Shown: positions 1-34,847 of the stretch, one piece after another
Position numbering within the stretch: the stretch's first letter is position 1
Layout of the letters: every line of letters starts with the position of its first letter
Assembly: GCA_017453325.1 (NCBI GenBank)
Contig: JAFTKK010000004.1
Location: 1 to 34,847 of the forward strand
Length of the DNA: 34,847 bases
Source of the DNA: Clostridia bacterium
GTDB lineage: Bacteria > Bacillota > Clostridia > Oscillospirales > CAG-272
Direction of reading: 5' to 3'
Position numbers and translations under genes: made by a program
The notes under the pieces: generated by a model
What the model saw: the letters and a program-made list of their open reading frames with translations, nothing else
The model's database searches: none
What the model was told of the DNA's origin: nothing

Positions 1-58
1 AAGAGAGTGTTTTTATAGTTTGCATGTATTCCAAGCTCGCTCATGTCGGTGATCGGCT

Positions 59-90
59 TGAGCTAAGGAGGAATACGCGCAAGCACATAT

Positions 91-104
<14 letters not shown>
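59..104. repeat. 17-bp inverted repeat across the tRNA-Asn 5' end
   Basis: Bases 59-75 are the exact reverse complement of 88-104, with a 12-nt spacer. The right arm runs from 3 nt before the mature tRNA 5' end through the acceptor 5' strand and into the D stem. In the precursor RNA the leader could therefore pair with the first 14 nt of the tRNA and compete with the cloverleaf. It may instead be a relic of an inverted partial tRNA copy: read on the minus strand, 75-59 repeats the tRNA 5' end. The pairing is seen directly; any role is inference. Confidence 0.85.
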
Positions 105-208
<104 letters not shown>

Positions 209-271
209 TTGCCCTGTATTGGTGGGAAAACCTGAAAGATTTTGCAACGCGAAATCTTTCCACAAAGGCGT

Positions 272-335
272 AGCCTTTGTAGACGAGCACCAGCAGGGCG
301 CCCCGTGGGCTGAACCAGCGACATCTCCGAGAAAG
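272..335. repeat. 64-bp direct repeat, copy A
   Basis: This matches 512-575 with a single difference (A317 versus G557), at a period of 240 bp. It contains the phrase GTAGACGAGCACC followed by an antisense copy of the tRNA-Asn T-arm region: 307-325 is the reverse complement of 133-152 with one base missing. Confidence 0.92.
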
Positions 336-511
336 AAGTCACAGCGGCGAAGCCGCGGTGACGGGCAATGTTTTTGCTTGCAAAAACTTGCCACGTGGCG
401 TAGCCACGTAGGTTAATAGGGCGCAGCCCGTCATGATGTCGCCTATTACATCAAGCGACCACGACGCTTGCGTCGTAAACAAGCACCAGCAGGGGGAGCC
501 CACGAATGAGC

Positions 512-575
512 AGCCTTTGTAGACGAGCACCAGCAGGGCGCCCCGTGGGCTGAACCGGCGACATCTCCGAGAAAG
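512..575. repeat. 64-bp direct repeat, copy B
   Basis: Second copy of the 272-335 repeat, with one substitution. Such near identity between non-coding copies points to recent duplication or to gene conversion. Confidence 0.92.
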
Positions 576-666
576 TAGCGTCCTGCGGACGCGTCATGAT
601 GTCGCTGTTATAGCAAACGATCACAAACGCGTAGCGGTCGTAAACAAGCACCGGCATGGGGGAGCC

Positions 667-699
667 AAAAAATCCAAGCCGATTGGCTTGGATTTTTTT
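667..699 (+). terminator. Terminator after tRNA-like 3' fragment
   Basis: AAAAAATCCAAGCC (667-680) pairs perfectly with 685-698 around the loop GATT and ends in a T7 tract. It directly follows a sequence matching the last 10 bases of tRNA-Asn (GGGGGAGCCA, 658-667). A tRNA end followed by a terminator is therefore repeated here without a functional tRNA body. Confidence 0.8.
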
Positions 700-702
700 A
701 TT

Positions 703-797
703 GGTGTCCGGCAGGACACAACATCATTTGACCGAAGGTCATCATGATTTTGAGCATAGCGAAAATATCATTCCTCATTTGTGCGGACACAAAATGA
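703..797. repeat. Hairpin chain with ATCAT linkers
   Basis: Consecutive hairpins are GTGTCC-GGCA-GGACAC (704-719), TGACC-GAA-GGTCA (729-741), a weak ATTTT/AAAAT pair (about 747-766), and CATTTGTG-CGGA-CACAAAATG (776-796, one bulged A). They are separated by linkers containing ATCAT at 723-727, 741-745 and 767-771. The last hairpin abuts the stop codon of the minus-strand gene ending at 798 and may help end that transcript, although no clear T tract follows. Confidence 0.55.
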
Positions 798-1424
798 TTA
801 TCCTGCCAGAGCAAGAAAGACGGCAAGAACTATTGCAAGAAAACTAAGAGTTATACAAACGATGTAAAGGACCTTTATACAAAATGATAGGGATATGATA
901 GAGCTATTCTTTAAGCTCTTCATAAGCTCATACTCCGACACGCCCTCATTTTCCTGAAGATACTCTGCTTTGGAGGCGCTAAATGCCTCAAGAGTGAGGC
1001 GATTGCGCATGAGCTTCTTGTATGCGGACCGCAGCTTTTTATAAGCCCCTTGGCGTCTTTGGTGATAGCCGTAGCAACGGTAGACGTTAGCCTCGTTGCT
1101 GAAAACACCGTAGGCATATCTGTCACGGACCTTATTCATTTCGTAATCACGCTCTATTTGTTCGATAACGTTCTGGCTCTCCTTAACGTCAAAGCGGTTT
1201 CTCAGATCTATGAGATAGAAGATAACCGAAACGATAGTCAAAAATATGGCTACAAGCACGCTTACCCAAGCATATTCGGCGAGAAGGGTGCCGTATAGAG
1301 CAATAGCTGCCGCAAATACGGCGATAAAGAAATTTATCATCGTCGTTCTTTGCTCGGCGTGATAGTAAAAGTAGGAGCAGGCCTGCTGATAAAAATCGGC
1401 ATCTGTCAAATTCTTTTTATCCAT
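798..1424 (-). CDS. 3-TM membrane protein of unknown function
   Basis: 208 residues. An N-terminal amphipathic stretch (YFYYHAEQR, about 18-26) precedes a tight helical hairpin (TM1 about 29-49, TM2 about 51-72). A charged, helix-rich region follows (about 74-172), probably cytosolic, and then a C-terminal TM3 (about 176-206). There is no signal peptide and no catalytic motif I recognise. The layout resembles small 2-TM effector-type families such as SLATT, or RipA-like membrane proteins, but I cannot assign it to either. It starts 15 bp after the acyltransferase gene ends, with GGAAG upstream of the ATG, so the two are probably co-transcribed. Its stop codon abuts the hairpin chain at 703-797. 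The reading frame is sound; the function is unknown. Confidence 0.8.
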   Translation of the reverse strand: MDKKNLTDADFYQQACSYFYYHAEQRTTMINFFIAVFAAAIALYGTLLAEYAWVSVLVAIFLTIVSVIFYLIDLRNRFDVKESQNVIEQIERDYEMNKVRDRYAYGVFSNEANVYRCYGYHQRRQGAYKKLRSAYKKLMRNRLTLEAFSASKAEYLQENEGVSEYELMKSLKNSSIISLSFCIKVLYIVCITLSFLAIVLAVFLALAG

Positions 1425-1439
1425 ACTGATATACTTCCT

Positions 1440-2054
1440 TTACTTGTCGTTTCTTCTTAAAAGCTTTGCAGGGCACCCGACGTATACAGAGTTTGGCTCA
1501 AGATTTTTTACAACAGCAGATCCGCAGCCAACGGTTGTCCACTCACCTACGCTCGTATTGTCACGCATAGTAGAGCCGGCCCCGAGGAAAACACCGTCAC
1601 CTATCGAGCATGCGCCTGTCATAACGCTCTTGACGGATACGTGGCAGAAATTACCTACCGTGCAGTCGTGCTCAACTACTGCCGAGGTATTGATGATACA
1701 GTGGTCGCCAATGGTGGAAAAGGCGTTTACAACAGAATACGGCATAAGCAGATTGCCCTTGCCTATTTTTGAATATTTGGAGATGATCGCGGTGGGGTGA
1801 ATAATATTAGGATATTCAAGGTTTGGGTGTGATTCAACAATAGTCTTTCTTAGCATATTGTCGCCCCTCGCTACAAAGAAGCAGAAATTTTCGGGGCCGT
1901 CTATTTCTTCCACCGACGAATAGACGCGGTGACCAAGATACTGACCCTCACCGTAAGGACTGACAAAGCCGACGACCTCATAGCCGCAGACCTCGGCCAT
2001 ATCGGTTACGATTTTGCTGTGCTTATTAGTACCGAAAATGATTAGTTTTTTCAT
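1440..2054 (-). CDS. NeuD/PglD-like sugar O/N-acyltransferase
   Basis: 204 residues, the usual length for the family. Residues 1-80 form a PglD-type nucleotide-sugar-binding domain (starting MKKLIIFGTNKHSKI). Residues 85-200 form a left-handed beta-helix of hexapeptide repeats (for example STIGDHCIINTSAVVEHDC), ending in the typical VYVGCPAKLLRR. His129 in VVEHDC, next to Glu128, matches the catalytic base position of PglD and NeuD enzymes. Those enzymes transfer an acetyl group from acetyl-CoA to an amino or hydroxyl group of a sugar, commonly for surface glycans. The ATG at 2054 has GAGGT about 8 bases upstream. It heads a two-gene unit with the 3-TM protein and lies 20 kb from the polysaccharide cluster, so its substrate cannot be deduced from neighbours. 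Confidence 0.88.
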   Translation of the reverse strand: MKKLIIFGTNKHSKIVTDMAEVCGYEVVGFVSPYGEGQYLGHRVYSSVEEIDGPENFCFFVARGDNMLRKTIVESHPNLEYPNIIHPTAIISKYSKIGKGNLLMPYSVVNAFSTIGDHCIINTSAVVEHDCTVGNFCHVSVKSVMTGACSIGDGVFLGAGSTMRDNTSVGEWTTVGCGSAVVKNLEPNSVYVGCPAKLLRRNDK

Positions 2055-2263
2055 TAAGTGACCTCATGTTTTCAAAAGCTCTTTTCTTCATTGTAATGCA
2101 TTTTTTTCAAAAAATCAAGTAAAAAGCAAAGATTTAATAGGCTTTTGTTTAATATTATATGCATATGCGATCAAAAATAAATGGCATCCTTTATTTGATG
2201 AATGTTCAACAGGCAGAACATCTTTTGATTACAATAAAACGAAGCTCAGCGAAAAAAGGATAA
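2055..2263. other. AT-rich intergenic stretch
   Basis: No reading frame, tRNA or clear terminator is seen. The 2090-2200 part is strongly AT-rich and lies upstream of the acyltransferase gene, so it probably holds that gene's promoter, but I cannot point to a convincing -35/-10 pair. Confidence 0.5.
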
Positions 2264-2370
2264 TTGGTAGGGACAAGAGAACCTGAAAGATCGAGTAAAA
2301 GAGTAGCTTTAGACGTCCCACGGTGGATCTTTCCACGAACACGTAGCGGTCGTACACGAGCACCGACAAG
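2264..2370. repeat. Dispersed copy of the tRNA-linked hairpin repeat
   Basis: This aligns with 219-296 in blocks. ATTGGT(A/G)GG, ACCTGAAAGAT, ATCTTTCCAC, CGTAGC and GTAnACGAGCACC occur in the same order. The stem GAAAGATC (2285-2292) with GATCTTTC (2326-2333) matches the stem at 234-260, with a changed closing base on both sides and a longer insert. TAGCGGTCGTACACGAGCACC (2343-2363) differs from 632-652 at two positions. It ends 7 bp before the -35 box of the next gene. Confidence 0.75.
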
Positions 2371-2377
2371 GAATTTG

Positions 2378-2406
2378 TTGACACATCTACGTGCTTATGT
2401 TATAAT
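2378..2406 (+). promoter_or_regulatory. Consensus extended -10 sigma-A promoter
   Basis: TTGACA (2378-2383), a 17-bp spacer and TATAAT (2401-2406), preceded by TG at 2398-2399. Every core element matches consensus. Transcription should start near 2413, leaving a leader of about 18 nt with AAAGGCGGTGG as the ribosome binding site. Confidence 0.93.
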
Positions 2407-2430
2407 CAATCCGAGAAAGGCGGTGGATAT

Positions 2431-2886
2431 ATGGAAGCTGCAATTATAGAAAATATCGAGAAGCTGTACAAAAGCCATATGTTGACTGCAATATTGTATT
2501 TGGTCTTAATTATCATTACTGCTTTAGTCACGGTTGGTGTGATAAAATTCAAGTTACTTCATTCAAGATGGAAAAATGCGGGTTTAAGTTCTTTGGTTGC
2601 GATGGCATCAATTGGGTTGCTTGTGTTGCAGATAGTCACGATTTCTCCTGTTTATAAAGATTATAAAGAACAAGCATACATTGTAATTGAAGATGCTAAA
2701 GTGGTTATGAAAGAGGGCGCATCGGGCGGACTTGACAGTACAAACCGTGTCATTATCTACGACGGAGAAACAGAAATTGAGTTAAAAATGCAAACAGATT
2801 ACGGCCTTGTCACGGAGATGGAGTATGTGGGGAATATCGCATATTTAAAGCATTCAAACTATTTGATATGGTATGAATTTGATTAA
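2431..2886 (+). CDS. Small orphan 2-TM membrane protein
   Basis: 151 residues with no family I recognise. Two membrane helices (about 17-39 and 52-72) are joined by a short basic loop (KFKLLHSRWKN). A C-terminal domain of about 78 residues follows, rich in alternating hydrophobic residues and probably beta-sheet, ending LIWYEFD. With the basic loop inside, the C-terminal domain would lie outside the membrane only if the N-terminus is also outside; topology is uncertain. The ATG is placed by AAAGGCGGTGG about 7 bases upstream. It is a single-gene unit between a consensus promoter and an intrinsic terminator. The strong promoter on an otherwise isolated gene suggests high or constitutive expression. 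Confidence 0.8.
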   Translation: MEAAIIENIEKLYKSHMLTAILYLVLIIITALVTVGVIKFKLLHSRWKNAGLSSLVAMASIGLLVLQIVTISPVYKDYKEQAYIVIEDAKVVMKEGASGGLDSTNRVIIYDGETEIELKMQTDYGLVTEMEYVGNIAYLKHSNYLIWYEFD

Positions 2887-2920
2887 GCTTTGAGCCGTTA
2901 TTTTGATCTTTAAATATACG

Positions 2921-2948
2921 AAAGCCCTCCGCTTGCGGGGGGCTTTTG
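2921..2948 (+). terminator. Intrinsic terminator after the orphan membrane gene
   Basis: AAAGCCCTCCGC pairs with GGGGGGCTTT around a short TTGC loop and is followed by a T-rich run. It begins 35 bp after the stop codon. Confidence 0.8.
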
Positions 2949-3008
2949 TATTGTGGCCTTTTTTATCTTGTGTTTTAAATCTGCGATATCACAATAAAGG
3001 CCTTGCGC

Positions 3009-4370
3009 CTATATTTTTTTGCAGATGCCCTTTTTGACGTAGCGCCGATAGATGACGGCAAAGAAGACGGCGTAAAGGAGCATGTTGAGGATCCAGGAAA
3101 CCGTGAAGCAAAGCATCACAGTATCAAATTTGGGGCTTTGCGGATATACAAATTGCATCCACAGTACGCGGAAGCCAAGGGTAAAGGCAATGTTGGTGAT
3201 GCTGGTGAAAAGCGGATACCCAAAGGCCTGCAGCGCGTGGCTGAAAATGCCGTTTGCGCCGCTGACAAACAAAAACAGTACGACGTGAAACAGGCGGATC
3301 ATACCGTAGGCGATGGCGGCCTCGGACGATCTGCCGAGGATAATGCCAAGCCAGAACTCGCCACCAAGACAAGTGAGAGCGCCAAGTGCCCCCGAGATCG
3401 ACACACTGAGGAGGAAAAGATATCGGAACGATTTTCGAACGCGCTTGGTGTCCTTGGCGCCGATGTTCTGCCCCATAAAGGTTGTGGCGGCGGCGCCAAA
3501 GCCGCCGGGGAACGCTGCCAGCATCATATGGATAGAGGACGCCGCCGAGCTGCCTGCCACCGCATCCACACCAAAGGAATTGACCGCGGTTGTGATTTGC
3601 AGACTGCTAAGGGGAATGACCAGCTGTGAGATCGACGCGGGAATGCCGAAACGGAGGACCTGCCCGAAGGCTGCGGGGTCGAAACGCATACGTGACAGCG
3701 AAACTCTTGCGCTGCCGTCAAATCGGCAAAGACGCCACAACACCAAAGCGGCGCTGATGATCTTGGAGGCGACCGTTGCAATGGCTACCGCCGCCACCTT
3801 CTCGGGGAGGATAAGGCAGAGGATTACGTTCAGCACCACGTTGACGACACCGGCAATGCTGATGTATACAAGCGGTCTTTGGGTGTCACCGAGCGTCCGC
3901 AGGATCGCGGAGCCGTAGTTGTAAAGGAGTGAGGCAGGGGCGGCGGCAAGGTATATGCGCATATAGATCAAGGCGCCGTCATAACATTCGGCGGGGCACT
4001 TGGTGGCGGTCAGGAACAGCGGGGCAACAAAAAAGCCTGCCACGGCAACGATGAGGCCGAGGGAAACGCCGGCAATCAGCGATGTGTCAATGGTTGTTCG
4101 AATTTTCTCATCGTTTTTTTGACCGATGTAGCGGGCAAGGATGATAGACGTGCCCGTGGAAAGGCCTACCGCGCCGCTGATGATGAGCGACGTGACGGTG
4201 CCAGTTGCACCGATGGCGGCAACAGCAACGCTACCCGCCATATTGCCAAGCACGGCCTTGTCCGCAACCTCAAAAAGATTTTGCAGAATGGTAGAAAGGA
4301 TAAGAGGGATCGTATAAATAAAGATGAGCTTAAGCAAGGGCCCTTTTGTGGCATCGACCTTTTTGAGCAT
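3009..4370 (-). CDS. MATE-family multidrug/cation antiporter
   Basis: 453 residues, the usual MATE length, with about 12 hydrophobic segments in two six-helix halves. The N-terminus (IPLILSTILQNLFEVADKA) and the following GNMAGSVAVAAIGATG are typical of the DinF/NorM-like branch. Such proteins export cationic drugs or metabolites in exchange for Na+ or H+. The ATG at 4370 has AAAGGCGGTG about 7 bases upstream. It is transcribed divergently from the AraC-type regulator at 4474 across a 103-bp gap, so that regulator may control it. A TATAAT-like -10 for this gene is visible on the minus strand at 4394-4399, without a good -35. No truncation is seen. Substrate specificity cannot be read from sequence. 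Confidence 0.93.
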   Translation of the reverse strand: MLKKVDATKGPLLKLIFIYTIPLILSTILQNLFEVADKAVLGNMAGSVAVAAIGATGTVTSLIISGAVGLSTGTSIILARYIGQKNDEKIRTTIDTSLIAGVSLGLIVAVAGFFVAPLFLTATKCPAECYDGALIYMRIYLAAAPASLLYNYGSAILRTLGDTQRPLVYISIAGVVNVVLNVILCLILPEKVAAVAIATVASKIISAALVLWRLCRFDGSARVSLSRMRFDPAAFGQVLRFGIPASISQLVIPLSSLQITTAVNSFGVDAVAGSSAASSIHMMLAAFPGGFGAAATTFMGQNIGAKDTKRVRKSFRYLFLLSVSISGALGALTCLGGEFWLGIILGRSSEAAIAYGMIRLFHVVLFLFVSGANGIFSHALQAFGYPLFTSITNIAFTLGFRVLWMQFVYPQSPKFDTVMLCFTVSWILNMLLYAVFFAVIYRRYVKKGICKKI

Positions 4371-4409
4371 ATGTTCACCGCCTTTTCATGAAAATTATAG
4401 CACTTCGTA

Positions 4410-4438
4410 TTGACAAACGCCATAAATTATTTTACAAT
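4410..4438 (+). promoter_or_regulatory. Sigma-A promoter for the AraC regulator
   Basis: TTGACA (4410-4415), a 17-bp spacer and TACAAT (4433-4438), 35 bp before the ATG. It lies in the divergent region shared with the MATE gene. Confidence 0.85.
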
Positions 4439-4473
4439 AAACCTATAATTATTTACAACAATTCGGGTGAACT

Positions 4474-5274
4474 ATGCAGATAGAGCTGATCAATCAAACC
4501 TATCACGAAAAGCTTGAGGACTTCAAGCTGAAGACAGTCAAGCGAAAATGGAACATACTCACCATGGTCGTGGAGGGAGAATATGCCCTGCGCTTTAAGG
4601 GGACGGACAAAACGTTGGTTTTGAGGAAAAACGACATCGCGCTGCTTCCCGCGGAGATGGAATTTGAACGTTGGGTAAAGTCCCCGGTGACCTATTATCA
4701 CATTAGCTTTCACGCGCAACCGGATGATATTTTTTATCTCTCTGCACCTACGGGCAAATTTAATCTGCCAAGTGAACAGGCTGCGGCTATTTTCAGGACG
4801 ATGGCAAGGGCGTTTTTGCTTCCCGATAACCGTGAGCTGATCATCCATACGGTGGAGCGTGCTTTTGTCGAAAATCATCTTTTCGGTGGCAGGAGCAAGG
4901 AGCGCGTTAAGCCGCTCAGTGATGCGGTGGAGAGTGCGGTTCGCTATATGCGCAACAATTTTGAGAGAAAAATTGATATGGACGAGCTGGCGGAGCGCGT
5001 GTTTCTCAGTCATTCCGGCCTTATTTGGAAATTCAAAAAGGAGCTGAACACCACACCCACCAATTACCTCAGCATTTTGCGGCTGCGCTACGCCAAGCAA
5101 TTGCTGCTGCATTATCCGTACAGCATCACAAAAATATCCGAAATGTGCGGCTATTCCAATCCTTACTATTTTACAAATGCCTTTCGCCGACATACGGGAA
5201 TGAGCCCCACCGATTTTCGAAAGCGTTACTTAAAAGAAAAAGAACCCGAGCAAGCAGAGGGTAAAAAATCATAA
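4474..5274 (+). CDS. AraC-family transcriptional regulator (DUF4432 operon)
   Basis: 266 residues. Residues about 1-95 form a cupin-like sensory domain (VVEGEYALRFKG, then LLPAEMEFERW). The C-terminal AraC/XylS DNA-binding domain (about 154-252) has two helix-turn-helix units: MDELAERVFLSHSGLIWKFK and ITKISEMCGYSNPYYFTNAF. The usual end motif is present as GMSPTDFRKRY. The partner gene, 13 bp downstream, encodes a sugar-epimerase-like protein, so a carbohydrate effector is likely. The divergent MATE gene is another possible target. The ATG is only weakly supported by a GGGTG upstream, but the N-terminus aligns with a normal cupin start. Confidence 0.92.
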   Translation: MQIELINQTYHEKLEDFKLKTVKRKWNILTMVVEGEYALRFKGTDKTLVLRKNDIALLPAEMEFERWVKSPVTYYHISFHAQPDDIFYLSAPTGKFNLPSEQAAAIFRTMARAFLLPDNRELIIHTVERAFVENHLFGGRSKERVKPLSDAVESAVRYMRNNFERKIDMDELAERVFLSHSGLIWKFKKELNTTPTNYLSILRLRYAKQLLLHYPYSITKISEMCGYSNPYYFTNAFRRHTGMSPTDFRKRYLKEKEPEQAEGKKS

Positions 5275-5287
5275 AAACGGGAGTAAG

Positions 5288-6202
5288 ATGATGAACGGTA
5301 GAATTTCGCATTTCAGCCAGGTGGCGAGTTTGCGCCGCTATACTATTACCGATGGAAGCGAAAAGGGCCTTGAGGTGCTTGATTGCGACAACGGAAAAAT
5401 TCGGTTTTTGTTGAATGTGAGCAAGGCCTCTGATATCATGCAGGTCTATCACGAGGGACAAAACGTGTCCTTTATATCCAAAAACGGATTTACAAACCGA
5501 GAGATCCCGTTTTTGAGGCGCTTTGAGGGCGGAATGCTTTACACCTGCGGTCTTGACAGCGTGGGTGGGCGAGAGGAATATGAGTTGCACGGAACGCTGC
5601 ATCAGATTCCCGCTCACATCGTTCGCGCGACGTGCGACGACAAGGGCATTGCGGTGGAGGCCTTGATACGCGATACGGCGCTGTTTGGCAAAAATCTTGT
5701 CTTGAAGCGCAGGATCACGTCCGCTATCGGCGCAGACTGCGTAACGCTTGAGGACACGCTCACAAATGAGGGCTTTGCGGACGAGGACTATTGTCTTTTG
5801 TATCATATCAACGTGGGGTATCCCATGCTGGATGAGGGCGCAAGGGTTGTGGCCGATGTGGCAACGTGTGAGCCGCGGACGCCTTGGTCCGCGCAAAACA
5901 TGGCGACTGTGTACGAGATGGGCGCGCCTGTGCCCAATATGGAGGAAACCTGCTATTTTTTGAAGCTCAACCGCCCCGAAATATCGCTTGTCAATGAGAA
6001 GCTTGGTAAAAAGCTGACCGTTTCCTATTCAAACGATACGCTGCCGCACTTTGTGCAATGGAAGAGCATGGCAAGCGGAGATTATGCGCTGGGTCTTGAG
6101 CCCGCCACGACCGAGCTTGACGACAGATTTGCCTATAAAACCATTAAGCCGTCCGAAAGCATTGTGTTTAAAACGGTCATTGCCATCAGTAATCAGAAGT
6201 GA
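5288..6202 (+). CDS. DUF4432 aldose-1-epimerase-like protein
   Basis: 304 residues with the beta-sandwich (galactose mutarotase-like) sequence pattern of the DUF4432 family. Seen are a central GGMLYTCGLDSVGG (about 78-91), LHGTLHQIPA with a conserved His, LLYHINVGYP, and a late GLEPATTELDD containing the Glu expected near the sugar site. Family members are thought to act on aldoses or sugar derivatives; no exact substrate is established for this one. Two adjacent ATGs compete (5288 and 5291); GGGAG at 5279-5283 suits the second slightly better. It is co-transcribed with the AraC regulator and closed by the terminator at 6225-6261. This suggests a small sugar-responsive unit, perhaps controlling how a monosaccharide anomer enters metabolism. 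Confidence 0.87.
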   Translation: MMNGRISHFSQVASLRRYTITDGSEKGLEVLDCDNGKIRFLLNVSKASDIMQVYHEGQNVSFISKNGFTNREIPFLRRFEGGMLYTCGLDSVGGREEYELHGTLHQIPAHIVRATCDDKGIAVEALIRDTALFGKNLVLKRRITSAIGADCVTLEDTLTNEGFADEDYCLLYHINVGYPMLDEGARVVADVATCEPRTPWSAQNMATVYEMGAPVPNMEETCYFLKLNRPEISLVNEKLGKKLTVSYSNDTLPHFVQWKSMASGDYALGLEPATTELDDRFAYKTIKPSESIVFKTVIAISNQK

Positions 6203-6224
6203 TTGCGATCGCTGCTCAACAGAG

Positions 6225-6261
6225 AAAAGAGCACCCGCCCTTGACGGCGGGTGCTCTTTTT
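6225..6261 (+). terminator. Intrinsic terminator after the DUF4432 gene
   Basis: A perfect 15-bp stem (AAAAGAGCACCCGCC with 6246-6260), a 6-nt loop and a T5 tract, 22 bp after the stop codon. Confidence 0.93.
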
Positions 6262-6314
6262 GGGGGCGGTTGGAACGGGGCTTGAAACTTCACGCACCCG
6301 AGAGCCGCTTTTGT

Positions 6315-6323
6315 CATATACTG
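6315..6323 (+). promoter_or_regulatory. CATATACTG box upstream of murA
   Basis: It lies 31 bp before the murA ATG. The identical 9-mer lies upstream of the SpoIID-like operon on the minus strand (20534-20542). CATA-type -10 elements are characteristic of the sporulation sigma factors E, G and K, but no matching -35 is obvious, so the assignment is weak. Confidence 0.35.
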
Positions 6324-6354
6324 CCCATGAGTGTGTTTTTGCGGAGGGTGGCGT

Positions 6355-7617
6355 ATGAACAAGATCGTGGTGAACGGGGGCAACAAGCTCGTGGGCGAGG
6401 TGGAGATCGGCGGCAGCAAAAACGCGGCGCTGCCCATCCTGTTTGCGGGGATCCTCACGGGCGAGGTCTGCATTTTTTCTTCCTTGCCGCGCGTGAGCGA
6501 CGTGCTACTCACTCTGGAGATCCTGCGCGCACTCGGTGCGCGCATCCGCTTTGTGGAGGGGGGAGACGTGGTGGTGGATTATGCCACCGTGCGCCCCGCC
6601 ATCCCGCCGATCGCGCTCACAGGTGCCATACGCGGTTCGGTGTATTTGCTTGGTGCCATGCTGGGACGCTTTGGCCGCGCCTGCCTTGGGGGCGTTGGCG
6701 GATGCGATTTCGGTTCAAGGCCGATCGACCAGCATTTGCTCGGCTTTGCCGCCATGGGTGCTGCGGAGGATGCCGACAACGGCACGCTGTGCCTCACCGC
6801 CGCAAAAGGACTTTGCGCCGCCGATATCGTGCTGAAAATGCCCTCGGTTGGTGCCACGGCCAATCTCCTTATGGCGGCAACTGCCGCCGAGGGGAAAACC
6901 GTGATCCGCAACGCCGCCGCCGAGCCGCATGTGGCCGCGCTTTGCGACTTTTTGACGGCGGCCGGCGCTAAGATCGCAGGGCAGGGCACAGACGTTTTGA
7001 CTGTTTTTGGGAAAAAGCCCCTGCACGGGTGTCGTTTTGCCATTATTCCCGATATGATCGAGGCGGGCACGTATCTGGCGGCCGCCATGGCAACGGGGGG
7101 CCGCGTAACGGTGAAAAACGTGGTGCCGACGCATCTTGACGCGCCACTCGCGCTTTTGCGCGAGATGGGTGCGACCGTGACGGTGGGAAAAACCTACGTG
7201 ACGCTAAGAGCGCCTGCACACTATCGGGCACTTACGGTGGAAACGGGCCCTTATCCCGCTTTTCCCACCGATCTGCACCCTCAGCTTGCCGCCCTTTTTA
7301 CGATCGGCAGACGCGCTACAGGCACGGGGCGCGTGGTGGAGCGCGTTTGGCGTGAGCGCTTTCGCTACACCGAGGAGCTCGCAAAAATGGGGGCTGAGGT
7401 GAAAATAGACGGCGAATGTGCCGAGTTTTTGCCAAGTCGCCTCCTGCCCGCCACCGTGCGCTCACCCGATCTGCGCGGCGGTATAGCATTGCTGATCGCG
7501 GCGCTATCGATCAAGGGGCGCTGCGAGATCACCAACGCCGCCACCGTGGGGCGCGGCTACGAGCATCTTGAAACCAAGCTGCGCGGCATTGGTGCCGACG
7601 TGCGCGTGCTGGGATAA
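6355..7617 (+). CDS. murA: UDP-N-acetylglucosamine 1-carboxyvinyltransferase
   Basis: 420 residues, standard MurA length. The enzyme transfers enolpyruvate from PEP to UDP-GlcNAc, the first committed step of peptidoglycan synthesis, in the cytosol. The substrate-binding pair Lys22-Asn23 (GGSKNAALP) is present. Cys117 in GGCDFGSRPIDQH is the position alkylated by fosfomycin in MurA (Cys115 in E. coli). FPTDLHPQ carries the catalytic Asp. The start at 6355 is set by GGAGGGTGG five bases upstream and by the family-typical MNKIVVNGG; an upstream in-frame ATG at 6331 lacks this site. The gene stands alone between two terminators. Firmicutes often carry two MurA paralogues and I cannot tell which this is. 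Confidence 0.97.
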   Translation: MNKIVVNGGNKLVGEVEIGGSKNAALPILFAGILTGEVCIFSSLPRVSDVLLTLEILRALGARIRFVEGGDVVVDYATVRPAIPPIALTGAIRGSVYLLGAMLGRFGRACLGGVGGCDFGSRPIDQHLLGFAAMGAAEDADNGTLCLTAAKGLCAADIVLKMPSVGATANLLMAATAAEGKTVIRNAAAEPHVAALCDFLTAAGAKIAGQGTDVLTVFGKKPLHGCRFAIIPDMIEAGTYLAAAMATGGRVTVKNVVPTHLDAPLALLREMGATVTVGKTYVTLRAPAHYRALTVETGPYPAFPTDLHPQLAALFTIGRRATGTGRVVERVWRERFRYTEELAKMGAEVKIDGECAEFLPSRLLPATVRSPDLRGGIALLIAALSIKGRCEITNAATVGRGYEHLETKLRGIGADVRVLG

Positions 7618-7619
7618 TG

Positions 7620-7666
7620 AAAACACTCGACCTTTCGCGTGCATCACGCGAAAGGTCGAGTGTTTT
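7620..7666. terminator. Bidirectional terminator between murA and the xylose operon
   Basis: A perfect 22-bp stem (7620-7641 with 7645-7666) around a CAT loop, with A4 on the left and T6 on the right. It serves the convergent murA (plus) and beta-xylosidase (minus) genes. Confidence 0.95.
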
Positions 7667-7715
7667 TTGTTGAAAAGACGCTGAAATGTATCGCCGCGCG
7701 GCTGGTTTCTTTCGC

Positions 7716-9662
7716 TTAGGCCTCCCAAACCACGAAGGATTGCGTGCCCGCAGAAAGGGTGGCAATCGGGCCGGGAATGAGGGTGCCGTTTCTTTGGTTG
7801 CCAAAGAGGTCGCGAGAGAGGTCAAGCGCCGTGCCGTCGGGGTTTTCATAGCTTTCCTCGGTCAAGCGCGGTACGCCCAGCCGTTCGGTCGTCACGGGCT
7901 TGCAATTGGCCGAAAGCAGAGCCTCGGGCACAGTCACGGTCAGCACCCACTTGCCGTTTTGCTCGGTAAATTCGGCGGTGAAACCCTGCGCATCAAAATG
8001 TGTTTGTTCGGCGCGGAAGGGTGTGGCAAAGCCGCCGTAGGCGTTGCCGTCAATATATACGGGTTGGGGAATTTGGCCGTATTGCGAAAGGCCTCTGATC
8101 TCGCGTCCGACACCGTGTTGCTCGGCCTTTGCCTGCTCGTATTCCTCGGGGGTGTGGAAGCCATCGTAGTTGGCGGTGAAGGCGGCCAGCTTTTCGGTTT
8201 CCTCCCAATAGCCTGCAAAGATGTTGTTAAATACGCGGTCATCGCCGCTGTAGATCTCACAATAGCCCTTCACGGCCGTGCTGTGCGGCAGATGATAGGG
8301 GGTGCTGCGCCCCAAAATAGGTTTGTGGCGCACTGTGCCGAGAAAGAGGTTGTGCACAAACGCCGTGCCCTGCGCCCAGTTGTCCATGGCGTAGCGCGCG
8401 GTGAAAATGTTGTGATCCACCGTGCAGGGGCCGTGGGTGACCTCTACCATAAAGTCACGGAGATTGTGATGGTAGATGTTTTGCGTCACGCGTGTACCCT
8501 GTGCCTGCCAGTCAAGCCAGGTGCCGAGGGTGCAATGGTGAATGTTATTGTGTTTGATCAGCACGTCAATGGCCGCGTGCAGCTTGATGCCGCCCATCTC
8601 GTGTCCCCAGAATTCGCGCTTGAGGCCGATGTTATAAATGTGATTGTGCTCAATGCGACTAAAGACGCATCCGAGATGCCCCACCACACCGTTTTGGCCG
8701 CAGTCGTGTATGACGTTGTTGCGGATGATATGCGAGCCGACGGTATCCTTGCTCCAGCCCATCTGTGCGGCGGCAAATACGGCCTCAAGCTGATAGCGGT
8801 GGCCTGATTTTTTGTCAAAGCGGGAGTGGAGGTTGTGACCGGTTGAGGCCTCCTTGCCAATGCTGATAGCCGAGCATTTGGCATCGTGAATATCGTTGTT
8901 TTCAATGACCCAGCCGAGTGCCCAATGGGGGCCGACCATGCCGATCTGATCGGAGGTGGGCGGTGTCCAGGGGCAGGCGCCGTGCGCGATCTCAAAACCG
9001 CGCAGCGTGATGTAGTTGCGCCCTGTTTGCTTCGGATAAAAGCAGCAGGGGCGCACGTTGATCTCCACCAGCTCGTTGTTCGGGTCAAGGTCGCCAAAGC
9101 CGGCGTACAGGGTGGTGCTTTCCTCCCCCACCTCCGCCAGCCAGCGGTAAACGGTGCGTTCGGGGTACTGGATCTTGCCGTCGTCAAAGCCCCAATGGCT
9201 GTTGACGCCGAATTCGCGCACCTCGTCGGAATAAAGCTCCTCCTTTGAAATTGCCTCATACATGGAAACGCCGTTAAGATACACCTCGCCAAGGTGTGCG
9301 TCGTGCGTGGCGGGCTGTACCAGCCAGTCACCCTCAACCAAAAGGGCGTATGGGTTCCAATCGCCAAACATCGTGTTCGGCAGCACCTTTTTCCAGATCT
9401 TGCCCTCGTGCTTTTCCCACCCCGTCACGATCTCTGAGCCCTTGATCACGGCGTGCTCGCCGGGGGCGGCCTCAAATATAATGCGTTGGTGGTCGCTCGT
9501 ACCGCTGTTTTTGGGGTCAACCCATTCACGGTAGGTGCCCTCATGCACCTGCACGGTGTCGCCCGCTACGGCAACGGCGGCCGCGCGGTTGATGGTGCGA
9601 AAGGGCGCTTCTGCCGTGCCCGCGGCGCGGTCACAGCCGTTTGGTGAAACGTGATAGATCAT
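7716..9662 (-). CDS. GH120-type beta-xylosidase, right-handed beta-helix
   Basis: 648 residues from the ATG at 9662, chosen for AAAGGAGAT upstream and the start MIYHVSPNG; longer in-frame versions extend into xylB. The N-terminal part has the parallel beta-helix opening (GTAEAPFRTINRAA, then GDTVQVHEGTYREWV). The middle is rich in helix rungs with NNDIHD, NNVIHDCG and HNHIYNIG. Asp384 in TWLDWQAQGTR and Glu407 in FMVEVTHG are 23 residues apart. From memory, this spacing matches the nucleophile/acid pair Asp382/Glu405 of the Thermoanaerobacterium GH120 xylosidase XylC, whose length (about 640) also agrees. No signal peptide is seen, so it should act inside the cell on imported xylo-oligosaccharides. 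It is the last gene of xylA-xylB-xylosidase, 13 bp after xylB. Confidence 0.85.
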   Translation of the reverse strand: MIYHVSPNGCDRAAGTAEAPFRTINRAAAVAVAGDTVQVHEGTYREWVDPKNSGTSDHQRIIFEAAPGEHAVIKGSEIVTGWEKHEGKIWKKVLPNTMFGDWNPYALLVEGDWLVQPATHDAHLGEVYLNGVSMYEAISKEELYSDEVREFGVNSHWGFDDGKIQYPERTVYRWLAEVGEESTTLYAGFGDLDPNNELVEINVRPCCFYPKQTGRNYITLRGFEIAHGACPWTPPTSDQIGMVGPHWALGWVIENNDIHDAKCSAISIGKEASTGHNLHSRFDKKSGHRYQLEAVFAAAQMGWSKDTVGSHIIRNNVIHDCGQNGVVGHLGCVFSRIEHNHIYNIGLKREFWGHEMGGIKLHAAIDVLIKHNNIHHCTLGTWLDWQAQGTRVTQNIYHHNLRDFMVEVTHGPCTVDHNIFTARYAMDNWAQGTAFVHNLFLGTVRHKPILGRSTPYHLPHSTAVKGYCEIYSGDDRVFNNIFAGYWEETEKLAAFTANYDGFHTPEEYEQAKAEQHGVGREIRGLSQYGQIPQPVYIDGNAYGGFATPFRAEQTHFDAQGFTAEFTEQNGKWVLTVTVPEALLSANCKPVTTERLGVPRLTEESYENPDGTALDLSRDLFGNQRNGTLIPGPIATLSAGTQSFVVWEA

Positions 9663-9675
9663 AACAAATCTCCTT

Positions 9676-11178
9676 TCAGTTCGCATCAAGCGCGGCAAGC
9701 TGCTTGAAGCTGTTTTTGAGGTTGGGGTAGAGCGCCGTGTAAAGGCCATAATGCTTCATATAGGCCGTGTGTGCCTCGTTGCTTGGTGCGGTGCGGCTCT
9801 TTTCCTTCACGATCGCGTCACATGCCTCGGGCACCGAGGCAAACACGCCCGCCGCACAACCGCCAAGGATCGCGGCACCGAGCGCTGCGCCCTCGTCAGA
9901 GACAAGGGTCCTGATCGAGATGCCGTATACGTCACTCAGCATCTGCTGCCAGAAGGCGCTTTTGCCGCCACCGCCGCAAAGTGCCATGTGAGATACGTCA
10001 ATGCCCACCTCGCGCAGAATGTCAAGGCAGCTGTAAAGCGAGTAGGAAACGCCCTCCATCACGGCACGCGCAAGATGATAGGTGTTGTGTCTTGCCGAAA
10101 GCCCGAAAAAGACGCCGCGTGCGTGCGCATCGAGAATGGGGGTGCGCTCGCCCATCAGATAGGGGAGATAGAGGAGCCCCTCAGCGCCAACGGGCAACGC
10201 GGCGCAGCCCTCGTCGATCTCACGGTAGCTCAGGTCCTTTGCCATGTTCTGGCGGAACCAGCTGAGCGACAGACCCGCCGCCTGTGTCACGCCCATGACG
10301 TGCCAGGTGCTTGGCACCGCTGCGCAAAAGGTGTGAATGCGGCCTTTTGGGTCGATGATCGGCGTATTTGTGGGCGCAAAGACCACCCCGCTTGTGCCGA
10401 TGGTGGTAAAGGCGGTGCCTGCCCGACACACGCCCGTGCCGATCGCAGCAGCGGCATTGTCGCCGGCACCACCCGCCACGGGCAGCCCTGCGGGCAGCCC
10501 CGTTTTAGCGGCGGCCTCGGCCGTGACGTGCCCCGTGACCTCGGGGCTTTCATACACCTTGGCGAGCAGCGACATATCAATGCCGAGCCCCGCCGTGACC
10601 TCCTCGCTCCAGGCGCGGTTTTTGACGTCAAGCAATTGCATACCCGAGGCATCCGAGACCTCGGTGGCAAATACGCCCGTCAGTTGAAAGCGAATGTAGT
10701 CCTTTGCAAGCAAAATGTGCGCCGTGCGCGCAAAATTGTCCGGTTCGTGCTTTTTCACCCACATCAGCTTGGATGCGGTAAAGCCGGGCAGGGCAGGGTT
10801 GGCGGTGATCTCAACCAAGCGCTCCTTGCCGAGTGTTTCCTCAATCTCGGCACACTCGCGGTCGGTGCGCTGATCGCACCAAAGAATGGCGGGGCGAATG
10901 ACCTCATTTGCCGCGTCGAGCAGCACCAGGCTGTGCATCTGCCCCGAAAGGCCGAGCCCCACGATCCTGCCGTCCGTGGCCTTAGCCGTGATCTCGGTCA
11001 GGGTTTTGCAGGTCGCCTGCCACCAGTCGCGGGGGTCCTGCTCGGCCCAGCCGTTTTTGGGTGTTTGCATCGGATAAGCGGCCGAGGCCGAGGCGATCAC
11101 GTTGCCTGCGGTATCAAAGAGCACGCTTTTTGTGCCCGACGTACCGATATCAATGCCGATGAGATATTGCTTCTCCAT
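9676..11178 (-). CDS. xylB: Xylulokinase
   Basis: 500 residues, the usual FGGY-kinase length. The enzyme phosphorylates D-xylulose with ATP to xylulose-5-phosphate for the pentose phosphate pathway. The N-terminal phosphate loop GIDIGTSGTKSVLFD (8-22) is typical, as are GQMHSLVLLD and ILWCDQRTD in the sugar site. The C-terminal half has an ATP-binding GTSGVVFAP segment and LCGGGGKSAFWQQML. It begins 9 bp after xylA with AAGGTGAC as ribosome binding site, and its stop codon overlaps the region holding the Shine-Dalgarno of the xylosidase gene, so the three are one transcript. The xylose context makes xylulokinase much more likely than another FGGY kinase. Confidence 0.96.
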   Translation of the reverse strand: MEKQYLIGIDIGTSGTKSVLFDTAGNVIASASAAYPMQTPKNGWAEQDPRDWWQATCKTLTEITAKATDGRIVGLGLSGQMHSLVLLDAANEVIRPAILWCDQRTDRECAEIEETLGKERLVEITANPALPGFTASKLMWVKKHEPDNFARTAHILLAKDYIRFQLTGVFATEVSDASGMQLLDVKNRAWSEEVTAGLGIDMSLLAKVYESPEVTGHVTAEAAAKTGLPAGLPVAGGAGDNAAAAIGTGVCRAGTAFTTIGTSGVVFAPTNTPIIDPKGRIHTFCAAVPSTWHVMGVTQAAGLSLSWFRQNMAKDLSYREIDEGCAALPVGAEGLLYLPYLMGERTPILDAHARGVFFGLSARHNTYHLARAVMEGVSYSLYSCLDILREVGIDVSHMALCGGGGKSAFWQQMLSDVYGISIRTLVSDEGAALGAAILGGCAAGVFASVPEACDAIVKEKSRTAPSNEAHTAYMKHYGLYTALYPNLKNSFKQLAALDAN

Positions 11179-11187
11179 GTCGTCACC

Positions 11188-12504
11188 TTAACCGAAGAAC
11201 ATGAGCTCGTTGAGCACGTGCTCCAGGTATTCCTGTCTGCCGCTTTGGTTGGTGCTCACGTCGCCCATTGCGAGGGCGTAAGCCTCCAGCTCTGCCATGG
11301 TGGCGGTGCCGTCGGCAATCTTTTTGCCGATGCCGCTTTCATAGCTTGCATAGCGCGCCTTGACAAAATCATTCAGCCTGCCGTCGCGCATCATCTTGTC
11401 GGCCACACGCAGACCGAGCGCGTAAGCGTCCATGCCCGCAATGTAGGAAAGGAAGATGTCCTCGGGGCTGTTGGAGCCGCGACGCGTTTTGGCGTCAAAG
11501 TTGAGGCCCCCGTGCGTAAAGCCGCCCGCACGCAGCACCTCGTACATACAAAGCGCCGTGTCGTAGACGTTGGTGGGGAACTGGTCGGTATCCCAGCCGA
11601 GGGCGGGATCGCCTTGGTTGGCGTCGATCGAGCCAAAAACGCCGTTGTCGGCTGCCACGCGCAGCTCGTGCTGGAAGGTATGACCCGCAAGGGTGGCGTG
11701 ATTGGCTTCAATGTTGAGCTTGAAGTCCTTGTCAAGCCCGTATTTGCGCAGGAAGGCGAGCACGGTGGCGGCGTCAAAGTCGTATTGGTGCTTGGTCGGC
11801 TCCTTGGGCTTGGGCTCGATATAAAAATCACCCTGAAAGCCGATCGAGCGCGCATAGTCTACCGCCATACGCATGAGATAGGCCATATTTTGCTGCTCGC
11901 GTGCCATGTCGGTATTGAGTAGCGTCTCGTAGCCCTCGCGGCCGCCCCAAAATACGTAGCCCTCGCCGCCGAGCTTCACCGTGATCTCAATGGCCTTTTT
12001 GATCTGCGCTGCCGCAAAGGCAAATACGTCGGCATTGGGCGCGGTGCCTGCGCCGTGCATATAGCGCTTATTGCCAAAGCAGTTTGCCGTGCCCCAAAGC
12101 ACCTTTTTGCCGTGCTTTGCCATCAGCTCGCCGAGAAGATCGGCAATCACATCAAGGCGTGCGTTGCTTTCCCGCAGCGTGTCGCCCTCGGGGGCGATGT
12201 CGCGGTCGTGGAAGCAGAAGTAGTCAATATCGAGCTTGTTCATCAGCTCAAACGCGGCGTGAGCCTTGTTTTTCGCGCTCTCCATGGGGTCGGTGGCGCC
12301 GTAGGTTTTGGCGATCGTGCCCGTGCCGAACATATCGGTGCCCTCGGCGCACATCGTGTGCCAGTAGGACATGGCAAAGCGCAGCTGCTCGCGCATGGTC
12401 TTGCCCGCAATCACCTCGTCGGGGTTGTAAAAGCGGAATGCAAAGGGTGTGGTCGCACCCTTGCCCTCGTAGCGAATTTTACCGATGTTTTCAAAGAATT
12501 CCAT
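11188..12504 (-). CDS. xylA: Xylose isomerase (class II)
   Basis: 438 residues, as for class II xylose isomerases with the longer N-terminus. It converts D-xylose to D-xylulose using two divalent metals. His99 and Asp102 in [12 protein letters not shown] are the ring-opening pair. [14 protein letters not shown], the metal ligands in [17 protein letters not shown], and [19 protein letters not shown] are intact. The ATG at 12504 follows AAAGGAGGAG. It is the first gene of the xylose unit and diverges from an AraC regulator 121 bp away. No xylose or xyloside transporter is present in the window, so uptake must be encoded elsewhere. Confidence 0.98.
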
Positions 12505-12530
12505 ATGCTCCTCCTTTGTGAGTGGTCGTT

Positions 12531-12545
12531 TACAATTTCATTGTA
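12531..12545. promoter_or_regulatory. Candidate operator between xylA and AraC regulator
   Basis: TACAAT-TTC-ATTGTA is a perfect 6-3-6 inverted repeat, 27 bp upstream of the xylA start and 12 bp upstream of the -35 of the divergent regulator. Its TACAAT half could also serve as the xylA -10 on the minus strand. Its role as a binding site is inferred from position and symmetry alone. Confidence 0.45.
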
Positions 12546-12556
12546 CAAAAAAGGCA

Positions 12557-12585
12557 TTGACAAATCGCGCCAAATTGCGTATAAT
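12557..12585 (+). promoter_or_regulatory. Consensus sigma-A promoter for the xylose-linked AraC regulator
   Basis: TTGACA (12557-12562), a 17-bp spacer and TATAAT (12580-12585). Transcription should start near 12592, about 34 nt before the chosen ATG. Confidence 0.93.
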
Positions 12586-12625
12586 AAATAGACAATATTT
12601 AACTTATATGTGGAGCGTGAGATGT

Positions 12626-13387
12626 ATGTTTTACGAAACGCAGCACTTCCTTTGCACCGATGAGATCAAAATGGAGCAGGGGACGGATTTCAATTTTCCG
12701 CCCCATTTGCACGCCAGCTTTGAGCTGATCGTCGTCACGGCGGGGGAAATGACCGTCACGGTGGACAAAAAACAATATTTTGCTCACACGGGCGATGCCT
12801 TGCTCATTTTTCCGCACCAGGTGCACGCGCTGGATACGCCCGTGCACAGTAGTCATTCCTTATGTATTTTTTCGCCGCAGCTGGTGCAGGCGTACAGTAA
12901 GGTGTTTTTGGCCTCCCTGCCCGAAAGCAACCTCTTTCGCCCGACCTCCTTTTACGTGGACAGTCTTTGTGCCCTTGCCGCAGATGCCAATACGCTGCAG
13001 ATCAAGGGTGTGCTTTACGCGCTGTGCGGTGAGTTTGATGCGGGCGCTGCGTACGTGCCGAGAAAGGCAGATCGCGATGCGCTGATCGATAAGATTTTCC
13101 GCTTTGTGGAAACCGATTTCGGCGGTGACTGCTCGCTTTCCGCGCTTGCCGCCGCCACCGCGTACCATTACGTGTATCTCTCGCGCTATTTTAAGGCCTG
13201 CACGGGTATTTCCTTTACCGACTATGTCAATCACTACCGTGTAAACGAGGCCTGCTACATCCTCAAAAACACCACGCGCTCGGTGCTGCAGACCGCGCTT
13301 GACTGTGGGTTTGACTCGCTGCGCAGCTTTAACCGCAATTTCAAGCGCATTATGGGGGTGACCCCACAGGAATACCGCGGTGCATAA
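12626..13387 (+). CDS. AraC-family regulator, probable xylose operon activator
   Basis: 253 residues from the ATG at 12626, preferred because it follows GGAG by 11 bases and lies downstream of the promoter; an in-frame ATG at 12608 is possible. Residues 1-90 form a cupin sensory domain (FPPHLHASFELI with the usual His pair, LLIFPHQVHAL). The C-terminal AraC/XylS domain (about 155-253) has ALAAATAYHYVYLSRYFKAC and VLQTALDCGFDSLRSFNRNF, ending VTPQEYRGA. It faces xylA across 121 bp, so regulation of the xylA-xylB-xylosidase unit in response to xylose or a xyloside is the natural inference. This differs from the ROK-family XylR repressor of Bacillus. Confidence 0.92.
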   Translation: MFYETQHFLCTDEIKMEQGTDFNFPPHLHASFELIVVTAGEMTVTVDKKQYFAHTGDALLIFPHQVHALDTPVHSSHSLCIFSPQLVQAYSKVFLASLPESNLFRPTSFYVDSLCALAADANTLQIKGVLYALCGEFDAGAAYVPRKADRDALIDKIFRFVETDFGGDCSLSALAAATAYHYVYLSRYFKACTGISFTDYVNHYRVNEACYILKNTTRSVLQTALDCGFDSLRSFNRNFKRIMGVTPQEYRGA

Positions 13388-13426
13388 AAAATCCCCGATC
13401 GGCACATGGCCGATCGGGGATTTTTT
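13386..13426. terminator. Bidirectional terminator between the AraC gene and clpC
   Basis: AAAAAATCCCCGATCGGC (13386-13403) pairs perfectly with 13409-13426, ending in T6 on either strand. It overlaps the last bases of both the araC-type gene and clpC. Confidence 0.95.
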
Positions 13427-15914
13427 ATGACTCTTGAGTGCCTGTTTCTTCGGTTGGGGTGCTCGCCGTCGGCGGGGTCTTTTCAAACACGACAGCGTCG
13501 TCCTTCACCTTGGCCAAAACCGTGTCGCCGGCCTTGATCTCGCCCTCAAGCATCGCACCGGAGAAGGTGTCCTCCACCAGTGCCACGATCGCGCGGCGCA
13601 AGGGGCGCGCACCGTACACGGGGTCAAAGCCCTCGCGAGCGGTGAGCGCAGCCACGCTCCCGTCAAAGGTGATATCAATGCCAAGGGCGGTGATACGCCG
13701 CTTGACCTCGCTGAGCATCAGCTGCGCGATGGCGCTGATGTTTTCCTCGCTCAGCTTGTTGAAGATGATGATGTCGTCAATGCGGTTCAAAAATTCGGGA
13801 CGGAAGGTGGATTTCAGTGCCTCCATTACCTTGGCATCAGCCGCTTTTTTTGACCCCGTTTCGGCACTTTCCTGCGCAAAGCCGAGCGCTGCGCGCTGCG
13901 GGCCCGTGAGAGCAGAGGCACCTACGTTTGAGGTCAGGATCAGCACCGTGTTCTTAAAGTCCACGCGCCGCCCCTGCGAGTCGGTCAGCACGCCGTCCTC
14001 CAGCACCTGCAAAAGGATATTAAAGACGTCGGGATGCGCTTTTTCGATCTCGTCAAAGAGTACCACGGAATAGGGCTTGCGGCGGATCTTTTCGGTGAGC
14101 TGGCCGCCCTCCTCAAAGCCGACGTAGCCGGGGGGCGAGCCGATCAGCTTGGAAACGCTGTGCTTTTCCATGTATTCCGACATATCTAAGCGGATCATGG
14201 CGTTTTCGTCACCGAACAGAAGCCCGGCGAGCGCCTTGGTCAGCTCGGTCTTGCCCACACCCGTGGGACCGAGGAAAATAAAGGAGCCAATGGGGCGTTT
14301 GGGGTCCTTCAGACCCATTCTGCCGCGGCGGATGGCCTTTGCGACTGCGCTCACCGCCTCGTCCTGGCCGATCACGCGCTCCTTCAAGAGCTTTTCGAGG
14401 TTGAGCAGACGTTCGCTCTCCTCCTCAAGGAGACTGTTTACGGGGATGCCCGTCCATTGCGTCACCACGTCGGCAATGTCGTTTTCCGATACCGTGAGCG
14501 CCGTATCTCCAACGCCGCTCTTCCAATCCTCCATTTGCTTGTCGTAGTCGGCGCGCAGCGTTTTTTCCTCGTCGCGCAGCTGTGCCGCACGCTCGAAATC
14601 CTGCGCCGATACCGCCTCCTCCTTTTCGGTGGCAAGCGCCGCAAGGCGCGCCTCCGTGGCCTTCAGATCGGGCGGGGAGGTGTGTGCGGAAATGCGCAGA
14701 CGGGAGGCCGCCTCGTCCACGAGGTCAATGGCCTTGTCGGGCAGATAGCGGTCGCTGATATACCGTGCCGAGAGATTGACGGCTGCCTTGATGGCCTCGT
14801 CTGAGATCTTCAGCTTGTGGTGTGCCTCGTATTTGTCGCGCAGACCCATCAGAATGAGAACTGCCTCCTCGGGGGTGGGCTCGCCCACCATCACCGACTG
14901 GAAGCGGCGCTCAAGCGCGGCATCCTTTTCAATGTTTTTGCGGTATTCCGCAATGGTGGTGGCGCCAATGACCTGCATCTCGCCGCGCGAGAGCGCGGGC
15001 TTAATGATGTTGGCGGCATCCACGGCGCCCTCTGCGGCGCCTGCCCCCACAATGGTGTGAATTTCGTCGATAAAGAGGATGATGTCGGGGTTCTTGGCGA
15101 CCTCGGCCATCACGTTTTTGAGGCGCTCCTCAAATTCACCGCGATATTTGGCACCTGCGATCATACTTGCCACGTCGAGCGTAAATACCGTTTTGCCCTT
15201 CAGCGTTTCGGGCACGGCACCGTCCACGATTTTTTGCGCAAGCCCCTCCACCACGGCAGTTTTACCAACACCGGGCTCGCCAATCAGGCACGGGTTGTTC
15301 TTCTGTCGGCGCGAGAGGATCTGGATCACGCGGGCGGTTTCCTCGTCTCGCCCGATAATGGGGTCGATCTTGCCCTCGCGTGCCAGCGCCGTGAGATCGC
15401 GCCCGAAGGAGGAGAGGGTCGGGGCGTTTGCCACGCCGTTTTCCGCACCCCGTTTGCCGCCCTTTTCCCCCGTGCCGGGGGCGCTGGCAAGCAGGGCGGT
15501 GATCTCGCGGCCGATCTCCTCGGCCGAGGCGCCGAGGTGCGCTAAGATCTCACACGCCACGGCATCGCGCTCGCCGAGCAGGGAAAGGAGCAGGTGCTCG
15601 GTGCCGATATAGTTCTGTCCGCCGCGCGCAGCTTCCATGGCCGAGCCCTCGATGATCTTTTTGGTGCGCGGCGTCATATCCGCGGGGGAAACGTTGCTCG
15701 TGCTCCCCACACCGGTCAGCTCTGCTATGCGCGCTTTGACCTTTTCGACGGTCACGCCGTGCTTGTCAAGCAGCTTCGCGGCCACGCTGTCGCGCTCCGC
15801 CGCAAGGGCGAGGAGCACGTGCTCGGAGCCGATATAGGTATGCCCCATCTCGCGTGCAAAGCGCAGGGCATTATTTAAGGTGTTTTGTGCTTTTTCGGTA
15901 AAGCGGTTAGCCAT
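13425..15914 (-). CDS. clpC: AAA+ unfoldase ClpC of the ClpCP protease
   Basis: 829 residues, normal ClpC length. Residues 1-145 hold two Clp-N repeats ([12 protein letters not shown] and [13 protein letters not shown] regions). The first AAA+ domain has Walker A GEPGVGKT (212-219) and [14 protein letters not shown]-type middle domain lies near 428-463 ([14 protein letters not shown]), where McsB/MecA-type adaptors dock. The second AAA+ domain has [14 protein letters not shown] and [15 protein letters not shown]. The protein unfolds damaged or phosphoarginine-tagged proteins for ClpP. Its ATG overlaps the mcsB stop by 8 nt (ATGGCTAA), implying translational coupling. It is the last gene of the CtsR operon. 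The C-terminal tail is rich in Thr and Glu and looks unstructured. Confidence 0.98.
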
Positions 15915-16929
15915 TTTCTTTGACCTCCAATGCTTTTTTGATAAAGGCGGCGCGCAGCATATCGCGCTCGCCCGCCGTTTTGGGCGGCGTTGCTTCGTTT
16001 TGTGTGAGCATGGCGGGCATCACCGCGATCAGCAGGGTGTTGAGCGTTTCGTGGCTGATCGAGGTAATAAGCCCCTCGGCAATGCCTTGCTTCAGATCCT
16101 TATAAAGGGAGAAAAATTCCTCGGAGGACAGGCGCGTCGCGTAGCGGAGAATGCCCTCCGCGCGGTGAATACGGTCCTCGCGCAGAAGTTTTGCCTCACC
16201 CGTGGGCTTCGCGCGCAGCTCGCGCTCGGTTTTGATGATGCTCTCGACCGCATCCTCCAGCTTTTGCAGGATATCCTCCTCGGAAAGTCCGAGGGTCACC
16301 TGATTCGATACCTGATAAATGGCTCCGTGCGCCGCCGATCCCTCGCCGTAAATACCGCGAATGGTGAGGCCGAGCTTAGAGAGCTGGTGTGAGAGCGTGC
16401 CGATCATGCCGTGGTCGGTGAGTGCCGGCAAAAAGAGCATGACCGAGGCGCGCAGACCCGTGCCGAGGTTGGTGGGGCAATGCGTGAGATAGCCGAGCTT
16501 TTCGTCAAAGGCGAGGGGAAGTGCCGCGTCGAGCCTGTCGTCGCAGGCGGCGGCAAAGCGGTAGGCATCGCGCAGGGCAAGGCCGGGAAGAATGCATTGT
16601 AAGCGCAGGTGATCCTCCTCACAGACCATCAGATAAAGGCTCTGTCCCTCACAGCGAAAGAGCGCGCGCGGCCCCTTGGCCGAGGCCAGCTCGGGGCTGA
16701 TGAGATGCTGCTCCACCAGCGCACGTGCGGCAACGGGGGTGAGTGCGTCGATATCGGTGCGTGTAAAATCGGCACCCGCGAGCGCCTGTTCTACGCGTTC
16801 GATGATGGTTTTCTTATCCTCGTTTTGCAGGCGCTTGCCAAAGGCAAAGCCCTCAAGATTGCGCGCGAGGCGAATACGGGAGGAGATCACAGTGTCTGCC
16901 TCCGATGCTTTTACTTGATACCAGGCCAT
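15907..16929 (-). CDS. mcsB: Protein arginine kinase McsB
   Basis: 340 residues, close to the typical 350-360. McsB belongs to the phosphagen kinase fold and phosphorylates arginines on misfolded proteins and on CtsR, marking them for ClpCP. Seen are SSRIRLARNLEGFAFGKRL near the N-terminus, CEEDHLRLQCILPG, and HCPTNLGTGLRASVMLFLP, all hallmarks of the ATP-guanido transferase core. It starts 2 bp after mcsA ends, with AAAGAGGTG upstream, and overlaps clpC by 8 nt. Its activator McsA is encoded directly upstream. Confidence 0.97.
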   Translation of the reverse strand: MAWYQVKASEADTVISSRIRLARNLEGFAFGKRLQNEDKKTIIERVEQALAGADFTRTDIDALTPVAARALVEQHLISPELASAKGPRALFRCEGQSLYLMVCEEDHLRLQCILPGLALRDAYRFAAACDDRLDAALPLAFDEKLGYLTHCPTNLGTGLRASVMLFLPALTDHGMIGTLSHQLSKLGLTIRGIYGEGSAAHGAIYQVSNQVTLGLSEEDILQKLEDAVESIIKTERELRAKPTGEAKLLREDRIHRAEGILRYATRLSSEEFFSLYKDLKQGIAEGLITSISHETLNTLLIAVMPAMLTQNEATPPKTAGERDMLRAAFIKKALEVKENG

Positions 16930-16931
16930 GG

Positions 16932-17447
16932 TTACACCTCTTTTTCCTGCAATGCGCGGATCTCGTCGCGCAAGGCGGCGGCTTTTTCAAAATTTTCACT
17001 TTCAATGGCAGCCTTCAGCTCTTTTTTGAGAGCCTCGGTGCGGGTCAGCTTATCACGTGCTGCCTGCGCCTTGGCAGGGGCACGACCCGTGTGCGTGGCG
17101 TTGCCGTGCATGGCGCGGATGCTGGGGGAGAGCTGCTCGGCAAAGGTGCGGTAGCAGTCGGGGCAGCCGACCTTACCGACGGCTGCAAGATCACTCCAGG
17201 TGGCACCGCACGCGGGGCAGACCGCATCGGCTGCGCGCTTTTTGTGCTGAGAGGGGGCAAAAATATCGCCCAGCAGATTGGGGAAGCCTCCGAGGCTAAA
17301 GGCAAAGGGCTCGGTGCCGCCCTTGTTGCTCACAAGCCCCGCTTCGGCGGCGCAGGTGTGGCAGAGCGCGAGCGAGGTCGCGTGACCGTTTATTTGCGTC
17401 TGATAAAAAAAGGTAGCCTCGTTTTGATTGCATTTTTCACATTTCAT
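16932..17447 (-). CDS. mcsA: McsA, zinc-binding activator of McsB
   Basis: 171 residues. Four CxxC pairs that should bind zinc are present: CEKC (3-6), CHTC, CPAC and CPDC. A C-terminal UVR domain (about 130-171) reads ESENFEKAAALRDEIRALQ. McsA stimulates McsB kinase activity and helps control CtsR. GGAGT lies about 7 bases before the ATG. Gene order ctsR-mcsA-mcsB-clpC is the standard Firmicutes arrangement, and spacing is 12 bp to ctsR and 2 bp to mcsB. Confidence 0.96.
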   Translation of the reverse strand: MKCEKCNQNEATFFYQTQINGHATSLALCHTCAAEAGLVSNKGGTEPFAFSLGGFPNLLGDIFAPSQHKKRAADAVCPACGATWSDLAAVGKVGCPDCYRTFAEQLSPSIRAMHGNATHTGRAPAKAQAARDKLTRTEALKKELKAAIESENFEKAAALRDEIRALQEKEV

Positions 17448-17459
17448 GATATCACTCCT

Positions 17460-17909
17460 TTACTGCATCAGCGAGAGCAGAATATGCTTAAACACCGTGG
17501 CACGCACCGTGGCGCGGCCGTCGGGTATCACGTCACATAGCGCGGAGGGCGAGAGGGCGCTGCCGATCAGGGCAGCCTCGCGCGCCGTCAAAATATTGTT
17601 TTCGAGGAGATTGCGGATGTAGGCTGCGGCCTCGCTCTCCTCAAGTGTATTGCCAATGGCATGGAAAAAATGCATCAGATATGCATCGCGGTGCATTTGC
17701 TTGCGCACGATGCGGATGCATCCGCCACCGCCGCGGCGGGATTCGATGAGGTAGCCGCGCTCGGGCGTGAAGCGCGAGGTGATCACGTAGCTGATCTGGC
17801 TGGGCACACATCCGAGGTGCTGCGCCAGCTCGTTGCGCTGCAGCGCGAGGGCCCCGCCGTTTTCCTCTAACATTTGTTCAATGATCTTTGCAATTTGATC
17901 GGTAAGCAT
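17460..17909 (-). CDS. ctsR: CtsR heat-shock repressor
   Basis: 149 residues from the ATG at 17909, which follows AAGGAGG by 6 bases; an upstream in-frame start at 17948 would lie in the operator. CtsR represses class III heat-shock genes by binding AGTCAAA heptad repeats and is released on heating. Residues about 20-50 form the helix-turn-helix (LQRNELAQHLGCVPSQISYV). The beta-wing has four consecutive glycines (SRRGGGGCIRI); in CtsR proteins this glycine-rich loop is linked to temperature sensing. Two heptad operators lie in front of the gene, one across the -35, so the operon is autoregulated. Confidence 0.97.
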   Translation of the reverse strand: MLTDQIAKIIEQMLEENGGALALQRNELAQHLGCVPSQISYVITSRFTPERGYLIESRRGGGGCIRIVRKQMHRDAYLMHFFHAIGNTLEESEAAAYIRNLLENNILTAREAALIGSALSPSALCDVIPDGRATVRATVFKHILLSLMQ

Positions 17910-17920
17910 CGCGTGCCTCC

Positions 17921-17937
17921 TTTGACTTTCTTTGACT
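17921..17937 (-). promoter_or_regulatory. CtsR operator 1
   Basis: On the minus strand this reads AGTCAAA-GAA-AGTCAAA, a perfect heptad direct repeat with 3-bp spacing, the CtsR consensus. It lies downstream of the likely transcription start and overlaps the ctsR Shine-Dalgarno by two bases, so binding would act as a roadblock. Confidence 0.92.
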
Positions 17938-17950
17938 TTCGTTCGCATTC

Positions 17951-17979
17951 AGTATAAAACGAAAGTCAATCAAAGTCAA
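17951..17979 (-). promoter_or_regulatory. Sigma-A promoter of the ctsR operon
   Basis: On the minus strand, TTGACT (17979-17974), a 17-bp spacer and TATACT (17956-17951). The -35 lies within a CtsR heptad. Confidence 0.88.
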
Positions 17980-17996
17980 AGTCAAAGAAAGTCAAA
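17974..17996 (+). promoter_or_regulatory. CtsR operator 2
   Basis: AGTCAAA occurs at 17974-17980, 17980-17986 and 17990-17996. The last two form a perfect heptad pair with GAA spacing, in the opposite orientation to operator 1. The first heptad contains the -35 hexamer. Confidence 0.9.
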
Positions 17997-18090
17997 TTTG
18001 AAAAGTGACAGGCGATTACAGGCGGTTATTTCAATTTAAGGCGCTGTTTTCTCATGTTTTCTTGATTTTTCATATTTTTATTTTTGCCCG

Positions 18091-18131
18091 TAAAAGTCAA
18101 AGCAGTCCGCAAAAAAGCGAACTGCTTTGAC
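18091..18131 (-). terminator. Terminator of the SpoIID-like operon
   Basis: GTCAAAGCAGT (18096-18106) pairs with 18121-18131, with three further pairs inside a mismatch and an A6 loop. On the minus strand it is followed by TTTTA. It lies 3 bp past the stop codon. Confidence 0.75.
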
Positions 18132-18133
18132 CT

Positions 18134-18670
18134 TTATTGGCTGACATAGCCGCCAAACTCGCGGTTGTAGGTATTTGCAATGGCGTCCCAGGTGGCGCGG
18201 TCTACCTCACCCGTTTCGGGCAGATTGTGTCGCCGCTGAAAATTGCGCACGGCCTGTGCGGTATTTTCGTCATACACGCCCGTTTCTTCTACGTCGTCAA
18301 GATCCTCGTAGATGGTTTCCAGCTCGCCAAGGGCATATTGAATGAGGCGCACGAGAAAGCTCTCGTCCCCCTCGCGCAGCGCGTAACCCGGCGAAAGGCG
18401 AGGGAATTGTGCCAAGGGCACGGGTGCCCCCTCGCGCTCAAGCGATTCCTCATAGCGCAAAAAAAGAAGCTCCCAGGTTTCGGTATCCACCACGCCCGTC
18501 ACGGGTAGTCCTTCGAGCTGCTGAAAGGCGCGCACCGCCTCTTGTGTTCTTGTGTCGTAAATGCCGTCAATGGGGGGCGGGGGGATCTTGTCGTTCACGT
18601 AGGAGAGCTGCCGCAGATAGCGCTGCAGATTGCGGATGGCCTCTTGCTCGTTTCTTCTTTGTGTCGGCAT
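18134..18670 (-). CDS. Peptidoglycan-binding protein with two PGBD repeats
   Basis: 178 residues with no signal peptide. Two PG_binding_1 domains are seen. The first is about 10-75 (IRNLQRYLRQLSY, then IDGIYDTRTQEAVRAFQQ and TGVVDTETW). The second is about 102-170 (VRLIQYALGELE, TGVYDENTAQAVRNFQRRH, TGEVDRATWDAI). Such domains bind cell wall or spore cortex. It follows the larger SpoIID-like gene by 2 bp and is the last gene of a three-gene unit. Without a leader peptide it may act in the mother cell during sporulation, or reach the wall by another route; this is inference. Confidence 0.9.
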   Translation of the reverse strand: MPTQRRNEQEAIRNLQRYLRQLSYVNDKIPPPPIDGIYDTRTQEAVRAFQQLEGLPVTGVVDTETWELLFLRYEESLEREGAPVPLAQFPRLSPGYALREGDESFLVRLIQYALGELETIYEDLDDVEETGVYDENTAQAVRNFQRRHNLPETGEVDRATWDAIANTYNREFGGYVSQ

Positions 18671-18672
18671 GC

Positions 18673-20070
18673 TTACCCTCCTATCTCAAATCCGGGGTAC
18701 TGGCCTTCCCCCAAGATGGCGCCGTTGTAAAGGTCGCTGTATACGTCGGTAATGGCGTTCCAGGTAATGGCCGAGACCGCGCCGTTTACAGGCAGCCCGA
18801 ACTGCTCCTGAAAGGCGATCACCGCCTCACGCGTGCGCGGCCCGAAATAGCCCGTCATGTCAACGGTGGGGATGGCGGTAAAGCTCTCGGCAATATAGTT
18901 GAGATATTGCTGCAGGAGCCGCACGTCCTCGCTATCCGACCCGAGGCGCAGTACCACACCGGGGAAGGGGATCACGTTGCCCTCGACGTATTCGCGCGGG
19001 ATGGTAGAAACAATACCGAGATAGGCGTCGTAAATGGCATCCCACGTGACCTCGCCCACAATGCCGTCCGCCACAAGCCCGAAGGTGTTTTGCACGTCCA
19101 CCACGGCAGCACGCGTGGCAGCGCCGAATACGCCGTCGATGGGCACGGGGCGCACGGTGTTGTAAAATCCGGAGAGGTAATTGAGGTAATATTGCAGATT
19201 GGCCACGCCCGTGCCCGTGTCGCCCTCGCGCAGCACGCCGGGGTATTGCTGGGTGATCTCCTCGATCGTCACGCCCTCGGAGTCAAGCTCGTTGAGGCGC
19301 TTGACGGCGTTGTAGATGCGGCGGATATAGTACCAGGTAGCCTTGCCGACCACGCCGTCGGCCGCAAGACCGAAGATCTCCTGGAAGCGGCGCACCGCCG
19401 CCTCGGTGTCGGTGCCAAAGATGCCGTCAACCAGTAAGATCTTGGGGATGGAGGGGTAGTTTTGCGAGATGCGGTTGAGGCGCAGCTGTATCACGCGCAC
19501 GTCATCGTTGACCGAGCCGAGTGCGAGGGGCACGGTGGGGGCGGAGTCGGTGGCACCCGCTGTCGGCGCGTTTTGCACCAAATTGATGTCGTTGCCGTAG
19601 TAGTAGGTGAGGATCTCGTAGGGCGTCATTCCTTGCTCGGCAAGCTCCACCGACCCCCATTGCGAGAGCCCGTCGCAGGTGACCTCGCGCCCGTCGCAGT
19701 AGGCGGCCAGCAGGGGCTCTACGTTCGTGCCCCGCACGATGTAGTCGTTGAAAAGCTGCCCTGCCAGCTCCTTGATGTTTTCGAAGATATCACGCCCCTC
19801 CACGAAGGATTGGTCGATCGCGGTGGAGTTGGTAATATCAAAATCGTATCCGCGTGAACGATAGTATTCGGTATAGATGCGATTTAACACAAAGGAGACC
19901 TGCGCGTACATATTGGCGCGGATGGCGTTTTCCGGCCAGGTGGGGTAGATCTCGCTTGAGGCCACGTTGGCCACGTAGTCAAGAAAGGGGAGCGTGACGT
20001 TGCGTGCATTTTCCTCGGGGCGTCCGAGGTGCACGGTGATCTGCTCCGGTATAAAGGGCGTTGTCGGCAT
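18673..20070 (-). CDS. SpoIID-like domain protein with PGBD repeats
   Basis: 465 residues from the ATG at 20070, which follows AAAGGAGGAG; a TTG five codons earlier is less likely. Residues about 25-160 resemble the SpoIID/LytB-type domain: LPFLDYVANVASSEIYPTWP, then NAIRANMYAQVSFVLNRI, and a late GLSQWGSVELAEQGMTPYEI. SpoIID proteins are peptidoglycan-cleaving enzymes of engulfment, but a catalytic glutamate cannot be confirmed here. About three PG_binding_1 repeats follow, each with a DG-x-FG-x-T-x-AAV pattern (for example VDGIFGTDTEAAVRRFQ and IDGVFGAATRAAVVDVQ; the last has MTGYFGPRTREAVIAFQ). There is no signal peptide or membrane segment, which is unusual for a wall hydrolase. It sits between the CarboxypepD-reg-like gene and the smaller PGBD gene with minimal spacing. 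Confidence 0.87.
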   Translation of the reverse strand: MPTTPFIPEQITVHLGRPEENARNVTLPFLDYVANVASSEIYPTWPENAIRANMYAQVSFVLNRIYTEYYRSRGYDFDITNSTAIDQSFVEGRDIFENIKELAGQLFNDYIVRGTNVEPLLAAYCDGREVTCDGLSQWGSVELAEQGMTPYEILTYYYGNDINLVQNAPTAGATDSAPTVPLALGSVNDDVRVIQLRLNRISQNYPSIPKILLVDGIFGTDTEAAVRRFQEIFGLAADGVVGKATWYYIRRIYNAVKRLNELDSEGVTIEEITQQYPGVLREGDTGTGVANLQYYLNYLSGFYNTVRPVPIDGVFGAATRAAVVDVQNTFGLVADGIVGEVTWDAIYDAYLGIVSTIPREYVEGNVIPFPGVVLRLGSDSEDVRLLQQYLNYIAESFTAIPTVDMTGYFGPRTREAVIAFQEQFGLPVNGAVSAITWNAITDVYSDLYNGAILGEGQYPGFEIGG

Positions 20071-20081
20071 AGCTCCTCCTT

Positions 20082-20507
20082 TCAAAGCGCGGGCGGGGTG
20101 TTTTCAAAGAGGTTGGGGCGCTTCACGGTAAAGCCGTCGGGATAGCGGTTTTCCGGCACGGGAATGAGATCCGCCTGCTGCATGGCGATGATGCCGTCAA
20201 AGATCGGCACCTCGTTGTACTCGGCACGCTCGTATCCCTCCAGCGCCACCGCGATATGATAGGTAGAAAAGGGCGGCACCGAGCCTGGGCGCTGCGACTG
20301 TGTGCGCGAGGGGGCGGGAAGTGCCACGCGCGGGGTTTTACCGTCGTTTGCCGTGCGCAGCTCATACAGCACGTCGCTGCCCTCATCGGCCCCCTCGCTG
20401 ACCGTGACCTGTGCGCCTGCCAAGGGAATGGCGCTGTTAGCCGTTGTGACCTGTACTACTAAAAAGCCCGTGCCCGCGGGGCTCGGCATAGCGTTTGCGT
20501 TGTCCAT
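20082..20507 (-). CDS. CarboxypepD-reg-like beta-sandwich protein
   Basis: 141 residues from the ATG at 20507, set by AAAGGAGG upstream; longer in-frame versions would run into the tRNA-Leu gene. TGFLVVQVTTANSAIPLAGA and VTVSEGADEG, then YHIAVALEGYERAEYNEVPI, match the carboxypeptidase-regulatory/transthyretin-like fold, a small binding or stabilising beta-sandwich. The end (PIFDGIIAMQQADLIPVPE) carries no catalytic residues. It heads the operon with the SpoIID-like and PGBD proteins (11 bp to the next start), a grouping I recall from other clostridia. A structural role in the spore or cell wall is plausible but unproven. Confidence 0.8.
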   Translation of the reverse strand: MDNANAMPSPAGTGFLVVQVTTANSAIPLAGAQVTVSEGADEGSDVLYELRTANDGKTPRVALPAPSRTQSQRPGSVPPFSTYHIAVALEGYERAEYNEVPIFDGIIAMQQADLIPVPENRYPDGFTVKRPNLFENTPPAL

Positions 20508-20533
20508 ACAAAAGCCTCCTTTCGTTTCCTTTT

Positions 20534-20542
20534 CAGTATATG
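20534..20542 (-). promoter_or_regulatory. CATATACTG box upstream of the SpoIID-like operon
   Basis: It reads CATATACTG on the minus strand, 26 bp before the first ATG, and is identical to the box before murA. The CATA core is compatible with a sporulation-sigma -10, but no clear -35 is visible in the GC-rich sequence upstream. Confidence 0.35.
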
Positions 20543-20642
20543 CGCGCGGGCGCGCGATGTGCCGCGCGCTGTGGCAAGGGCCCGAGGGTACCGCCCGCGC
20601 AAGCCCCCGATGAAACTTGCGAAAAAAATTTTTGTTTAATAC

Positions 20643-20671
20643 TTGATTTTTGTTTTTCCCTATGCTATAAT
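20643..20671 (+). promoter_or_regulatory. Sigma-A promoter of tRNA-Leu
   Basis: TTGATT (20643-20648), a 17-bp spacer and TATAAT (20666-20671). The mature tRNA begins 11 bp after the -10, so the leader is only a few nucleotides. Confidence 0.92.
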
Positions 20672-20682
20672 ATAGAGCGTTC

Positions 20683-20769
20683 GCCGGAATGATGGAATTG
20701 GCAGACGTGCTGGACTCAAAATCCAGTGGTAGCGATACCGTGCGGGTTCGACCCCCGCTTCCGGCACCA
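20683..20769 (+). tRNA. tRNA-Leu(CAA)
   Basis: A class II tRNA of 87 nt. The acceptor GCCGGAA pairs with TTCCGGC. The anticodon stem CTGGA/TCCAG encloses CTCAAAA, giving anticodon CAA, which reads UUG. A long variable arm (TGGTAGCGATACCG) is present, as in leucine tRNAs. The T loop is GGTTCGACC and CCA is encoded at 20767-20769. Confidence 0.97.
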
Positions 20770-20817
20770 AAAGCAAAGGCAGGACCCATGCGGGTCCTGC
20801 CTTTGCTTTTGGTGCCG
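20762..20817 (+). terminator. tRNA-Leu trailer palindrome / terminator
   Basis: A perfect 26-bp inverted repeat (20762-20787 with 20792-20817) around ATGC. The core is a terminator stem with a T4 run at 20807-20810. The stem continues 7 bp further (GGTGCCG) and pairs with the mature tRNA end CGGCACC. Confidence 0.88.
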
Positions 20818-21013
20818 AAGGCGGGGTAAGGATGAAACCGCTTAAAGTTTCCGCAGAAACTAACAAATCAGCAAAGCATATAGCGAAACTTTACATTATC
20901 AAGCACGTCAATAAAAGCCAAAGAGCAAAATGACAAATTTCACGAAAAAGCGCCCTTTTTCATAGCATAAAAGTGGGGAACCGCAAAATCGCGTTCCCGT
21001 GAAAGAGGTCTTT

Positions 21014-21763
21014 ATGCAAGCTGTCATATTGACCGCGCTGGGCGTTGGCGGTGCAACGGTTCTCGGCGCGGTGATCGGATTTATATTTCGTGAATGGTCG
21101 GTGCGACACGGCGGTGCCGTGTTGGGATTTGGCGCGGGCGTTATGCTGGCTGCCACGGTGCTGGGGCTGGTGCTCCCCGCGCTCGAATACGGCGGAAAAT
21201 ACGGCGTTTTCATTACCGTTATGGGTGTATTTGCGGGCGCGCTCTCACTTTTTGTGTTAGATAGGCTCCTGCCCGCGTTGCACGGTGCCTCGGATGGCTT
21301 TTCGGCGCCGCGGGGGAACACACGCTGCGAAAGGGTGTTGCTTTTTGTGCTGGCAATTGCGCTGCATAATCTGCCCGAGGGGATTGCCGCAGGTGTCGGG
21401 TTCGGTACGGGAAACGTTGGGGAGGCGCTCTTTATTGCGGGGGGCATTGCTCTGCAAAACATCCCCGAGGGGATGGTGATCATTGCGCCGATGCTTGCGG
21501 CGGGCTTCAGCCCCACAAAAACCTTCGTGCTCGCGTTTCTGACGGGTGTGATCGAGGTGATCGGCACCTTGATCGGCTATTTTGCGGTCGGCGTTGCTGC
21601 CGTTGTGCTACCCATTTCGCTTTCCTTTGCGGCGGGGTGTATGCTCTACGTGATCAGCGATGAGATCATTCCTGAAATGGGGGCAGGGGGTGAGAAAACC
21701 GCACCCGTTTTCGCACTTATCGCGGGCTTTTGCTTGATGGTCTGCTTTGATGCATGGCTGTGA
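21014..21763 (+). CDS. ZIP-family divalent metal transporter
   Basis: 249 residues with about eight membrane segments, as in ZIP proteins of the ZupT/GufA type. The metal-path motifs HNLPEG (118-123, helix 4) and QNIPEG (148-153, helix 5) are intact. It would import zinc, or possibly iron or manganese, across the cytoplasmic membrane. The ATG at 21014 is chosen because AAGAGGT lies about 5 bases upstream; a GTG at 20999 has no such site. It is a single gene, closed by a terminator. No metal-regulator box was recognised upstream. Confidence 0.93.
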   Translation: MQAVILTALGVGGATVLGAVIGFIFREWSVRHGGAVLGFGAGVMLAATVLGLVLPALEYGGKYGVFITVMGVFAGALSLFVLDRLLPALHGASDGFSAPRGNTRCERVLLFVLAIALHNLPEGIAAGVGFGTGNVGEALFIAGGIALQNIPEGMVIIAPMLAAGFSPTKTFVLAFLTGVIEVIGTLIGYFAVGVAAVVLPISLSFAAGCMLYVISDEIIPEMGAGGEKTAPVFALIAGFCLMVCFDAWL

Positions 21764-21781
21764 AAGAAGCTCACCCGACAC

Positions 21782-21815
21782 GCGCGGCGCACCCGTTCGG
21801 AGCGCCGCGCTTTTT
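21782..21815 (+). terminator. Intrinsic terminator after the ZIP gene
   Basis: GCGCGGCGC (21782-21790) pairs perfectly with 21802-21810 and is followed by T5. Confidence 0.88.
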
Positions 21816-21892
21816 CTTGATCCACGGACGCGCTTTTTCTTGGGCAGATTGCACAAAAAGCCCCTTTTTTGTCGTATATTTTTATTTTATAC

Positions 21893-21921
21893 TTGATATC
21901 CGCGCCCCCGTGTGATATACT
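21893..21921 (+). promoter_or_regulatory. Sigma-A promoter of the polysaccharide cluster
   Basis: TTGATA (21893-21898), a 17-bp spacer and TATACT (21916-21921). It leaves a leader of about 110 nt before the first gene. A second TATAAT at 21930-21935 lacks a -35. Confidence 0.8.
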
Positions 21922-21957
21922 CTTTATAGTATAATAAATTAAACATAGAGTTTTGAA

Positions 21958-21981
21958 GCAAGCGTACGGACGTCTGCTTGC
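21958..21981 (+). promoter_or_regulatory. Leader hairpin of the polysaccharide operon
   Basis: GCAAGC (21958-21963) pairs with GCTTGC (21976-21981). There is a further G-T pair, one mismatch and two pairs around a GGAC loop. It lacks a T tract, so it is not a simple terminator. It could be an antitermination or processing element. Confidence 0.45.
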
Positions 21982-22040
21982 CTCAAAGAGCTTGTGAGAC
22001 GCGCACGGAAAAACTTTGCAGACGCGGGAAAGAGGAAAAT

Positions 22041-22709
22041 ATGTATAAGCACATTTTGAAACGTTTGGCTGATATTATCCTGGCTTTTATAGGTGCAATC
22101 GTATTGTTGCCGGTATTTTTGATTGTTGCGATAGCAATTTTCATTGATGATCCCGGCCCTGTTTTTTTTAAGCAGAAAAGAGTGGGCAAAAACAAGAAGC
22201 TGTTTTGGTTACATAAGTTCAGAAGTATGAAGGTTAAAACTCCCGATGTGCCGACCCATTTGCTTGCCGATCCCGCACAGTACATCACGCGCGTGGGGCG
22301 TTTTTTGCGCAAAACGAGCTTGGATGAATTGCCGCAGGTCTACGATATCCTGTTTGGCAAAATGTCCATTATTGGCCCGCGTCCCGCCCTTTGGAATCAG
22401 GATGATCTGATTGCCGAACGCGACAAGTACGGTGCCAACGACGTCAAGCCCGGCCTGACGGGATGGGCACAGATCAACGGACGAGATGAGCTTGAGATTC
22501 CCGTTAAGGCAAAGCTGGATGGGGAATATGTTGCAAAGCTGAACGCAGGTAAGTTCCGAGGGCTTGCGATGGATATCAAATGCTTTTTCGGCACTTTTTT
22601 GTCGGTTTTGCGCTCGGATGGCGTTGTGGAAGGCGGCACGGGAGAGCTGAATAAGCAGCAGGCACAGGAAGCAGAGGAGACTGCACAGGAGCAAGAGGCG
22701 GTAAAATGA
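22041..22709 (+). CDS. PglC-type priming phosphoglycosyl transferase
   Basis: 222 residues, the size of the monotopic catalytic core. It transfers a phospho-sugar from a UDP-sugar to undecaprenyl phosphate, starting lipid-linked glycan assembly at the membrane. Residues 10-36 form the re-entrant hydrophobic helix with Pro24 at its break. The Asp95-Glu96 pair in KTSLDELPQ matches the PglC catalytic dyad. KFRSMKV, SIIGPRPAL and KPGLTGWAQINGRD are family motifs. The start at 22041 follows AAGAGGAAA; an in-frame ATG at 21978 lies in the leader. The C-terminal 20 residues are Glu/Gln-rich and probably disordered. It is the first gene of the cluster and overlaps the next by 4 nt. Confidence 0.95.
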   Translation: MYKHILKRLADIILAFIGAIVLLPVFLIVAIAIFIDDPGPVFFKQKRVGKNKKLFWLHKFRSMKVKTPDVPTHLLADPAQYITRVGRFLRKTSLDELPQVYDILFGKMSIIGPRPALWNQDDLIAERDKYGANDVKPGLTGWAQINGRDELEIPVKAKLDGEYVAKLNAGKFRGLAMDIKCFFGTFLSVLRSDGVVEGGTGELNKQQAQEAEETAQEQEAVK

Positions 22710-23551
22710 AAAGGATACTGATCACGGGTGCCGGCAGCTACATCGGCACATCGTTTGAACGTTATATGCGTGTCGGCTATCCCGACGGATATGCGGTGGA
22801 TACCATTGATATGATCGGTGATGCATGGCGAAACACGAGCTTTTCGGGTTACGACTGTGTGTTTCACGTAGCGGGTATCGCACATCGTAAGGAGACCCGA
22901 GAGAATGCGCCGTTATACGATCTGGTCAATCGCGCGCTCGCCGTTGAGGTGGCACAAAAGGCCAAGGCTGACGGTGTGAAGCAATTTGTTTTTTTGAGCT
23001 CGATGAGCGTTTACGGCAAAGAGACGGGCAGCATCGACCGTGCGACCCGTCCGCAGCCGAAAAGTAATTACGGCAAGTCAAAATGGGCGGCCGAAGAGGG
23101 TATCGTTGCTTTACAGGATGCCTCTTATCGAGTTTGTATTCTGCGCCCGCCCATGGTTTACGGCAGCGGCTGCAAGGGCAACTTCCAATCCGTGGTCAAG
23201 CTGGTGAAAAAGCTGCCCTGCTTTCCCCGCGTGCACAACGAGCGCAGCATGATCTACATCGACAATTTGTGCGCTTTCGTGAAGCAATGCATCGACGAGG
23301 AGCGCGAGGGTCTTTATCTGCCGCAAAATCGGGAATACGTGCAAACGCAGCAAATGGCGCGCGAAATTGCGGTGGGCTTGGGCAAAAGGCTATGGATGAG
23401 CCGTTTGCTCGGTTTTGCCGTGTGGGTGTTGCGCGGTGCTGTGCCCATGCTCAAAAAGGCCTTTGGCACGCTCGTGTACACCGACCCGGACCTGCTCCCG
23501 CCCGAGCTTGAGGTGGAAGTGGCTGCTTCCATCCGTCAAAGCGCACAGTAA
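22706..23551 (+). CDS. NAD-dependent epimerase/reductase of a nucleotide sugar (SDR)
   Basis: 281 residues, slightly short for an extended SDR. The N-terminal cofactor loop is TGAGSYIG (8-15), a variant of TGxxGxxG. FVFLSSMSVYG supplies the catalytic Ser, and YGKSKWAAE the YxxxK pair. RPPMVYGSGCKGNF and a Rossmann-type end follow. The SDR may be a 4-epimerase or a 4-keto-reductase acting on a UDP-sugar. SDRs of this type directly beside a priming transferase are found in O-antigen loci where they make UDP-QuiNAc/FucNAc-type sugars; this is an analogy. Its ATG overlaps the upstream stop (ATGA), so translation is coupled and it probably supplies the first sugar. Confidence 0.88.
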   Translation: MKRILITGAGSYIGTSFERYMRVGYPDGYAVDTIDMIGDAWRNTSFSGYDCVFHVAGIAHRKETRENAPLYDLVNRALAVEVAQKAKADGVKQFVFLSSMSVYGKETGSIDRATRPQPKSNYGKSKWAAEEGIVALQDASYRVCILRPPMVYGSGCKGNFQSVVKLVKKLPCFPRVHNERSMIYIDNLCAFVKQCIDEEREGLYLPQNREYVQTQQMAREIAVGLGKRLWMSRLLGFAVWVLRGAVPMLKKAFGTLVYTDPDLLPPELEVEVAASIRQSAQ

Positions 23552-23570
23552 AGGATAACGTGTAAATAGC

Positions 23571-24689
23571 ATGAAAAAGGTTTTATTTGTAGCGACTGTG
23601 GCCAAGGCACATATCAGCGTATTTCATTTGCCCTTTTTGAAAATGTTTCAGGAGATGGGCTGGGAGACGCACGTGGCCGCGCGCAATGATTTCGGCACGG
23701 AAGACGTTAAGCTGCCGTATTGTGATGTCTATCACGATCTGCCCTTTGAGCGCTCGCCTCTCAAGCCCGCCAACGTGAAGGTGTACAGACAGCTGAAGGA
23801 GCTGGTCGAGCGCGAGGGCTTCGATATTGTGCATTGCCACACGCCCGTGGGCGGTGTGATCGCACGCCTTGCCTGCCGCAGGGCGCGGAAAAAGCAGGGC
23901 ACGAAGGTCATTTATACTGCGCACGGCTTCCATTTTTACAAGGGCGCGCCGAAGGCAAACTGGTTGATCTATTACACCATCGAGCGGCTTTGCGCGCGCT
24001 ATACCGATACGCTTATTACCATCAACGGTGAGGATTTTGATCTCGCGAAGCGCAAGCTGAAGGCGAAGCGGGTGGTATATGTGCCGGGTGTAGGGATCGA
24101 TCTTGCCAAATTCGGCGGATACACCGTGGATAAGGCTGCTAAGCGTGCGGAGCTCGGCGTGCCCGCAGGTGCCACGCTGCTGCTTTCGGTGGGTGAGCTG
24201 AATGAAAACAAAAATCACGAGACTGCGATCCGCGCCGTGGCGGGTCTTGACAACGTGTATTATATGATTGCAGGTAGAGGGCATTTGTCCGAGCATTTAC
24301 AGGGTGTGATCGATACCTTGGGGCTTGCCGAGCGCGTGAAGCTGCTCGGCTATCGCAATGACGTTGGCGAGCTTTGCTGCGCGGCGGATGTCTTTTTGTT
24401 TCCCTCGTTCCGTGAGGGTCTTTCGCTTTCTGTGATGGAAGCAATGGCGTGCGGATTGCCGATCGTTTGCAGTCGCATCAGAGGTAACACCGATCTCGTA
24501 GACGAGCAGGGCGGCGCACTTTTTGACCCGCGTATGGCAGCAGATTGCCGCGCTGCGCTCGAGCGCGTACTGTCACAGGATCTTGCCGCACTCGGTGCCC
24601 ACAATCTCGAAAAAATCAAGACCTTTTCGCTTGATCATGTGATTGGCATTATGCGGGAATTGTACTGTGCAGCAGAGGATCGTCTTTGA
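23571..24689 (+). CDS. Glycosyltransferase family 4, EpsD-like
   Basis: 372 residues of GT-B fold. The N-terminal domain has FVATVAKAHISVFHLPFL and HCHTPVGGVIARLACR, then YTAHGFHFYKGAPK, a segment shared with EpsD-type exopolysaccharide transferases. The C-terminal donor domain has SVGELNENKNHETAI and LFPSFREGLSLSVMEAMACG with the EX7E pair, then PIVCSRIRGNTDLV. It should add the second or a later sugar to the undecaprenyl-linked precursor on the cytosolic face. It lies 19 bp after the SDR gene and 16 bp before the next transferase. Confidence 0.93.
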   Translation: MKKVLFVATVAKAHISVFHLPFLKMFQEMGWETHVAARNDFGTEDVKLPYCDVYHDLPFERSPLKPANVKVYRQLKELVEREGFDIVHCHTPVGGVIARLACRRARKKQGTKVIYTAHGFHFYKGAPKANWLIYYTIERLCARYTDTLITINGEDFDLAKRKLKAKRVVYVPGVGIDLAKFGGYTVDKAAKRAELGVPAGATLLLSVGELNENKNHETAIRAVAGLDNVYYMIAGRGHLSEHLQGVIDTLGLAERVKLLGYRNDVGELCCAADVFLFPSFREGLSLSVMEAMACGLPIVCSRIRGNTDLVDEQGGALFDPRMAADCRAALERVLSQDLAALGAHNLEKIKTFSLDHVIGIMRELYCAAEDRL

Positions 24690-24705
24690 AAAAAGGAGCT
24701 TGTGT

Positions 24706-25830
24706 ATGAAAAGTATTGCTGTCATTTACCTTGGAAGAAGGGGCGGTGGCCCCGTTTATGCGTATGAAATGACAAGGGGCCTGATCGAAAACGGCTATCG
24801 TGTCTATGCGTTTATTTCAGCCGGTGTCGAAAATTTGGAGAATTGGCGAACGCTTAAAACCGAGATGACCGAGGAGATCCGCACTTACGATAGCGAAGTG
24901 AGCTTCGTAACGCGCTCCATTGCTTTTCGCGCGCGCGAGTACAGCGCTTTGAAGAAAAAATACAAAAATGTGAAAATAGACGCCTGCTATATTCCAATGG
25001 CACATACATGGGCTTCGTATATTGTGAATTTGTTTCCCGACGCACAGGTGATCGATACGATCCATGATCCCATCCCTCACAGCACCAATCGCTCACTTTA
25101 TGAGGGGTTGATTAGGCTTGGAGATAAGCTTATGAAGCTGGGCGTCAAAAAACGCAAGCCCGACGATATCGTGATCCTGTCGAAGGCGTTTTTGGACTGT
25201 GTTTGCCAAAAGTATGAGATGGATGCGGCACACGTACACGTAATCCCACACGGAGTATTTGATTATTATCAGAAATGTGGGAACGGTAGGGTCTTTACTT
25301 ATCCCTTGGACAAAATCAATTTTCTGTTTTTTGGAAGAATATGTGCTTACAAGGGAATAGACGTACTGGCAGAGGCCTTTCGTGCCGTAAAGGAGCAGCT
25401 GCCCACCTCTACGCTTACCGTTGTCGGCAGTGGTGACTTTTCTGCTTATGAGCAGCTATACCGGGATCTGCCCGATGTGACAGTTGTGAACGAGTGGATT
25501 TCGGATGAGGACGTTGCTGGATATTTTCAGACTGATGCAACGCTGATCCTGGTGTTACCGTACGTTGATGCAACGCAATCCGGCGTGATTCCTATCGCGA
25601 TGAGTTGTGGTGTCCCCGTAATCGCCAGTAATACGGGTGGCCTCGCCGAACAGGTTGAGGACGGCGTGACGGGTAGGCTCTGTTTGCCGAATAATGCAGA
25701 GGATCTGGCACGCTGCATGATGCACTGCGCACGGGCAGATAACAGTGAGATTATTCAAAATGCTAAGGACTTTATCCAAACGCTCAGTTGGGATAGGCTT
25801 AGTGCGCAGCTTGGGGACTTGGTGCGCTAA
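24706..25830 (+). CDS. Glycosyltransferase family 4
   Basis: 374 residues from the ATG at 24706, placed by AAAGGAG; an upstream in-frame ATG lies inside the previous gene. GRRGGGPVYAYEMTRGLIE is a nucleotide-sugar transferase N-terminus. The donor domain has FLFFGRICAYKGIDVLAEAF, then DATQSGVIPIAMSCGVPVIA and NTGGLAEQV. Here the usual EX7E pair is replaced by ATQSGVIP, as in one widespread GT4 subgroup. It is followed by a 119-bp gap without an obvious terminator, after which the sequence becomes more AT-rich. Confidence 0.92.
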   Translation: MKSIAVIYLGRRGGGPVYAYEMTRGLIENGYRVYAFISAGVENLENWRTLKTEMTEEIRTYDSEVSFVTRSIAFRAREYSALKKKYKNVKIDACYIPMAHTWASYIVNLFPDAQVIDTIHDPIPHSTNRSLYEGLIRLGDKLMKLGVKKRKPDDIVILSKAFLDCVCQKYEMDAAHVHVIPHGVFDYYQKCGNGRVFTYPLDKINFLFFGRICAYKGIDVLAEAFRAVKEQLPTSTLTVVGSGDFSAYEQLYRDLPDVTVVNEWISDEDVAGYFQTDATLILVLPYVDATQSGVIPIAMSCGVPVIASNTGGLAEQVEDGVTGRLCLPNNAEDLARCMMHCARADNSEIIQNAKDFIQTLSWDRLSAQLGDLVR

Positions 25831-25949
25831 AGTTGACGGTGTGATAGAAGCTGATTTCAAAGTTCCTACTTTGCTGTATTGCAGGTTAAGCGTTATGATT
25901 TAAAATCTTTTGGGGCTTCACTTATTTTCTTGAAATAGTAAGGATAATT

Positions 25950-27161
25950 ATGACGAGATTGGAAGAAAAGAAAAAGCAATATCCGCCCTTAAAATTAGTG
26001 GCATTGTTTGTTGCCATTGCGCCACTTTTGGCACCATACGGAGTGGCAGGCATTCGAGTGAACTGGATTTTAGGCATTGCTTGTGTTCTTTATAGCTTTT
26101 TGCGTGATAGGTTTGCTTTGGTGGTGGAGACGAAGCATTATGCACTGCTGCTCTTTATGGCGGCACTTACCGTTTTTTCCATCAATGGCTTGGTGATCTT
26201 GCAAACGAAAAACGCGCTGATCAATTCTTTGATCATGTTATTTGTGGTTTTTTGGTTCTATGCATCGGCTTGGCGCTTGACAACGTTTTCTTATGTGATC
26301 AAGTATGCCATCGTAATAGGGTGGATCTGCGTTGCTTTTTCATTCTATCAGTTGGTTGTCACGGCTGCAGGTGGCGAAGCGTCGCTTGGGCAGTTGCCGT
26401 TTTTTAACGTTGAAACGGGCTGGGTCGAGGAGCATTGGGGTTACCGATTTAATTCGTTGTTTAGCGAGCCCTCTTATTTTGCGCTCTATCTTTTGCCTCT
26501 TTTTGCTTATTGCTATAGGCACAAAAAATGGTTGCATGCGATCGTAATGCTTATTGGCATTGTTGTTTCCTCTTCATCGTTGGGTATTGTAGGCGCAATA
26601 GTTATTATGCTATTCGAATTTCTTGTATCTAAGCGCGGGCGAATGCGCTCTGTTTTAATGATGGTCAGTCTTGTGCTGGTGTTGATCTTGCTGTATCTTC
26701 TGTTTCCGGCAGTTCAGGAGATGGTTGGTCGTACCGTAGAAAAGCTTTTCAAAGCGGAATTTGGCGATCTGCGCTTATTTGGATATTTTAGCATGTATCG
26801 GCGGTATGCGCCCAAAGAGCTGCTCTTCGGCGTCGGCATGAACCAGTTTAAAAATTATATGGGGCAGCAGGGCGTGTTTGTGTATAACTACTCAAACACA
26901 TTGGTGTATATGCTTTTGCAGAACGGCTTAGCCGGCTTGCTTGCTTTGTTGGGCTATTTAGCGGCAGTTGTGAAATATTCGGCAAAAAATAAAACCGTTT
27001 TATTTTTGATTCCGTTTCTCTTACTGTTGGTATTGGACTATGCCGTCTTTTCGGATAGATTTTATTACTTGTTGTACTTTGTGATGTACTATAAATACAA
27101 AGATTCTAAGAGGGAGAACGATGCTGATGAAAGTCCTGTTTGTAACGCTAAGTGCACTTGA
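25950..27161 (+). CDS. Wzy-like O-antigen/polysaccharide polymerase
   Basis: 403 residues with about ten to eleven membrane helices and a larger loop near residues 140-175 (TAAGGEASLGQLPFFNVETG). Polymerases of this type join lipid-linked repeat units on the outer face of the membrane. Primary sequence is poorly conserved in the family, so the call rests on topology, length and context. LLFGVGMNQFKNYMG near residue 290 is a recognisable Wzy-type feature. AAGGA lies about 6 bases before the ATG. Its 3' end overlaps the next transferase by 35-41 nt. Codon use is more AT-rich than in the first genes of the cluster. Confidence 0.85.
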   Translation: MTRLEEKKKQYPPLKLVALFVAIAPLLAPYGVAGIRVNWILGIACVLYSFLRDRFALVVETKHYALLLFMAALTVFSINGLVILQTKNALINSLIMLFVVFWFYASAWRLTTFSYVIKYAIVIGWICVAFSFYQLVVTAAGGEASLGQLPFFNVETGWVEEHWGYRFNSLFSEPSYFALYLLPLFAYCYRHKKWLHAIVMLIGIVVSSSSLGIVGAIVIMLFEFLVSKRGRMRSVLMMVSLVLVLILLYLLFPAVQEMVGRTVEKLFKAEFGDLRLFGYFSMYRRYAPKELLFGVGMNQFKNYMGQQGVFVYNYSNTLVYMLLQNGLAGLLALLGYLAAVVKYSAKNKTVLFLIPFLLLLVLDYAVFSDRFYYLLYFVMYYKYKDSKRENDADESPVCNAKCT

Positions 27162-28296
27162 GGTTAATACGTCGGTTACGATTAGCAATATCGGTCTTTT
27201 AAAGGGGCTGGAGCAGTTAAATGCTGAGGTTACTATCGTGATGCCCGAAATCAGTAATAAGCTGCATTATTACGACGCGAGATGCGACTTGAGCAGATTT
27301 AAGGTGTTGCGTATCCATGATAGCGTATCGGATTATATCGGTGCTGCGAAGAATAGCGCTATAAAATCTAAAATCAAATCCGTTGGCGCCAATGTTTACA
27401 ACAAGTTTAAAATATACGATCGTGGAACCTTTATGCTGAACAAGGCGGCATCGCTTGATGTATATGGCGAGCAATACGATTTGGTGATTTCCACCTCTGA
27501 TCCCAAATCGTCGCATTTGTTTGTGAGGGAAATGATCAAGAACGGCTTGCGCTACGGCAAGTGGATTCAACATTGGGGAGATCCAATGTATGGCGACATT
27601 TCGCGCAAATCATTGTGTCCCAAATCTGTTTTAAAGCGTGCTGAGCGAAAGCTATTGCACGCCGCTGACCGTGTGATATATGTCTCTCCGTTTACCAAAG
27701 AGCAACAAGCAACCGTATATGCGGAGGAAAGTGCTAAAATGCGCTTTGTGCCGTTGCCCTGTGACGAAGCGTATGCCCAAGATGCCACGCGGAAGGGAAG
27801 CGGCATCTTGACATTGTCTTACTTAGGCGATTATTCCTCGCACATTCGAAACATTATGCCGTTATATAATGCTTGCAAGAAGAAGTCAAACGTTCGTTTG
27901 ATTGTTGCGGGAAACACGGATCTAAACTTGGAGTCTTGCGATAATGTTGTGGTATATCCGCGAGTGGGACACGACAAGGTAAAGGAGATCGAAAGCGAAT
28001 CTGATGTGTACGTATGTGTAAATAATTTACATGGCACGCAAATACCGGGTAAGATTTATTATGCGGCAGCATCCTCAAAACCGATTTTGATATTGATGGA
28101 GCAGGATCGGTATAGTGATATGCGCGCCTACCTCGAGGCCTTTGATCGATTTGTTCTTTGCCGCAACGAAGAAGAAGAGATCGAGGCGTCGCTGCAAAAA
28201 TTGATGGAGTCTAAAGCGGACGAGTATACTTGTCCGGAGCCCTTTTCTCCCAAGGGTGTTATAACTGCCATGCTTGCGGGTGATAACGATGATTAA
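27127..28296 (+). CDS. Glycosyltransferase, GT-B fold
   Basis: 389 residues from the ATG at 27127, favoured by GGGAG ten bases upstream; 27121 is an alternative. The N-terminus (MKVLFVTLSALEVNTSVT) and the C-terminal GTQIPGKIYYAAASSKPILI are typical of GT4-like transferases. WIQHWGDPMYGD and RVIYVSPFTKEQQ lie in between. The canonical EX7E motif is not obvious. The gene overlaps the polymerase upstream and the GT2 gene downstream (8 nt), so the three are translationally linked. Donor and acceptor sugars are unknown. Confidence 0.85.
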   Translation: MKVLFVTLSALEVNTSVTISNIGLLKGLEQLNAEVTIVMPEISNKLHYYDARCDLSRFKVLRIHDSVSDYIGAAKNSAIKSKIKSVGANVYNKFKIYDRGTFMLNKAASLDVYGEQYDLVISTSDPKSSHLFVREMIKNGLRYGKWIQHWGDPMYGDISRKSLCPKSVLKRAERKLLHAADRVIYVSPFTKEQQATVYAEESAKMRFVPLPCDEAYAQDATRKGSGILTLSYLGDYSSHIRNIMPLYNACKKKSNVRLIVAGNTDLNLESCDNVVVYPRVGHDKVKEIESESDVYVCVNNLHGTQIPGKIYYAAASSKPILILMEQDRYSDMRAYLEAFDRFVLCRNEEEEIEASLQKLMESKADEYTCPEPFSPKGVITAMLAGDNDD

Positions 28297-29296
28297 AATT
28301 TCAGTCATAGTGCCCGTATATAATGCGCAGGCCTATATTGAGGATTGCGTTGGCAGTGTGTTGGCACAAACATATCAAGATTGGGAGCTGATCTTGGTTG
28401 ATGATGGATCTAGCGATCGTTCCAAGCAGTTGTGCGAGGCTATAACCGATGAAAGAGTGAGGTGCTATAGCAATAGCAATCACGGCGTATCCTATACGCG
28501 CAATTTTGGTGTACAAAAAGCAACGGGTGAGTGGATCATGTTTTTGGATGCGGACGATTTGCTTGCTCCAAATGCACTTGAGGCCTTGGCATCAAAAATT
28601 CATGAGCCGGATACTGATCTCGTGATCGGCGGTTTTTGCAAGCAATATTTGGATGGTGGCCGCTTAGTGCGTGAGGAGGCTTTTTTTACTAACGCTGTGG
28701 ATTTTGAAATGTCGAGCTTTGATGTACATGCGTTTGACCTGATGCAGCAAAGTTTGATACAAGGGCCTTGCTATAAGCTGTTTCGAAGGGATGTGGTGCT
28801 GTGCCAGGGCGTGCAATTTCCGTTGGATATGAGTTATGGCGAAGATACGGTTTTTGTGTATCGTTATTTTGCACACGTAAGGCGTGTATGCGTTGTGGAG
28901 GATATTGTTTACAGCTATCGGTTCTTTCGGGCGGATTCCCTATCCGGCAAGTTTCGCGAGGATAAACTGGATATCCATTTAAAGCTCAACAATATGCTGC
29001 GTGATCTGATCGCAAACAGATGCGGCGCTCTCAACGCACAAACATTGTTGGAAATGGCTTTGCTGGATGCGAATGCTCTGTTTATGTTTTTTAATCAGTT
29101 GCAGCATACGGATATGGGTTATTTCGCACGTAAGGAGCATTATCGCAAATATGCAGCGTGTAAACAAATATGCTGCGCTTTGCGAACGGTCAAGCGAGTC
29201 TCACTGAAATATCGTGTAATTGCTATTTGTTTGCAAATGAGATTATGGCGACTGCTCGATTACTTGTTTTGCCGTAATCAAAGGCACCGCCGATAA
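28289..29296 (+). CDS. Glycosyltransferase family 2
   Basis: 335 residues, GT-A fold. ISVIVPVYNAQAYIEDCV opens the nucleotide-binding domain, followed by LILVDDGSSDRS, the metal-binding MFLDADD (DxD type), and SYGEDTVFVYRYF with the putative catalytic acid pair. The basic C-terminal tail may contact the membrane. The start at 28289 overlaps the preceding stop codon (ATGATTAA). It probably adds one sugar of the repeat unit; specificity is not readable. Confidence 0.94.
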   Translation: MIKISVIVPVYNAQAYIEDCVGSVLAQTYQDWELILVDDGSSDRSKQLCEAITDERVRCYSNSNHGVSYTRNFGVQKATGEWIMFLDADDLLAPNALEALASKIHEPDTDLVIGGFCKQYLDGGRLVREEAFFTNAVDFEMSSFDVHAFDLMQQSLIQGPCYKLFRRDVVLCQGVQFPLDMSYGEDTVFVYRYFAHVRRVCVVEDIVYSYRFFRADSLSGKFREDKLDIHLKLNNMLRDLIANRCGALNAQTLLEMALLDANALFMFFNQLQHTDMGYFARKEHYRKYAACKQICCALRTVKRVSLKYRVIAICLQMRLWRLLDYLFCRNQRHRR

Positions 29297-29321
29297 AAAG
29301 TTGTAAGGGTAGGTCAAAAAT

Positions 29322-30407
29322 ATGGGTAAAAAACGAGCGCTCGTTTTTGGATATTTTGAAAAAAATTTGGGCGACGATCTCATGCTGGAGTTGTTTTTGC
29401 AGCGTGGCAATTATGCAAAATCTTATATTTTTGCGCGCAAGGCGAACAAAAAATTTTATCGTGCTATGGGGGCACGCGTAATCTGCTATGACGGATTTTT
29501 CTACCGTGTGATTAATAAGCTGACGCGTTCCTTGACGAAGATCAATGCATTTTATCTACTTGCGCGCCGTAATACAGATTTTGTGATGCTGGGTGGCTCT
29601 TTGTTTGCCGAGCAGGAGCAGTCCGCGACGCAACAGCAGTTGCGAAATTTATCGTATGCAGTAAAGCATGCCGATGCGGCGTACGTGATAGGCAGTAATT
29701 TTGGCCCGTACCATTCTCCCGATTTTTTGGAACAGTACAAGGCATTGTTTGCGCATTGCCGTGACGTTTGCTTTCGTGACGAAATGTCGTGGGAGTTTTT
29801 TCGTCATCTGCCCACGGCGCGCTTCGCGCCTGATGTGGTGTTCAGCGGTGAATGGTCATCTGCGGATCAAATGCCCGCTGACGACGAGAATGCGTATGTG
29901 CTGGTTTCCTTGATTGATATCAGTATTCGCCCAACGCTGCGAGAGCACGCTGCGCGATACGAAAAATTCATTTTTGATGTTTGCTACGGACATTTGGCCA
30001 AAGGCGACAAAGTCATCTTGCTATCAATGTGTGACAAGGAAGGTGACAGTAATATTTGTCAACGGATTTTTATGGGAATTGATAGCCTATACCGTCCTTT
30101 GATTTCAGTACAAAATTACAATAATATACCACAAATGTTGCGGCTTTTCCGCGCAGCAAAGGCGGTGTATGCTACACGTTTTCATGCAATGATATTGGGC
30201 GCATATTTTGCTAAGCACACAATAGCCGTTGCCTATAATGAAAAGGTAATCCAAGCCGTTTACACATATGGCCTGGACGTCGTGCTTTTGCAGATGGACG
30301 ACCTGCGCTTCACCACCGAGATGCTTAATTCCCGCGCGCCGGCGTCCGTTGAGATACAAAAATTGCAGCGCGACGCGGCGGAGCAGTGGAACATGCTCGG
30401 CTCTTGA
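29322..30407 (+). CDS. Polysaccharide pyruvyl transferase family protein
   Basis: 361 residues of the PS_pyruv_trans family, which has a GT-B-like fold. FGYFEKNLGDDLMLELFL near the N-terminus, VMLGGSLF, YVIGSNFGPY, CFRDEMSW and the late ATRFHAMILGAYF are the characteristic blocks. Members such as CsaB add pyruvate ketals from PEP to glycan sugars; others may be transferases of different groups. If active, the glycan would carry an acidic pyruvate substituent. It is separated by 25 bp from the GT2 gene and 37 bp from the flippase gene. Confidence 0.88.
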   Translation: MGKKRALVFGYFEKNLGDDLMLELFLQRGNYAKSYIFARKANKKFYRAMGARVICYDGFFYRVINKLTRSLTKINAFYLLARRNTDFVMLGGSLFAEQEQSATQQQLRNLSYAVKHADAAYVIGSNFGPYHSPDFLEQYKALFAHCRDVCFRDEMSWEFFRHLPTARFAPDVVFSGEWSSADQMPADDENAYVLVSLIDISIRPTLREHAARYEKFIFDVCYGHLAKGDKVILLSMCDKEGDSNICQRIFMGIDSLYRPLISVQNYNNIPQMLRLFRAAKAVYATRFHAMILGAYFAKHTIAVAYNEKVIQAVYTYGLDVVLLQMDDLRFTTEMLNSRAPASVEIQKLQRDAAEQWNMLGS

Positions 30408-30444
30408 TTGGTCCCCTGGTTCGTGACCGTTACGAAAATAAACT

Positions 30445-31950
30445 ATGATGAGGTGCATAAGTTTGATAAGTCGATTAAAAAATTACAAAAATGTGTTTGA
30501 TCTTGCCCTCATGATCTTACTATCATGTGCGACACAGGTATTGTCCTTGATGAAAATATCTGTTGTGGCCGGCGGATTTGGCGTTTCGGCGGAGATGGAT
30601 GCGTATAATTTCGCCAATAGTATTGTCACGTTTGTTTTGAGTTTTGTGATAGCAGGGGTGTCGACGGTTGTTATACCGTGTTACGTTAAAAAGGAAAAAA
30701 AGCAATATGTCGATTCCTTTATTACGATTGTGTTTGGCGCAGTATTTGTCGCATCCTTGGGCATTGTCATCTTTAAGGATTTAATTATTTCCTCTGTCTC
30801 GGGGCGCGATGCCGCATTTGCGCAAGTAGCAGGTAATGTATTGATCATACTCTTTTTGGGAAATATTTTTTACTTCTTTACCTGTGCCACGGTCGCACAT
30901 TTCCAATGTATAGGTAAATACAATATCCCAAAGGTAGTGGCTTTGCTATCCCAAGCGGGAGTGGTTGGATGCTTGCTGCTTTTGAAGGATATTACCATCA
31001 TTCAATATGCCGTGATCATTAGCGTGGGTGTTGCGGTCAATGGCTTGATTGATATTGGAATTGCCTTTGTGTATAAATGGCGTTACCGTCCTCGCTTACA
31101 TATCAAAAGTCCCCAAACGGGGGCGCTCCTAAAGCTTTTTCTCCCCATACTGTTTAGCACCGGTGTGTATCAGCTTTCTTTGTTGGTCGATTCCGCTATC
31201 GCTTCGCGCCTTGATACAGGCAATATTACTATTCTAAATTACGCTAATCAAATATCGAGCATGATTAACACCTTGATCGTAGGGAATTTGTTAGTCTACT
31301 TATATCCGAAGATTGTTAAAGATAGAGATGATCAAAAAGGCCGGGAGAATTTTTGGAAGTCGTCGTATTTTTTCTATTTTGTTATGTGCTTGGTTGCCGT
31401 TGGCTATGTAGTGATTGGTCACGAAGGCGTTGCTGTGCTTTTTGAACGTGGAAAATTTGATGCCGATGCTACTCGGCGCGTGTTTTTGCTAAGTTTGCTG
31501 TATGTTTTGGTGCAACCCTTTAATGTGATCCGTGATCTGGTGTATCGGTACTTTTATGCCTTTTCCGATACCGCTACGCCGACAAAGAATAGTATCATTG
31601 CGGGCGTTGTTCATCTTGTGCTGAGTCTTGTTTTGGCGCGATGGATGGGTGTTGTCGGCATTGTGCTCGGCACGGTATTATCTTCGCTCGTATCCTTGGT
31701 TGCGATTATGATAAAATTTAAAAAAATATTTGGTTTTGGTGTCAAGTTCAAATCAATCTTACTTCAGTATCTACGCACGCTGCTGATTGCTGTGGTAACG
31801 GCTGCAACGGTGCTTTTGATAAAAAGCGTTTGCCCGCTGCCCTCCAAAGTATTGTCGTTATTGGTGTACGGATGTATCACCGTAGTCCTTTACGTCATTC
31901 TCACTTGCGTGTTTGATAAGAAGATTCTTAAAACCGTTACACAAATATAA
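30445..31950 (+). CDS. MurJ/Wzx-type polysaccharide flippase
   Basis: 501 residues with about 14 membrane helices, typical of the MVF/MOP flippase superfamily. SVVAGGFGVSAEMDAYNFA and FVIAGVSTVVIPCYVKKEKK near the N-terminus, and VAVLFERGKFD with RDLVYRYFYAFSDTATPT later, resemble MurJ. In this cluster it most likely moves the completed lipid-linked repeat unit to the outer face rather than lipid II. The start is uncertain: ATGs at 30445 and 30448 have no good ribosome site, while an in-frame TTG at 30463 follows GAGGTG by 7 bases and would give 495 residues. Confidence 0.9.
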   Translation: MMRCISLISRLKNYKNVFDLALMILLSCATQVLSLMKISVVAGGFGVSAEMDAYNFANSIVTFVLSFVIAGVSTVVIPCYVKKEKKQYVDSFITIVFGAVFVASLGIVIFKDLIISSVSGRDAAFAQVAGNVLIILFLGNIFYFFTCATVAHFQCIGKYNIPKVVALLSQAGVVGCLLLLKDITIIQYAVIISVGVAVNGLIDIGIAFVYKWRYRPRLHIKSPQTGALLKLFLPILFSTGVYQLSLLVDSAIASRLDTGNITILNYANQISSMINTLIVGNLLVYLYPKIVKDRDDQKGRENFWKSSYFFYFVMCLVAVGYVVIGHEGVAVLFERGKFDADATRRVFLLSLLYVLVQPFNVIRDLVYRYFYAFSDTATPTKNSIIAGVVHLVLSLVLARWMGVVGIVLGTVLSSLVSLVAIMIKFKKIFGFGVKFKSILLQYLRTLLIAVVTAATVLLIKSVCPLPSKVLSLLVYGCITVVLYVILTCVFDKKILKTVTQI

Positions 31951-31984
31951 TCAGCTTAACAAAAAGATTGGAGACATATTATTT

Positions 31985-33085
31985 ATGAAGAAAACTGTAA
32001 TGCTCGTATTTGGCACTCGTCCTGAGGCCATCAAAATGTGCCCGCTCGTCAATGAGCTCAAAACCCGCGAACATATTAAAACCGTGGTGTGTGTCACGGG
32101 TCAGCATCGACAAATGCTGGATCAGGTTTTGGCGGCATTTTCTGTTACGCCCGATTACGATCTTTCTATCATGAAGGATAAGCAGACTTTATTTGATATT
32201 ACGACCAATATTTTAAATCGCATCGGTGCTGTGCTTGACGAGGTTAAGCCCGATGTGGTGCTGGTGCACGGCAATACCTCTACCACGTTTGTTACGGCCT
32301 TGGCCTGCTTTTATAAGCAGGTGCCCGTCGGGCACGTTGAAGCGGGGTTGCGCACGTATAATATTTACAGTCCCTATCCTGAGGAATTTAACCGCCAGGC
32401 AGTTTCCATTATTTCCAAATATAATTTTGCTCCCACAGAGCTTTCGCGTGAGAATTTGGTGCGCGAGGGTAAGGATCCTGCCAGCATTTATATCACGGGT
32501 AACACGGCCATTGACGCTTTGAAAACTACCGTGCGTGAGAATTATACGCACCCCGAGCTTGATTGGGCTGCGGATAGCCGCTTGATCATGATCACGGCAC
32601 ATCGCCGTGAGAACTTGGGCGAGCCGATGCACAATATGTTTCGTGCCATCCGCCGTGTCATGGAGGAACACCCCGATGTGAAAGCAATTTATCCCATTCA
32701 CATGAATCCCGTGGTGCGTCAAGCTGCAGAGGAGGAGCTTGGCGGTCTTGACCGTGTTCACATTATCGAGCCTCTGGAGGTGCTTGATTTTCACAACTTC
32801 CTGGCGCGCAGCTATATGATCTTGACGGATAGCGGCGGTATCCAGGAGGAAGCTCCCTCGCTTGGCAAGCCTGTGCTGGTGATGCGCGATACGACTGAGC
32901 GTCCCGAGGGTATCAAAGCGGGAACGCTCAAGCTGGTAGGTACCGACGAACAGGTGATCTATGAAAACTTCAAGCTTTTGCTTGAGGATCAGACCGCATA
33001 CGACGCGATGTCCAAGGCCAGCAATCCCTACGGAGATGGATTTGCTTGCCAGCGCATTGCAGATATTTTGGAAGGTAAAAACTGA
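31985..33085 (+). CDS. wecB: UDP-N-acetylglucosamine 2-epimerase (non-hydrolysing)
   Basis: 366 residues, the standard length. It interconverts UDP-GlcNAc and UDP-ManNAc in the cytosol. Signatures are VFGTRPEAIKMCPLV at the N-terminus, GHVEAGLRTYN with PYPEEFNRQ, TAHRRENLGEPM, and LTDSGGIQEEAPSLGKPVLV with RDTTERPEG. The start at 31985 follows GGAG; an in-frame ATG at 31913 lies inside the flippase gene. The gene returns to a higher GC content than the preceding block. It implies a ManNAc-derived residue in the glycan; no UDP-ManNAc dehydrogenase is in the window. Confidence 0.96.
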   Translation: MKKTVMLVFGTRPEAIKMCPLVNELKTREHIKTVVCVTGQHRQMLDQVLAAFSVTPDYDLSIMKDKQTLFDITTNILNRIGAVLDEVKPDVVLVHGNTSTTFVTALACFYKQVPVGHVEAGLRTYNIYSPYPEEFNRQAVSIISKYNFAPTELSRENLVREGKDPASIYITGNTAIDALKTTVRENYTHPELDWAADSRLIMITAHRRENLGEPMHNMFRAIRRVMEEHPDVKAIYPIHMNPVVRQAAEEELGGLDRVHIIEPLEVLDFHNFLARSYMILTDSGGIQEEAPSLGKPVLVMRDTTERPEGIKAGTLKLVGTDEQVIYENFKLLLEDQTAYDAMSKASNPYGDGFACQRIADILEGKN

Positions 33086-33102
33086 CATAAAGGAGCAGAC
33101 GC

Positions 33103-34101
33103 ATGATCATCACCAAAACACCGTTTCGCATGTCGTTTTTCGGCGGCGGGACAGACATGGAAAGCTTTTTCAAAGAACACGGTGGTGCGGTTTTGTCAAC
33201 GACGTTTGACAAATACTGCTATGTCAACGTGCGCCATTTGCCGCGTTTCTTTGACTACACGACCGAGCTTTCCTATTCCAAAACCGAACGGGTGTCGAGC
33301 GTGGATGAGATTCAGCATCCCGCCATTCGAAACGCCATGAAAATGTTGGATATGCATGAAATTCGCCTCACCTATGAGGCGGATCTGCCCGCGCGCTCGG
33401 GGCTTGGTACCAGCAGCTCCTTTGCCGTAGGCATGCTCAATGCTTTTTATGCGCTGAAGGGCAAATATGCCGATAAGCGCAGGCTTGCCGACGAGGCCAT
33501 TTATCTCGAGCGCGTGCTTTGTGACGAGGCGGGCGGCTGGCAGGATCAGATTGCCGCGGCCTTTGGCGGCTTTAATCGCATCAATTTTACCGCTGACGGC
33601 TACGAGGTGCTGCCGCTGATCATTTCGCCCGAGCGAAAGGCTGCACTAAACGATAATTTGATGATGTTCTTTACCGGTTTCACGCGCTTTTCGGCACATA
33701 TTCAGAAGAAAAACAATCTCACCGCCGGCGACAAGGTGGCGCAGCTGCGTGAAATGCACGCTCTGGTCGATGAGGCCGAGCGCGTGTTGGTCGACAAAAA
33801 CGCGCCTCTTGCCGAGTTTGGCCGTTTGCTGGACCACACGTGGAAGCTCAAGCGCGGCACAAGTTCCGCGATCTCTACCGAGGGCATTGACGCGCTTTAC
33901 GCCAAGGCAATTGCTGCGGGTGCCACGGGCGGCAAGCTGCTGGGTGCAGGCGGCGGCGGATTTTTGGTGTTTTACGTGGAGCCCGATAAGCAGGCAAGCG
34001 TCAAGGCGGCGCTCTCCTCGCTGCTTTGTGTTCCTTTCCGCTTTGAAAACGGCGGCACGCGCGTGATCCACTACACGCCCGAGGCCTACGAGCCGAGATA
34101 A
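33103..34101 (+). CDS. hddA: D-glycero-D-manno-heptose 7-phosphate kinase (GHMP family)
   Basis: 332 residues, matching HddA. FRMSFFGGGTDMESFF is the sugar-binding N-terminus of this GHMP subgroup. PARSGLGTSSSFAVGM is the ATP phosphate loop. EAGGWQDQIAAAFGG and the C-terminal GATGGKLLGAGGGGF complete the family pattern. HddA phosphorylates heptose-7-phosphate at O-1 (alpha), leading to GDP-heptose. GGAG precedes the ATG. It lies 17 bp after wecB and 9 bp before hddC. Other GHMP sugar kinases, such as fucokinase-like enzymes, share the fold, but the pairing with hddC makes HddA the best call. Confidence 0.9.
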   Translation: MIITKTPFRMSFFGGGTDMESFFKEHGGAVLSTTFDKYCYVNVRHLPRFFDYTTELSYSKTERVSSVDEIQHPAIRNAMKMLDMHEIRLTYEADLPARSGLGTSSSFAVGMLNAFYALKGKYADKRRLADEAIYLERVLCDEAGGWQDQIAAAFGGFNRINFTADGYEVLPLIISPERKAALNDNLMMFFTGFTRFSAHIQKKNNLTAGDKVAQLREMHALVDEAERVLVDKNAPLAEFGRLLDHTWKLKRGTSSAISTEGIDALYAKAIAAGATGGKLLGAGGGGFLVFYVEPDKQASVKAALSSLLCVPFRFENGGTRVIHYTPEAYEPR

Positions 34102-34110
34102 GGGGAGCCT

Positions 34111-34847
34111 ATGAAAACAGTTATTATGGCCGGTGGGCGCGGCACGCGCATTTCCTCGGTGGCCTCGGATATCCCCAAGCCTATGATCAAGGTAGGGGGC
34201 AAGCCTGTGCTCGAGCGCGAGATCGAGTGCCTTGCGCGTCAGGGCTTTTGCGATCTTATCATCACCGTGAGCCACCTCGGGCACATCATCATGGACTATT
34301 TCGGTGACGGCAGCGGCATTTCGCCCGCCACGGGGAAGCCCTTTGGTGTGAAGATCGAATATTTTGAAGAAAAGGAGCCGCTTGGTAATGCGGGCGCTCT
34401 CTTTCACATGAGGGACAAGCTGACCGAGGATTTTTTGCTCCTCAATGCCGATGCGCTCTTTGACGTGGATTTCCACCGCTTTGTGGCTTTTCACAAGCGT
34501 CACGGCGGCGCGGCGACCCTCTTTACCCACCCGAACAGTCACCCTTACGACAGCGGCCTCATCGAGACCGATACCGAAGGGGCGGTGACGGCGTGGCTCA
34601 CGAAGGAGGACCCTCGCCCCACATACTATAAAAATTGCGTCAACGCGGGGCTTCACGTGCTTTCGCCCCGTGCGCTTGACGTGCAGGTTGACACCCCCAA
34701 GGTCGACCTTGACAGACAGATCTTAAAGCCCCTTGCGGGTACGGGTCAAATGTTTGCTTACCAAAGCCCCGAGTACGTGAAGGATATGGGCACCCCCGAT
34801 CGCTACGCCGCGGTTTGCGCGGACGTGCAGGCGGGATCCCCGCTGCC
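34111..34847 (+). CDS. hddC: Heptose-1-phosphate guanylyltransferase, cut by window end
   Basis: The first 245 residues are present and the frame is still open at the edge. VIMAGGRGTRISSVASDIPKP is the nucleotidyltransferase signature. NADALFDVDF carries the metal-binding Asp pair, and GNAGALFHM and DMGTPDRYAAV are typical of HddC-type enzymes. It would join GMP to D-glycero-alpha-D-manno-heptose 1-phosphate. GGGGAG lies 5 bases before the ATG. In many Firmicutes this domain is followed in the same protein by a GmhB-like HAD phosphatase. The frame continues past the domain end at about residue 235, which would fit that fusion but cannot be confirmed here. Confidence 0.88.
   Translation, partial: MKTVIMAGGRGTRISSVASDIPKPMIKVGGKPVLEREIECLARQGFCDLIITVSHLGHIIMDYFGDGSGISPATGKPFGVKIEYFEEKEPLGNAGALFHMRDKLTEDFLLLNADALFDVDFHRFVAFHKRHGGAATLFTHPNSHPYDSGLIETDTEGAVTAWLTKEDPRPTYYKNCVNAGLHVLSPRALDVQVDTPKVDLDRQILKPLAGTGQMFAYQSPEYVKDMGTPDRYAAVCADVQAGSPL

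Follow-up and report, generated by a model that had tools for sequence, protein, structure and literature searches.

Integrative elements at tRNA genes leave a direct repeat of the tRNA 3' end in the attL/attR arrangement; the breakpoint often lies in the T-loop, a known integrase sub-site, and such elements accrete in tandem. BOX and similar modular intergenic elements of Firmicutes are multi-copy, structured, modular and non-coding. Hairpin loops of two to three bases closed by a C-G pair belong to the class described for stable DNA mini-hairpins. For template switching, a study on RNA genes such as rRNA (PMC8794818) documents the creation of perfect stems and multi-base compensation, and its authors expect loop inversions to provide the strongest support. 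Among the titles and abstract beginnings found by searching open-access papers, there is no description of zigzag arrays linked to tRNA 3' ends, and the available part of PMC8040213 does not name a tRNA-gene-linked class.

In a ruminant-gut bacterial genus, such arrays are found behind many of the tRNA genes. The window considered here (the whole stretch of 34,847 nt that was analysed) is contig C15 of a 1.97-Mb draft genome that is 83% complete (G000). All genomes used are metagenome drafts; the window begins at a contig end, and several other arrays are close to contig ends, where assembly may have merged tandem copies. The first-pass annotation had reported at least eight short palindromes within about 460 bp. 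The six hairpins it named are present, and those at 234-260 and 578-592 can be added, which bears out its count.

The parent of the array is tRNA-Asn(GTT) at 91-166 of the plus strand (ARAGORN; Rfam RF00005). Its end overlaps a terminator-like palindrome at 162-208, called by its sequence form, with perfect 21-bp arms, a 5-nt loop, an A-run and a T-run; a second one with 14-bp arms closes the array at 667-698, leaving some 460 bases of hairpins in between. If S denotes a sense tRNA piece, A an antisense piece and T a terminator-like palindrome, the locus reads S-T-hairpins-S-A-unit B-S-S-A-hairpin-S-hairpin-S-T. Unit 1 (211-298, plus strand) carries hairpins at 234-260 (arms 92% complementary) and 262-280 (8 bp, loop GTA), followed by a sense copy of the tRNA 3' part at 284-298 (score 23). 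An antisense copy of the T-arm and variable region of tRNA-Asn is located on the minus strand at 297-325, scoring 36 versus 20 for the best control from another tRNA. The multibranched unit B (307-443, plus strand) comprises hairpins at 338-362 (GTCAC-A-GCGGC-GAA-GCCGC-G-GTGAC, with one A.G mismatch), 364-392 (loop TT, i.e. CTTG), 393-409 (7 bp, loop GTA) and 419-429 (4 bp, loop GCA), and the CGTC behind the last of these is the tRNA-derived GTCATGATG; GTAG or CGTC at the palindrome foot is a tag of REP/RAYT systems. Further downstream we find a 7-bp hairpin with loop TT (461-476, plus strand; ACGACGC-TT-GCGTCGT), plus-strand sense copies of the tRNA-Asn 3' end at 482-500 (score 31) and of tRNA-Asn at 524-538 (score 23), and a minus-strand antisense copy at 537-565 (score 31), at which a unit-B-like unit with shortened interior starts for the second time. 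The remainder consists of a plus-strand hairpin at 578-592 (GCGTCC-TGC-GGACGC), a sense copy of the tRNA stretch GATGTCGCTG at 598-607 (plus strand, score 20) and a last plus-strand sense copy of the tRNA-Asn 3' end at 647-667 (score 23). The spacers between the hairpins, which the first-pass annotation had missed as such, contain sense and antisense pieces of the 3' half of tRNA-Asn itself.

Related features occur elsewhere in the window. A decayed solo unit lies on the plus strand 1.6 kb downstream and not directly beside a tRNA (2280-2375; BLAST match of 2334-2371 to the array). The region of tRNA-Leu(CAA), at 20683-20893 of the plus strand, includes a terminator-like palindrome, the tRNA 3' end copied in antisense (20810-20826) and, recognized by eye, a stem at 20843-20893; within this region no sense copy of its own tRNA was detected. 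Upstream of tRNA-Asn itself, the tRNA 5' end is repeated in inverted form (59-80), facing the real 5' end (83-104), with 22-nt arms that are 91% complementary; upstream of several tRNA-Asn and tRNA-Lys genes (59-104 of the window; L026:751-850; L062; L083) the tRNA 5' half appears as sense and antisense pieces that mirror the 3' arrays. Another kind of hairpin array, whose short palindromes are set apart by a repeated spacer (such as ATTTCA, GATGATAT or TGATGT), is present at 714-801 of the window as well as in L061, L065, L072, L177 and L347, and is apparently not tRNA-derived.

The arrangement looks self-copied and fits none of the repeat families that we checked. Judging from sequence, we assign a probability of roughly 45% to the reading that the array arose when tRNA 3' ends were duplicated by fold-back (template switching) at the level of DNA, combined with the spread of small structured non-coding elements. 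As the anatomy suggests, a replicating strand would fold back at T and copy S in reverse, resulting in S-T-A; it could then switch back at the near-palindromic T-arm and copy S again to give S-T-A-S, and repetition would produce tandem zigzags. With two fold-back points, T and the T-arm, the zigzag would be able to lengthen. The hairpins at the A/S junctions, whose changes are described below, may be renewed by fold-back copying as well, so that both arms would often change together. A further module, R2 (see below), would have spread to sites of this kind and to other places within the bacterial family. The conserved feature would be the pairing of a folded DNA strand, and we claim no host function for the array. 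We infer the copying process from its products, namely copies that match their host tRNA and have defined breakpoints, with paired arm changes in several of them and with phylogenetic limits; single-stranded DNA as the folded form and mobility as the cause of the R2 distribution are likewise proposed on the basis of the products. A bolder version, which we regard as doubtful, would be a new gene-less mobile DNA element at tRNA 3' ends that rebuilds its arms from the adjacent tRNA, relies on self-primed fold-back synthesis both to spread and to renew its hairpins, and has a three-way-junction core recognized as folded single-stranded DNA.

To assess how far downstream regions match their own tRNA, the last 48 bases of each tRNA and of 17 tRNAs with other amino acid specificities were scored in the downstream 450 bases, leaving out tRNAs with another tRNA following within 120 bases, duplicates and flanks of less than 100 bases. 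The own copy was best in antisense, sense or either orientation for 12, 15 and 18 of the 27 terminal tRNAs in G000, for 12, 20 and 21 of 28 in G020, for 8, 12 and 16 of 24 in G003, and for 3, 8 and 8 of 25 in G018. Small samples, in which the tRNAs fetched are a subset, gave 1, 2 and 3 of 4 (G009) and 4, 6 and 7 of 8 (G019) within the genus, none in any orientation among 8 for the outgroup G028 of the same family, and 1, 1 and 2 of 17 for G067 of the same order. Pooled, this amounts to 73 of 116 tRNAs in the six genus genomes versus 2 of 25 in the two outgroups (P = 3e-7, with few control genomes and, as for every P value given here, related loci treated as independent). The same kind of array thus does follow other tRNA genes, a check that the first-pass annotation had proposed. 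A smaller version of the test with other controls gave antisense and sense bests of 4 and 6 of 9 for G020, 1 and 1 of 8 for G028, and 0 and 2 of 17 for G067.

Arms that follow their own tRNA favour fold-back copying. A reverse-complement copy of the adjacent sequence, as template switching produces it, is seen in the tRNAs of G000, G020, G003, G009 and G019 for which the own antisense piece is best; the signal is weak in G018 (antisense excess P = 0.16), which counts against our reading. The order of pieces speaks for it: in all 18 loci with both kinds of copy at a score of at least 24, the earliest antisense copy stands ahead of the earliest sense copy. The window is an exception that weakens the case, with its weaker sense copy at 284-298 (score 23) ahead of the first antisense copy. 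Among the tRNA flanks covered in G000, the pattern S-T-A-(hairpins)-S stands behind Asn, Gly, His, Lys, Met, Arg and Gln tRNAs; Leu, Cys, Gln(ttg) and Ser(tga) show S-T-A with no sense copy detected, which again favours a fold-back origin.

Breakpoints, as estimated from the edges of local alignments, fall inside the T-loop at the start of 25 of 52 distinct sense copies (P = 1.6e-8 versus a uniform start). This agrees with fold-back copying at the T-arm, and it is also what one would see if the units were tiny integrative elements, inserted at the tRNA T-loop by a site-specific recombinase acting in trans, with a displaced tRNA 3' end left behind each of them in tandem. We consider this quite improbable: the direct repeats of the tRNA 3' end, the T-loop starts and the tandem units agree with it, but it does not predict the antisense copies that are nonetheless present, the arms mostly follow the adjacent tRNA, and units of about 100-230 bp offer little room for genes. 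In L064 (positions 1-606), a frame that by eye resembles the end of a large serine recombinase runs into a tRNA-Asn 3' end and terminator, which lends the integrative reading some support and suggests that integrative elements also use the tRNA-Asn site. In L026 (1030-2270), two overlapping frames that by eye look like an IS3-type transposase pair separate the terminator of the second tRNA-Asn from its hairpin units.

Homologues of unit B could be aligned (305-445) from nine copies in seven genomes. The first-pass annotation had proposed conserved loops on covarying stems, and both copies elsewhere and compensated stems were found. RNAalifold returned a multibranch fold that includes hairpins 364-392, 393-409 and 419-429 and two pairs of 338-362. 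Of all cells, 98.2% are paired and six pairs are changed on both sides; covariation reaches 0.131, compared with 0.059 for shuffled alignments (reached in 0 of 500) and at most 0.077 for slid structures, and pair types are no more numerous than in the shuffles (203/500). A covariance model of the unit (R1; E = 9.1e-32 for the window copy, itself part of the model) matched 9 of 21 genomes of the same genus at E <= 1.1e-14, and none of 38 other genomes of the family or order. Two more genus genomes gave weak matches, one in G016 (E = 1.3e-3) and one in G002 (E = 1.9e-3), the latter falling in an array of the spacer-repeat kind (L177). Six named contigs from five assemblies ('Clostridia' and 'Oscillospiraceae' metagenomes) carry a piece that matches the unit, and sheep colon or goat cecum appears in the titles of four of these assemblies; collections of plasmids and phages contained no match to the window array. 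Between genomes, one hairpin slot harbours quite different hairpins, with constant tRNA-derived flanks. The unit adjoins tRNA-Asn (ARAGORN) in the window, L058 and L062. In L057, L059, L060, L061, L063, L066 and L067, ARAGORN found no tRNA in the fetched stretch, and in five of them the unit lies about 200 bases or less from a contig end. The link to tRNAs stated in the first-pass annotation is thus frequent but not strict, at least L059, L060 and L061 among the aligned copies having no tRNA in the stretch fetched.

The second module, R2, forms a three-way junction, has a GTTYA loop and follows Gly, Val, Leu, His, Gln, Ser, Arg and further tRNAs; a model search that included the window did not find it there. 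R2 is a family of structured non-coding elements not contained in Rfam 15, in a bacterial family of gut genomes. A first alignment had 12 of 20 pairs changed on both sides and a score of 0.361 versus 0.185, with pair types not above shuffles (457/500). For 25 distinct copies, 17 of 20 pairs are changed on both sides, with 72 two-sided and 36 unpaired cells and a covariation of 0.430 versus 0.177 (the alignment being fitted to the model). Matches occur in 31 of 196 genomes, i.e. 18 of 21 of the same genus, 12 from elsewhere in the family and one from a different family, and a single genome can have as many as 22 copies. In 100 loci picked around tRNAs, 33 matches were reduced to 30 by removing three double-counted places; all 30 lie downstream of the nearest tRNA, 26 on the tRNA strand and four on the opposite one. 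Among the 16 of 22 matches listed for G020, 11 are within 700 bases downstream of a listed tRNA. Copies from other genera retain the GTTYA loop, a constancy that plain mutation does not explain and that weakens the fold-back reading. In G147 (L333-L337), a non-coding element of about 180 bp is present in five near-identical copies with sharp edges and unrelated flanks; it looks like a dispersed element, and one internal hairpin has been swapped wholesale between copies.

Another reading takes the units for REP-like palindromes that a Y1 (TnpA-REP/RAYT) transposase moves. Such palindromes would be short, numerous and mostly extragenic, as found, and G000 does contain weak Y1_Tnp matches (26 bits). 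The association with R2, though, is absent: a Y1_Tnp match was detected in 14 of 31 R2-positive and 63 of 165 R2-negative genomes (P = 0.55), or in 15 of 31 if G020, matched in one of two scans, is counted (P = 0.32), and G147 with its five dispersed copies has no such match. A RAYT/Y1 transposase was therefore rejected as the mover, which makes this reading highly improbable. A frame with a weak match in the window genome encodes 187 amino acids (G000:C66:10014-10259; 26 bits), and some relatives show similarly weak matches.

Hairpins are dense at these loci. Of 3602 overlapping 460-base windows from 368 kb of G000, 11 contained at least six perfect hairpins with stems of at least 6 bp, among them 301-760, which takes in most of the array and the closing terminator. 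The flanks of 49 tRNAs of the genus had 7.66 non-terminator hairpins per kb (stem at least 6), versus a simulated expectation of 1.79 per kb with all hairpins counted (first-order Markov), and those of 25 outgroup tRNAs had 2.84 versus 1.59. Ordinary decay, i.e. duplicated tRNA scraps and terminators with chance hairpins, would fit the degeneracy of the copies and the scrambling of repeats that draft metagenome assembly can cause. We give it very little credence in view of a hairpin density four times the simulated one, covariation above shuffled and slid controls, and the same kind of copy in several separate assemblies. Of 125 distinct non-terminator hairpins with at least 8 pairs, 99 have loops of two to three bases and 93 have C-G closure, which again favours fold-back at the DNA level; GNA accounts for 18 of the 69 triloops and TNC for 6. 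The 368-kb sample of G000 contained 3.6 hairpins with stems of at least 8 bp per 10 kb, terminators included, versus 0.62 simulated, and GNA and CTTG do not dominate the loops listed for it, so the loop bias would seem to be peculiar to the flanks of tRNAs. Loss of SbcD as the reason why palindromes are tolerated was ruled out, as G000 encodes SbcD (168.7 bits).

Covariation far above controls, in unit B as in R2, would also be expected if the units were functional RNAs, transcribed by read-through of the tRNA terminator or from promoters of their own and folding under RNA selection. This is unlikely in our judgement, though several observations agree with it: the conserved GTTYA loop, the excess of GNA (18) over TNC (6) loops, and the 26 of 30 R2 matches on the tRNA strand, the last of which also weakens the case for fold-back copying. 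On the other side, terminator-like palindromes bracket the window array, four of 30 R2 matches are on the other strand, and no Rfam family was matched: the window yielded two tRNAs and nothing else at the gathering threshold of Rfam 15, and four module-bearing loci plus L076 (E <= 1) gave tRNA and 5S above gathering and 16 other matches below it.

Wobble pairs bear on this choice. As a reference we took 80 distinct tRNAs encoded in the same genomes and used their acceptor and T stems. Mismatched cells in R2 comprise 15 G.T and 12 A.C, compared with 70 and 9 in the tRNA stems (P = 5e-4); A.C being about as common as G.T argues against RNA and favours fold-back in DNA. The loop-closing pair of R2 is U.G or C-G, and without it the counts are 5 and 12 (P = 1.7e-6 versus tRNA stems). 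For the 19 strongest copies, the contrast gives P = 0.07 with the closing pair and 6e-4 without it. Two-sided to one-sided changes amount to 72:14 in R2, 10 of the 14 being at the closing pair, versus 145:31 in tRNAs (P = 0.86), so that with this pair counted one-sided changes are as frequent as in tRNAs, as an RNA would have them; without it the ratio is 71:4 (P = 0.009). The two-sided changes favour fold-back copying, and the dependence of the ratios on the closing pair weakens it, as does the P = 0.07 for the strongest copies. Hairpins with a single mismatch behind tRNAs have 12 G.T and 3 A.C (P = 0.40 versus tRNAs), which agrees with RNA and likewise weakens our reading. We are leaning towards folded DNA rather than RNA; the wobble test favours DNA only with the closing pair set aside or the A.C cells weighed. 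The first-pass annotation had left the choice between a folded RNA and single-stranded DNA; a palindromic element or folded single-stranded DNA is still a good reading, whereas an RNA read through from the tRNA is less supported, given the bracketing palindromes and the R2 mismatches.

Tandem units illustrate how stems change. In those behind the Val tRNA of G019, the hairpin H2 is replaced as a whole arm pair between copies that are otherwise near-identical, and in those behind the Tyr tRNA of G051 several stems carry paired changes and no wobble; together with the swapped hairpin of G147, such whole-arm replacement favours fold-back copying. Two tRNA-Lys tandem pairs weaken it: the one in G001 shows single as well as paired changes, and in that of G020, Lys(ttt), the loops differ and the stems do not. 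In tRNA-Lys-like copies (L076 minus strand, i.e. G001:C87; L068, L066 and L070), the cloverleaf stems appear by eye to be kept, with short hairpins filling the D-loop, anticodon loop or T-loop; two such copies in G001 have differing hairpins in some shared slots.

If fold-back copying is indeed at work, stems that covary, which usually serve to prove a functional RNA, can come about wholesale when DNA is copied at tRNA genes, and the genus would offer a natural setting for following template-switch or fold-back mutation at dozens of loci. If instead the units are RNAs, they would constitute a family of RNAs that is undescribed, covaries rapidly and is linked to tRNA genes.

Compared with known systems, the arrays have the 3'-end direct repeat, the T-loop breakpoint and the tandem accretion in common with integrative elements at tRNA genes, but differ by units of 100-230 bp, antisense copies and arms mostly matched to the host tRNA. 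With BOX elements they share a multi-copy, structured, modular and non-coding form, whereas the attachment to tRNAs and the host-derived arms set them apart. REP/BIME elements and their RAYTs (PMC3733652) are alike in being short extragenic palindromes in many copies, some of them close together and in opposite orientation; the arrays differ by tRNA-copied arms, stems that vary between neighbours and no Y1 association found. Hairpin elements of organelles (Volvox palindromes and the RHE of sponges; PMC2670323, PMC2800124) are likewise described as short, selfish-looking palindromes crowding non-coding DNA, whereas our arrays are bacterial, tied to tRNA 3' ends and built of alternating sense and antisense tRNA pieces. 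The template-switch RNA hairpins of PMC8794818 resemble them in the reverse-complement copy beside its source, and perhaps in the perfect stems from one event and the joint alteration of both arms; those events concern RNA genes such as rRNA, whereas here one genus has tandem zigzags at many tRNAs, with added hairpin modules.
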